A stretch of 64,000 nt of DNA, from contig KE546975.1 in assembly GCA_000442125.1 (NCBI GenBank), positions 372,001 through 436,000 of the forward strand. The letters run 5' to 3'. How positions within the stretch are numbered: the stretch's first letter is position 1; each line of letters opens with the position of its first letter. The notes under the pieces are model-generated. The model worked only from the letters and a program-made list of their open reading frames with translations. It did no database searches and was not told the origin of the DNA. Source of the DNA: Opeltia flavorubescens. Lineage: Eukaryota; Ascomycota; Lecanoromycetes; Teloschistales; Teloschistaceae. Positions 1 through 64,000 of this stretch are shown here, one piece after another. The position numbers and the translations under genes were made by a program.

Positions 1-76
1 AGGTGACAAGTTGATGCCAATCATTGAAACGAAAGAACGGTAAAAAGATCAAGATCTCAGCTTTCTAATAAGCCGT

Positions 77-1096
77 TCAAGCCCCCAAATAGCGGCGTCT
101 TTTCGCCGTCGATATTTGCTCGGAGACCTCGGGGGAGTTTGCCGGATTGTATGGACCCAGCTTCACGTAAATCTCGAGAGAACGCTTTGGAGTGGTGGAA
201 ATACCCCGGGTCCAGATCTCCACGATATTCAGTCTTCCAAAAGCGACCGGGTGATCGTTCAACATCCAGGCAACTTCCCGCACAGGATCAACGCCAATGA
301 GAGAGACAAAATTTGGATCTGAGGGGGTCCACGTTCTCCATTCCGTCTCCTGCTTTGGATCTACCCCTTTCTCACGCGCGATCTCTTCGATCAGATCATT
401 GGCCCCTGGGTTTAGGACGTCGTGGAAAACAACCCATCGATATGGATTACCAGGCCCTTCTTGCTCTCGCTGTTTCAGGATAGTTTGAGCAACAACTTCG
501 GACCATGAGAGTCTTTTCTGCGAATCTCTCTCCATACGATCGGCATACCAGGAAATAATTATGCCATCCTTGGAACTGGTGGAGAATTCGTAGGCTGGAG
601 GGAAGTCGTTCTCAAGATATGCCCCCTTTCTTGAGGACACCGCCCAATGGGCATAATCTCCTCCTCGTCCATACTTTGGTGGAGGATTGAGGCCGAAGTC
701 TCTGAAGTCGGCATTCATATAACCCCCCGGAATATCGAATAGGCGTGTCATTTGTAGTGCATAGTACTTCCAGAAAATATGTGCTCCGCCGCGGTCGATA
801 TCCGAACTTGGGGGTGTCTTGAGAGTGGCCTGCAACTGTTTCCACCATCCAAGTCCCTTCAGACCGCACGCAGAAAAGACGTAGCATTGACCATCGGAAT
901 TATAAACATTGCCCACCAAAGCCGGAATGCCATCATTGTCGGCTGCAGTTGCGGCTGTCTCAACGTTTCCATACGTAGTTGCTCCTGTTGGGACCGGAGA
1001 CGGAGGATCAGGAGCAACTGCTGTCCAAGAAAAGGCTGCAGCAGCAAGGGCGAAAGAAGCAAAGAGCATGATAAGTCTTTTCAGAAGGTATTTCAA
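77..1096 (-). CDS. secreted protein of unknown function
   Basis: Single-exon reading frame of 339 residues. It opens with a classic secretory signal: Met-Lys, basic residues, then a leucine/alanine-rich hydrophobic stretch to about residue 25. Beyond a proline-rich linker the mature part is rich in Trp, Tyr and Pro (for example GLGWWKQL near residue 81 and HIFWKYYALQ near 106), with two Cys near residues 70 and 76. I do not recognise the family and see no catalytic motif, GPI signal or transmembrane segment after the leader. The C-terminus ends in a basic KRRRYLGA tail. Its 5' end faces a long gene-poor stretch, so it has its own promoter. It is probably a real exported or secretory-pathway protein; function unknown. 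Confidence 0.7.
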   Translation of the reverse strand: MKYLLKRLIMLFASFALAAAAFSWTAVAPDPPSPVPTGATTYGNVETAATAADNDGIPALVGNVYNSDGQCYVFSACGLKGLGWWKQLQATLKTPPSSDIDRGGAHIFWKYYALQMTRLFDIPGGYMNADFRDFGLNPPPKYGRGGDYAHWAVSSRKGAYLENDFPPAYEFSTSSKDGIIISWYADRMERDSQKRLSWSEVVAQTILKQREQEGPGNPYRWVVFHDVLNPGANDLIEEIAREKGVDPKQETEWRTWTPSDPNFVSLIGVDPVREVAWMLNDHPVAFGRLNIVEIWTRGISTTPKRSLEIYVKLGPYNPANSPEVSEQISTAKRRRYLGA

Positions 1097-1933
1097 GTGT
1101 AGAGATCATGAACAGACGATCGTTTCGTTTCGAAAGGGAGAGAAAAGATTCCTTTATGAAAACATGTGTATAGAGAGGTTCAAAAATAGATGCCGTCTTG
1201 AAACGAAGCGAGCTTGCAACCGGAAGAACCATCGTTCAATTGTCAGTAAACAAGCTTTTTATAGACCACGTTTCTACCCTGCGGCTCTCAGATGTTTTGT
1301 GGATTGCCGCCACTACGGAATAGTCAGTCGCTTAGAGGTATGAATAGACATTGATCATCACAACGATAAGATAATCTTTCGAATCATACTCTTGAGCCAA
1401 TTAGCCAGAGAGAGACACTCATGGCGCAGCAGACCCGAAGGGATATTCGTGAAGCCAACCAAGGAGCAACGATGCGAATTCTAACAGTCTTTTGCTTTTT
1501 GGTCTCATACCAACCATTTTGACTTTCAAATGTTGAATGCAGTCAGTGCGGGATCGCACTACATGATCAATTCTTATTGTGTCATTTAGAGAATAAGTTA
1601 TGCAAGACGCTCAAGATCGTGATGTCAAACTGTAAAATGGACGATGCAAAAGATGGATGAGCGATGAGATCCAAGAAACAGCGGACCGTAAGAGATAGGG
1701 AACTGGAGTTGGAATTACATATATCCATGTAACGAGACCAGAGTAAAACATAACGTATAATAGGACTCAGCGGAAAGTTGGCAAAGAAGGCGATAAATCG
1801 TCCGCTTGGAGTTTATGCTAGATAGAAGGAGGCGGCAAGATTTCAGGGAATCAAAGAATTACGTAACCCGGACGAACGCTGTAATTTATCAGTGTCGGGT
1901 CGGACTATGGTCAAACGCGGCAGGGCCTTATAA
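1097..1933. other. intergenic, no gene seen
   Basis: Between the start of the secreted protein and the 3' end of sds22. Only short frames without coding character are present. It presumably holds the promoter of the secreted gene and the 3' UTR of sds22. Confidence 0.5.
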
Positions 1934-3260
1934 TCACTTACTGGCATCGATCTGGTTGACTTGCTGTATGGCCAATCGAACTTTGTTTCTGTATAACGCT
2001 GGGTTCTTTGTTTGCAATGGATTACCCTCGAAATACACGGTATTAAGCTCCTTCTTGTCGGCTAATTGTTTCTCAATCTCATCGAAAGACGATAGGTTAT
2101 TAGAGGATGCCCATAGCTCTTCTAAATGCTCGAGGTGACCGAGGTTTGCAAGTTGTGAGATCCGGTTGCTAGATATATCGAGAACACGAAGTTTCGAATT
2201 GTGATCTAATCCGGATATATGTTCGAGGGCGTTATGGGATATGTAGAGCTCTTCGAGATTGGCAAGGGACTCAAGCCCGGTGATTGCTGAGAGACGATTC
2301 GATTGGATGGAAAGTATCTTGAGATTCGATAGCATGGAGATGTTCTGCTAACAATGAGAGGGCGAATCATAGTAAAGGTGTGGGCAGTACCTTGATCTCT
2401 GTAATCTTGTTCTTTCCAAGCCAGAGCTCCTCTAGACTAGTCAATGAATCCAAATTCTCGATTTCCTGTGTTCTGTGAACATTGAAATACGATCCGAAGA
2501 CTGTTCCAGCGTACCCGTATCCTGTTTGCTGCTAATTCAAGGTTTCTCAACCGTTCCAGACCTTCCAAGTTCTCAATCTTCTGAATTCTGTTCTGAACAA
2601 AGTATATGTCCTTCAGCTCTTTCAGATGGTCAACGTTCTTGATATGTTTGATTTTGTTGAAGCTGAGATCGAGGGATATCAGGTGTACCAGGTGGTCGAG
2701 ACCTCGCAAGTGGGAGATCAAGTTATCGTACAGATCGAGATCTTGTAAGGTTGAGCCAATTTCCTCGGGAAAGGCGATGTGTGATATCTGATTTTGGCGG
2801 AGACAGAGTTTCTGCGAAAATATCCGTCATCGTATGCCCTCAGAAAATGCGTTTGTTCGTACCTCAACTTTAGGAAAGCGTTCAAGTCGTAGTGCTGGTA
2901 TGGAAGAGATGCGACAGTGGACCAGGTCAATCTCCTGATCAAATCAGCTTTCGTAACTGTTAGGCCTAGAGACTGTTTCGTGCATACATCGGCATCTTCT
3001 TCGAGGTCTTCTAGAAGGTCTGTAGAGCTTCAGCAGTTGTACACTGACAGAGAAGTAGAAAACCGACCCTCATCAGGCTCAATCTGTTCCACAGGTGGTG
3101 CGTCTTCGTCCGAATTGTCTGGATCTGAAAGGCTTTCCGGATTTAAAATCTCTGCCTTCTTGCCCACTCGCAGCTTCCCATCCCAGCCATTTTTATCAGT
3201 CAAGGTTGCCCCGTTTGTGTGGGATACGTTTTCGGTAGATGGATCGGAGGCTGGTTCCAT
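1934..3260 (-). CDS. sds22: Sds22, leucine-rich regulatory subunit of protein phosphatase 1
   Basis: Six exons (3260-3068, 3019-2988, 2934-2863, 2811-2515, 2465-2391, 2344-1934) close in phase to 359 residues. After an acidic N-terminus (LLEDLEEDADEIDLVH around residues 65-80) comes an unbroken array of about eleven SDS22-type leucine-rich repeats of about 22 residues (pattern LxxLxxLxLxxNxIxxIxxL). The signature HCRISSIPALRLERF precedes the array, and the array ends in the usual LRR cap (NTVYFEGNPLQ, then NPALYRNKVRLAIQQ). The family binds the PP1 catalytic subunit in the nucleus and controls its maturation and mitotic substrate choice. The introns are 46-53 bases long. Nothing essential is missing and length is normal for fungal Sds22. 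Confidence 0.93.
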
Positions 3261-4105
3261 TGTCTGCGTTCAAGGAGGTTTGTGCGGTCGGCAATTTGTA
3301 GGGAAAGTCAATGCATGCATCGAAGCTCTAGTGACTGCAATTCCAAGATCGATTGTGTACAAATACTGATTGTGGGCCTGATGATGTTAAGTACAGTCTG
3401 AATGGGCCCCGCCAGTTTGGGAAACGCCCGCACTCTTTTCGGCGGGCTCGATTCACCACAAAATGTCAACAGCAGCTTCATTCCTACAATCAACTGGCAA
3501 TCCATGTCATGGCTCGGTAAAATGCTTTGAAATTGGTCGAGCTATACAGCTAACATATAAGAATTACGCAGGATCTCCATCAGCAACTGTGTCAGGTACA
3601 GAATGTCCATATGCCATCCCCACTCTGTACATCGATTCACTGGGTCGAATGCTATGCCACCCGAGCAGGTGAACCACTCAACTGGTAGACTCTCCTAGCC
3701 AAGTTTCATACTGCTTCTATTCCAAACACTTCTTTCCTTTTTCGGCCTGGCTTTTTTTCGGGGATTGCAGCAAAATTGAATGCAAGACATGTGTGTTTAC
3801 GACTTGTCTTCTCCCGTTGACTGACATTTGCACACTTATGCGTACGTTTACATGGTCGGGTATTCCTGCATGTTCTGCCTCGGTGTACCGCAGATCAATA
3901 AAAAAATATGACTGCAGAGGCCGTTCGTAAAGCACATGGCGAAGACTCACTCAAAGGAGTATAGCGAATGACTGCCACGATATAGGGTCATATCTCCTCG
4001 AATACACAGGGCATTTTCCTATACCGATCTATCACAGTGATTTTTTCCTTATTCCAACCTATCCACCAACAGGCAAAAGCCAGCAACCATTCAGCTTCCT
4101 TGAGC
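3261..4105. other. intergenic, no gene seen
   Basis: Upstream of sds22 and downstream of the first cysteine-rich gene. Several short frames exist on both strands, but none has a recognisable motif or supported intron structure. Confidence 0.45.
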
Positions 4106-4394
4106 TCATGTTCCCGAACTTTTTGGTATACCAGAGCCTCCTGACGCAGCTAGATTGCCGCCAAAAGCGAGCTGGTTGAGGTTCATCCGTCCCATCTTTT
4201 CGGTTACTCCATTTGCTGTCATGCTAATATTAGTATTCGAGAGGTTTTCGTCTATCACCATGCTGCTTACTGGAAGCATTTACCCTCGCCCCACCTGTAG
4301 AAGGACACTTGTCGCACCGGGGATGCTTGCATTTCGAACACGTTGTTCCTGAAGCGTCGTTTGTGCGAGCGCAGACATGACAGACCCAAGACAT
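4106..4394 (-). CDS. small double-CxxC cysteine-rich protein, cluster member 1
   Basis: Too short for a long open frame, but the model closes: exon 1 is 4394-4271, a 55-base GT-AG intron is 4270-4216 (branch-like TACTAAT), exon 2 is 4215-4106; 77 residues. Residues 3-30 carry the core W3, C5, C8, C19, C22, H24, C27, C30 (WVCHVC...CSKCKHPRCDKC). The tail is glycine/serine/asparagine-rich and looks unstructured. Six Cys and one His could hold one or two zinc ions; metal binding is inference. No signal peptide, so probably cytosolic or nuclear. It shares the core and the phase-1 intron after it with the genes starting at 5648, 6865 and 8544. The core is recognisable as a recurring, uncharacterised ascomycete type; I know no function. 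Confidence 0.65.
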
Positions 4395-4806
4395 ATTGTT
4401 GATTTTAAGGCTAAGTCGACAACTGTGGAAGAGCCTTGCGTTCTTTCGGGGTCGAAGTCTTATTGGATGGACTGATGTTTACTGCTTGGCAAGCTCATGC
4501 TGCGGACGCTGGCTTATAATCAATTTATAGCCCTGGTGTGCCACATCAGACGTTGGAGGTTACACCCCAACTTATGTTTCCATTCTTACGTGGCATCTGA
4601 AACGAAGAACATATACCAAGCTCATCTTTGGGCTGTCGGCATTTCAATACTACAGCCGCGGATCGCAGAGGCAAACCAGACGCGACTTGTCACGGAAACC
4701 ACTATGGTTTGACACGAGTTGACAGCACCACGTTTGCTACTGACTGCTGTAGTTCATTGATGGCTAATCTTTGATCCGTTCCGAGGAATCTGTCTTCTGG
4801 TACTCA
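4395..4806. other. intergenic, no gene seen
   Basis: Spacer between cysteine-rich genes 1 and 2, both on the minus strand. It probably holds the promoter of gene 1. No conserved element could be recognised by eye. Confidence 0.45.
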
Positions 4807-5648
4807 CTAACCGATTGCTCTTCGTTTGTTTGACCTGCCGCGTGTATTGACCGTCGGTGACCTCCACCGCCCTGACGCCCTTACACCGGCCCGCTTCTCC
4901 GAAATTGCCTCATTCTTGTTCTTACAACGACTGTGGCCTTCTGAAAGAAGACTCAGCTCTGGGAGTGTTAATAACTCGCCGGTCGGTGGCCGATTTTGCG
5001 GGTACTTGCCGTCCTCGAACCCGTTTGCAGATGGAGAATCCGCTACCTCGGCTTTCCTCTTACGAGTCTTCGCTTTCCCAACTTGAATATCTTCTTCCAC
5101 TTTGATGTCTAGCTGTGGCTTCTTCAGACCGCGTTTCATCGACGGGGTCATTTGTTCAATGACTTCCTCAAAACCTAGACAGATTAAGTCCTTCCACTAC
5201 AAGCCATCGTCAAGAGAGCGTAAACTCACTTAACGCCGTCTCTGATGAATCATCTCTATCATTGCCGTGATTTGATACCGACCATCCTTCTTCAAGTCGA
5301 CGCTTCCTTTCGTACTCTAGCACAAGGTGAGTATTTGTGCTCGGCCCCACGGGCTCTCGTATGATAGGAACTCTGTCTGGGGCTATCGTCCATTTCAGTC
5401 TTCGCCTTCCTTTGGAACAGGATATATTCGGTGAAGGCTGTAAGTGAGGTGATTGAAAACGCAAACTTACTAAAGCCAGCCTCACACGACTCGATCGTAT
5501 CAATGACACAGGCATAGCAGAAATCGTGATGGCATTTAGGGCATCTGGTTGCCATGCAAAGAAGCGCCAAGTGTGTATGACAATGGCAACACTTCTGACA
5601 ACGTTGTTCTTTCCATATGACAGGAGATTGTGACCTACGAGGAGCCAT
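4807..5648 (-). CDS. double-CxxC cysteine-rich protein with long basic tail, cluster member 2
   Basis: Three exons (5648-5471, 5409-5230, 5174-4807), introns of 61 and 55 bases, both phase 1, closing to 241 residues. The Cys/His core lies at residues 17-47: C17, C20, C21, C23, C36, C39, H41, C44, C47. It matches the cluster pattern except that the Trp two residues before the first Cys is replaced by Gln, with an extra Cys at 17 and another Trp at 12. The rest is charged and low in complexity, with KTRKRKAEV and RGRSNKRRA resembling nuclear localisation signals. That suggests a nuclear protein, which is inference. A start at 5756 in the same frame is possible; 5648 was preferred because it begins MAPRRS, close before the core. 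Function unknown. Confidence 0.6.
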
Positions 5649-6281
5649 AATGAGGAGCTCTATGAACCTTCGCAATGAGCTTATTGTCCTAGCCTTTCTT
5701 TCCTTATGAGAATCTGGTTGCATGCAGGCAATGGAAAGATAAATGCATATTGTCAATCATTGCAAAAACTCTCAATCCTCTTTCCATCAACAATGATCCA
5801 ATTGTTGATTTAGGTGAAGCGAGTACTCAGTGGTGAATCGATTTTCCTGGACAGCATGATAAAGGTTTCCCTACTTATCATGCCTGTCTGACCGTTTGCA
5901 TTTCGTATATTTCTTGGAGTATCGTGGTATCGTGGTATCGTGGTGCTACCCTGTGAAAACGCGTGAGCGCGCGACGTTTTTACACCTCATCTTCAACGGC
6001 GTGTGGCACCCCTAAACCCATCACGGATAACGGACCAGCATGAAGTTCAAGCTAAGCTTGTATGCTTTTATTTCGCCTGTTTTCAGGTGATGGGTGGTCC
6101 ATTTTTATCATTATCATTGTCATTATGTTCCCCTCACCTGTGGAGGCTTCTATCCTATGCTGCACCCCAGGCCTTAAAGACTCCTCCAATTACCCACCAC
6201 GCTCAACCACCAGACCTCGAAGAAAGCCTTGGTAATAATGCTGCAACCTCTCCTTCGCTTCATGCAAAAAATTCTCACACA
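5649..6281. other. intergenic between cysteine-rich genes 2 and 3
   Basis: No gene seen. It contains a short perfect octamer repeat (5920-5943, listed separately) and pyrimidine-rich stretches, and presumably the promoter of cluster member 2. Confidence 0.45.
5920..5943. repeat. perfect tandem octamer, three copies of TATCGTGG
   Basis: Three back-to-back copies of an eight-base unit, about 270 bases upstream of the start of cysteine-rich gene 2. Its position would suit a small regulatory array, but a chance microsatellite is equally likely. Confidence 0.8.
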
Positions 6282-6865
6282 TCACGAGAAGCTCGCAAAA
6301 GTAACCTTCTTCCGACTCTTCAACGCACTACCCTCCTCCGTCACCTTGGCTTTCCCCTTCCCCTTTCCTCCCATAGTGAAAGCTCCATCTCCCGGCTCCT
6401 CCATCTTCCCCCCAATCGGCGGCGGCGGCGTCTTCGGTTCCTCCTTCCCGTCCGTCATCGTTGAGTCCGAAGCAGTCGCAGCTTCCCTTCTCTCCCTAAT
6501 TGCATCCCTCCTCAATTTGATCTCCTCCTTCAATTTCTTCTTACTCTGCTTCCCGCATTTCCCGTCGCATTTCTCCCGATCGCATTTGGGGACGTGGTAG
6601 CGTTCGAAGTGGTAGTTTTCTTCAGCTTCCCAGGCGGGCCTTAGGGGGATACGGTAGCGTTGTTCGTCAATGCCTGTGAGGAAAGGGGTTGTGGGTTAGC
6701 TTGGGCAACGAGTTGGGGATTTTGGGGGGAGGAGGAGGGGAGGAGTTTCTTACTGTCAGTGGTCATGTGGCATTTGCGACATCGTCGGTGGACGGCGCAG
6801 AAGTGGCAGATTGGGCTGTTGAAGCTTAACATGCCGTGATTGCAGTAGCAGCAGAACCAGCCCAT
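6282..6865 (-). CDS. double-CxxC cysteine-rich protein with second CxxxC patch, cluster member 3
   Basis: Two exons (6865-6754 and 6674-6282) around a 79-base intron, phase 1; 167 residues. The N-terminus is the core: W3, C5, C6, C8, C20, C23, H26, C29, C32 (WFCCYC...CHFC...CRKC). Here the Cys-to-His gap is one residue longer than in its neighbours. Exon 2 adds a conserved-looking globular piece (YRIPLRPAWEAEENYHFERY), a second metal-ligand-like patch H-x3-C-x4-C-x3-C (YHVPKCDREKCDGKC) and a long lysine/glutamate-rich helix. The tail is basic with four prolines in a row. It is the most elaborate of the five proteins. No signal peptide. Function unknown; zinc binding and a nucleic-acid or protein adaptor role are guesses. 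Confidence 0.68.
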
Positions 6866-7477
6866 GCTTGGGGAAAAATGATATTGATGGAGATGAGGAG
6901 TTGGATAAATATGATTGGAGGGTTGATGTGACGGTAAAAGGGAATCATATGGGATGATCTGAGGTATTGGTAGGTGCGATGGATGAAAGAAAGGGGTATT
7001 GGAAGGTGCGAAGACTTATCCGCATTATATATGGAATTGGAGATGTCCACATTCACATATAAGTGAAGTGATGCGCAGTTGAAGTGTCGATGAACATGAT
7101 GTAGTTCATATCAAATTTCGAAATGTCTTGCTTGTCAATTCAATTTGACTGAACAGGACCTTTGTTCAGCTGGGAGAATATAGTCGCATAAGTACTTTGA
7201 CCTGACAAATCTTGACGATATCTGTACAAGAGGAAGCAGCTTGGAAGACACGTACAAAATTCACTGGGACATCTCACAGGCTTATAGATATAGAACAAAG
7301 AAGACGGGGTATGGAAAAATCCTTCCACCAGCTGTGCGCATGTCACTCTTGAACATCAAATGCCAGCATACTACCTCCATCAAAGTTGCATGTAACAAAC
7401 AAACCTTTCTATAATCTCAAATATTCATCACGCAAGCCCTGATGTCTTCCCTATCATAATACACAATCTTCGACTCC
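6866..7477. other. intergenic, no gene seen
   Basis: Spacer between cysteine-rich genes 3 and 4, AT-rich in its first half. Small frames only; none carries the cluster motif. Confidence 0.45.
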
Positions 7478-7767
7478 CTAGACCCAGGTGCAATCGTGAC
7501 AATTCTCATGGCCGCATCCGACACAGTGTGTGGCACGACGAGAGGAGCTCCATACGCAACGACAACATTTCCACGTACCCGAGGCTGTGGCGATGTGGTT
7601 TCTTGTCAGCAGGCTGAATACTTGATTCGAATGAAAGATAATCTGAATAGATAAAGACGCCATCACCGCAAAAGGGAAGCATGACACTTACGCATCTGTC
7701 GAGGTCCTTCAAGGTATTCAAATTCCTCGTCTGGGTGACCGTTGGCTTTGATTGGAGATGACCACAT
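7478..7767 (-). CDS. 60-residue double-CxxC protein, cluster member 4
   Basis: Two exons (7767-7692, 7584-7478) joined across a 107-base intron, phase 1; 60 residues. Unusually for the cluster, the intron lies before the core. Exon 1 gives an acidic lead (GHPDEEFEYLEGPRQM). Exon 2 is almost only the core, W30, C32, C33, C35, C46, C49, H51, C54, C57, and stops three residues later (TWV). It shows that the Cys/His unit is the smallest shared element of the five genes. The start is the first ATG in a frame that splices in phase; without that exon an ATG at 7687 could open a longer, hydrophobic and less plausible N-terminus. Function unknown. Confidence 0.6.
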
Positions 7768-8543
7768 GTTAACGGCCGCGAAAGGAGTTCGAGGTAGTCA
7801 ATACTGTTGTGCGTGGAGATTGGATTCCGTGGAGATCAGAGGCAAAATGTTGACAGGATTTGCGAGGACGCAAATGAGGGAAATATTGAGATAGAGATTT
7901 GAATATAAAGGAAAGGACAAATGCTCTGCTAACAAAAGCGATCTTTTATACTTTATCCATGGACTCGTAAGACAAGGCAACAGCTATCGACATTACCTTG
8001 TTGGAATCACAGTGGGGATAGTTTCTGACCCATCGGTCGAGAAAACGCAGAGTGAATACCGTGATGACAAACGTTCTCCTTCACAATTAAATGCACAGGA
8101 GTCTCCTTGAAAGGATACAGCTGAACACCAGCGGCTCTTGATGTATCAGTGCACTGCAGAATCAAGTAATCCAACCGCTATGTGAAGCAAAATATATGAA
8201 TTCTGCTATTTCGGAAAGCTGCAGAAGTCACCACACACTGTCCACCAGCACTTAGAGGAGGATGGTGTGAAAATCGAGTCTGAGCCAACTTCCTATTGCA
8301 GAGAAATAAGCTTTTCTTCGATAAATTGCACTCGATATCCGTTGAATCATCATATAAAATCTGTAGATGCAAACTGGAGTAAGCACTTCCTAAATTCTTG
8401 TGTTTCACGTTCATCAATGGCGGCTATGACTCAAGGTCAAGAAAGCTGAGACTACCCACTTTGCAACTCGCTTTCTGACATGCCCAAATCTCAGATACAA
8501 ATACAACCAAGCAACCACTCACCTTGAGCTAATTCCTACAATN
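7768..8543. other. divergent intergenic region between cysteine-rich genes 4 and 5
   Basis: Head-to-head spacer of 776 bases, so it must hold the promoters of both flanking genes. No other gene seen. The ambiguous base at 8543 is immediately before the start codon of gene 5. Confidence 0.5.
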
Positions 8544-9037
8544 ATGTGCTGGAAATGCTGTAAATGCGGCGATAAAGCCAAGTTAACCCGGAATACTTGC
8601 CTATGCGATCACGAGATGTGCAAAACATGCGAAGTCGTGTCCCTTGGCGGAGAATGCCAAACCTATAGTATAGTCTATCCCGCCGATATTTCAAAGACAA
8701 TCTGAGCGAGCTGACCTTGACAAGTAATGTACATGAACCCTATGATGGGCATCTCCAGTCAGAAAGCCAGCGCAGGTGAGGATCTTCCTTTCTTGTGCAA
8801 ATCTTATTCGAGAACAAAAGTGCATACTGACAATCTCGGCATAATGTAGCAGGCGTGCCATATGAAGAAGCTCAGAAACGCTATCAATTGCAGCTATTGG
8901 TGGCATTGTGGAAGAACGAACAACCGGGCTTCTTGGAAGGAGATAGAGTTTGGTCGAGCGTGTGCTCAGATCTTGTAGATCAGGGCGAGGAAGCTGTCCT
9001 AGGAGCCTGGGAGCAGGATTCGGTCGACAGGAATTAG
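8544..9037 (+). CDS. double-CxxC cysteine-rich protein, cluster member 5
   Basis: Three exons (8544-8667, 8725-8775, 8850-9037) with introns of 57 and 74 bases, both phase 1 and both with CTGAC branch sites; 120 residues. Core at residues 3-29: W3, C5, C6, C8, C19, C21, H23, C26, C29. The third pair is CxC rather than CxxC. Exon 1 is 124 bases, exactly as in cluster member 1, and its intron falls 12 codons after the last core Cys. The C-terminal half is predicted helical (YEEAQKRYQLQLLVALWKN) and acidic. It is the only member on the plus strand. Unspliced, exon 1 would stop after 53 residues; the spliced model is preferred for its three clean junctions. Function unknown. Confidence 0.66.
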
Positions 9038-9496
9038 AAATGAGCTGTATATGGAGCTTCTGTCCGCTAGATGCTGAGGATGGCGCACGTCCTGCCGTCC
9101 AAAATGTACCAATCTGGGTATGCTTCCAAGCTGTCATTAACTAGTTGGTCGAGGTGTCGAGATCACCGAAAGCGAATTATTGCATTTTCAACATCTTCGA
9201 TAGATTGGATTTTTTAACCCCCAATCGAATTCATTTGCTCTTCATGTCTACAATAACAACTCGATTAGGGTCAATTTACCTGCTCAAAGACGAACCAGCG
9301 AAGGTGTACGACATAGGGGGTAGAACGCAGAATAAACGTAAGTTTAAAATCAACCGCCTCGAGCGCCTTAAGCCTAATCTGGTTAACCTCTGTGGGCTTG
9401 GCGTTTTCAACGAGTATTTTTGTACTATTGCTTTATTATGCTTGACCATTGCTATCGGGTTTACTACATTGCAGACAACCCGTGAGCTTTCCCAGT
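9038..9496. other. intergenic upstream of noc2
   Basis: No gene seen. The noc2 frame is open for 16 codons upstream of the chosen start (from 9449), but the family N-terminus begins at 9497, so this is taken as leader sequence. Confidence 0.5.
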
Positions 9497-11821
9497 ATGG
9501 CGGGTCAAGCAAAGAAGGCAACAAAGAAGTTTGAAAAGAATCGCCTAAAAGACACACTCGAGAAGCGAAAAGAGTTCGCCAAGATAAAACAACGCAATCA
9601 ATTGAAGGCAAAGAAAAAGGCTCGTAATGCCAAAGACAACACTAAATCCACGGAAGATGATACCAAACCGCTCAAAGAGAGAAACGGAACCGATGGGCAG
9701 GAAAAATTCAACAATATGAGCGTCGATCAATTCTTTGAAGGAGGATTTGAGCTACCAGAGCCGAACAAGGTCAAACGTCCCGCGAAGAAGACTGCCCAGG
9801 CAATTCAAACGGGCAAGCGAAAGCGTGACTCGGAAAATGCAAACTCTGAAGCCTCAGACGAATCCTCGGACGCCGACGATCAACCATTCGGCGATGAAGA
9901 CGAGTCCGTAGGCCAGGACGGAATGGAAAATCATCAGGGGGATCTAGACGCTTTGGCTGAGAAAGATCCAGACTTCTACAAGTTCCTGAAAGAGAATGAC
10001 GCAGAACTCCTTGATTTCGGAGCTGGGGACCTAGCTGAGGTGGATGAGCTTAGTGACGACGAGAAGCCAAAGAAGAAGCAGAAGAAGAGTAGACAAGCAC
10101 TGGTTGAGGATGCCTCACATAAGGATGGGGATGACGAGGAATTCAATGGCCGAATCGAAGTTACAATGGCCTTGATCTCGAAGTGGAAGACTGCAATGGT
10201 CGAACAGCAATCACTACGGGCAATGCGCCGAGTCGTTCTAGCTTTTAGGACAGCAGCATACGTCAATACCGAGGACGGGAAGGAACACAAATATTCAATC
10301 TCCAATTCGGACGTTTATCACCAATTGCTAATGCTGGCACTTGAAAACGTTCCTTCCGTTCTCCGACATCATGTCCCTGCGAAAGAATCATCTACAGGCA
10401 AGGTTCGCATAGCTACAGATTCAAAGAAATTTCGGACATTGACTCCATTGCTCAAATCGCATTCTGCCGCCGTGTTACACCTCCTCGAGAATCTTTCCGA
10501 CGCGCCAACGCTTAAGAAGACGCTCGATTCGCTCCTACCGCTACTCCCATATCTCCTTTCGTTCAAGAAGGTTCTCAAGTCACTCATCAAATCCACCGTT
10601 GACATCTGGTCCGATACCTCCACGGCAGATTCAACCCGTATCACCGCTTTTCTTGTAATCCGACGTCTTGCTGTCATCTCTGACACTTCCATACGCACTG
10701 CACTGCTCAAGATCACGTATCAAGGTCTGGTGAAGGGCAGCCGCGTTACCAACCCGCACACACTGCCTGCCATCAACCTTATGAAAAATTCTGCAGCTGA
10801 GCTATGGGGCATGGATCCTGAAATTGGCTACACGACTGGTTTTGTCTATATCAGACAGCTGGCCGTGCACCTCCGGACCAGCATCACCCAACCTACCAAA
10901 GATAGTTATAAGCAGATTTACAATTGGCAATATGTCCACTCCCTTGACTTCTGGTCTCGAATCCTGTCTACGCACTGCTCTCCCGTTTCCAACCACTTGC
11001 TTAAGGTATCATCGGATTCACCTCTTCATCCCCTCCTATACCCCCTCGTTCAGATCACTCTCGGAGCACTACGACTAATCCCGACACCCACTTACTATCC
11101 TCTCCGCTTCCAGCTGACGCGTTCCCTCCTCCGCGTCAGCCGAGCAACGAATACCTACATCCCTCTTGCTCCATCCCTCTTAGAAGTTTTACAGTCAGCG
11201 GAAATGACCAAACCGCCCAAACCTTCGACGCTCAAGGCCATGGACTTCACGACCGCACTCCGCGTTCCGAAAACCTACCTACGCACAAGAACATATCAAG
11301 ACGGACTAGGCGAGCAGCTGGTTGAGCTCCTAGCGGAGTTCTTTGGCACTTGGGCTAAACACATTGCCTTTCCTGAACTTGCGTTGCCGCCTGTAGTCCA
11401 CTTGAAACGCTGGGTGAAAACTGTGTCGGCGTCCACAGGCAACAAAGTTACGAACGGCGTCAAACCCAAGTCAAAAGGCAGTAATAAGAATTCTCGCGTT
11501 ACTTCTTCCATTCTTCTCCTAATCCAGAAACTCGAGTCCAATGCTCGGTGGATTGAAGAAAGAAGAAGGCATGTAGAATTTGGGCCTTCGAATAGAGAGG
11601 GGGTGGAAGGGTTTCTGAGGGATGTAGATATTGGAGACACACCGCTTGGGGCGTTCGTGGAGGGTTTACGGAAGAAGGGTGAGGAAAAGGAGAAGATGCT
11701 TGAGAAGGCAAGAGAGGCCGAGAGGAAAGACCGAAGGAGAAACAAGGAGGATGAAGCTGGGATGGATGTCGGAGATGGTGCAAATCTCCATCAGGACGAG
11801 GATGACGACAATGATGAATAG
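9497..11821 (+). CDS. noc2: Noc2, nucleolar complex protein for 60S ribosome export
   Basis: Single exon, 774 residues from ATG 9497. This start was chosen because the family opens with a short lysine-rich block such as KKATKKFEKNRLKDTLEKRK, present here at residues 5-24. Then come a basic/acidic nucleolar-type linker, the motif DPDFYKFLKENDAELLDF near residue 157, and the all-alpha Noc2 domain to about residue 700 (for example PLLKSHSAAVLHLLENL and DFWSRILSTHCSPVSNHLL). It ends in a charged coiled tail. In yeast Noc2 pairs with Mak21/Noc1 in the nucleolus and then with Noc3 to carry pre-60S particles to the nucleoplasm. Length fits fungal orthologues; an essential housekeeping gene. Confidence 0.93.
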   Translation: MAGQAKKATKKFEKNRLKDTLEKRKEFAKIKQRNQLKAKKKARNAKDNTKSTEDDTKPLKERNGTDGQEKFNNMSVDQFFEGGFELPEPNKVKRPAKKTAQAIQTGKRKRDSENANSEASDESSDADDQPFGDEDESVGQDGMENHQGDLDALAEKDPDFYKFLKENDAELLDFGAGDLAEVDELSDDEKPKKKQKKSRQALVEDASHKDGDDEEFNGRIEVTMALISKWKTAMVEQQSLRAMRRVVLAFRTAAYVNTEDGKEHKYSISNSDVYHQLLMLALENVPSVLRHHVPAKESSTGKVRIATDSKKFRTLTPLLKSHSAAVLHLLENLSDAPTLKKTLDSLLPLLPYLLSFKKVLKSLIKSTVDIWSDTSTADSTRITAFLVIRRLAVISDTSIRTALLKITYQGLVKGSRVTNPHTLPAINLMKNSAAELWGMDPEIGYTTGFVYIRQLAVHLRTSITQPTKDSYKQIYNWQYVHSLDFWSRILSTHCSPVSNHLLKVSSDSPLHPLLYPLVQITLGALRLIPTPTYYPLRFQLTRSLLRVSRATNTYIPLAPSLLEVLQSAEMTKPPKPSTLKAMDFTTALRVPKTYLRTRTYQDGLGEQLVELLAEFFGTWAKHIAFPELALPPVVHLKRWVKTVSASTGNKVTNGVKPKSKGSNKNSRVTSSILLLIQKLESNARWIEERRRHVEFGPSNREGVEGFLRDVDIGDTPLGAFVEGLRKKGEEKEKMLEKAREAERKDRRRNKEDEAGMDVGDGANLHQDEDDDNDE

Positions 11822-12260
11822 CAAGATATCCTATGCTGATCTCTCTGTGGGATGCGATTCTTCGCTTGGCAGCTTTCACACATGATTGCTCTTTATTCGA
11901 GATATTCATCTAGAGCTTTTTAGTTTTGATATGTTAATTGAAGTCACAATACATTATTCTAGGTCCAAATTTAAACAAACACATCCTAATAAACCATCTG
12001 GCCAATCAGAGTCGTGCCGAGGTTAGGTGCAACCGTGATATTGACATCAACCATGTGAAATGACCGAGAGTAACCTGCTACAATATGACGTCCAATTGTC
12101 TAAAATCCAGATTGTCCTACAGGAAGAAATAGCATCTTATCTATGCACTCCAATAGACCAAGTCTTATGAGTAGAACACGCTCGATCCTACGATGGCTCG
12201 AAACCACACCGAGGACAAACAATACCTAAATCCTGGACGATAACCTTGCGCTTTGCCATC
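11822..12260. other. intergenic, no gene seen
   Basis: Tandem spacer between noc2 and the ABCD transporter gene: 3' UTR of the former, promoter of the latter. Confidence 0.5.
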
Positions 12261-14792
12261 ATGGCCGTCCATTCGACTTTGCGTGCTGCGCAACATCCTC
12301 TTCGCCGAGCAATGTCGCAGCTCATATGCAAGTTTCGCCATCAGTCAAATGGAAAGCAATTAGCAGCCACCATTTTCTTGACACTCGCTATAATCTCCAG
12401 CGGATATGGTGGCCGAACTTTGCTTAAGAGGAGGTCAGAAGAAAAGGCCGAGGGACGGCGACTCCTGAGGAAGAATTCTGGCTTGAGGGGGAAGGATGGC
12501 TCCAGGATAATATTTGTCCCATATCGGAACTCGACTGCGAAAGTTGTCATCCATCCTACCAAGCCAACCTCCTTTGATGCTCATAGGCGACTTTTCCTCA
12601 ATCCCCCTCGAGCAGCAAGATTGATTGAAGGTCAGCCGGCTTCCCAGGTGCCTCCACCCAATGTCAAGCCTGGCCTTAACATTGCTTTCCTACACCAATT
12701 CCTGAGTCTTGTAAGCATAATGATACCCCACTGGAACAGCAAGGAGTCCGGTCTTTTGTTGAGTCAAGGCGTCTTCCTTCTCCTTCGAACATATCTGTCG
12801 CTCGTCGTTACTCGTTTGGACGGCGAGATTGTCCGTGATCTTGTTGCTGGCAACGGGCGAGGCTTTCTCTGGGGCATTGTCAAATGGTGCGGCATTGGCG
12901 GTTTTGCATCCTACACGAACGCTGTTATCAAGTTCTTGCAATCCAAAGTTTCCATTGCTTTTCGAACTCGGTTGACAAGATATATTCATGACCTTTATTT
13001 GCACGACAATCTCAATTACTACAAAATCCTTAATCTTGATGGTGGAATTGGTCAGGGCATTGACCAGTTTATCTGCAACGATCTCACACTCTTCACAAAC
13101 TCAGCTGCATCATTGTACAGCTCAATAGGCAAACCGCTTGTTGATCTTTGTGTCTTCAACTACCAGCTCTTCCGTTCTCTCGGTCCTTTGGCGCTCACTG
13201 GACTCATGGCGAATTACATCATAACAGCAACTGCTTTACGACGCCTCTCTCCACCATTCGGTAAACTGACCGCTGTCGAAGGCCGCCGTGAAGGTGATTT
13301 TCGATTACTCCATTCTCGGCTCATCACAAACGCGGAAGAGATTGCTTTCTACGGCGGAGCGGACATAGAAAAGGTCTTTCTGGATGCTGGTTTCAAGGAT
13401 CTGACGAATTGGATGGAGGGCATATATCGGCTCAAAATCCGCTACAACATGGTTGAAGATTTCGTGATCAAGTACTCGTGGTCCGCTTTTGGTTACCTCA
13501 TCTCCTCATTACCTGTCTTCTTGCCAGACTGGAGCGGTCTGGCAAATACGCCTGACCCTGCTATCCCCTCAGATCCGCTCCTGCTTGAGCCTCCCTCCTT
13601 GAACCCACAGCATACTCGGATGCAGTCCTTCATCACAAATAAACGCCTAATGCTTTCTCTCGCCGACGCTGGTGGCCGAATGATGTATTCGCTCAAAGAC
13701 CTTTCCGAACTCGCAGGTTACACCTCTCGTGTCTATTCCCTCATCAGCACCCTCCATCGTGTACACGCAAATGCCTACTCACCTCCGCGGCATACCCATC
13801 CAGAACCATTCTCACTCGCTGATGTCCACGGTACCGTCCAGAAAGGCTATGATGGTATACGTCTAGAGAATTGCCCTCTTATCGCTCCAGCAGCCTTGTA
13901 CCAGCTTCCCGGCTCACCACTCACGGAATCACTTACTTTCACCCTTCCAGCCGGAGCTCACACACTCATCTCCGGACCTAATGGATCAGGTAAATCTTCC
14001 ATCGCACGTTTGGTGGCGGGCTTGTGGCCGACTTACCGCGGTCTTGTCTCCCGGCCTCGTAACATGGGCGCGGATGGACTAATGGTCTTGCCCCAAAGAC
14101 CGTATCTCAGCATCGGCACCTTACGTGATCAAGTCATCTACCCACATAGTGAGATCGATATGCGTGAATCCGGTCGCTCAGACAGAGATCTCAAATCTGT
14201 CCTTGAAGCTGTGCGCTTAGGATATCTGCCGGATCGCGAGGGCGGATGGGACACCCGTAAGGAATGGAAAGATGTGCTTTCTGGTGGGGAAAAGCAGAGG
14301 ATGGCGTTTGCAAGGCTGCTGTACCATGAGCCACGTTTTGCCATCATTGATGAAGGGACGAGTGCTGTGAGCTCAGATGTGGAGGGATTGCTGTACGAGA
14401 CGTGTAAAGCGAGAGGAATCACGTTAGTGGTTGTCAGTACAAGGGTCAGTCTGAAGAGGTATTGTGATTGGAATCTCACTCTGGGTTTGGAGGATGAGGT
14501 AGACGAGGCAGAGGAAGAGAGGCAGGAGTATGATAGCGAAGACGATGATGGAGATCACCTGCCAGAATGGAGCTTTGAACGTGTTGGCACCGAGGAGGAA
14601 AGAGTCGGTGTGGAGAGGGAAGTCCAAGCTTTGAGAGAGAAGCTGGGAAAAGTGGAAGAGTGGCGGAGGAGGAAAGAGGAGATCGAGAAGGACCTCGCGA
14701 GAGTCTGGGTTGCCGGCGAGGAGCAGGAGCTACAGGCACCGGCATACCTTGATGGGGAAGACGCGGCTGTTGAAAAGGACAGCACGACTTGA
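12261..14792 (+). CDS. peroxisomal ABCD-type half ABC transporter (long-chain acyl-CoA import)
   Basis: Single exon, 843 residues from ATG 12261. A membrane domain with several hydrophobic segments (residues about 30-430) contains the ABCD-specific EAA-like loop NAEEIAFYGG near 357. The nucleotide-binding domain follows: Walker A GPNGSGKS at 572-579, a Q-loop (LPQRPYLSIGTLRDQV), signature LSGGEKQR from 673, Walker B FAIIDEGTSA. Only one such domain, so it works as a dimer, by family with its Pxa1/Pxa2 partner, moving activated long-chain fatty acids into peroxisomes for beta-oxidation. I cannot decide between the Pxa1 and Pxa2 branch by eye. The C-terminal 110 residues are an acidic, coiled-coil-like extension. 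Unlike most genes here it has no intron. Confidence 0.88.
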   Translation: MAVHSTLRAAQHPLRRAMSQLICKFRHQSNGKQLAATIFLTLAIISSGYGGRTLLKRRSEEKAEGRRLLRKNSGLRGKDGSRIIFVPYRNSTAKVVIHPTKPTSFDAHRRLFLNPPRAARLIEGQPASQVPPPNVKPGLNIAFLHQFLSLVSIMIPHWNSKESGLLLSQGVFLLLRTYLSLVVTRLDGEIVRDLVAGNGRGFLWGIVKWCGIGGFASYTNAVIKFLQSKVSIAFRTRLTRYIHDLYLHDNLNYYKILNLDGGIGQGIDQFICNDLTLFTNSAASLYSSIGKPLVDLCVFNYQLFRSLGPLALTGLMANYIITATALRRLSPPFGKLTAVEGRREGDFRLLHSRLITNAEEIAFYGGADIEKVFLDAGFKDLTNWMEGIYRLKIRYNMVEDFVIKYSWSAFGYLISSLPVFLPDWSGLANTPDPAIPSDPLLLEPPSLNPQHTRMQSFITNKRLMLSLADAGGRMMYSLKDLSELAGYTSRVYSLISTLHRVHANAYSPPRHTHPEPFSLADVHGTVQKGYDGIRLENCPLIAPAALYQLPGSPLTESLTFTLPAGAHTLISGPNGSGKSSIARLVAGLWPTYRGLVSRPRNMGADGLMVLPQRPYLSIGTLRDQVIYPHSEIDMRESGRSDRDLKSVLEAVRLGYLPDREGGWDTRKEWKDVLSGGEKQRMAFARLLYHEPRFAIIDEGTSAVSSDVEGLLYETCKARGITLVVVSTRVSLKRYCDWNLTLGLEDEVDEAEEERQEYDSEDDDGDHLPEWSFERVGTEEERVGVEREVQALREKLGKVEEWRRRKEEIEKDLARVWVAGEEQELQAPAYLDGEDAAVEKDSTT

Positions 14793-15615
14793 AGACCTAA
14801 CGCAATGATCTTGCACCTAATTTACGCATCTTCAACACGTCACTATGTCTTCACCACATGTATCTTACAAACACCCGAAGCACCTCGAGGCTGCTCGACA
14901 CCACAGGTTCAGCTACTCTAATCCGCTACACATGTAATTGGCACAGCCATAGTCTTTATCTCTTGCAATGGAAAATCCACAAAGCACGAACAACTCTTCG
15001 AATCCCCAGCTACTCGCTGCCAACGACTGAATAATTCATCGAATCCAATCCCTCCGAGCTTCGAACGCCAGCAGAGAAGCAGCGTTGCTATATCATAGAG
15101 AGAGAAATACACTGAGCCGAAGCATCGGCATTCTGCAATCTAGCCACCTCATCAAGCGATTCCGTACTCAGTATGGAAGGTTGTGTATGTAACAAGTGGA
15201 TGACCCTAATAGTAAAGGAGACTCTGTTCTGTCTGGAAATCATTACAGGATATTTTGGTTTTGGGGGCCGTGGATGGGATTGAGAGGAGAAGATATGGAG
15301 ATGGATGAGAGAATTAATGGGGAGGCTTTAGAGGCCATGAATGGATGTAATGAGTTTATTTTTGAGGGTGGTGAGTGCCATGCATAGCAAAGGGGAAGAA
15401 TTGAGCTGCCAGTCAGTAGATTGTTACGGTGGATATCTTAGAAATAACCAGTAAATCAAAATCAGAACCATATTGAGAGCGGAAAGAAGAGAATGTCGAA
15501 GATATATCAATGCAACCTATCACTAATATTGTCTATCTCATTGTTCGCATGCTTCGTCGCTCATCCCTCATAATTCATACTTTCTCCTCCAATTCCCGCC
15601 TGAATTCAGCCATAA
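14793..15615. other. convergent intergenic region
   Basis: Lies between the 3' ends of the ABCD transporter gene and clr2. Short frames such as 15196-15387 lack any motif. No gene supported. Confidence 0.45.
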
Positions 15616-18154
15616 TTAATCAATCTCGACAACAGGCATCATCTTCATTCTCTTCCTCCTCTCCTCATTTTCATCTCCATCTCCCTCTCCCTCGTCACCG
15701 AGCTCATCACCCTCGATCTTTCCCAAATTTGCTTCCTCACTCGAACTGCTCGTTCCGCTGGGTTTATTCTCCTCTCCATCTACTTCTTCATCTTTCTCTT
15801 CNCCCTCCTCTCCATCATCCTCCCTATCCTCCTTTCCATTCTCAATCCTTGCATCCACTGTTCTAGTACTAGACTTCTGAAAAGCCTCAACCCTCCCAAC
15901 CTTCCCATCCAGCACCCCCAGAATGGATCTCCACTCCAGAGGACTCCTATCCGAATCATAGCGTCCCACCTCCGTCCCAGCCAAATACCTCAGATCCAAC
16001 GCATCAGCCCGGTACTCGCCCCAGAACCATTTTTTCTGTCTCTTCTGCCCATCACTACCATCTTCGTCTATTGTGTCTAGGATTCGCTTATCGGCGTTTG
16101 CGGCGAGACGGCGGGCTGCAAGGACGGATTCTCGGGTGAGGTTGAGGAGTGTGGATGGTGATGAGTGGGCTGATTGTGTAGTGGTGGTATGCGGGAGCCA
16201 CGCATGCAACGCTTCTTTCTCGTAAAGACGGCAGAGGGTGCGTGAAAAGGGCGCTGCCCAGACATCCCCCGGTTGGTCGAGGTGATACCAGGTCCCATAT
16301 GCTTGCATTGTGAGCGTGGGTTCTTTGACTACGATGGGCGGCTGATTTGCGCATTTTGCAGGATTCGTGGTATAGACTTCACCCTGTAACTCTATAGCAA
16401 TTTGTTGACATTCGTTATTATTATTACTGATGATGGTATTAGATGGATATGGCTGTGAATAATCGTGTGTCGTGACGATGTCTTTGATGAGCATGATTTC
16501 CGTTATGGTTTCTTTTGAGGAAGGGTGTTCGGGGAGTAGGATAACGGTGTCGCCACGCCAATAGGCTTCTGGACCGATGAAGATGGCGCGGGAATGGACG
16601 TGTACGTAAGGCCAAGCTCCGGAGAATGTATGCCGGTCGATTAGGGAGACAGTCGCGGATGCTGTAAGGGCGTTTGTGACCGACTCGTGGAGGTCGGATG
16701 CGGGAATGCCGGCGAGGACATGGTTTTGGAGAGTGAATGGTCGAATGAGATGAAGAGGGGTGTATGTCTGTTGTTTTGAGAGCAGCTTGTTGGAGGAGTT
16801 TACCGAGGGAAGTGGAGATATGCGGTAGCCGGTAACGTTGAGTGAGCTGGTGGGCGAGTTGGAGTCATATGAAGTTGATGGAGGATAGAGGGAAGATACT
16901 GTGGGTAAGCTGGTTGGAACTTGTGTGATGACTCCAGCAAGCCATTGCGGTGGAGAATCTTCATAGCTATCTGTTCTAGGATCGTAGATCCGTAAACGAG
17001 AATTTGAGTCTTGACGAAGCTCCAGCGGACTTGATAAGGGCCGCAGGTAGAGAACCACCTCCCCTTGGCGAGGAAGGAAGGAAGCTTGCGTGGGAATGGA
17101 GCAGGCGAACTTATCGACGAGAGGTTTTTCAGCCCTCCAGTCCTAGCAAAAGAGATTTTAGTGCACGCAAAACAAAGAAGTAGAAAGGTAATGGGATTAA
17201 TACCAGGCTAGCAGGTTCCTCGATCTTTCTTTTCAAGTTCTTCTCGGTTCTCGTCAGGGTGCAGAGAGAGGCAATTACATCGGGCGTTCCCTCTTCGTCA
17301 ACAGGGCCTTTCTGGAACGGCGGTGGCACTTGTGATTTCGGTGCAACGGACGGCGATGGAGATGAATGCCCTTTACTGGCAGGTCGTCTAGGCTTCCTCT
17401 TAATTTGTTTCGGATCGCATAATTTACATTTGCAACTCTCGCCACTTCCAAAATTAAGAAGAAACTTCCAATGAGGGTAAAATGTATTAGGAGAGTCAAA
17501 GACTTTCTTACTAGAATGACCGTAGAGCCATCTATCAATCTGTAAAGAGAATTCAGTACTTAAAAAACAAAAAGCCTTTCTGCAGGAGACACACATGTGT
17601 TGGGTCTTTGGTCCTTCGGCGTTGAAACAATGCGTAACCTGATGGCAATCCTGCTAAAGTGTATTTCTTTCCTATGTGAAACTAGTCAGTATTACAGACT
17701 TTCTTCTCTGTGCTGTCTTTCCTATAGAAGATCCTTCGATTGTGATTATCTCAGTGTGAGGAAATCAAGTATGTGAGCCTTGCAGGGTTAACATGAGATC
17801 TAGTAATTTATGACAGCGCTGCCGACATATACGAAGCAGGCTGGGGCTCGTATAGGGAACCTCTAACGACATGTGAAAACCGGTTGTGATGGAGAGTATT
17901 ATGGCTGACAACATCGAGTACAATAAAACATCAACAGTGTACCTACCTTTTTCCAATCCTCCAGCTTCCTCTTTCATCCAGTTCTCAGCAACTTTCCGCT
18001 TATATTCCTCGACGTCGTATTGAGTACAGCTGGTCCTATCAGGTCCAGGTCTGTGTAAGGCGTCTCCATCACTGTATGTTGGACCATTTATCACGAAAGT
18101 CTGGCTTCCGGGACCTGATCTCGTAGGGACGGTGGTACTCCTTTTCGGAGGCAT
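15616..18154 (-). CDS. clr2: Clr2, heterochromatic transcriptional silencing protein
   Basis: Four exons (18154-17947, 17671-17595, 17539-17204, 17142-15616) close in phase to 715 residues; the first intron is long (275 bases). The N-terminal part has YSDGDALHRP (near 26), then KKYTLAGLPSGYALF, DPTHIDRWLYGH (from 92), SPNTFYPHW (111-119) and the cysteine knot CKCKLC (131-136): the Clr2 transcriptional-silencing domain. The PRQGEVVLYLRPL motif opens the large C-terminal Clr2 domain, with PYVHVHSRAIFIGPEAYWRGD further on and a KKWFWGEYRADALDLRY block. The last 80 residues are very acidic. In fission yeast Clr2 is a subunit of SHREC, which removes histone acetylation at silent loci. One ambiguous base (15802) falls in the acidic tail. 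Confidence 0.9.
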
Positions 18155-18887
18155 GATTAGTCACAAGGTGAGACGGGCGAAGATGAAGACCGAAATAAGG
18201 GTAGATCGACGCGTATGAGAGGTCGGAATACACAGAGCGTGTTATGAGCACAGGAATCTTTCTAAGCAAATTTCACCATCTGCTTGCAGAAGTGATTTGT
18301 CTAGCGAAAGGATTTGAGAGACGAGAGTGAAAAACAACGGTGTTTTATAGAACGGCAGAAGAACATGGAGTCAGAAGTATAGGCTCACCGAAACTTCTAA
18401 TGAAACCAATGAAACGGGCAACAGACTCATACAAAAATGGCATTGGTGAATCAACAATACTAACAAACAATCATCCTGGTTGAGTGTTGCTGCTGAATGC
18501 TACTTAGTGACTCAAGAGTTCTTGCTGTCAGTCGCAAGTGTTCATGAATATACATTACAGTTCATTTACGGTGAAAAGCGAAGGATCCATTTCCAATCAG
18601 TTCCCCATCTACGATTCTAAGTCGATAGCTTGACCCGAGGTTGCAACGACGAAGTCACAGAACGTGATCAGAAAACTAGGTTTGAGCGTAGATTACATGA
18701 CGACTAGCTTAGTGGATCGTAATAGACTGCAGCATTGTGTACATGTTCGACATCTTGATGTCATCTCAAACCTACATCCAGCCCTTCCATTTGCTAGGCG
18801 TGAATAACCTGCTTGAGCAGTCCAGAACTCCTCCGCTGAAATACAAGAATGAGGCCAAATCAAACAAAGTGGGTATCTTGAGAAGTA
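18155..18887. other. intergenic, no gene seen
   Basis: Between clr2 and the membrane protein gene, both minus strand. It carries the clr2 promoter; no coding region supported. Confidence 0.45.
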
Positions 18888-20018
18888 TTATGAACCAAAA
18901 TTTCTGTATTCGCAGCTACAGATGGAGCTCGCAGGTTGTGGAACAACGCCATCCATTATCCGATCTCCCTTCTGATTGCCTTGCATCCTAAAGCACTCAG
19001 GGGTCGATTGGCTGCCACCGATAGTTTGTCGAATATCTACCGCATAGGGCCACGGCTGGAAATCATTGCTTGATGTAGGGTTCGATGGCACAGTCGCAGC
19101 AGATGACGCAGGGTAATTTTGCGGTTTCTTCGTATACAGATTGCCTTCCAGAGTAGTACCATTGAAGAAGCAGTTGACCCCGAGACTCGGTACAGTCATC
19201 TTGTCCGAGGTCGTATTGAACTGATATCTTTCGTCGTCGGTCCCGGGGTCGAGCAGCATCAACATTGATTTGTCGAAAACAATTGACCAAGGGTTTTTTG
19301 TGGAGGCGACGGAGAAGCCGTCCGCTGAATCAGTTATAATCCACGTAAAATTGGCCATGGCCTGTGCAGAGTTCTTGGCGGATGTGTTAGAAGGATAGCA
19401 TGACCAATCTTGGGCCTGCGAACTGCAATCGGTTTGAACCGTATCCAGATATGTTATGAAGGTGTAAGAGCCGGCAGGAAAGGCTGTGGTGCTGTTTGCG
19501 GCAGAGGTATTGTTGTCTGGTGATTGCGGCCACGTAGAAGTTTCATGGTTGCTGAAAGAAGGCATAAGTAAATCGTCACCTCCCAATCTTCATGGTACAT
19601 ACCTTTTCTTCTTCCGCAGACCAAAGATCAATCCAACGACCAAGGCAACGATCATGCCAATAGTCAAGAGTGCGATTAGACAGAATCTTTTCCATCCGCC
19701 ACGGCGAGCGATATGCTTGTTATTTCTCACATCCCCTAGCTTCTCGCCCTTTGGTCCAGTCGTGTCCCAAACACTATATTTCGGAGGTGATTTCTCAGCA
19801 TTGAACCGAGGCGGAGCTCCCAGATTCCAATGTCGATGGAAAGGGCGATGGTGAGCCCTGGGAGGCATTGGCGGCACATCACCATCTTCCTCGATGATGG
19901 ATAATCTAGCAGCCGGGGAATGTGTTGAACTGGCACGGCTCCGCTTAGACCCGTTGGTTGAGTGACGAGGGAGACGGTGGTCTGCTAGGTCGCGGGAGGG
20001 CACACGATGAGCAGGCAT
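18888..20018 (-). CDS. single-pass membrane protein with glycosylated outer domain
   Basis: Two exons (20018-19603, 19551-18888) around a 51-base intron; 359 residues. The first 110 residues are cytosolic-like, polar and rich in Arg/Ser/Pro. One transmembrane helix follows (FCLIALLTIGMIVALVVGLIFG, about 112-133), then a basic stop-transfer RKKKR. The remaining 220 residues are outside-type, with many N-x-S/T sites (NNT, NST, NTS, NFT, NTT, NGT) and about seven Cys for disulphides. This type II-like layout (type inferred from charge) is common among uncharacterised ascomycete plasma-membrane or wall-sensor-like proteins. No catalytic motif seen; function unknown. Confidence 0.75.
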
Positions 20019-21135
20019 TGTCGATAGAAGTCTTTATACAACAAGAGTATGGTAATGACAGTCTCGATTGTTCGGACCGTAGCGCTCGACGAGAGCTGTA
20101 AGGAAAGATCCCAACGGAATAATAAGTTGGAGAGAAGTCATAAAGGGCGGCATTCCAACTTTCCCAGGCGGTCTCAGATCGATAGCGCACCTCCATCAGG
20201 CTTGATTGGTGGCAGATCGCAAATTAGAAGACTTGGGTAGCTCATTCACGCACACGCTGATGACGCCACTGAACTCGATCGGGTGATGATTGACATACGC
20301 TAAGTCTCATTTGGAACGCTTCTCGAAACACTTTTCCTTCATTGGGTTGCAGTCTCCACATATTGCGGGGTCCATCACCTCCACGAGCCGACCGCTTCAG
20401 AAGCATCGTCGTGTTAAGACGTTGTGTGGTACGCGTATTTTGGTAAAGAGAAGTTGATAGCAACGCCATATACTTGATCTTGTCCTTTCAAACAGACCCC
20501 GGAATACTTTACCTATCCCTGTGGTGATGTATCTGTTCAACATGCCAACTATCTTGTATGGGTGAACGCACGTAAGACGTCGTTACTTTGTCCCATATCA
20601 AGCCTCATCCGCTTCTGGCATTTCGACAGCTCGACACGATCCTCACGTGGCCATCGACTAATCTTACTTGAAGAATTATTATATATTTGAAAGCCTTCAA
20701 TGACTCCACAAACCTTATCTCCAACAACAACGGATTGATCATGTGCAACAAAGCCCTGCACACTCTATGTGTATCCATCTCGTCCAGTATGTGCTTCGGA
20801 ATCTTGCTCTGATACCCTTACGTCTATACCGGCGATCTTTTTTTCGTAGGTTTTTTTGATCTTGTATTCGTTGGCAGGCAGATATACAGAACAATGGAAT
20901 CATTTTCAGGATTTGGAAGGCCCTATTGAGTGCTCATTTAGCGTGCTTTGCCGATTTTCTCAGTATGCCCTTTGTTCTTTTGTCCGACCGGATGCGGCAA
21001 TTGTACTTTAGTTATTCTTCTCAATGGCACAAATAAAATCTCAGTTATCTCTTTCCTTACCATTCTCTGCTCCCATACGTGAGACGTTCTTCTCGCTCCA
21101 CCATATCTCTAACTACAGTTTCCTCCCTCTTAAAC
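20019..21135. other. divergent intergenic region, 1.1 kb
   Basis: Divergent promoters for the membrane protein (minus) and kinase A (plus). Two short minus-strand frames (20242-20469, 20549-20761) have no recognisable content. Nothing else seen. Confidence 0.45.
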
Positions 21136-23493
21136 ATGCCGATTCAAACTCGAGCGCAGAAGAGGAAAGATGAAGCGCAAGCAGTGCAAGGAGGAGGACA
21201 GCAAGACCAGCAATTGAATGTACCAGGGAATCAGTCGCAGGCAAATCCGCGCGCGAGGGCCCAAGCAAAGAACCAAAACCCTCAAGCACCTAGGAAGAAA
21301 GTAGCTCCTCGAAAGAAGCCAAGTGGAGCTCAGTCAGGCCCTAGTCAGCCAATTGCACAGAGAAACGACGACGGACCAGCAGTCGAGAATCAAGAATCTT
21401 CTCAAGGAAGACGATCTCGCCGGCGCTCCGAAGGACCCCAAGATTCCAGGCTCCTACGACAAATCCGGTCAGGAATAAGGAAGAAGTCTGCACGCCAACG
21501 TCAAGACCGGCCCCTCCCGCCCTTCGATGTGCCCTATTGGAAGATTCGGGACGGTGTGCCCATCGTTGTATTGCGGATGTTGCCTGAGGGCAATCAAACT
21601 GACGCTCTAGTTGTCAATGAGGATGACCTTGAGGCTATTGGCCTGGATAGCGAAAGTGATGACGACGTACAGTCTGAGCATGACAATGGAGATACCTTCC
21701 GACGAGATCCATCTCCGGACCGACGAACAGGAGATAGAAGTAGCAATCCTATTTATGTCGACAGCAAGAAAAAAGGCCCACCCCTCAGAGACTTCCCCAA
21801 GTATCCCAGGGCCAACTCTGGAATTGATGTATCGCCCGTGAAATTCCCAGTCCAGGGTTTCGCAAACGAAGAGGAAATTGAAAAATGGGGAAGTCGCATG
21901 GCAAGATTCATCCGCTCGCCCGCAAGCGACGAATATAATGAAGGATGGTACGGGGTGAAACCACTGGGTAAAGGAAGCTTCGGTATGGCTGGGCTTTGGG
22001 AGCAGAGGAATGACGACGGCGAAGTGATTGAAGTAGATTGCTCCACTCAGTCACCTTCGACATCAGATGCTGACAAGCGCGCAGGAAATGGTTGTCAAGC
22101 AGATTGGAAATCAGCCTGGTACACCATGGGACTCTACCAAACCAGATGAGGTCCTATGCATGGAATTGCTGGAAAATTCGCAGGCTGGAGAATCTGTCGT
22201 GGGATTTCGAGACTATAGGCGCTATCCGCGACGTGAGGTCCATCGGATATACATGGAGTATTGCCGGCACGGTGATCTTTACAAACTCATCAGAGAGTAT
22301 CGTGCGCGAAAGTAGGTTCCCCTCATGCAAAAGGATCGATCAAAGCGTTGACAATAATACAGGCAATTTATCCCGGAAAAGTTCATATGGGAAGCCTTTT
22401 ACTATCTCGCTCGTGCCTGCCAAGGATTGAAAGATTGTATACCTCCACAGGATAGATGGAAAACGAAGGACGAGGCCGTACATCGGGATATAAAACCTAA
22501 TAATAGTAAGTCACGGCTTTTTTCCATCTATTCCATGCCATATCGAATATTCAATACTGATTCTTGTGCAGTATTCCTCGGTGACTACCCATCCGACTCG
22601 GATGACGACTGGCACCCATATTATCCAACCGTCAAATTGGGAGATTTCGGGGAAGTAGTCTTCACATCAGTCAACGATACGCATAATCCATCGTGGTGGA
22701 GAGCAAATGGAACTGAAGGCTACAGAGCATTGGTGAGCCGTTTCTTTCTTGCTTCTCCTGCCCAATCCCGTACCCGGGGAGATTTTCGGTAGAAGAACCA
22801 TTCGAGACTCTAATACTCGAACAGGAGCAAGAAGACCTTCCTTCTACCAGAAAAAAGCCTTATTACGGGAGAGCCAATGATCGCTACCAACGCTACATGA
22901 ACCGCGAGTCTGACCGCCGAAAACCACCCCAAATCCTCTCCCACACCAACATCTGGGGCATTGGCGCCTCAATTTTCGAGCTCATGTCTTTGAAAGAAGC
23001 CTGGTACTATCTCTACGACTACAGTGATTACTCGGAAGATGGTACGGAAAGAGATGAATGGTTCATCGAAGGCATCACCGAGCCAATACTCAGGGATTTA
23101 GGCATCGTCGAAGTTTACAGCAAAGCCTTGATCGACACTGTGACGCAGTGCCTAAGGCCAAATCCGGCGCAGAGGCCGAAAGTTGCTGACTTGCTGGCAA
23201 CTATCCAACGTAGTAGAAGAAATTGGAGATCAGGAGATGACTTCGATGCTTTGCCGCCAGAAGATGAGATTCCGCTCGGCAACTTTGACATTTTAGCAGA
23301 GGGCGATTGGGAACCGGATCCAGAGCAACATTATACGCCTGTAAAGACGGCAAGTCGTTTCTCGCGTTCATCGTTGAAGCCGAAGCAGGCGAAGGAGGAG
23401 AATCAGCAAGACGTCGAGCAAGACGAGCAAGACGGCCAGGGCCAACAAAATGACGACGGACAGAATCAGTGGAGAAACAGATTGAGGCAGTGA
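21136..23493 (+). CDS. protein kinase A of a tandem paralogous pair
   Basis: Five exons (21136-22032, 22085-22311, 22363-22505, 22572-22732, 22825-23493), 698 residues. The first 270 residues are a basic, Gln/Arg-rich then acidic tail. The kinase domain has glycine loop LGKGSFG, ATP-binding Lys304 (MVVKQ), hinge-like RIYMEYCRHGDL, catalytic loop VHRDIKPNN (Asp417) and DFG Asp447, so it looks active. The APE position reads A-L-E. Between the catalytic loop and DFG is an acidic insert (YPSDSDDDWHPYYP), and a long charged insert follows APE. C-lobe landmarks NIWGIGASIFEL and LRPNPAQRPK are present. The start is taken at MPIQTRAQKRK; 21079 is an in-frame alternative. Four introns match kinase B in position and phase. 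Substrate unknown; distantly NEK-like. Confidence 0.85.
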
Positions 23494-24026
23494 TTAAAGC
23501 GCACGGAGTACGATTGACAGCGAGATCTTTGTGTCGAATAGCAGTAGAGCCCATGTCCATGTATGACGGTCGGTCTCCTAGCAGAAAAATGAAAAATTCG
23601 TTGTCAACTGCAGTGCTAAATTCGCAATTCCTCCAAACATCAACTCTTGCTATCTTAATTACCCTTACCCTTTCCCTACTATCATACCTGTTTCTTAAAA
23701 ATCAACTCTCCTCAAAATTAAGAACAAAGGAAAACGCGCCTCCAAATCTTCCCGATTGATCTCCTTTTTCCCCTGTCCAACCCATCCCTATTGAACCCCA
23801 AGCAAAAAGCCGGATGCGGCCATCCACCAAACTCCTTTATCCCATTCAACAGTACCAACAATAACAATGACTTCCTCTTCCCTTCCTATTGACCATTTTC
23901 CCACAAACCTGTTATTCGCTCCCCAGCCCAGAACATCCAGCTGCTCATTCATCTTCACCACCATCTTCATCCCCACTTCAATTCCAAACCCAACTCTGCT
24001 TGCACGCAAGTACACCATTCACCAAG
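23494..24026. other. spacer between the two kinase genes
   Basis: Pyrimidine-rich promoter-like stretch before kinase B. The kinase B frame is open from 23889, so a start 46 codons upstream of the one chosen cannot be excluded. No other gene. Confidence 0.45.
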
Positions 24027-26803
24027 ATGAGAGAGCTCCGAAATCGCAGGATCGCCACCCCGGAGGCCAACACAAATGCCAATGCCAATCCTGGCCCCAG
24101 CACCATCAATGCACCCAAAAAAGCAGCGGGCGTGCAAAAGAAGAAAATACCAGCAGAATCTGCATCGAAGAAAAAGGCAGTGTTAAAAAACAATCCGCCC
24201 GAGGAAGCCGACACACCCAAGCCGACACCAGAGCCGAAGAAGGGAAAGCGGAAAGGGAAGCAGGCTAGTACCACTGCTCCAGAGGCGAAAGATAAAGCGA
24301 ATGCAAAGCGAAAGGGGAAAGCAAAAGCCAGACCCACGGATGAGGATGAAGAAGACGACGAAGAATCTGAAATCGAGGAAGAAATAGCAGTAGCAGAAGA
24401 AGAAGAGGAAATTCCAGAACCTTCCCGAAAACGCCGCCGAGCAGACTCCCATCCCAATCCACAAGCTCGCCCTTCGAAAGCGTCCAGAACAGCTACCAGA
24501 CCTAGCGCCAGCGCAAGTCTCCCGCCCTTCGACATCGAAATTCAACCTCCGAACCCCCGGCACGCCCGCCAATCCTCCCCTCCCTGTCGCAAGCCCCTGA
24601 AATGGGGCCGCTACCTCCTTCCTCCATTTGGAAAACCCGTCTGGCGCCGCGACCAGAAGACCCAAACCCCTGTCCTCATCCTACCTGTCGCTATCTCTCT
24701 GGACGAAGAAGTGCGCGCAATGAGAGAATTGGCGGACCAAGACCCGGAGAGGTATCAGGAGGAGTATGAGGATTTCGTCCAAGGGTTGAACGACAGGGAG
24801 TATAGAGGCTTAGAAGGTGGATTTCAGGGGGAAGTGGAAGATGCTGTTGATAGGGAAAATGAGAATGAGGAGAGGAGGCGGAGGGAGGGCGGTGGAAGAG
24901 AGATTGACGAGGATTATGATGATTTTACGAGCAGTACCGATGGTGGTGAAAGTGCTGGGATTGACGGTGGGGACGCCCAGGGTGGCCAGTACGATCCGGA
25001 GATAGAAGACGAATCGGAAACACAAGATGAGCCAGAGAGACAGAGAGAAGCGGATAACCAGGCTGGAACAGAATATCAGAACGAACTGAGTGATCGGGAA
25101 ATGCACAGGGAGCAAAACAAAAGTGAGTGGCAATGAGAACCGGCGACAGCGACACAGGCGACATCGGAAGAAGGTTACTAACCAGAAAGACCTCACGAAG
25201 TCGGCGCTCCCGTCGCCCTCTCCGCCTCCATTCTCACCTCTGTCGGACGACGAGTCTACTGATGCGGAGCGAGACAAATCCAGTGTTCCCATTCCTGGAC
25301 AGGAGAGGTTCAAATCCAGACATCCTGAGTATGAGCCGATGCCGTATGATGTACAGAAAGGGATGACGACGCGAGGTCTTCCTAAACCTGGCGACGAAGC
25401 AAAACTAAGACCTGAAAATGCAGAGTTCATCCGCTCTCGTCATGGTTACGAGGAAGGCTGGCTTGGCCGGCAAATGCTTGGACAAGGAGCTCACGGACGC
25501 GCAGGGATGTGGGAGAAAAGAGATTCGGAAGGCAGCGTCGTGGATGTACGTAAAACCCCTCCCTAATATCAATAAACCAGCACTCTGATTACAGCTCAGC
25601 AACTGTGTATTAAGCAAACAAAGACCTCAACATGGAAAGATTACAACTGGAACAAGCCGAGAGAGGTCGAAGTCATGGAGGACCTACAGGATTCGGCCAA
25701 CAACGGTACCGTTCAGCTGCGGGGATACAGACGATATCCCAGGTCAAGAGCTCATCGAATATACATGGAATATTGTGAACATGGCTCTTTGGAGCAATTG
25801 ATTGGCAGGTATAGGCTGAAGAGGTGAGCATCGCATTACCCCTACGTGTTCCGAAACCAAATACTTACTTGGATAGACAATGGATTCCAGAAGAATTCAT
25901 CTGGGACGCCTTCTATCACTTAGCAAAAGCCTGCCGAGCAATAGACCGAGGGCCCAGCCAACCCGAAGGTCAAGAGGCGCACATTTATGTTCATCGTGAT
26001 ATAAAGCCTGACAACAGTAAGTCATTCTGCTCCAGGGAAGGTCCTAGCCAGTGCTGAAAGAACTCCCAGTTTTCCTAGCAGCTCCTGGAGAATATGAGCA
26101 AGATTGTACTCCGATATATCCAATAGCAAAGCTAGGTGACTTCGGCATTGCGCATGCCACATGGGACGATGACCCCTGGAATCCTTCGAAGCTCAAGGGG
26201 CTCGGGACAATGGGATACAGACCGCCCGTAAGAATTGCCCAATCTGCATCTCACAAGATGAGTCCTTGCTGATTTCTCGTAAAGGAACAAAAACTCCCAG
26301 CGCACATCCAAAAGAATAAACCTAAGGACGACCAAGACGACTTCGTATACGATGAAATAACAAATGACGAGCCAAAATTCAGTTCCGAGAGTAACGTTTG
26401 GGGTATCGGTGCCTGCATGTACAAGCTCATATGGCTGACTGACGCTTCGTACGACTTCCACATGAAAATGAAGGTAGATGAGGAGGTGATCCCAAAGATA
26501 GAAACAACACGGACACCGGAGTATTCACAAGAGCTTCGTGACCTGGTCCGTGAATGTCTCAACTACCAGCCTCTGAAACGCCCATCGCCAAATGCTTTGA
26601 TCGATAGAATTGGGCAGGCTAGAGCTCGTTTCAGAGAGCAGTGGAAGGGGTCCCTGGAGGTCCCAAACGCATCTCTTCTCTCCTACACTGACGAAGCTCT
26701 TGAGCACATGCAGTCCGGAGATTGGATCAAGCGCCGACACGTACAAGAAGATACTCCACCTCCCAGATACCGCGACCTTCCCGATCATGTATCCGGTGTT
26801 TGA
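24027..26803 (+). CDS. protein kinase B of a tandem paralogous pair
   Basis: Six exons (24027-25122, 25190-25545, 25600-25823, 25877-26016, 26070-26227, 26285-26803), 830 residues. The N-terminal 450 residues are low complexity: Lys/Ala/Pro-rich with NLS-like runs, then Glu/Asp-rich. Kinase landmarks: MLGQGAHGRAG, Lys489 (LCIKQ), RIYMEYCEHGSLEQLI, YVHRDIKPDN (Asp600), LGDFGIAHA (Asp629), P-P-E in place of APE, NVWGIGACMYKL, YQPLKRPSP. All residues needed for catalysis are there. Intron 1 (25123-25189) has a perfect TACTAAC branch site. Start at MRELRNRR, matching the basic start of kinase A. It arose with kinase A by tandem duplication; the acidic insert before DFG is shorter here. Probably nuclear, from the basic tail; inference. 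Confidence 0.85.
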
Positions 26804-27496
26804 TTGCGTAATTGCAAGACTACTAAGACTTTGGGTATTTTGTACGGGGTGATCCTTTGGGAATTTTAAAACGAGAGCCATCGTATCAGTATGATCTGTA
26901 GCATATGTACATATCGTTGTAGCGTTCTCCGGGTAGAATATTTGACAGACTTCACCGAGATGTATGTTAGGAGCGAAGATAGAAGAAGCATCTATGAAGA
27001 CGAATCGTACTTATTCCGCCATCGAGGATACTATTGCATATGGGTTGTTCATAAAAGTAGTCCATATCTGCCTCGTGATTAATTTTACAGGTATGAAAAG
27101 GGTTGAATGTGAGCCTTACTCGTACTGTGGCTGACGACCATCGACATACTCGACATGGCGAAGGTTTACATTCTTTGAATAAAAGATCAGACATGCTGCT
27201 AGATCCTCAGAAGCCAAGTATTACTTCGTCGCCGTTTGGTCAAGACTGAAGACTGGGCGAGGACGGGATCTGACTCATTCAACAACTTTAAGTGGGAAGT
27301 AGTTTCACTTCTCGCTCGTGGTGGGACACATGATGGAGACAGTAACACACAAGGCTCTCGTGACCGGACCAAGACGAACCAACGACCGTTGTTATCTCTC
27401 ACGACCCACTATGAGCAACTACCGCATTAAGGGATATCTCCATAGATCAGCAGCTGAATGAACGTCATAATCACATAGCAGAGTCCAGGTAGCTGC
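26804..27496. other. convergent intergenic region
   Basis: Between the 3' ends of kinase B and npr2. No gene, repeat or RNA gene recognised. Confidence 0.45.
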
Positions 27497-28824
27497 TCAT
27501 CGGCAGATAATTTGAACATCGCCAAACGCTTTCAGTTGTCCTACAAGCTCTTGTTCACTGATCATTAATTCCGTGCAAATTTCATCGAAGCAATGTGTAC
27601 CATCCAAGAATTTCTCGAGTTCGGCCAAGTCGGAGTTCATTTCACGGTCCTGAGCTTCTACACCCATTGGTGAGAGGTCCTGTTGCTTCATTTTGAGCTT
27701 GTGGTCCCGTTTTCGTTGGGATATACGAGAGGTGGCAATAGCATATTTATGCACTCGATAGAGAAAACCTTTGATGACTCCAAAAGTAATGAACCGTCTT
27801 ACATCGATTCTGTCCATCAACTCGGAATGCTCAACGTAAAAGCTCTTGACGGTCTGACCTTGTTTGAGACCAAGAAAAAGCTCGACCAAGTGGAAGCCAA
27901 TTATGGGATCTTTCTTCGCTGCTTCGTCATTCCCATCTGACGGTAGTACTACGTACTTTACACACTCATCTTGCATTTCGGTATCTTGAATGAACGAAGT
28001 AAGCTCGGCAGTGGGCGCGTATATAGCGCCGAAACTGAAGATATCCAGAAGTAGGAGACATCCATAGTACAGTAAATGCTCAATAGCTTTCCTCACGAGC
28101 TTGTAATCGGCATCCGCGAGCAAAGAGATTTGCTTGACGCTGTTGATGCCATCAATATAGGGAAGCACCTTCAGCATGGTCAGATCCCAGTTTGCGTCGG
28201 TAAGGCTGTCTAGATGAACGGTACTGAGAGGAACATGGTAGGGATACAGGGGTGGAGGAGGCGGGTAGGTAGGGAATAGTTTGATGTTCAACGTGTTGGA
28301 GTCGTCAATCGGAATCATAGATTCGCTGTAATTATTCAAGTCCTCGAGAAGAATCTCGCAGAGAGCGTAGATCTTGCCAGTATTGGGAGGTGATGTGTCG
28401 CGCGAGAGGAAGCGTGACTGCTCTTCCAGGGTTTGCAGAAGAGATGCGAGCTTGAGTGTGACGGTGGCATAGGAAGCGAAAGGGGTAGAGATGTCAAGAA
28501 CAAGGGCGATAGAGAAAGTGTAAGCATTGCGTGAGTAGCTCGAGGACAGCAAGCAGACCGGATGACTGAGAACACGGTGGGTGGGGGTACAGAAAGTGAT
28601 GAGGTGGGAGCAGAACTCAGGTCGAGGGACGATATATGGGGATACAGAAGGAAAATGTAAAAGAGGGATCTGAGTAGAAGTGGAAGAAGGAGAGATTGAG
28701 TCAGGGGGCACCTGGTGCAAGACCTTGGCTCCTGGATAGCCATCAGCGGAAGATCCAGCGTAGGTTCGGATAATGTTTGACCTTCAGTGGTATGGAAGGC
28801 GCTGAAGAAGATTGCCTTGATCAT
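27497..28824 (-). CDS. npr2: Npr2, GATOR1/SEACIT subunit (nitrogen permease regulator 2)
   Basis: Two exons (28824-28782, 28731-27497) with a 50-base intron; 425 residues. The start MIKAIFFSAFH, joined across the intron to TTEGAKVLHQVPPDSI, is the family N-terminus. The longin-type domain follows (FCSHLITFCTPTHRVLSHPVCL, then YTFSIALVLD), then the middle WDLTMLKVLPYIDGINSVKQIS and YYGCLLLLDIFSFGAIYAPT blocks. Winged-helix-like C-terminal pieces end with ELMISEQELVGQLKAFGDVQIICR. Npr2 with Npr3 and Iml1 forms the GTPase-activating complex that turns down TORC1 on amino-acid shortage, at the vacuole surface. Length normal. It is divergently transcribed from the RidA-family gene. Confidence 0.94.
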
Positions 28825-29061
28825 CTTGTGTGGCCTGTACTGATGTTGACCTGTTTCTGATCATCGGTTAGGTCACAGAATGAGCTAGTGACATTAGATG
28901 ATCTTTGTCACTGAGGCGGAGATTTTTCCCGCTGGCCATCGCCAAGAGCGGGAGGATGGCAGGAGGATTCCTTGCGTCATGGCGTCCTTTCCTATGGGCC
29001 CAATTAAGTACCTAAATATGATTTGAAGCATCAATACCAACTAATCTATCTACGTGAAAAA
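28825..29061. promoter_or_regulatory. short divergent promoter between npr2 and the RidA-family gene
   Basis: Only 237 bases separate the two start codons, so both promoters must lie here or overlap. No binding site could be named with confidence. Confidence 0.5.
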
Positions 29062-29678
29062 ATGGATCGAGAATCCAGCTACGCGCCATCCACAACAAGC
29101 TACGAGTCGACATCGGTCTCCGGTCCAGCATCATCGTCTCGGAATACTGCCGATCCATCTCAAGCCAGTTCAGCCACTATCCGAGGGAACCCAATGAAGC
29201 AAGCTGTTAGAACGCAGAAGGCACCTCCTCCCTTGCCTTTCTTCTCTCAGGCTATCATATGCCAAGGCATGGTCTATTGCTCTGGGAGTATAGGCGTCAG
29301 TCCCGTCACTAAGAAGCTCGTCGAAGGAGGTGTAGGAGAGCGCACTGTCAGCGGCCTCTATTCTACCCACTGCAAACCATCACTAATCCTTGCTTGATAA
29401 GGCTCAAGCGCTCAACAACTTGGCTGCTGTTCTCGAGGAGGCCAACTCATCGCTGAGATACGTTGTTAAATGCAATGTCTTCCTGTCTGACATGACCAAC
29501 TTTGCTGCAATGAATCGTGTCTATGACACTTTCTTCGAGGATCCAAAGCCGGTAATACACTTTGGCTCTTCCTTGAGAATTGCTAATACCTTCTTCTACT
29601 CAGTGTCGCACTTGCGTAGCAGTAAGCGAGCTGCCGATGAAGACGGACGTAGAAATAGAATGCATTGCACATCTGTAA
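29062..29678 (+). CDS. RidA/YjgF/YER057c-family enamine deaminase
   Basis: Three exons (29062-29346, 29402-29551, 29604-29678), 169 residues. The RidA fold runs from about residue 45: KAPPPLPFFSQAIICQGMVYCSG, then LNNLAAVLEEANSSLRYVVKCNVFLSDM, and the active-site stretch CRTCVAVSELPM with the Arg that anchors the substrate carboxylate. It ends at the family C-terminus VEIECIAHL. These enzymes hydrolyse reactive 2-aminoacrylate-type enamines made by PLP enzymes. The first 44 residues are a Ser/Thr-rich extension. An internal ATG at 29194 would give the usual 125-residue protein, so either two isoforms or an overlong model. No clear mitochondrial presequence; probably cytosolic. Confidence 0.9.
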
Positions 29679-30141
29679 GCATCTTCCAAGCGACTTTTGA
29701 GAGCAGTAATCATGATACCTAGCTCAGTTGAAGAGCATCATGAAGAACCTCCACAGCCGGCCTTGACTTCTCGCATTCCTTTCGTTGGCGATTTTTGACT
29801 TACCACATTCCAGTGGACCTCTCGGTAATACACGACTTTGATGACTGATGTTTATATCTCGGTTATTTAATCCAAGTTCCAATCAATGCAATAATTCATT
29901 TTTACTGTTGTCATTGTCCATGTCCAGATGCAAAGTGCAATAGAGCTGGAAGAACAATGACAAGGCTGCATGCAGCTCTCCCTATTGTCAATACAGCACA
30001 TGCTCTGGTTCCAGCTTCCATCTGACAAATTCATTCTCTTTTAGGCTTTCTCTCTATATCTTGCTCCTTTCTATATGTAAGCCCACAGCTTCTGTCGTGA
30101 TTGCTCAGCACAATACTGTAGACTCAGTTTCCATCAATATC
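29679..30141. other. intergenic, no gene seen
   Basis: Between the RidA-family gene and the next plus-strand orphan. The orphan's frame is open back to 30061 but with poor coding character. Confidence 0.45.
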
Positions 30142-31881
30142 ATGGCGCCATCGCCAGCGAAACGTGTCACACGCAGCGCCAACGCCAAAACCTCACGTCA
30201 AAGAGCAAGCAGGAAAGCCACTCCCACAGATAGTGGCTACGGAGGATCCGAAGAGTCCTGGCGATCGTCAAACCAGAATAGCAATAAAGAAATGGATATT
30301 AGCGAAGATCCTCTGGTCCAACCCAAGGGCGCCCAGACCCAAACACTGACGGCTCAAGGTATATCTCCGAGCAAGAGTAAGAGAGTTACCCAGCAGCAAA
30401 AGCTCGTCACAAATACCCGGAGCACTCGTCGGCCATCGATCAGGAACACTCCAAGCAAGAAGTATGACACGGTAGATTCAATCTTTGACAACGACCCTGC
30501 GATCACAATAGGACCAGTAGACACACATCCACATTCCAAATCATCAGCGGAGAGACAAGACTCACATTCCGAGCACCAAGCAGACCCCGAGATGGAGCGC
30601 GCTCTAAAATACTTCTCCAAACCCAAAAACAGAAGCAATCAGCCAGCTCTAGAAACATTCTTCAACTCCCAGCCCGAACACCCCCAAACAGACGCAGTAT
30701 ACAAGCATCGTTACCACATCCTTAGATCTGCGGCCTGGAACTGGGCCACAGAGTACTTCTCCGACATCCCTGCAACCTCGCCCCCTCTCAATTTGATGCA
30801 TCTTGTGGAAAACCACCTAGAGCTAATGGAATATATCAACGCCACGACTTCAAGTCCCCATTCCGAAGTCTGGGAGCAGATCCTGCAGCTCAAGAGAGCA
30901 GAGATCGTGTACTCCATCCTGGGTAAAGTGCTAGAAATGCACGTTTTTGGGCGGGAGTTCTTCGGTGCGACGCCCGAGGAGGAGCAATCAATGCGAGAGC
31001 AAGATTTTGCGATGAGAGATTCAGATGGTAAGTCTCCAGATCCATCATTGTCCACATATAGATCGCGACTCACCAGATCCACAAAAGGTTTCTGCCGCCA
31101 TCTCGCCCGTTCGAACCTCATTACCAGCTTCCTCCCCCAGCATAACCACCTCCCGGCGTCCTACCTCCCAAGCCTTCAGACCCTTCTTCGACAAATTTAC
31201 ACTCTCTTGCACCCGCTCCTCCCAGCCCCAGACCCTGTCTCAGCTAGCCTCCATCCCCACCACCACTCCAACTTCTCAACAACCCTCTTTACAATCCTCC
31301 TTCTAGCCACAAAACTCCACCTCGACATCCGTCGTCACCCGAACACAATTTACTACTTCCCTCCCTCACCCTCCCCCGCTTCAACTTACGACGCCGAAGA
31401 CATGAACGTCGTAAACCACGAAACGATGGAGAAGCGAATCGCGGAACCGCTAACAAGGTCCGCGCTCAGAGTGGGGAAGATGAGAAGGGTGGTAGGTGTG
31501 GGCGGATGGCCAGGATTAGTGGGGTACGAAGCCATCACCGGAGGCCCTCGTCGTCGTCAACACGGCAATAGTAGTAATCTCTCAAACAATCAAGGAGAGG
31601 ACTCGGAAGTAGAGGGAGGGAAAAGACAATCGGGCATCCTAACACAGACCCTCGCGCGTGCGGATGTTTTCATCGAATTTGAGGCTGTTGCTCCTAAGGC
31701 TGGAGGGGGAAGGGTGTTGGGGAACAGAGGCCAGAGGAAGAGTTTGAGAACGGAGATGAGGGAGAGGGTTTTGAGGATGGAAGAGAAGGTCAAAAAAGGG
31801 AGGGTATTGAAGAGGGCTGGGGTCGCAACTGCGGTGGCTTTGGGCGTGGGACAGGGGATTAAGATGTGGTTAGGGCAGTGA
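30142..31881 (+). CDS. fungal protein of unknown function
   Basis: 579 residues from ATG 30142 (MAPSPAKRVTRSANAKTSRQ). The first 190 residues are disordered, Ser/Thr/Arg-rich. A helical globular part follows from about 190 (YKHRYHILRSAAWNWATEYF, LVENHLELMEYINATT, then RAEIVYSILGKVLEMHVFG). A second helical part at 320-430 contains FSTTLFTILLLATKLHLDIRR. The C-terminus is basic and ends in a short hydrophobic stretch (GVATAVALGVGQGIKMWLG). I do not recognise a family domain. A 60-base stretch at 31028-31087 has GTAAGT and AAAAG borders and is a multiple of three, so it may be an intron or coding; removing it gives 559 residues. The N-terminus suggests a nuclear protein, which is inference. Confidence 0.75.
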   Translation: MAPSPAKRVTRSANAKTSRQRASRKATPTDSGYGGSEESWRSSNQNSNKEMDISEDPLVQPKGAQTQTLTAQGISPSKSKRVTQQQKLVTNTRSTRRPSIRNTPSKKYDTVDSIFDNDPAITIGPVDTHPHSKSSAERQDSHSEHQADPEMERALKYFSKPKNRSNQPALETFFNSQPEHPQTDAVYKHRYHILRSAAWNWATEYFSDIPATSPPLNLMHLVENHLELMEYINATTSSPHSEVWEQILQLKRAEIVYSILGKVLEMHVFGREFFGATPEEEQSMREQDFAMRDSDGKSPDPSLSTYRSRLTRSTKGFCRHLARSNLITSFLPQHNHLPASYLPSLQTLLRQIYTLLHPLLPAPDPVSASLHPHHHSNFSTTLFTILLLATKLHLDIRRHPNTIYYFPPSPSPASTYDAEDMNVVNHETMEKRIAEPLTRSALRVGKMRRVVGVGGWPGLVGYEAITGGPRRRQHGNSSNLSNNQGEDSEVEGGKRQSGILTQTLARADVFIEFEAVAPKAGGGRVLGNRGQRKSLRTEMRERVLRMEEKVKKGRVLKRAGVATAVALGVGQGIKMWLGQ

Positions 31882-32070
31882 GAATATGCAGGAAGTGATT
31901 GGCTTGGATGGATGATGCATGGGATGGGATTGGATAAGAATGGTATATCAATTCTTGGACTCGAAGACATTTTACTCTTACATCTTCCGGTGAATTCAGT
32001 TGTTTTGATCGCAGGCAAATCAAGTAGCAGAGTGGGTTCCTTCTCAACATCACCATATATAGCTTCTTCC

Positions 32071-35000
32071 TCACTCCGACCCACCCATCACGCCCCCACC
32101 ACTCCTCTCATCTTCCCTCGTTGCCCTACTCTCGACCACCCTCCCCCCATCCATCCTAATGACCCATTCCGCCCCTTCTACAGCTTCCACCCGATGCGCA
32201 ATGACAACCACCGTACTCCCCTTCAGCTCTCTCCTCAATACCCTCTGCACCTCCCTCGCCGTTCCCTCGTCAATACTCGCTGTCGCCTCATCCATGACCA
32301 CAACGCTACTTCTCCTCAGCACCGCTCTAGCCAGGCTGACAAGCTGTCTTTGGCCTTGCGAGAGGTTTTGGCCGCCCGCGGAGATGGGTGTGGTGGCGGA
32401 CCAGGAACTCTGCGCAGGGGCGACAACCGAAAGGACGTTGTTGATGGTAGAGGCTGGATGGGTGTTGTGAGGGTCGAGGTTCGAATGGAGGGTGCCGGGA
32501 AAGAGTTGGGGGTCCTGCGAGATGAAGGTCTGTAATGGAAGGGTTAGGGACATACTATCGGTGGAGAAAGGGAGGTGAGAAGAAAGGCAGAAGACGTACG
32601 ATGCGGTCGCGGAGGGTTTGAGTGTTGATGGTGGAGATGTCAATGTTGTCGATGAGAATACGACCGGCCTCGGGTTTCACTTCGCCATATGAATTAGTTT
32701 GCCGGGGTGTTCGAGACTTGGAAGGTCTTACTTATTGCAAGAAGAGAAAGTGCGAGCGTGCTTTTACCGGAGCCTGGAGAAGAGGATATGTATCAGCAGC
32801 CTCCTCACCACGCAGCTGACTAGGGTCGAGCGACATGTCAACGCTTACCAGTCCGACCAAGAAGTGCGGTTATCGATCCTGCTGGGATTCGCACCGATAT
32901 ACCAGTCAGAGAAGGTTCGAGATGGGGGGCATAACGAATCGTCACATCCTCGAAGACGATGTCTCCATTGAAAGACGGCCACCAGGCTGGAGGATCGACA
33001 GTGCCTGGTGGCTCCTGCTCGAGGTGTAAAAGCTCGACGACCCGCTCGACCGAGACAAAGTCCATCTGGAGTTGACCATATTGTTTACATAGAGCATGCG
33101 TATATCTGACGACTACCTTCTTGTGAGCAGGGCATCGGAAGGAGATCCCAGACTGCTGTGAAACTCACATCCTGAAGCGGCTGTAAGTAAAAAAGCCGTC
33201 AAACCCGGCGAGACGCCTGTGTACAGTGCAAGTAAAGTCATAAGAAAGGTTGAGCATGCCGATAGAGCATCGAAGCGATACGTCAGCCAGGCCTGCAGAC
33301 TCCTGGACCCGGTGTTAGTATCAAAATTGGGACGGAATCGTCTATAAAGAAGAATGGATTTGAAAGTCTAAAAAGGCAATAGAGGGATTTCAAGCAGCCA
33401 GATGATAAAACTTACCAGTAAAAATGATCCATTTTCTGGAATGCATCCGTAACAGTGATAAGTGTATCTTGAAAGCTACTCTGCACCCTAAACGCTGTTT
33501 ATGTCAGTGAAAGACCGATTCCATGATTGGATTTCAATCTACCTCGAACAGTGACTAGACCGTCTAGCAATGCTCCAAAATTCGACATCAGGGGACTGAG
33601 AGAGACCATCTAGATTCCGCAATCAGTATCCAGTCCAATGTCCTTGTACGAGGATATCTACCAACCTCGAGCCGCCGAAGACTCTGAGAAGTGGGTAGAA
33701 AGCGAAGAAAGATGATAGCGAAGCAGGCGGTCAGAAGGAAAGAGAAGACGAGGAAGATGGGTGTGATGGAAGCAATGATGACGATAGACGCTATCCATGC
33801 AACGATCAGGTGTGCGCTATACTCGAATTCTTCGCTAATGTCCCCATCGACAGTTCCGATATCCGATGTCAAGCGATTCATGAGTCGTCCGACAGGTGTG
33901 ACGTCGTAGAAGCGGAAGGTAGCATGGCTGACTCGGTTCATGACCTCTCTGAACATCTGCCGGCCTGTGGTATAGGTAATGGTTATCATGAAGCCTTGCC
34001 AGAACACATCAATGACCGCTTGGATAACGGCGAGTAAAAAGAAGCCGAAAAGCCAAGGTCGTACGTCGACCTCAGGGGAAGGTAAATCGTCGAAGAGGCC
34101 TGATGCTACGAGCTCTTGAGGCTTGTCATATGCCTCTCCCCAGCTCTTGAGAAACCACGTCTCCATGACACCAACAAGTCGATAAAGAGCAATGCCAATT
34201 ATAAGCATAGCCCACCATTTGAGCTTACCGGCTTTGATGTATTCCCAGTATACTGCGGCTTTAACACCCCCATGGACACGCTTCTCATCCTCAATAAATT
34301 TATCTGCTTCTGCGCTTTCATCAGCCCCTTCTTCTTCATCTTGCTTCACTTGATCTGCTGGCTCGGTAGTCATGACCTCTGATAGATCATTTGTTGCCAA
34401 TGCAATCGGATCTAATACGCGAGCATTTCCATCAACGACCTCGATCACCTGCTTTGCTACATTCAAGCATAACGAGGTACGATGGGTGACCAAAACAATG
34501 GTACGGCCTTCTGTGAGAGGACCACAAAGACACTTTCTCACGATTGTCTCTGCTGTCTGATGGTCTAAAGCAGATAGTGGATCATCCAGATAGAGGATCT
34601 TTGCTTGACTGTAGACTGCTCTTGCCAGAGCCACACGGGCTTTCTGCCCTCCAGAGAGGCCAACACCATTCTCTCCAATGTTGGTCAAGTCGCCGTCCTT
34701 GAAAGTAGCGAGATCCTGAGTCAGTGCACACACCTCGAGGACTTTCCGAAAACGGCCCTCTTCATAGGGCGAAGTAAAGAGAATGTTGTCTCTGATACTC
34801 ATGCTTTGGAGCCATGGTGTTTGAGCACAGTATCCCACCGTCTCACTCGGTAGGAAGACATCGCCTGCCTGATGCTCAAGTTCACCAAGCAAAGCCTGTA
34901 ATAAGGCTGTCTTGCCTGTTGCAACCTTGCCGCATATGACCGTCAAGCCGGTGGGGAATTCGAGGCTAATGTTGTGGAGAACCCGATGCAGAGTACCCGG

Positions 35001-37266
35001 CCAAGCAAAGGATGCGTCCTGCAACTTAATCTGAGATCTTCCCCGCATATTCGATCTGACCGTTGCGTCGCCCTTGTCTGGCTCACCCATGAAGTCCTCA
35101 ATACGATCGACAGCAATTTTCGCATTCAAGAGGACCGTGATCAGTCGTGGTACCTCACGCAGGCTGTCTTCAAGCATGCTGAACAATTGCAAGGCAGGGA
35201 ACGCTATATCAATCCGCAAAGGCCTGCCAGCTAGGATTGTGTACGCGAAGAAGGCGGCCACTGGGAACAGATCGCTAGCCAAACCATTCGTGACGCTGAT
35301 CATTCCCCGCAAGAGCCCGGTAATGACCCTCAGCCGGAGCTCTGCCTGCCTTGCTTTCATGATCTGGTCTTGCCAGAAGTCTTGCCAGCCGTACCAGCGA
35401 AGATGGCGGATTGCAGATACATACTGTGTGACCTGCTTTAGTTTTTGATCCGTCACTGCTCTTCTCTTCCTTTCGTACCGGAGCAGAATGCGTGTGGTGA
35501 GAGCGTTGATACTCTGGGCAACCGCTACGGTCACGACGCCGAAGAAACATGGCCACCCAATCAATTTCCATACGAGGACGACGGAAAGGATCAAGTTGAG
35601 GGGAACGCGAATGACTGATTGAAACTCCCAAAATCTAGCATAGCTTAGCTTTTCTCTGCCCTAGATAACCAACGATACTAACCTTTGTGAGACTTCGTAG
35701 ACGTCGTTCCTGTCGTAGTGACGTTAGGAACATTATAACTATGGTCAGGATTGCCTCGTACCTCATGAGATTATATATCTTTCCTATGGAAGCTGCGTGC
35801 TTTTTCTCCTCTTTGGCAGATGGCCTCCAGAGTTGCTTGGCAAGGAATTGGCCAGCCTTTTTCAACGAGGCTATCACTATGTTTGGAGCTTTGGCCCCAT
35901 GTCCGGCAGTAATGTCGTCAGGCCCATCGCAGCCGTTCTCAATTTCAACGGAATCAGCTTTTTCTGACTCTCCAGACTCTCCTATGATCTTTCTAGATAG
36001 CGTTTTCTCATAGAGCATCGTAATCATCTCGCCTCTCGATCTCTCATAACTCCGCCGAGAATACCAGAGGCTGAACACTGATGACTGACAGGAAACAAGA
36101 CGGACCACGAGAGTCAAGGTTGCGAAGATGACAGCTTTACTTCGAGGAGCTGAGCCATCTTCCATTGCCTGAAGCAATTGTTGCAGCAGTACAGGTCCCG
36201 CGAATTCTAACAACAAATCGTCAAAAAGTAAATGGCTTCATTGATCGCATTACTCACTGGATACGGCCTCAATTACTCCCAAGCAGAGGAGAATGATCAG
36301 GTCTAGTCCGTTGGCTTGAAGAAGACGTCTTACCACCGAGCCTCCCAATTCTCGAAACTTCTGATGAAGGAGTTGATGCTGGAACTCTAAGCTCAATTGC
36401 CAGACATCCTCATCATTCAATTGCCGTTTGTAGCCAACGGATATCAAAGGGGACATCCAAGATACAGTCATATACTGCCATAAAGTTAGGTTATCCTCTG
36501 GGCTCCGGAGAGAGTGATGCGGCTTCTCAGAAGGCGAGCCAATGCCATGGCTCTGCAAGCTTGGGTTCCTTAATGGCATGCACAAAATGGATGAGATAGA
36601 TAGAAGAGTAAGCACAAGCTCACAGCCAGCTAAGGCTGTGGCTACAGACCGTGCGTGGTCTTCATGAAACAACAGGATCAGCCGTGACAATAGCAGCCCG
36701 CACATAAGAGAAAGGATTCCGACTGGAGCTACCCTAGGTCGGTCGACAGAGATCAACAAAACAACCACGGCCTATGATGGATTCTCAGCGACTTGATACG
36801 GCAGGCTCTGGATAACCATTACCCATGTGAGCGCTCGCGGAAGTGGTTCCAAATTCAGTCCAGGAAGAAGACTTGCTATGATTTGGGTTGCCATTCCAAA
36901 TACGGACAGTAGGAGGAGAATAGTTGGCAATCGTAGAGGAAGATTTTCGACCTTGTCCACGACGGCGGGTTTTGGACCATTTTCTTGCTCGTTGACGAAG
37001 CTCTGCAGCCATTTTGGTCGTCGTCCTACATGCGAGAACACCCGGAGGATCAAGAGGCAACAAACCAGCAAGACCGGTAACGCTGAAAGTAGAGACCACT
37101 CAGTGACCTTCGTGTTTACAAGGGAGATAGATGGAGAGGCTCGAGGGGCAAACGGGGAAGATTTATTGACCGATAATTTAGGGTCCTGAAGCACACTGGT
37201 AGGTGTAGATCCAATAGGCTGGCCGAATTGCAGAACAACTTGACTAATGTCCAAGAGGCCCATCAT
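32071..37266 (-). CDS. ABCC (MRP-type) full-length ABC transporter
   Basis: At least ten exons. Well-fixed ones: 37266-36823, 36771-36258, 36206-35762, 35709-35683 (27 bases), 35634-33666, 33609-33543, 33494-33416; the rest end at 32071. An N-terminal hydrophobic TMD0-like region leads to TMD1, NBD1 (Walker A GKVATGKT, signature LSGGQKARVALARA, Walker B ILYLDDPLSALD), TMD2 and NBD2 (GRTGSGKS across an intron, LSQGQRQLVSLARA, VVVMDEATASID). NBD1 has Asp where a catalytic Glu would stand, normal for ABCC. Motifs NDVYEVSQRFWEFQS and LRRLEMVSLSPLMSNFGALL match fungal ABCC multidrug/conjugate exporters of vacuole or plasma membrane. Substrate unknown. The start is uncertain: ATGs at 37266 and 37263 are the only ones in the open frame, but an upstream exon is possible. 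Confidence 0.88.
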
Positions 37267-37719
37267 AGCGAATAAATTCCTAATGTCGAGATTTATCGAC
37301 TTCGAAAGTGGATCGGGGTTCCATGACAAGCTTGTGTGTGGTATTTTAAGGTCTTCCTTGCGTCGACGTGAGGTACGGTACAAACATGGATAGAGACATG
37401 GATGTTGAGAGGGGAAAAGAGCAAACGATATCACTAATCCTCACCGTCACTTTGGATCTACGTTCAACTATTGTTTGCCATTTTGATCCTGTTTGCTTTT
37501 TGAGAGGGTCAATCGGAAGCACTCTTAGTTCATCACGATGCACAGAAAGCCACGATCGACGAAATGACTAAAGCGCCTCAAGCTATGCTAATGCTACAGC
37601 AGTGATCCGTCCGACCGTCCAACTCATGTAAATGCACACCTGATTGGTATCCGCACCGTAAGAACTCCATGCTATCCCGCATCCTGACCTGCGCCTAAAC
37701 CATTCTGCCAGCCAGCACC
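37267..37719. other. intergenic, no gene seen
   Basis: Tandem spacer upstream of the ABCC gene. It may hide a first coding exon of the transporter, whose frame is open to 37434 without an ATG there. Confidence 0.4.
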
Positions 37720-40065
37720 TCAAGTGAGCTCCATCCCTTCGTTATCGTCACTCTCAGCATCTTCGACTTCAATGGCCGTCTGTCGAGAACGCCCAGGTTC
37801 CCGGCCCATACCTCCAACTCCAAACTTCGCTCCACCTAATCCTCCCACAAGCTCTAACTCGTCGCCCCCAACTACTCGTCCTTCAACGTCTATAACCTCG
37901 CACAAGTCCATCATACTCTGTCGGCTGAGCTGCCGGAAACCCATTGTACGCACCACTCGTCCCCAATGGGTAAGACTGTAACTCGCTGCCCGTCGTTGCA
38001 GCCAGTCCTCTCCCGCCGTACCTGCTCGTTCCCAAACGACTGCCGCGTGTTCCACGTCAAGCTCCCGGCTAAGGCGATGTAAGCATAGGAGACGTAAGCG
38101 CGGCATGTCATATACATTCGCCATCACCAGCAAACCTGCCACGGAATCTAAAGAAGGGCAGTACTTGGCATGGGCCGCGATGCTGTCCGTGTACAAATAG
38201 TACAAGAAAGCACGAACCACCGAGTACGGTTCCGGGATGTGCATCTTCTTTGTGTGAAACTCGGCCATCTGGGCATTGAATACGCGAGTGAAGTGTGGCC
38301 AGCGAGCCCGGAGTATAAGCTTGTGCACATAGATCGGAACCGAAGTAGAAGCGCTGGCTGGGAGGAACTGAGGTGGTGACATAGAGTAAAGCGTTTGTCG
38401 GTCCGACGAGTCTGAGTCATCACACAAACCGTCCTTTTCCGCGGTGACAATGAAGTCACTGTCGCTATGGGCCTCTGGTGGCTGATCAAACATTGCTGAT
38501 AGATCAGCTCCGAGACTGCTTAGGTTCGACGTTGGATGAGTATCTGATGCTGGCAGTTTGCCCTTCATTGCAAGCGGTTCCAGAAATAAGTCGTTTCCCA
38601 ATAGGCCAAAACGACGCAAGTCCACGGGCAGTACATCGCTTAAGTATTCCTCAAACCCGCCTGTAGCATCTAGGGGAGCTTCGTTCGGACATCCCAAGAG
38701 CCAAGCTTTGGTGCCATCTTCATTGACTGCGCAATAGTGCCAGCGATAGGTGGCATCGAATAACTCTTGGCCCTCAGCAAGCTTCTGCCATTGAAGTGCG
38801 TCTAACTCTAGCGCCGAGAGATTACACTCGGATGGACGGATGGTACTGGCAGGTGTCACAAAGTCGAGTAACGCCCCCGAGGAATAAACATAGAAATGTG
38901 TCCCAGCTGCCTGGGACGGGACGTTCGGCCCTGAGACAAATCGGACCGATGACATAGCGCCAGGAGCAACAGGTTTGAAGGACGACAAGGCTCGGACTTG
39001 GACACTGCTTGAATTCGCGGTATAACCACTCGAACCAGTACTGGTTGAATGCTGTTGCTGTAGTTGAGTATGATGTGGTCGAGGACTCGGGCCGTGTCTT
39101 TCGTTTGGAGGACCATCAGAAGTCCCTTGAGCTGGCGCTGTTTTAAAAGCCGGACTGCTCTTCAGATCGAGCCACCAGATTTCACCGGATCGCTCCATGC
39201 TAAGGTCTAAGCCTCCGAATACCCAGATTCGTCCACCCCAAATCCAGGTAGTGTGATCAAAGCGAGGTACGAAACTCCAGGAGCGCGACCATGTCCAGGT
39301 TTTGAGGTCCAGGTAGCAAATCTCGTCCAACGTGTAGGTTTCGTTACCAGCCAAACCTCCGACAATGTACAGCTTGTCATCGTATACGGCAGCTGCGTGC
39401 CTCGCTCTGCCTTTGGGAATCGGTCCTCGAACTTCAGGTTGAGTCCAGTGGGCAGTGCTGAGATCAAAGACGACGAGATCAGAGAGATACTCCCGATGCT
39501 CATTCTCTCCCCCAAAGACTAGAAGCTTTGATCCTTGCCAGAGGCACGCCGTGTGGCCTAATAGAGGATGAGTTAGCGATTCGACCATGAGCTGCGAGGA
39601 AGAGGATAGGTACCCATTCGAACACCAGGTATATCACCATAATTGTCTATGAGACTCCACTGAAGGGTTTTGAGATCAAGTTTCAGGACGTGGTTGTATA
39701 CTGCGAAATGTGTATATTAGCTTTTTCTTGTAATCCAGGAATTATACGTCATTAGGGGATTTACCTTCGTCGGTGTACTGATCGAACCCACCAAAGGCGT
39801 AGATCTGGTCATTTCCACAATATGTGACCGAAGCGTTCACCAAGCATGCCGGTCTCTGGCCTAACGTTCTCACGACCTTGGGTTTATAATTATCACCAAC
39901 ACCTTTGGCTTTTTTCGAAGGACTTGTCGGCATGAGATATGTATTATTCGACGATGTTGCGGAAGGAGGAGATTGATCAATTGTAGAAGCAGTGTGCCAT
40001 TGAGAGGCCATACTGTGGTTTTGAAAAGGAGTGCTCGAAGAGTTGGAGAGCTGCTGCTGATTCAT
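37720..40065 (-). CDS. Kelch-repeat and BTB-domain protein, Ral2-like
   Basis: Three exons (40065-39765, 39700-39614, 39557-37720), 741 residues. After a polar N-terminus come Kelch blades: GNDQIYAFGGFDQYTDE, HTACLWQGSKLLVFGGENE, RHAAAVYDDKLYIVGGLAGN and HTTWIWGGRIWVFGGLDLS, together forming a beta-propeller by about residue 300. A BTB/POZ-type domain lies near the C-terminus (VPIYVHKLILRARWPHFTRVF; YSVVRAFLYYLYTDSI; GLLVMANVYDMPRLRLLCLH), followed by a BACK-like helical part. Kelch plus BTB in this order resembles fission-yeast Ral2, which helps activate Ras1; I rate that as likely but not certain. An adaptor role for cullin-3 is the alternative. The divergent neighbour is cdc20. Confidence 0.83.
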
Positions 40066-40787
40066 GGCTCTTCAAGTCATCACTGTACGGTATTCAGACG
40101 GCGCTTGAACCGTGAAGAAAACGAAGATCGAGCAGCGTTACCATTGAGATATGGATATTTTTCTGTCGACATATCGCAAAAGCCATTCACCGCATGTAAA
40201 AGTGATGGGATTTGCGGGCAATAGAGCAAGATATCAATAACTGTGAAATGCAGGGTCGGACATCGGTACATGCGGAAGTCGCAGCCGGCCACTCGCACTA
40301 TAATGTTTAAGGCCTAGAAGGTGCCTGGTTGCCGGGGCGAGTGCTGGTGTGAGTGTAAATAAGAAACTCGGTTTCTTGGACTCTTCTCTATCCATAACCA
40401 CTACCTCTTCAACCCGCACTCCCCCAAATCTCTACTCCTCTCTGCATCTATTGCATATCTGCATCCCTTACGTAGCAGCTTTATTCAATCCATTAGATCG
40501 TTCAACGAAAGTCTGATTCGGTCGCCCCACCGATTGCAAGCGCTTCCCTACTGAGGGATCTCGATTAATCAACCTTTTCTCGGCACTTGATTGAAAATAC
40601 TAACCAAATCCACCCAGGATCCATTAGCTTGAGACTCTTGGGAGCTCATCAATACCGGAAACTTAAAGCCTTCGACTTCCGTTGTTGGTTAATCGACTAC
40701 ACTAACCAGAAGATCATTGGTCTTCTACCACAGGTACATCGATCGAAACATTCATTTGTCCATTCGATCATTATTTGATACTGCACA
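40066..40787. promoter_or_regulatory. divergent promoter region, Kelch-BTB gene and cdc20
   Basis: 722 bases between the two start codons, pyrimidine-rich near 40390-40450. No specific factor site is claimed. Confidence 0.45.
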
Positions 40788-42686
40788 ATGGCTACTGCAT
40801 CAGTATCAACACCACTGAAGAGCCACCATGGCATCTTCTCCTCACGAACTGCCGGAGGTCGCTTCCCATTGACTCCCTCACCACGAAACCGAACAGCGAG
40901 CCTTGCAACGAATGCCTCCGACAACCACTCCCCATTCACACCGCCTCGGCAGGTCTCTGAGAGTATTCATGTATCCACGCAATCAACCTACGGGAATATA
41001 TCCACGTACTTCGCTCGCTCCTCGTCAAGGACGCACCGAGACTCGCCGAAGTCAAACATTGCAAAAGCTAGAAACACTCCACGACACCTTGAGCTCGGCG
41101 TATCGGACTGGAACTTGACAGGCACGGGCCCTGGCGTTGGTCAAACACCGTCGAAGAGCTGCAGCAGGAAGAGAGGCCCGCTGCGAACAAGGTCTGGGAA
41201 GTCAACGATCCGAATTGACGTTGGTGACCGTTTCATCCCAAACCGGACGGCAAGCGAAGGCATCACCACAGCTGGCTCAGGCAAACCCGAAAGTGACGGC
41301 CAACAACCAAGGACGGCTGGCGAGGGCTCGACTGTTTTGGCAAACGCTGCAAGTGCTTTCGATCTCGGCGGCCACAGTACAGAAGAGGATGCTACGATCG
41401 CACTCGAGGGTCTCACCCTTGAGGAAAATGAAGATACAAAATCTTATACGAAACCTGCCCCAGACACTCTCGCGTACGAGTCATCATTGGCTACCGCTTG
41501 CGGAGTTTCACTCAACACTCGCATCCTTGCCTTCAAGCCAGCACCTCCTGAATCCTCCAAACCAATCGATCTTCGATCACAGTACAATCGTCCGCTCAAG
41601 CCGGCCAATACGGCCTCTGCACAATTTCGGCGACGAGTGTTGACCGCTCCCGAGCGTGTGCTAGATGCTCCAGGGTTGGTCGACGATTACTACCTCAATC
41701 TGCTCGATTGGAGCTCCGGAAATCAAGTCGCCATTGGTCTTGAGCGTAGTGTTTATGTCTGGTCAGCAGAGTCTGGTACTGTGAGTTGCCTACTCGAATC
41801 CCCTGCAGATACCTACGTCAGCAGTGTCAAGTGGAGCGGCGACGGCGCATACGTTGGCGTTGGCCTTGGTTCGGGCGAAGTGCAGATTTGGGACGTAGAG
41901 GAAGGAAGCAAACTGCGCAGCATGCACGGGCACGACACGCGAGTTGGAGTGATGGGCTGGAACAAGCACCTTCTATCTACCGGTGCACGAAGTGGCCTAG
42001 TATACAACCATGATGTGCGTATAGCACAGCACAAAGTCGCAGAGCTTGTCTCTCATACATCGGAAGTTTGTGGGCTCGAGTGGAGGTCGGACGGTTCTCA
42101 ACTCGCAACAGGGGGCAATGATAACCTCGTCTCGATCTGGGACGCCCGGTCCTTGGGCGCTCCTAAATTCCAGAAGACAAATCATCGCGCGGCTGTCAAA
42201 GCCCTCAGCTGGTGCCCATGGCAGCCCAATCTTCTAGCTACAGGAGGAGGCTCTTACGACAGACACATCCACTTCTGGAACACGACGACCGGAGCTCGGA
42301 CCAACAGCATCGACACAGGCTCACAAGTCACCAGCTTGCGATGGAGCAACAACTACCGTGAGATTGTCAGTTCTAGCGGCTTTCCAGACAATTCCTTGAG
42401 TATCTGGAGCTATCCAACATTGGTACGAAACGTTGAGATTCCAGCTCACGAGACAAGAGTGCTCCATAGTTGTTTGAGTCCAGATGGCCAAATGCTCGCA
42501 ACAGCAGGTAAGAATTCATGCCGCATTTTGTTCATAGCGCTTGCTAATCGATGAACAGCTGCCGATGAAAGCCTTAAGTTCTGGAAGATTTTTGAGAAGA
42601 AGCCAGGTTCTGGAGGTTCATTGGCCCGAGAAGGAAGCATGAATGGTAAAGGAAGCACCATGGCCAAGCAAATGACTATCAGATAG
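40788..42686 (+). CDS. cdc20: Cdc20/Fizzy-type activator of the anaphase-promoting complex
   Basis: Two exons (40788-42507, 42559-42686), 615 residues. The disordered N-terminus carries the C-box DRFIPNR (147-153), which docks on the APC/C. Then RVLDAPGLVDDYYLNLLDW leads into a seven-bladed WD40 propeller (for example WSGDGAYVGVGLGSGEVQIW, GLEWRSDGSQLATGGNDNLV, ALSWCPWQPNLLATGGGSYD). The protein ends in Ile-Arg, the IR tail that binds TPR subunits of the APC/C; that tail is only reached after splicing the 51-base intron. The protein picks securin and cyclin B for ubiquitination and is the target of the spindle checkpoint. I favour Cdc20 over Cdh1 from overall form; both share C-box and IR tail. 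Confidence 0.88.
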
Positions 42687-43296
42687 AAAGTGTTCTGTCT
42701 GATTGTCACAATTTCTTTGGCGGGTACTCTTGTGGATTTAGCGGGATGGTGTTCTAAGATGATTTCACATAGTAAGAGTCTGAATTCAAATTGACACACT
42801 CATTTCGACAATCAAATTTGGACAGTCCATTACGATGTTTTTGTAATCGTCTGTATGTCAACATCTGGATGTTTCGCAGTGAGGTTTATGTCAAATATGT
42901 CTTTGGAATTTGGCGAGTGACAAGTGACGGAAAGGTCGCTTAGTCAGCGCGTAATGGGTTCAAACCTTTTCCTGTCAAACCCATTTTCACTCCGCAACCA
43001 CCACTGCAGGGAAACACCGAAATCAATAACTTTCCCCAGCTGGACCATAGCACATGTATAGGTATTTACGATCCAACAAGAGCATTCTGGTGGATAGAAA
43101 ACGATAGGAAATCCAGACTCTTGCAATCGCGGCAGCTGTCAGCGCCCTCAGGCCCTTCGACTGCAGCGGTCTGATACCATTTTCCACTTTCCGTCATCGC
43201 CGTCCCCGTTGTCCGCAGCTCTTGTTCAAAACCCGCAGTTGCATCGCGGTCTCCCAAGTATATCTCAAGATCAGCTACGTCGCCAGAGAAGACAAA
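42687..43296. other. intergenic, no gene supported
   Basis: Between cdc20 and toa1. Two overlapping minus-strand frames (42944-43126, 43066-43257) lack motifs. It presumably contains the toa1 promoter. Confidence 0.45.
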
Positions 43297-44954
43297 ATGT
43301 CAAATCAACTGGTGGTCAGTTTGCTCTTGGAAGGCTCTTTGTTCGCTTTCCATGAATACAATACATGGGATGGGCATATGGCTAAACTCTGAACACTAAT
43401 TGCAGGGTAATGTGTACTCGAAGATCATGGACGAGGTGCTCGATCAAGTCGCGATTGCCTTTGAGGAAGATGGTGTCAACCACTCAGTGCTGGATGAGCT
43501 GAAGAAGGTAAGGCCAGGCATTCATTGATTGCTCGTCGCATTTTTCGATGCTGCGTTCATTTGATTTTCTTTCTCCATATTGGCATCATGATTCGCATTC
43601 AGAAGTCTCTTTGTTGTTATTAGTTGTCGACTGGCTCCAATGTTGCGGGATAGGCGCATTCGTCTCCGAACGTGGGCGGGGGCGGGGGATTTTCAGAAAT
43701 GCTGGGGGCTGCCGGTACTTGACCCATTTTTAAAGCCACTTCACAGCTCGCTTACGCACTTTAGCGTGTCATGCTTCTGACGCTTGCCTTTTTGGGATTC
43801 ACTGGCATACACATATGTTCAAGCGGAGTCATTGTGGTGTTGTACTAATGTACGGTGTCGTTCTTTCAGACCTGGCAACGTCGCCTAACGACTTCCAAAT
43901 GCGCCGCCTTCCCATGGGACCCACCACCCATACCCCAGCCCATGTCCAATCCGACACCGGTGCCTTCGAACGTTCCTCGACCGCAACAAGGCCTTGCCAC
44001 TGCATCACCCTCGCTGTCAAATAGCAGTCCTAACAGTAACAGTGTAACTGTGAAGCAAGAACCTACTTATGGAAACCATGGCTTGCCTAACGGTATCCAG
44101 CCCAACTATGGCAACTCTATTGCCCAGCAGCGTGCAGCTCAGCATTTGCAGCAAAAATATCCCAATGCTCATCTCCAGATCAACCAGCTTCAGGCTCAAG
44201 CTGCTATGTCCAATCCAGGTCAGCAACAGCATAATTCGCAGAACATCCAGCTACCCCAAATGAACGAGCAACAACATCGGGCATACGCTGAACGACAGCG
44301 TGCGATGCAAATACAGCAAATCCATAACGCACAGCACACGCAACAAAGACCTCAACTTTCGGATTCCCAGACTGACGGTACCGCTGAATGGGATTGCATG
44401 GTTGCTGAAAGACACGCAGCCTCTTTGGGAAACCCAGGCGCCGTCGTATCTGCGGACCTCACCATCCGACAGCACTTAGAAGAATCCAGTCGTGCCATGG
44501 AAGGCGGCGGTCTCATGCTTCCCTTATCCGAGCAGCCCAAACGTGCAAGGACCGGAAATCAGATCACTTCTTCACTGAGCGTTGCCCGGCCTACCTCTAT
44601 ACCTGGAGCTCCCCAATTTGACGGCGCTGGCGACACTGGGGAGGATACGAAAGCAATCAAAGACGAAGATGCTGAAAATGAAGAAGATGACGAGGATGCA
44701 ATCAATTCTGATCTGGATGATCCGGATGATGATGTTGTTGAGGAAGTGGGTGAAGATAGCAATCAGGGTCAGATCATGCTATGCACTTATGACAAAGTGC
44801 AGCGCGTCAAGAATAAATGGAAGTGTATCCTGAAGGATGGTGTCTTGACTACTGGCGGCAAAGAGTAGGTGGTGTCATGAAGGCACTGACAAACAGCCGA
44901 CTGACTTGCAATAGATATCTTTTCCACAAAGCAAATGGGGAGTTTGAATGGTAG
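43297..44954 (+). CDS. toa1: TFIIA large subunit (alpha/beta, Toa1)
   Basis: Four exons (43297-43314, 43406-43507, 43870-44864, 44915-44954), 384 residues. The N-terminal four-helix-bundle part is GNVYSKIMDEVLDQVAIAFE, then VLDELKKTWQRRL. A long Gln/Asn/Pro-rich linker follows (QQHNSQNIQLPQMNEQQHR), then an acidic stretch, and the C-terminal beta-barrel strand block QIMLCTYDKVQRVKNKWKCI and KDGVLTTGGKEYLFHKANGE, ending FEW as the family does. Toa1 with Toa2 holds TBP on TATA DNA for RNA polymerase II initiation. The first coding exon is only 18 bases and the second intron is long (362 bases) with a G-rich patch near 43675. Complete and normal. Confidence 0.95.
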
Positions 44955-45569
44955 CGTACCTCGGTAATCCTCAGTTGAGGAATGAAGATCTTTCCGCTCC
45001 TTGATGATCAAATAAGTTGCTACCGATGCAGGACACTGCGAGCTCTATCATCCTCAATCGGGGTCTGACGGGCCACTACACATTATCTTGCAGGCGTTGG
45101 TTGAGATATTGGTTTTCATAGACATTATTTATGAAATAGATGCAGGCTGGGGCCTACCAAATGGAGCTTCTGAACGAAGGGTATGTCTCGTGATGAGATG
45201 GCGTTAGGGGGAGTCTTTGCGCCGGAGTTAGTCAGCTTGACAAGAACTCTGTTGTCCTTGGATCCTAGGTAGCGATGGTATTGCAACTAGAAATGCAATA
45301 CCAGGTCAGTTTGCTTTGTGACTTTAGTCGCCTCTTACTCGGCCATCCTTGGGTGCAAATATAACTTCGCTCCTGCATCATTAATAGATCTATGTAGCGA
45401 TAGAGCCGTTCCGCGCCATTACACTACTCGCGTAGCAGCTCTCAAAGAAAACCATTAATTAGACGTATACTCTTGATTCTATTGACTTTCTAATTGGTTT
45501 ATTGAGTAACTCAGTCATAATCGAAAAAAGGCAAAGATCAAGCTCAAGAAAACAGTGGAATGAGCAGCT
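44955..45569. other. intergenic, no gene seen
   Basis: AT-rich spacer between toa1 and the PP4 R2 gene. Confidence 0.45.
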
Positions 45570-46951
45570 ATGGCATCTGGTTGTTTATCATCGAAGCACT
45601 ACGTAAATCATGTCACGCTTACTGGATGTCCAGATGATGCTCTCTTGGAAATTCTTGCCAAAGATGGAAGTATAGACAAGTATGGCAGCCCTGTGTCCAA
45701 AATGAGGGATGCTGAGAGTTTCCCAGCTCAGAATGGCCCGGACTGCTTGAGCGCATTCTACAGAGGCTGGATGATGTATGGCCGCGTCCGATTTCCTCTA
45801 TTCACGTCTGACTGATGAGTTAGATAGCCCATCATGAATTTCCAACACCTTCAATACCACTGCCTGAAGTACCCCCTCCATCAATCAAGCAAGAGATTCT
45901 CAACCCAGATCCGTCCAGTCAAGACTCCCAGAAAGAAAATGCTGTTCCAGACTCTCCCACTATATCTGCTCCAGCAGAGACATCAACGCTCTCAGAGACA
46001 TCAGTTCCACCGCAAGCCGACGCGATTTCTGCACCGCCCGGAACTCTTCCCCCTCAGATAATTTCGGTCCTCAATACTATCAGAGGGAATCTTCGAACGA
46101 ACTTTCCAAATGCTCCTCCACATACAGCCCAGCGCTTAGCTGAGCTTATTCTCCGCCCACGAGCACATTACCGCATGTTGCCATCATGGATTCGCGCCCT
46201 TGACCGCGTCATTTCTGTGTCCAGCCCTACAACCGTTTTCCCTCTCCCCTCTGCTGCGCCCGCACCAGGTGGTGGCTACATGAACGGCACAATGACGCCT
46301 ACGGGAGCTAATGATCCAGATCCTGACGATACACTGGGTGGGGCAGCTTTGACACCGATACCATGGCTACGAGATACATTGGCGTCGTCACATCCAGGTG
46401 AACGCATAGGTGGAAGCGATCTACGGACGGAGTCAACATCCGTTATCGACGGCCCAAATGGCGTAGGCTCAATAGAGACGGTCACAGTAGCTATGAATGG
46501 GAATAACGCAAGGCAAACGCCATCGGCTGTCACCCAGGGTGAACTGATCAGGCAGGAGCAGCAGGCAGGAGTTGTGCCGGTGCCAATGGCAAGGAACACG
46601 GTTTCGTCGGTAATGGGAAGAAAATTTGAGGATGGAGAAGAAGACGAGGATACTATTCCACACGCTCGAGGTCCAGAGCTGATTGGTATGGAAGATATGG
46701 GGCCGCAAGCATCGTCAAATGCGGGATTTGATGTCGAAGCAGCCGTGGGTAGGAAAGGGGAAGGGGAAGGTCCACTGACAGCAAACGCGCCTGCAGCGGT
46801 AGAGGTAGAAAAGGAAGAAGAAGGAGATAAGGATGGTGATGGTGATGTAGAGGTTGTAGATGCTGACGGCAATGCGGAAAGGGATGAACAGAAAGCGGAC
46901 AGTATTGGTCAGAATATTGGCTCGGATGCTGCTGACAGTACTACTCTATGA
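45570..46951 (+). CDS. psy4: PP4 regulatory subunit R2 (PPP4R2/Psy4 family)
   Basis: Three exons (45570-45679, 45727-45775, 45824-46951), introns of 47 and 48 bases, 428 residues. The conserved R2 part is at the N-terminal half: LLEILAKDGSIDNSEWPGLL, ERILQRLDDIAHHEFPTP, then IISVLNTIRGNLRTNFPNAP, HTAQRLAELILRPRAHYRML and PSWIRALDRVISVSS. This block is only readable after splicing. The rest is disordered and acidic. R2 binds the PP4 catalytic subunit (Pph3 in yeast) and directs it to gamma-H2A and checkpoint substrates in DNA repair. With Sds22 at the other end, the window holds regulators of two PPP phosphatases; adjacency is not implied to be functional. Confidence 0.88.
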
Positions 46952-47937
46952 TACTACAACAAGGCTTTTCATAATCTTGTCAGCTTGTCTATCATAATGT
47001 CGTTACCCACAAGTACCCATTAATAATCTCTTCGGTTGATCGGCATAGCTAGCATTGTTGTCAGCGGCCAAGCCGCGCCAAAAATGCTGAGCCACAAGTT
47101 AACGCCCTTGGCTGGTGTCTTGGAGGTATGGAGGTTGAGAGGGAGCAGCAAAGAGGCTAGAATTGAATTCTGAAGAAGATTCGTTGTCTGACACAGGCAG
47201 AGAGTCTTCGAGATCTATAGCAACGGACTGATCGAGACTGCGTCAGGTCTAGAATTTGTGAAGAGAAATTGGGTAGGCGAGCTCCTGATCGCTAGCGGAG
47301 TCCCAATTGAGTCAAGCGCGAAAACCCCTTCATCGCGGCGGAAACAACCACGAGCTGGACGGTTCAGAGACATTGCAACAATCCTACTATCGTCGACCTA
47401 GGACTTCTTCCCACACTCGTTATTCCTATCCCGACTACTCACCATTATCTGACTTCTTTCCTCATCGTACAAGGCTGATTCCAGATCGGGCATACCGGCC
47501 CCCAAGCCATACCTCGACTCTGCGTTTCAGATCCTTTTGGCCATCAGCCTTCACGGAATCACAAATCCTGCAACAGGTCGAAAAATCAACTTCAATAATC
47601 TTGCACATTCACCCAGTCCTGGTTTGACTCTCGATAGAGCTGAGGCTTCTTCAAAACCACCCAACACAGGAGTAGACTGTGCCACTCGGAAAGAAGAGCA
47701 CACGACAGTCAACGTTTGGCCGAGACTCGATTCCGCAATTTACTCGAGCGCTGCTTGTCCACTTCAAAGACGTAGCAGAAGAATCTCCGATCCTCCAAAA
47801 CGTACGGCCACGAGGCAAAAGCTTCCCTCCTCGGAGGTCAGCCTCTTGATCGGTCATACCAGCCTTACGCTGGCGGATATCACCACCGTCAAGGAGTCTC
47901 TCCTGGCCCCGCAGGCGGTGGTCAGCTTACCAAAAGG
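46952..47937. other. intergenic plus unresolved 5' end of the Golgi protein gene
   Basis: No independent gene supported. The frame of the Golgi protein continues upstream from 47938 to about 47778 and reads a plausible Gly/Tyr/Pro-rich cytosolic tail (RSYQPYAGGYHHRQGVSPGP), so its first exon or exons probably lie here. Confidence 0.45.
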
Positions 47938-49209
47938 ATGTACAAACCTAATTCACCGTGGACCTGGGCCTTTGTCGGCGTTTCTTTTGTTCAGGCCGCG
48001 ATTGTCCTGAGTTTCGAGGCGTGAGTTTATCACTTTTCCTTCGTCAAGCCGGATCTTCGGGGATGAGAGGAGATCTGCGCATATCACGAATGGAATCCTG
48101 GTGAACACGGCTAATCGATATTATAGATATGCTTTCGCCAAATTTCAACAGAGCCTGAAAGGCAATGCAAATAATTACACACCTTCACGTACCATCCCAA
48201 CCTTCCTGGCGCTCTACATCTTTGGGTTCCTATACCAACTGGTCCTGGTGTATGATGCCCTCCGCTTGAAAAACACCATTCAAGTTATAGGTCTTTGCCT
48301 CTATAATGTCGGACTTCTCATCTATGCTGCGGTTCAAATGGATCAAATCCATGACGCTGTCCGATTATTGAACGGGAAAAACGACATCGATCCCTCCGTA
48401 TGGAATACGGAGAAGCCATATCTCATCGCCATCCCTTGTATTATTGCTCTGGGTACGGTGCTAATGGCCGTAATTGCATGGAAATTGTACGACGAATTTG
48501 CTTGGACAATATATAAGCACATCAGTGCAGATTTGCGGATGAAGAGGCGATATCTTACATTTCAAGTATGCGGTATTGGCTCTTTCAAGAGATGACAACG
48601 AATGCTCACGGTGACAGATCTACATCGCCCTGCTGAAATTCGATTTCTTCTTCTTCCTCGGCTTCACAATCCAATTTGTCGTTGTTGTGGTCAATCATCA
48701 TGATATCGAATTTTATCTTACCATCGCAGCTATACCAGTTACAATCATTATCCTTCTCATGGCAGGTCTCTTCACACGCAAAGAGAATACCCCCGGCATG
48801 ATTGCCATCATTGTAATATATTCTCTCGACCATTCTCGAAAAGAAAGGCATCGCTGACAGTGTAATTCAGATCCTTTACTTTGCCGGCCTTGCCTATTTC
48901 CTCTTCAAACTCGTGCGCATGTACCAGCACAGTTCTTCGCGCTATGGCCTCTACGATCCTGTCCGGCGGCCCCTCACCACATTCGCCGTGATGACCGTCA
49001 TCCTGATCACTCTCACGATTATCAACGCATGCATGTGCACGGCGAATTTCGGAAGGGGTCTCAAGCCGCATATTGCGGGACGCAAGGTGGAGAGCGAGGA
49101 AGAGAAGTTGGCGAACGGGAATATGACGGAGATGCCGAATTATCATTACGGGGGATACGGTGGCCCGGGCGCTGGTGGGACGATGGGTAGTCGTATGACG
49201 ATTGACTGA
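47938..49209 (+). CDS. UPF0658 Golgi apparatus membrane protein
   Basis: From ATG 47938 four exons (47938-48020, 48127-48565, 48618-48812, 48871-49209) give 351 residues. MYKPNSPWTWAFVGVSFVQA starts the family domain. Seven or so hydrophobic helices follow, including IPTFLALYIFGFLYQLVLVY, KPYLIAIPCIIALGTVLMAV, KFDFFFFLGFTIQFVVVVVN, EFYLTIAAIPVTIIILLMAG, ILYFAGLAYFLFKLV and TFAVMTVILITLTIINACMC. The C-terminus is cytosolic-like and Gly-rich. The family is found in Golgi of fission yeast and widely in ascomycetes; biochemical role unknown. The true start is probably upstream through another exon, because the in-frame sequence before 47938 resembles the cytosolic tail usual in relatives (LTKRMYKPNSPW). 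Confidence 0.85.
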
Positions 49210-50327
49210 ATCAATTCGATGGGAGGGGTTTACATTTGGGATGAAAAAGATCGAAATTGAAAGCTGGCTGTGGTATCTTGAAATGGCGTCCTTTGTCATC
49301 ATATCCTTACCAGGTAGGTAGCGCAGATGGGGTGTCTATATCACTCTAGGTGTCTGGGTTGACGAGCGGCGTACCATTTTTATTCCTAATACTTCTATCC
49401 CCACTGCAACTTCTCCTGGTATTCGGTTGATACCACAAAGAATGAGGAATCTTCTCTACAGGCGAAATTACAAGCGGGCGTTTCTTTTTGGGGGTTTGAA
49501 TCTTTTGGAATTGCTCGCCGGGACTCGAGCAGTGTCCTGGGATAGGTAGTGAATTATCAATGACAGTGCACGTGATAATAATTCGTTTTTTCATTCTTTT
49601 ACCCTTTTTACCCTGGGGATTGAGGGGGAGAAACGAGGGTGTACGATGTGTGGAAGAAACACGTATCGTCCAATACGGTAGTGTCTTTCCCTGCCTTGCG
49701 ATCAAAGAATTCAGCATGCTACAGACGTTAAACCGAAGGTTTTTAATTCCCATATAATGACAGCTCGAATGATGTGAATGATTAATACACATTCAATTAA
49801 TTGATCTTACAATTATGCATTTCATTCCACCCATCATCATCCCAGGTCTCACACCTCCTTGATGATATTTCCCTTCCCCATTACTCATAGACATGACAGC
49901 TGAGCATTCGAAGCCCCCCAGCTTGCCGATTTTTGTTCTGTACGTATGTGAATGAGTGTATGCAAATGCAGACGCTGCTCATGAACCATGTACCGCCGGC
50001 TCGAATGCTGCCAAAAATAAGACCAAAAAAAATACAATGATAGAAGCAACGTTTGTACCAAGCTCCCAAAATTTCCTCAAGGAGCGTCACCGCTTGCTTT
50101 CAAGGTGCTCTTGTGGCTGGTTCACAAGGTCCCTCCCCTACCGGAGACTTTGCAGATTCGATTTCAAAGGATAGACAGGATTCGCTAAAGATGCCCAAAA
50201 CCCCAGTGTGAAAATGCAGTGATATAGAAAACGCCGTCGTGCTATGCATGCTTTCTTTTTTTTGGAATCATAGACTTCGTACAATTACAACGAAAAGAAA
50301 ATGGTCATAGATAAGGAAAAAACAGAG
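49210..50327. other. convergent intergenic region, 1.1 kb
   Basis: Between the 3' ends of the Golgi protein gene and the histidine kinase gene. Small frames only; nothing supported. Confidence 0.45.
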
Positions 50328-53300
50328 TCAACGGCCAGCGCCATACCTAGCGTCCAGGTATTCGATTTTGGGGATAAGGTCGTGAAGAAGGAATGGTTTG
50401 GAGACCACATCGTCCTACCCCAAACGATCCGTTAGCTCGCCCTTTCGGCATCATGACAAGAATATACGGCATAAACATACCATGCCTGCGTCTCGAGCAG
50501 TCTCGATTTGCTCGCTCCTCGCGTTCGCGGTCACGGCGATGATCGGAACATGCCTGACAATCATACCCGACTGCTGTGCTTTCCGGATCTCGCGCGCACA
50601 CGTTAAGCCGTCCATGATGGGCATCTCAAGGTCCATGAGGATAACGCCCAGATCCAGTGCGTTCGACCCATTACCCGCCCAAAAATTGGACTCTTGTAGC
50701 TTGGCCAGACACTCTCTGCCGTGGTTGGCAACATGAACGCTGCATCCTATGTTGCGCAACTGTCTTTGGAGAACACGCTGATTGACAAGATTATCCTCCA
50801 CGATGAGAACTTTGAGTCCGGATTGATTTCTGGGTGCTCCTCCAGGTGGAGAGGCTGTGGCAGTCTTCGTGGTCTTTGCGGGAACTCGCTCCGGAGCCTT
50901 CTCTCGACGCAGATCAACAGCGGGTAATTGATCAAGAGCTTCATGAGGTGCAGTGGATCGTCGGCATGAAATATAAAAGGCGAAGGTACTCCCTTCTCCG
51001 GATTTGGACGACACCCCGATCTCTCCGCCTTGCAGTTCCACCAGTTCCCGAGAGATAAACAGACCCAGACCCGATCCTCCGTACTGGACATGGGTCCTTG
51101 GACTCGCTTGGGAGAAGCGGTGAAAGAGGAGCTTGGTTTCGTCCTCACTCAGACCTCTGCCAGTATCCTGAACGGCAAAGTAAAGATGGCACTTCTCGCC
51201 ATCACCCCAGTCCGGGCTTTCGGTGAGATCTTTTCGTTTGGCTCTGGTGGGGAAGTATAAGACATTATGGAAACCCGATATCTCAGACGGTCGTTGCAAC
51301 GATGCACCCAGAGTAACGGTGATGACCCGTTTCGCCTGGGTCGTGGTAAACTTGATGGCGTTGGTCGTCAGGTTGATGAGAACCTGTAAAAGTCGGGACG
51401 GGTCGAGTCGAACCCATTGAGCATCGACTTGTTTGAAGGAGTCGTCGATCCGGAAGTTGAGCTTGATGCCGGCCGTTTGCACCTCACCATCAAACATCTT
51501 CAGAGCTCGTCGTACAACGCTCACAGGCATCACGTCACAAGGCGTTACCAGCAGCAGTGCAGAGTCAAGCTTCGACAGTGTCAGAACATCATCAACAATG
51601 CGTTTCTGGTGCTGGGCGCAGAGGGCTATCGTCTGTGCGGCATCAATATTACTATCAAGTAGATCGTCCAAAGACTTGGTTGCTGCCTTATTGCCGGACT
51701 GGTATTCTTTTAGAGTGCTAGCGATCTCGTCGGCGCATTGCAAGATAGCCGAGAGTGGGTTTCTCATTTCGTGACTAGTGATGTCGATGAAGTTCTCTTG
51801 CTGCCGTTTCATCTCAAGCGCCTCCTCCGTCTTCCTCGTCTCCAAATGCTCGGCCCATTTCTGCTGGCTGATGTTGGTGATACTGCCGAAGATGACTTTG
51901 AGACGACCGTCGTTGCTCTTCTCCGGATAGGCGCTGGCTAACACCCATGTATCGGTCTTGTGGCCTTTTTGACCTTCCCACTGCGCCCGAAATCGGAACT
52001 CGGCATTCATCGGCGAGGTATGATGGATGAGATCGTACCATAATCGCTTAACCCTTTCCTTGTCCTCATCCTTGATATAATCCATCCAGCTGGCAGTTGC
52101 ATCGCTTGCTTTAGGGATTCGCGATATCTCGTACCATGTGTCATTGCAGTATGTGATTCGTCCTTGGTCATCTGCTATGAAGATTCCTACCGGAGCAAAC
52201 TCGGCCATGCGAGTGAACTTGGTCTCGCTCTCCACCGCTTCTTGAGTTCGGATCGCGAGTTGCTCAGATAGCTCGTTACGATCCAGGGCTGCGAGCTGAG
52301 CAGCCCGCCGGCCTCTGGCGATTTCTTCTTCGAAGAGCACAACCGATGCGACCGACGTTGTGAGTTGGCGCCCGAGCAGCTGTACGAAAAGGCTATAGTC
52401 ATCATCGTACGGCCTTCTTGGGTTTACTCCCATCAGTAAGAAACCTAGGATGGATTCCCCACTGGTAAGGTGGATAGGACAACAGACGACAGCACGGCTT
52501 TCATCGCCAAACCCGCGCCAATCGATGCCTTGGAGACAATCCGGTTCGAGTGTTCCGTTCTCGATCTGAAGAAGCAAAGGTTTGCTGTTTTTCATGGCCT
52601 TCCTAAAGACAGGAGCCCAGAAATGATTGCCCGTCCTGAGATCTATCTGTGCTGGTGCTGCCCGATGTCCTTCTGGTACACCCAGGCTTCCCTGCAGTGT
52701 ACAATGTTTGACTCCAACTCCGCTACTATAGGACGATGCGTCGCTTTCCGTCTCATCGGTGACGGAATAGATCATGACAAACGGAGCATCGTATTCGTTA
52801 TACTCGAGGGCCTTGAGTACCTGTGACCAAAAGCTTGCAAGATCACGCGCAGCCGCCGTCTTGTCTCCCACTTCTCGCAGGGTCAGCATTCTTCTTTCAG
52901 CTATCTTTCGTCGCGTTTTCTCAAACGCGGGATTGTATAGGCCTACAACAGAGCCGTCGGACCCAACCAGAGGGATGATGGACCAGGAGAAGTAAGTCTC
53001 TTCGAGGAATCCAGGAGCGCCCGATCTTTGAATGAACAAACAGTCGTCGTCCTTCATCGTAGCCTGAGCCGTGGACCTGGCCTCTGCGAAGACTCCCTTT
53101 ACGTCGTCCCATATTTCCTTCCAGGCATCTCGGTAACTCTGGCCCATTAACATGGGATGCTTTTGACCCGCAAGTAGAATGTAAGCTTCATTGTAGATTG
53201 CAACAAGGTCCTCTCCCCAGTACATCGCAGCTGGATGAGGGCTCGCCATTATTAGATTACACATACTACGTAGCTCAGAGGACCAGTCCTCGATGGGGCC

Positions 53301-54857
53301 AAGCTTGGTCGAGGCCCAGTCTACACTCCGTGCGAACTGGATATGGGACGGTAGAGCCGCAGAGACGGGCAATCGGGTCCAGTCAAAGAATCCCGAGTCA
53401 GGCTGCGCAGTCATTGGGAAGCTGTCGACTTCTCCCGCTGCTGCATACCCTAAAATCGCTTCAGTCGACCATGATCTCAAAGGTGATGATGGAACACCAC
53501 CCTTGACTTGCGATGGCGCTCTGGGCGTGGAGTCTTTGCCACGTGCTAACAGTTCGTCATCACCCTTCCACGATAGCCGTTTGGCTCCTTTCTTCGCTGC
53601 TGCCCTCGAGGCCTCTGGCGAACGAGCATTTCCGATGGTTCTAGGCTTTCCTTGGCTCACTTGGGCAGGTGAGGTGACAGCGGGCAAAGAAGCCTTGAAG
53701 TTGCCAAAGTAATCCAAAGGTTCACTCTGGGATCCTTTGCCGGTCTCGTAAACGCTGCTCGTATGTCGGTGGCCGTCCTTGCCTAAACTAAAGGAGCTAG
53801 GGAACCCGACGGATGGAGGATTCGATACTGTGCTGCCCGCAGCGGAACCTGGAACGCCCTTAATAAGACGTAGCCGCTTTCTCAAGGTGCAGCAGGTCCA
53901 AGTGATACCAAGAAAGAAGAAAGACGGGAGGTTAATGTCAAGGGGTGTGTGATTCTTCACGTAGCTGGTTGCCCAAGCTTTGAAGTCGCTGAATGCTATC
54001 GCTGCTGCGAGTCCTGGAGAATCTGGATCGCCTTTTCCGCATACTCGTTCATATAAGCCACCAGACGCTCTCAGCGCAACGTTTGCGAAGACGATATTGA
54101 GCGGTCCGGGCTCGAAGTTGGCTTGCTCAGCTAGATCGATGATGAATGTTGGTCTCTCGTCCTGCTCGAGATACTCGACAACTCCAATTTGACCTAGAAC
54201 TGAAAAGCCGGGAGAGCCATGGGCGTCATCGAGATCCATTGCGGATCCGCTGGCAGAGCTACGCGTTCCCGGCGATGCTGAAGGGCCCGTAAGATTCCCG
54301 AGCTTGAGGGAGCCTCGTGCCAATTTCAGCTTTCTCACCGCCCCGCTGTCGTCCTTAGCAGCCATGCCCAACATCTTGTGGTCCGGGTCCGAACCGGAGA
54401 GACGATAGGGCAAGGAGGGCCGGATGTTGGAGTGATCATGAAGAAAGACCGATGGTGATAGACGGGTCTCGTCAAGCGAATGTTGCGGATGAGCAGAGCG
54501 GTCAATCGCCCTTTGAGATCGAGGACGATGGCGAGGCTTTTTGAAAGGAGGTTGACCGCTCAAGATTGAAAGCGTTGCGGGGAGCTTGGAGAGCGCGCGT
54601 TTCTTGCTCTTAGCGAGGAATGGGGGCGTCGCTGGAGGATTGGTAGGTTGAGAAGGAGGTTGCGGGGGATGATTCTCCTCAGATGATGTCCATGATGAGA
54701 TCTGTGAGCTGCCGAGGGATTGTAGCGGTGTTTGATGGGAAGAATGAAAAGGTGAATGGGGAGGGGATTGTGTTGATCGTCGAGAATTGTCTGAGCTCCG
54801 AGACCGGGTATCATTGACCAGATGAGAACCAGTGAAGATGGATGGCAACTCGTGCAT
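50328..54857 (-). CDS. hybrid histidine kinase with PAS, kinase core and receiver
   Basis: Two exons (54857-50481, 50414-50328; 66-base intron inside the receiver), 1487 residues. Start at ATG 54857 (MHELPSIF). Order: disordered Ser/Pro-rich 1-210; PAS-like segment about 215-310 (PTFIIDLAEQANFEPGPLNI); second PAS-like unit (KLGPIEDWSSELRSM, YNEAYILLAGQKHPMLMGQS); GAF-like region; a clear PAS (PVGIFIADDQGRITYCNDTW); H-box ITSHEMRNPLS with His1029; N-box NLTTNAIKFT; G-boxes DTGRGLS and GSGLGLFISREL; receiver with VLIVEDNLVNQRVL, phosphoacceptor Asp1409 (ILMDLEMPIMDG) and C-terminal DDVVSKPFLL. No transmembrane segment stands out, so it is likely a cytosolic sensor feeding an Ypd1-type phosphorelay. 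Signal and group number not assigned. Confidence 0.93.
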
Positions 54858-55311
54858 CAAGGCTGTTGGAAACACAACATGAAGACTGCAAGCTGAGGTA
54901 CACCCTCATTGATCGTACAGCGGTACTTTCGAGACTACAGGAATCTCCTCGGTGGGGCTTCAAACTTGTCGTCGGCGGCGGTTGCGATGTGCGGTTCAAC
55001 ATCACCATTGCTACTTCACCATTTCGCTTGAATAGCCTTATTAAATGTGTCCACGACTCGCGATGCGAACAGCCATTTGTAAAGATCGTTTCATCTATCA
55101 GCCTCTTCTACCGTGATAGTCAATCCGCAATAGATAAATTTCACTACCATACAGTACACAGAGTTTGTGATAAGATTCTCATCTGAGTTAATGATCGTTA
55201 GATTGTATAGAATGACCGTGGATGCATGCAGAACAAATGCCAAAAAGAGTTAACTACAACATGTCATTCAATTGCCGGCAGCCGTAACGCAATGCCAGGC
55301 CACCCTGATTA
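54858..55311. other. intergenic, no gene seen
   Basis: Promoter side of the histidine kinase gene and 3' side of the calcium antiporter gene. No further feature. Confidence 0.45.
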
Positions 55312-58238
55312 TCACAGCATGCTCAAAAACTTCCGTGCGCTGTCCTCGGCTCCCCCTATCGGACTTTGTTGACCGCTTTTGGGGTAGTAAAAGGCGGCAA
55401 GAGCGATGATCACGTATGCTGCGATGAGTAACGCACCCTCCAGATAGTTGGTTTTGCCGTCGAGAATCAGGAAGTTGATCTGCCAATGCGTCAATTACTG
55501 TACGTCCAACCAAAACCGACGGAGGGCTTACAATGAATGCTGAGACGAACAGAGATACCGTCTCAAAGAGGGAGAAGTAAAGACTCATGTCTTTCTGCAG
55601 CGCCCACCCAAGGAGGACGACGACTGGAGTCACGAACAGAGCAATCTGTATACTCGACCCGACCGCAACCCCAATTGCAAGATCCATCTTGTTCTTGCCA
55701 GCGACCGTTACCGCCGTTACATGCTCGGCCGCGTTTCCAATAATCGGCAATACGATCAGCCCAATGAATGCTTCACTAACCCCAGTGTTGTCCACCAAGT
55801 AATTGATGCTGGCCACCAAGAATTCGGCGCAGATAGCTACCAGACCTGTTGATGTAAGAAGCAACAGCACCGCTGAAGTTCGGGACAAGTGCTTCTTCGG
55901 ACTATCATTCCCTTTGGCATCAAAGGTCGGGTGCATTGCAGTCACATGTCTGACATATGGCACCATTTGAGGCTCTACTCTCATGGGACCAGCACCATCG
56001 AGACGGTTAAGACGACTGGGCAAAGAAGTTGATCGATGTAGCGGGCTCGTCGTATTACCGGTTGTCGTTGGTCTAACGTTTGGAAGGCCGGTTGGATTTG
56101 CTGCTGAGAATACAGTGGTCGAAAGGACCCTGGGCATTGCGGGCATCGCAGGAAGAACGTTGGATATTCCCCGTCTGCCAAAAGGTCGTCTGGAAGATTC
56201 CTCTACTGCCGCTATGTTGACCCTAGGATTATCCTGTGCAATAGCAATAGCGGTTCCATCTATCTTACTAGTCGGCACGTCCGAATGTCGTGCCTCTCCG
56301 ATCTCCTTTTCTGAGAATGGAGCCCAAGGTTGGCCCGAGCTGTCGATCTCTCTCATTTTCCGTTCTGGGGACGAACAGAGCGTTTTAGGTCCCGCTGTCC
56401 GGTTTCCTTTCTCAAAATCCCTGGATTTGATCGTTCTATCTGGATGATTTTGTGCAGGTTTCCAAGACTCGCCATCTGTGTCGGCCTCATCTCCACTAGG
56501 AATTAGTCCCAAATCGCGAGGAACTGATTCACACGAGGCAGCTTGGTGTTCTAGAGCAGCAGACTCGCTGATTTCAAGACCCTGGTTAAAAGTGGTTGTG
56601 GATGGCGTACGAAGCATGGATGGTGCAGACGGGGNATTTTTCGAACTCGCACTAGATTTCCGTCTTCTCCTACCCCTCAAGGCTCGCCTGATGCGTTTTG
56701 CCGTGGTGTGTGATCTAGAGGAACCGTCGCTATCACTATCACTGGAAGAGCTGCTCGAAGTTGAAGAGCCTGATGAGTGAAGCATCTCGGTTAAGAACCC
56801 AGGATGGGATTCCTCGTCGATAACATGTTGTGGCGTGCTTTGATAGAGATATGCATGGGATTTGAGCTGAAACAATAGGTAAAGCACATATACTAAGAGC
56901 AAAATCTAACGGAATTAGGACGGGTGTGTACATTTGTTCGATGAGAGACGTACGACACTTGTTCCTCGACTAACTTTGAGCACAGCTTCATCTGCTTTGC
57001 CGTTATCGTCGAACGAGGCGTGAAAAGCGGTCTGTACAATTATTAGTGGTCAATATTGATGATGAACTCAGGAGGCAGATTCATGGAGGTGTTCGGTTCG
57101 GAGGTAAAGAAAACAAGAAACAATACCGGCAGCAAAAGGCTCATAACACTAAGGCTGAGCAGGCAGGCACTCATCTGAGTTACAGTGCTGTTGTAAATCT
57201 ACACATAGTCAGCAGGTGATTATGATCAGGTTTATTGGTTTGTAACCTGTTCTCGAAAGCGAAGACCGCCGTAAAGGAAACACATTCCAAGGATCAGGAG
57301 GAGGTTTGCAAGTATTGATCCCAGAAGAGAAGCTTGTACTATACGGATCTCATTCTATAAAAGTTCGTTAGTCATTCCTCGCTCTGAACGTATGAAAATT
57401 GGGTGGATCATACCTTGACCAATGCAATGCTACAATTGATTAGGAACAGCAGTAAGCATATGAAACATGTATAGCAAAAAGATGCTAAAGATAGTGAAAG
57501 GTAGGAACGGAAAGCGCAATCGAGTTGCTGGCGCCTGTTCGGCATGCCTCTGGCTCTTTATTGTCCCTGAACCTGTATTTGACATACATACTACAAAAAA
57601 GTCAGTCAATTTGGCTTCGGCGATGCTGTACGAGCGACTTACAAAATGATTAGCTCGACTGCATTGCCAAAAGTTACGTTCATAAGTGCTCCAATGGTAT
57701 CGCCCATTTCGCTAGCCACACTTTCGGTAGCATAGCTTAATAGTCCGGCAAGAGGAACAATGGCAACAGCGTTCATAGCGAATACGATTGTAGGACTGAC
57801 GCCTGCTATCTTCACAGCGATGCCCACTGGGACGAAAACTAGGAGTGTGTTGATCCAGCTCGCAAGCAAAATTGCTCTGCAGACCGAATAGAATCGAGTG
57901 AATACATGTTCCTTCTGAGCTGCTTCTATGGAGGAAGCTTCCTCTCCATGTACTTCTTCATGCGGAGGGGGTGCAGGAGGTGGGGAGGCAGCCGCGGGTT
58001 TCTCGGAAATGTCGCGGTTTGACGTGGGGTAGCTTGTGATAGTGTCGTTAGGGAGAGATATGGAGCTGACCCTTCGTCCTCCAGATACAGTATGACTTCG
58101 ACCATTCTGACTTGATATATCATTCAAGGCTTTGGGGCTACAATCCCCTGCACCATGAAGACTGCGAGGAGCATTTGCTACTCGAGTTGCGGGGCGGGAC
58201 TGATATACTGAGCTTTGTTGGTCGGAGAGATTCACCAT
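55312..58238 (-). CDS. vcx1: Vcx1-type vacuolar Ca2+/H+ antiporter (CAX, CaCA superfamily)
   Basis: Seven exons (58238-57643, 57429-57414, 57354-57247, 57198-57127, 57031-56954, 56905-55532, 55479-55312), 803 residues. Two CaCA repeats are clear: GNAVELII in the first half and GNAAEHVTAVTVAGKNKMDL in the second, each giving the acidic residue that binds calcium. Repeat 1 is followed by ALVKNEIRIVQASLLGSILA. A long poly-Ser/Asp and Arg-rich loop (about 280 residues) separates the halves, longer than in yeast Vcx1. About eleven membrane helices in all; the last is LIAAYVIIALAAFYY. The family loads cytosolic calcium into vacuoles using the proton gradient. Exon 2 is only 16 bases. One ambiguous base (56635) falls in the loop. 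The start at 58238 is reasonable but the N-terminus is poorly conserved. Confidence 0.88.
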
Positions 58239-58798
58239 CGAGTGTCGGGAAAGGATTGGATTGCTTCGTGGTTGCAGATGCAGCCGTTGAATACAAACAA
58301 GAAATAAAGTGCAGGTGGGTGGAAGACGCCCTTTATCGCCGTTGCGCTAACTGTTCTTGGCATCCTTGGCATCCTTGGCATGATATGAGATACAGACATG
58401 ACAGATCGTGGATCACGGGATATCTGCGTTGAAGGTCTGATAGGCTTGTATATCAATGGCTAAGATGCAATGTAGGACTAAAACTTGAGAGCTCCTGGAT
58501 CATCAGAGCAGAGAGACAGCGACTGAATTTCACGGACCACTCAATGGACTCTGGAAGAGCTTCTTTGGCTCAGTGGCAAATATGGGTGAGTGGGGAGAAA
58601 GTCTGGGCGAATCCGTTGTCACCTGCCCATCCAATTCCTGGTTATTCTTTCACAGTCGACATTGATCATGACATCTGCGTCATCGCTCGGCCGACGGACT
58701 TGATATCGCCGAGAATTGATGATTTCGAATGTCGGATACAGCACAATTGACATGCTTCGCGAAAACGATGAGGCATACTGACAGTCCATGGACCGAAT
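58239..58798. other. divergent intergenic region
   Basis: Between the antiporter (minus) and the metallo-beta-lactamase-like gene (plus). A frame at 58544-58750 lacks motifs and does not join the downstream exon in an obvious way. Confidence 0.45.
58356..58382. repeat. short tandem nonamer CTTGGCATC, three copies, the last imperfect
   Basis: Two perfect copies and one copy with a single change of a nine-base unit, about 120 bases upstream of the antiporter start codon. Probably a chance microsatellite. Confidence 0.7.
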
Positions 58799-59923
58799 AT
58801 GCAGCTTCTCAAAGGCCTCGAGGAGGCAGTCAAAGGTGCTCTAGCGCATGGTCGGCCAATCCTAACCCACCTCAACGCAGACACATCCTGGCTGCTTTCT
58901 CTCCCATATCCTGCCACCCACCCTGCTGAGCGTAAATTTTTCCACGTACTCATCGACCCCTGGTTGAAAGGACCTCAAAGCGATCTGGCATCGTGGTTTT
59001 CTCGGCAATGGCATGCCATTGATTCAAGTGTGCAAACTGTAGCAGAGCTCAATTCTTGCTTGGAAAATTTGGAGAATATTGCCGTCCGGTGCAAGGATCC
59101 GACATCGACGGGACCAGGGACGGTTACCACTCGTTGTGCGTCTCAGGCGAGCTCGCTCCATTTTATCGACATCGTAGTCATATCCCACGAATTCACCGAT
59201 CACTGCAACCGTGCTACACTTCAAGAAATCACTCAAGATACACCTATATTCGCCACTGAGGCAGCAGCGCGACTGATCTCGTCATGGAAGTATTTTCGCC
59301 ATGTTCACTCTGTAGCCAGTCTCTCCAGTCGAAACTACGACTGGAGAAAGACTTCTTCTGGTGCGATACCGCAATGGCTTGGAATATCCAGGATCATCAC
59401 CAAGAGAGATCGTTTGCACCTACACTCTGGCATACTTGTCACTTTCAAACTCAGATCGAACCTAATAGATGAGAGTTGCGAGGGGATCATCTACACTCCG
59501 CACGGAATACATGCAGATAGTCTCCAGTCCTTGTCACTCGCTTCACCACGGATCCATATCCTGGCGTTACTACACGGTTTGCACGACATTAAGCTCAGTG
59601 TAAAGCAGTTAAACTTGGGTGCTCATAACGCACTTCGAGCCCAAAGAATATGCGAGGCCAAATACTGGCTGTCAACACGTAAGTCAGTCTAGAACTGTCC
59701 AGATGAAATAGCCTCCTGATCTTTTGTGAGTGTAGATGACGAGGTCAAGAGGGCTGGCGGCCTCGTCCATTACTTTTTAAAGAGGAAAATTTGGACTTTC
59801 GAAGATGTACTTCAGGCCGAACGTGTGGAAGATAGGAAAGCCAGCACCAATAGCCCTTCGTCTGACATGCGGGAGGTCCACTTTTCAAACCTCGAAAGCG
59901 GCGGGAGCCTACTCCTTATGTAG
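58799..59923 (+). CDS. metallo-beta-lactamase-fold protein, fungal type
   Basis: Two exons (58799-59678, 59736-59923; 57-base intron), 355 residues. The N-terminus GRPILTHLNADTSWLLSLPY then FHVLIDPWLKGPQSDLASWF is a fungal variant of the metallo-beta-lactamase opening, and VVISHEFTDHCNRATL (from about residue 126) holds an H-x3-D-H motif where the usual HxHxDH should be. Later blocks are PIFATEAAARLISSWKYF and EGIIYTPHGIHADSL. The C-terminal exon reads GGLVHYFLKRKIWTFEDVLQ. Reaction unknown; one of the canonical metal-binding His is replaced (E-F in H-E-F-T-D-H), so the metal site may be altered. No signal peptide or membrane anchor. The start is at MQLLKGLEEAV, which fits the domain edge. 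Confidence 0.78.
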
Positions 59924-60403
59924 TGGTTGATCCAGATATTTCAGAAGCCGAAAAGCAAGGTGGTAATGTTATGATAGAGAATTACCTCAAACTTGTCTGT
60001 GGTCTTCCTAGGTTCGAAAATGTGTTTCTTTAAGCGACCTAAAACATTGTCGATTGATTCAAAACCATTTGCTGTGAAAGTAGATGTTCTATCCTTCGTG
60101 AATGAGTCGCTACAAAGCCCAACCAAAACCTTTAAAGCATTATGCCAGCCAAGGACCTTGGCACGTGACAGTAGCTACTTCCAATCTAGCTTAATGCGGC
60201 GCTAAATTCATCTGTCAAAGTTGCGTAAGCATCTGCATCATAGCCTTATTGTAGAGCCTCAGAATAGAAAAGGCGGTGAAGGCCAAGATTTGCTCCACCT
60301 TGATTTCCGTACGGAATATCTTATCGGCTGCTGCTCATCTTGACCCAACGATCACCTTCTTAATCTTTTCTTGAGTATACCAACCGATCGTAAGAGAAAC
60401 CCA
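59924..60403. other. intergenic, no gene seen
   Basis: Spacer before the SPRY gene. The SPRY frame is open back to 60371 but without an ATG. Confidence 0.45.
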
Positions 60404-61465
60404 ATGGGTCTCTTCAAATCACTTAGAGGCGAACATCCTAACACCGTCGGTGCAGAAGGCTCTCACCAGAATTACTCACCTCCTTCGGGGCCGCCTCCTT
60501 CTCATCAGACTTACGCGGCTCCTCCTGGTCCTCCTCCTAACCAAGCTGAATTCTTACCACCTTCACATCCGCCACCCTCTCATACCCATCAGGGTGATGA
60601 TCTTCCTCCGCCATATCATGACTGGACTGTGATTGAAGACACCGCGTTGTTACCGCCTCCTCCAAGCTTAGGTCATGAAAGTAGTCCCTCCGGTAATGCC
60701 GACCTTTCGGATGCCGATCGAGCACACGAGTGGTGTCGCATGCGTCCTTTGATCAAACCGCACCAGCCTTCACCTGCTCAACATGAAAGTGGGAAGAATG
60801 GGGATGTGTCGCTCGTCAAGCCAAGGGAATTTCAAGGAACCGTTACGATGTCACGTCCCGGCAGCTGGTTAGGAGCTACGGTGCCGGGTGGTAGAGATGC
60901 TTGCCTGTTAGGCTCTTTGCCCTGTTATTTTGCCGCTGCAGACTCTCCTCTTCTCACCGAGAAAAAGAAGACGATATACTTTGAAGTCAAAATCAAGTCA
61001 TACGGTCGTGGCCGTGACGGTGACGCGAGCTCTCTCGCTCTGGGATACTGCGCTATGCCTTATCCGACGTGGCGAATGCCGGGTTGGGAACGTGGAAGCC
61101 TTGCCGTCCACGGCGATGACGGACGAAGATATGTCAATGACACATGGGGAGGAAAGGATTTTACGACTGCGATAAAGGCGGGCGAAACAGTCGGACTTGG
61201 CATGGAATTTTCGATACTGGACACGCCACCCCAGTATCACTCTTTGCATGACCCGAGTCCAAGAATGGAAGTCGAGGTTTTCTTCACTAGGAATGGCACC
61301 AGAGAGACTGGTTGGAATTTACATGAAGAGCTGGACGCCCAGAATGACCTAGGGATCGTTGGGCTCGACGGTCAATTCGATCTCTATGCGGCCATTGGTC
61401 TTTTTGGGGGTGTTGAGTTCGAGATGAATTTCCAACGTCACCTCTGGTTGTGGCAACCGCTATGA
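60404..61465 (+). CDS. SPRY-domain protein with proline-rich N-terminus and PPxY motif
   Basis: Single exon, 353 residues from ATG 60404. MGLFKSLRG at the start is a possible N-myristoylation site (Gly2), not proven. Residues 20-70 are Pro/His/Ser-rich with repeated PPP units, ending in LPPPYHDW, a PPxY motif of the kind bound by WW domains of Rsp5/Nedd4 ubiquitin ligases. The SPRY domain spans about 160-353: KKTIYFEVKIKSYGRG, LALGYCAMPYPTWRMPGWER, GSLAVHGDDGRRYVNDTWGG, ETVGLGMEF, VEVFFTRNG, and DLYAAIGLFGGVEFEMNF. SPRY plus PPxY is the make-up of yeast Ssh4/Ear1 adaptors, but those have a membrane anchor, which is absent here. Role as a ubiquitin-ligase adaptor is inference. Confidence 0.82.
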   Translation: MGLFKSLRGEHPNTVGAEGSHQNYSPPSGPPPSHQTYAAPPGPPPNQAEFLPPSHPPPSHTHQGDDLPPPYHDWTVIEDTALLPPPPSLGHESSPSGNADLSDADRAHEWCRMRPLIKPHQPSPAQHESGKNGDVSLVKPREFQGTVTMSRPGSWLGATVPGGRDACLLGSLPCYFAAADSPLLTEKKKTIYFEVKIKSYGRGRDGDASSLALGYCAMPYPTWRMPGWERGSLAVHGDDGRRYVNDTWGGKDFTTAIKAGETVGLGMEFSILDTPPQYHSLHDPSPRMEVEVFFTRNGTRETGWNLHEELDAQNDLGIVGLDGQFDLYAAIGLFGGVEFEMNFQRHLWLWQPL

Positions 61466-63230
61466 CCGCTGATGGGCAGTCACAATTTAGTCGCGATCGG
61501 AAAATCTCGGAATTAACACTTTGGAGCACACACAATCCATTGGGACGGTCTGACAATTACAAACGCGAGAATTCTGAATACGGAACACGTTGTCGGTAGC
61601 CGGGTCGTACGGGCTGCCGCACATTCAACCTTCCCGAGAAGCGTTTACTCGTACTGCCGGTTCCCAGATCGCATAGACGGTGTACAGCATTGATAAAGCT
61701 TCGTCGCTAAGACGGGGAGACGGAAACCTGCCTACCCGGACGATCAGGGCTACGATCCCACACACGTTTTAGAAGTCACTGAATGCATTCTATGCATAAG
61801 CTGCCGTGTACGACGTAAGGTAGCAGCATGGGCCATCTGCAGATCCTACGACGTTGGCAGAGATCGACTTCTGGTCGGGTGACCTTTTGGACCAGATACA
61901 GCGTTGTTGTGCAATTTCAGATGGAAAACTATCTATCAATAGCCAATCCTCGACTAGGACCTTGTTGTTTCCGAAGAGGCTACCAGTGTATCGGACTTCG
62001 ATCGGATCGCATCACGAGTAGGAAAACGCCCGCGGGAGATGAGAGAGCCAGTAGAGATCAGTGATGGCGCTCGCGCATATGCAAAAGACGAATGCAAGCG
62101 GGCCTATGGCCCTAAAGCAGAAATCCGCGTCGACACAGTCTTTGGGTCTGTAAAGCAGCTGCACAATGTGGCTTGCTGGGTATTTGCAGGAATGTAACGA
62201 GTACCTCTACCACATGGGAATTGATGTTTAGGGGAAAGAAACCCTGGTGGAATTGGAGATGGGTGACACCAAACAGACGCGAAAGTCGCTTCCCGCAGTT
62301 GCGCAACAGGTCTGGCCTGAACTCCCACGACCGCCTCCACCGGTCGGGAATAGCCGCTGATATGAGATGGGATTGCTCCTACGGCGTTCCGTCACTTTCA
62401 CTAACATTTCTATGGTCGAGGTGGCGTGGTGGGGTGGGGCTTCAGGTCCCATGCACTACCTCACTCCTGGATGCATGTGAAAAGCCCAGTCCAAGGGTGC
62501 ACGAGAAAGCCAGTCCCAATGAAACAGCTCGTGCATTCCTGAAGAACAAGTCGTTATCTATCAATCGACTCGGTCCACGATCGTGCTGCCGCTTTCCCTG
62601 GTTACCAGCAGCAACCGCTCCCTGGATGGACGACTCCAACACCGACGAGCAGACATGAACGAGGACAAGGACAAGGACAAGGGAGGATCGGCTGAAGCAC
62701 CACGAGGATCTTCGAGCGTGGCACCAGGTCCGCAAAACTGGAATTCTCCTACCGTGTCCACCTGGCGGATAAGCGCGGGGTCGAGGAGGGATGGGGGGTC
62801 TCCATTCGGCGACTAAGAAGGATAGATCGATTGCGGCTCGAATGGCAATTCTTGGAAGGCTCTCCTACACCCTTTTTCACCCGCACCTGCAGACGGCTTG
62901 CAGGCAACCTCCGTCAACCGCGAACGGACTGGCGCTCCCCAAGAAACTATGGCTTGGTAATGATACGGACATGGCTCCATGCATCACGCTCCTTTCGTCC
63001 TCAAGCCCCCATTACCTTACTCGCGCGACACCATTCGACATCATTCCAAACTACCCTGGCATGCGAAACTCTCCTCTGGGTTCTCTGACGGACGATGCTG
63101 CATAATTACCATGGCCTTCTGGTCCTTACTATAAGCCCCGATACTGCTCTTGATGCTAACTCCTGTAGCGTGTCTGGTGGACTAGGCACTATCATCGCTT
63201 CATCGATGCTCACCCTCGTTCTCTTCCGTC
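61466..63230. other. gene-poor stretch of 1.8 kb
   Basis: Short frames on both strands, none with a recognisable domain. It may contain the 5' UTR or first exons of the downstream glycosyltransferase. A TGCTAAC branch-like sequence followed by CCTGTAG at about 63152-63168 suggests an intron there. Confidence 0.4.
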
Positions 63231-64000
63231 ATGTTCTCCTGTCCTCGTCTCTTCGTGTCATTGTTGTGAGTCGGCCACTATGCATCGAGCAATCCGTTTG
63301 ACAACCGCTCAACTGATAATGCAAGCCTTTATCGTTATCTCCGTCTCGCGGTGAACCTTTTGGCGTTTTGCATGCATCGCCCAGTTCCTCTACCGGAAAA
63401 CCCGCGTCTGACCTCCCAGAACGTCACCGTTGTAATTCCTTCCCTCCAAGGAGATGGAGGCGAGCTGTGGGAAACCATCAAGAGCATCCTCGCAACAGAA
63501 CCGCATGAGATCATCTTGATAACCGTTGGAGCCCAAGAACAGCGTGCGAAACGGATAGCCAAGGAGCTCAACCTCTCCAGAGTCCGCATTTACAGTGTTT
63601 CTCAGCCCAACAAACGTCGTCAGATGGTTCGTGCCATTCCGGAGATCCAGACCGAGATTACCATCTTTGCCGATGACGATGTTACGTGGCCCTCAACCCT
63701 TCTTCCGTGGATGTTGGCACCCCTTGAAGACAAACGCTATGGAGGTGTTGGTACCAACCAAAGACTTCGGCGCGCTGAGCATCCCAATTTACAGCAGCGG
63801 ATATGGGGCTACTTGGGCGCTCTCTACCTTGAACGAAGGAATTTCGACTGTGCTTCCTGTATGGTCATCGACGGTGGCCTACCGTGCTTATCTGGAAGGA
63901 CCGTAGCCTATCGATCGAGTATCCTGAAGGATCCAGCTTTCACATATGAGTTTACGCACGAGGAGTGGCTTGGCCAGTATCAGCTCAACGCTGACGACGA
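63231..64000 (+). CDS. GT2-family polysaccharide (hyaluronan-like) synthase, Cps1 type, partial
   Basis: Cut by the window end. The firm exon is 63326-64000. A preceding exon 63231-63265 joins in phase across a 60-base intron and supplies a possible start (MFSCPRLFVSLF). LYRYLRLAVNLLAF is a membrane helix. The catalytic domain then opens with VTVVIPSLQGDGGELWETIK, the metal-binding FADDDVTWP, GGVGTNQRLRR, the DGGLPCLSGRTVAYRS block and EEWLGQYQLNADDD, which precedes the QxxRW region in the family. Such enzymes use UDP-sugars at the plasma membrane to make capsular or wall polysaccharide. The start is tentative; the rest of the gene lies beyond the window. Confidence 0.82.

Follow-up and report, generated by a model that had tools for sequence, protein, structure and literature searches.

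A tandemly arrayed family of small cysteine/histidine module genes in Opeltia flavorubescens, with a RanBP2-like half in its structural model

Our analysis of a 64,000-nucleotide stretch of the Opeltia flavorubescens genome (the window) identified a family of very small genes built around a cysteine/histidine core with near-invariant ligand columns. HMM and pattern scans recovered about 50 modules or part-modules across the genome, many of them in arrays with a common promoter element; genes this short are easily missed by annotation. The ligand pattern and a structural model suggest that the module binds metal. The reading that we favor, while giving it somewhat less than an even chance, is that of a RanBP2-derived two-zinc mini-domain that was duplicated in tandem and most likely acts as an intracellular binding adaptor.

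The island of small genes in the window

The first-pass annotation had described five genes of 77, 241, 167, 60, and 120 residues, sharing one core, between sds22 and noc2. The lengths given for genes 1, 3, and 4 agree with our models, whose introns are GT-AG with branch-point-like motifs (Table 1), but the 120-residue form of gene 5 is only one of 58 permissive intron models and requires a CAAG acceptor. Noc2 was confirmed on one flank (PF03715, E 4.9e-122), whereas the exon on the other flank contains leucine-rich repeats that fit sds22 without being specific to it.

A pattern scan found the strict core, W-x-C-[CH]-x-C-x(10-11)-C-x(1-2)-C-x(1-2)-H-x2-C-x2-C, in four of the five genes. With looser patterns, the window yields five matches, while 60 second-order Markov resamplings of its 64 kb gave no match of either kind. 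The claim of a core common to all five genes is weakened by gene 2, which matches the looser patterns only and lacks W-x-C-x2-C, its Trp lying 8 residues ahead of the first aligned Cys. This core has an HMM score of 21.2 bits, below those of the other window cores, and its nearest Pfam model is IBR_1 (18.3 bits versus a cut-off of 27). Its structural model is weaker (pLDDT 74), and a fold search gave no clear match (best probability, 0.35), RanBP2/NZF-type entries accounting for 5 of the 50 matches listed at a probability of at most 0.13. We regard gene 2 as a doubtful family member and the island as consisting of four, perhaps five, module genes.

Table 1. Positions of the small genes and their cores in the window
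Feature	Position	Strand	Details
Gene 1, 77 aa	4106..4394	-	exons 4394-4271 and 4215-4106; intron 4270-4216, GT-AG with CTAAT branch-like motif; alternative acceptors possible
Core 1	4305..4388	-	strict pattern, C-H-x-C form; HMM 38.7 bits (sequence used in training the same HMM)
Gene 2 core, doubtful member	5508..5615	-	ATG at 5648; looser-pattern match spans 5508-5600
Gene 3, 167 aa	6282..6865	-	intron 6753-6674, GT-AG with CTAAC branch-like motif; tail lysine-rich with a second Cys patch
Core 3	6770..6859	-	strict pattern; HMM 30.2 bits
Gene 4, 60 aa	7478..7767	-	intron 7691-7585, GT-AG with CTGAC branch-like motif
Core 4	7490..7573	-	strict pattern; modeled with AlphaFold2, pLDDT 90.2
Gene 5	8544..9037	+	uninterrupted ORF to 8705, 53 aa; two-intron form, up to 120 aa
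Core 5	8550..8630	+	strict pattern; second Cys pair C-x-C; HMM 26.9 bits

Ligand columns and the residue at position 2

We aligned 31 family members that had been selected for a complete core, so that the presence of H-x2-C-x2-C in all rows is a selection effect. In order, the ligand columns are occupied in 30 (C1), 31 (position 2), 31 (C4), 31, 30, 31 (His), 31, and 31 rows, and the Trp column holds Trp or Phe in 27. Position 2 is Cys in 24 rows and His in 7. Four further modules scoring above 20 bits, omitted from the alignment as variants, likewise carry one of these two residues. When position 2 was left free in the pattern, it was again Cys or His in all 34 modules whose second half is complete, one of which has Lys for the His of that half. 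Among the seven modules scored as lacking the second half, position 2 is another residue in four and Cys in three, one of these three being window gene 5, misread owing to its C-x-C spacing; in two copies with a bare RanBP2 pattern it is Glu or Lys. The association of Cys or His at position 2 with the second half suggests that the complete module has eight ligands and holds two zincs.

The constancy of position 2, which extends to all five window cores, is a feature absent from the first-pass annotation.

In the scenario that we favor, a RanBP2-type zinc ribbon would have acquired a second zinc site. As in RanBP2 fingers, C1, C4, and the C-x2-C pair would coordinate the first zinc, and the second would be bound by the Cys or His beside C1, the His, and the last C-x2-C. 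Bare one-site copies standing beside two-site copies would then form a natural series illustrating how a metal site may be added to a zinc domain.

Relation to RanBP2 fingers and other zinc domains

RanBP2 fingers follow the pattern W-x-C-x(2-4)-C-x3-N-x6-C-x2-C, without further ligands. As a whole, the family departs from this pattern, since the hallmark Asn, while the commonest residue at its column, occurs in only 9 of the 31 rows and the additional His and C-x2-C are found in all of them. Two members of the largest array (C6) nevertheless carry the bare pattern, and in gene 1 it forms the first half of the core, followed by H-x2-C-x2-C. The top fold matches of the gene 4 core model were Nup153 and RanBP2 structures (0.4 to 0.6 A over 24 to 25 columns, E of about 1), and 22 of the 50 matches listed, the best of 204 in the PDB, are titled Nup153, RanBP2/Nup358, or NZF fingers. 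None of the listed Foldseek matches has an E value below 0.001, and eL40, MCM, rubrerythrin, rubredoxin, and RBM5 entries are also among them. Over approximately its first 25 residues, the gene 4 core is thus predicted to form the two-knuckle, single-zinc ribbon of the RanBP2 fold. Together, the RanBP2-like half of the model and the bare-pattern members suggest a RanBP2-like module to which a second half was added.

Sequence profiles place the core less clearly. In the searches scored against cut-offs, every Pfam match stayed below its threshold: the best match, a rubredoxin-like domain, reached 24.8 versus 26.5, and for RanBP2/NZF (PF00641) a bare array member scored 21.3 bits and gene 1 scored 8.3 bits versus a gathering score of 27. 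The earlier statement that the core is not a plain RanBP2, LIM, B-box, or RING pattern agrees with these scores but has to be qualified for RanBP2 by the gene 4 model and by the bare pattern in gene 1 and the two array members.

The best PDB sequence match was not RanBP2 but the FYVE-like finger of synaptotagmin-like protein 4 (5x6t, 2csz; 7.8e-5, and 0.0026 in a second search), which shares the run C-x2-C ... C-x2-C-x-H-x2-C-x2-C. Together with sub-threshold FYVE, IBR, and RING matches in Pfam, this could indicate truncated cross-brace domains of the FYVE or RING type, acting in ubiquitin or membrane pathways. We consider such an origin very improbable. FYVE and FYVE_2 domains have eight ligands arranged as four pairs, with the final C-x2-C downstream, but the fourth pair, like the closing C-x2-C of RING (C3HC4), is absent from the cores; gene 4, whose core is placed at the C terminus, stops three residues past it. 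The FYVE and RING models stay below their cut-offs wherever cut-offs were given, and neither SLP4 nor any FYVE or RING title is among the 50 listed of the 204 gene 4 fold matches.

The eL40 and RBM5 entries in the same list, and the hallmark Asn as the commonest residue at its column, would suit nucleic acid-binding fingers, either of the RNA-binding RanBP2 type (ZRANB2, RBM5) or resembling ribosomal zinc ribbons (eL40). However, no common set of basic or aromatic surface residues runs through the members, most ORFs hold a single module, and the tails vary in charge, making this role rather unlikely in our estimation. Against the adaptor reading that we prefer, inspection by eye revealed no conserved signature of binding to Ran, ubiquitin, or RNA.

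Arrays, promoter signals, and possible roles

The island is not special to its locus, as larger arrays exist elsewhere in the genome. The C6 array comprises 32 modules in 29 ORFs, all on the plus strand, over 18 kb (9 of the 32 score under 15 bits), and the C1 array comprises five modules, one of them broken, within 2.6 kb, where the repeats of at least 30 nt correspond to the cores plus a single 30-nt block. C4 holds three repeats, and a few further copies are scattered, including those at C5 and C16:640 kb. Regular-expression searches of the window and 20 further regions picked around matches, 12 of which contained no such core, gave 30 cores. Within this genome, these arrays and the alignment bear out the earlier proposal of a duplicated small module with diverging surroundings, and the many, often clustered matches with similar spacing that it anticipated were found. 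A weak match at C7:1528 kb (E 0.02) was rejected, its region containing no core. Two of the window queries matched only themselves in the genome search, and a PHROGs search with the 31 members returned nothing at 0.01. The titles and abstract openings of open-license literature did not describe the family, which does not establish it as undescribed; proteins of this CCQCGDGP type are presumably common among hypothetical proteins of Pezizomycotina.

Some copies are broken or lack ligands (C6:1680037, C6:1670015, and L047:2602-2691 on C1), as might be expected if the family consisted mostly of nonfunctional relics of old duplications. We think this improbable, because nearly all aligned copies retain the ligands while neighboring residues vary and because the heptamer ATGACTC is kept where its surroundings differ. 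This element occurs 17 times in the C6 array and 7 times in the C1 array, versus 2.75 expected, ranking first of 6,862 7-mers; one of the five C1 copies lacks it, and the 330 bp preceding each of window genes 1 to 4 and the copies at C4, C5, and C16:640 kb contain none. TATA boxes occur in 20 of 43 family upstream regions versus 3 of 46 for long ORFs. Among 15 motifs, three TATA forms and TGACTC differed from the long-ORF upstreams, while the other 11 (CGTCA, TGACG, CCAAT, GATA-like, and others) did not at p 0.05. The C6 and C1 arrays may thus be inducible through a bZIP-type ATGACTC site and a TATA box, and the common element suggests a single regulator and a testable inducing condition.

Small, Cys-rich, inducible-looking genes in tandem also recall metallothionein arrays, for which yeast CUP1 is a known precedent. 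In this main rival scenario, the family would buffer metal by chelating zinc or copper, with tandem copies raising the dose under stress and nonligand residues drifting. The confinement of strong conservation to the ligands and one aromatic residue is consistent with such a role, as are the promoter signals and a dN/dS of about 1 outside the ligand columns in two pairs. The ratio exceeds 1 in one further pair; in three others (dS near saturated) it is 0.2 to 0.35, which speaks against simple drift. The six pairs do not demonstrate diversifying selection, a point against the adaptor reading. The regular spacings, the mostly retained aromatic residue, and the confident, compact model of a folded ribbon that includes a His suit structural zinc better than chelation, and the copies, at most 68% identical between aligned pairs, are unlike a recent dosage array or the identical copies of CUP1. 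On balance, we judge metal buffering unlikely, though less so than the other rivals.

In the adaptor scenario, which remains our preferred one, the module would be a free-standing microprotein, probably intracellular, as no hydrophobic leader was seen by eye among family members. The zinc scaffold would stay constant while the remaining surface differs from copy to copy to suit different partners. A bolder extension, to which we give a low probability, is that a RanBP2 finger with a second site radiated in arrays into coregulated single-domain binders, forming an intracellular recognition system of the fungus with a different partner for each copy.

TATA boxes also precede most of the window genes: TATAAA lies 135, 183, and 191 bp upstream of genes 1, 4, and 5, respectively, and TATATA lies 166 bp upstream of gene 3, with none found upstream of gene 2. 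The enrichment of ATGACTC, like the constancy of position 2, is absent from the first-pass annotation; the island itself has a single copy, 118 bp upstream of gene 5 and downstream of its TATA box.

Ligands and Fold of the Small Cys/His Module

Our reading of the small genes (gene 2 being a doubtful member) and their relatives is that they form a tandem family encoding a probable RanBP2-derived two-zinc mini-domain, with putative zinc sites. The first-pass annotation had placed one shared core in each gene; our pattern scan of the window recovered four in the strict form and one by a looser form only, and resampling the window 60 times with a second-order Markov model produced no match. The lengths proposed for genes 1, 3, and 4 (77, 167, and 60 residues) were reproduced after splicing of GT-AG introns, with alternative splice pairs also possible for gene 1. 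Gene 5 has an open reading frame of 53 residues, its proposed 120-residue form being one of 58 permissive models, and gene 2 keeps the proposed ligand order while the W-x-C-x2-C start is missing.

In an alignment of 31 complete cores, selected from 46 listed modules plus window gene 5, the residue after the first Cys (position 2) is Cys in 24 rows and His in 7, with no exceptions; one row has Trp in place of the first Cys, and one row has Gly where the fourth Cys is expected. Counting position 2 with the seven other ligands gives a total of eight, which would suffice for two zincs in tetrahedral coordination. Adaptor activity is our favorite among possible functions, with metal buffering as its main rival. 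A second pattern, blind to position 2, matched 41 modules. The second half was complete in 34, every one with Cys or His at position 2, and was scored absent in 7, where position 2 was neither residue in four (Glu, Lys, Gly, and Gln) and Cys in three. The module with Gln is probably not a family member. One of the Cys cases is window gene 5, misread as lacking the second half because of its C-x-C spacing, and the remaining two appear truncated or degenerate. The Fisher value for this association, 3.5e-4 as scored, is not a clean probability because the copies are related.

The gene 4 core, modeled with the 31-row alignment, reached a pLDDT of 90.2 and a pTM of 0.57. Foldseek returned 204 PDB matches at E up to 10, none of them with E <0.001. 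Among the best 50 of the 204, 22 carried Nup153, RanBP2/Nup358, or NZF finger titles, the top ones aligning at 0.4 to 0.6 Å over 24 to 25 columns with probabilities of 0.94 to 0.99, and eL40, MCM, rubrerythrin, and rubredoxin were also present; the RanBP2-type matches cover the first half of the core only. The gene 2 model was weaker (pLDDT 74.2) and matched assorted ribbons at low probability. By sequence, the best PDB relative was the FYVE-like finger of SLP4 rather than RanBP2, a match that Cys-rich bias may explain. In the Pfam scans that printed cutoffs, none was exceeded by family sequences; a scan of the 31 aligned members listed E-values without cutoffs, and when its best entries were rerun with cutoffs, all fell short, the closest being a rubredoxin-like domain (24.8 versus 26.5 bits). 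Ordinary RanBP2 fingers are scarce in the genome, with 3 of 12 matches above the cutoff, at two places.

Copies across the Genome

The expectation of further, often clustered, copies was borne out within the organism's own genome by protein searches, regular expression, and profile. The protein searches, whose counts are lower bounds, found relatives on contigs C1, C4, C5, C6, C16, and C20, and two window queries matched only themselves. Regular-expression cores, 25 in number, occurred in 8 of 20 fetched 10-kb regions and were absent from 12, all 20 having been picked around search matches. A profile trained on the 30 regular-expression cores, and so biased towards them, gave 56 matches of ≥9 bits in the fetched regions and window, of which, judged by eye, about 51 would be modules or part-modules.

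Module copies outside the window (C, contig; L, fetched region)
Feature	Position	Strand	Content
C6 array (L035-L037)	C6:1663555 to about 1681760	+ throughout	32 modules in 29 ORFs
Additional modules	C6:1,650-1,652 kb		three modules
C1 array	C1:70735-73374 (L047:735-3374)	-	five tandem copies in 2.6 kb, one broken
C4 copies	L038:5107-6084		three repeats across two adjacent open frames
C16 partial copies	L045:5016 and L045:6418		some 7-8 kb from full copy in L051
Further search match	C6:57016-57120		~57 kb from contig start
Further search match	C20:57621-57677		~57 kb from contig start

Spacing in the C6 array is often 500 to 750 bp; 9 of its 32 modules score <15 bits against the profile, and some are partial. 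It includes two copies with the bare RanBP2 pattern, and H-x6-C-x-C ends the doubled modules of two ORFs. The C4 repeats have the C-H-x-C form and C-P-R endings, in a longer gene that contrasts with the micro-genes of the family. The C16 region L045 holds a half core (L045:5016), its first half perhaps encoded by a separate exon, as well as a RanBP2-like fragment with Gly at position 2 (L045:6418).

Six close pairs gave dN of 0.27 to 0.44, with dS saturated in three. At nonligand positions, dN/dS was about 1 in two pairs (0.44/0.45 and 0.40/0.39), >1 in one (0.52/0.24), and 0.2 to 0.35 in three with dS near 2, values that favor none of drift, constraint, and diversification.

Upstream Motifs

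Of 43 upstream sequences from the family, 20 contain TATA[AT]A[AG], compared with 3 of 46 from long ORFs and 17 of 363 chunks from control regions; the family set excludes one module that has no ATG upstream and includes second modules of the same ORF. TGACTC was also enriched, with counts of 19 of 43 and 4 of 46 for the family and the long ORFs, respectively. In a scan of all 6,862 7-mers, ATGACTC, which resembles the Gcn4/AP-1 bZIP site, ranked first in the arrays on C6 (17 sites) and C1 (7 sites), versus 29 sites in 236 kb elsewhere, with ATGATGA close behind. These sites are not independent, since the copies descend from one another; their flanks vary from site to site. Neither a TATA box nor ATGACTC was found within 330 bp upstream of the C4, C5, and C16:640 kb copies. 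On C1, ATGACTC is missing upstream of one of the five copies and lies 20 to 26 bp ahead of TATATA in three, the broken copy included. TATA boxes precede window genes 1, 3, 4, and 5, none being found upstream of gene 2, and the sole ATGACTC at the window genes lies 118 bp before gene 5.
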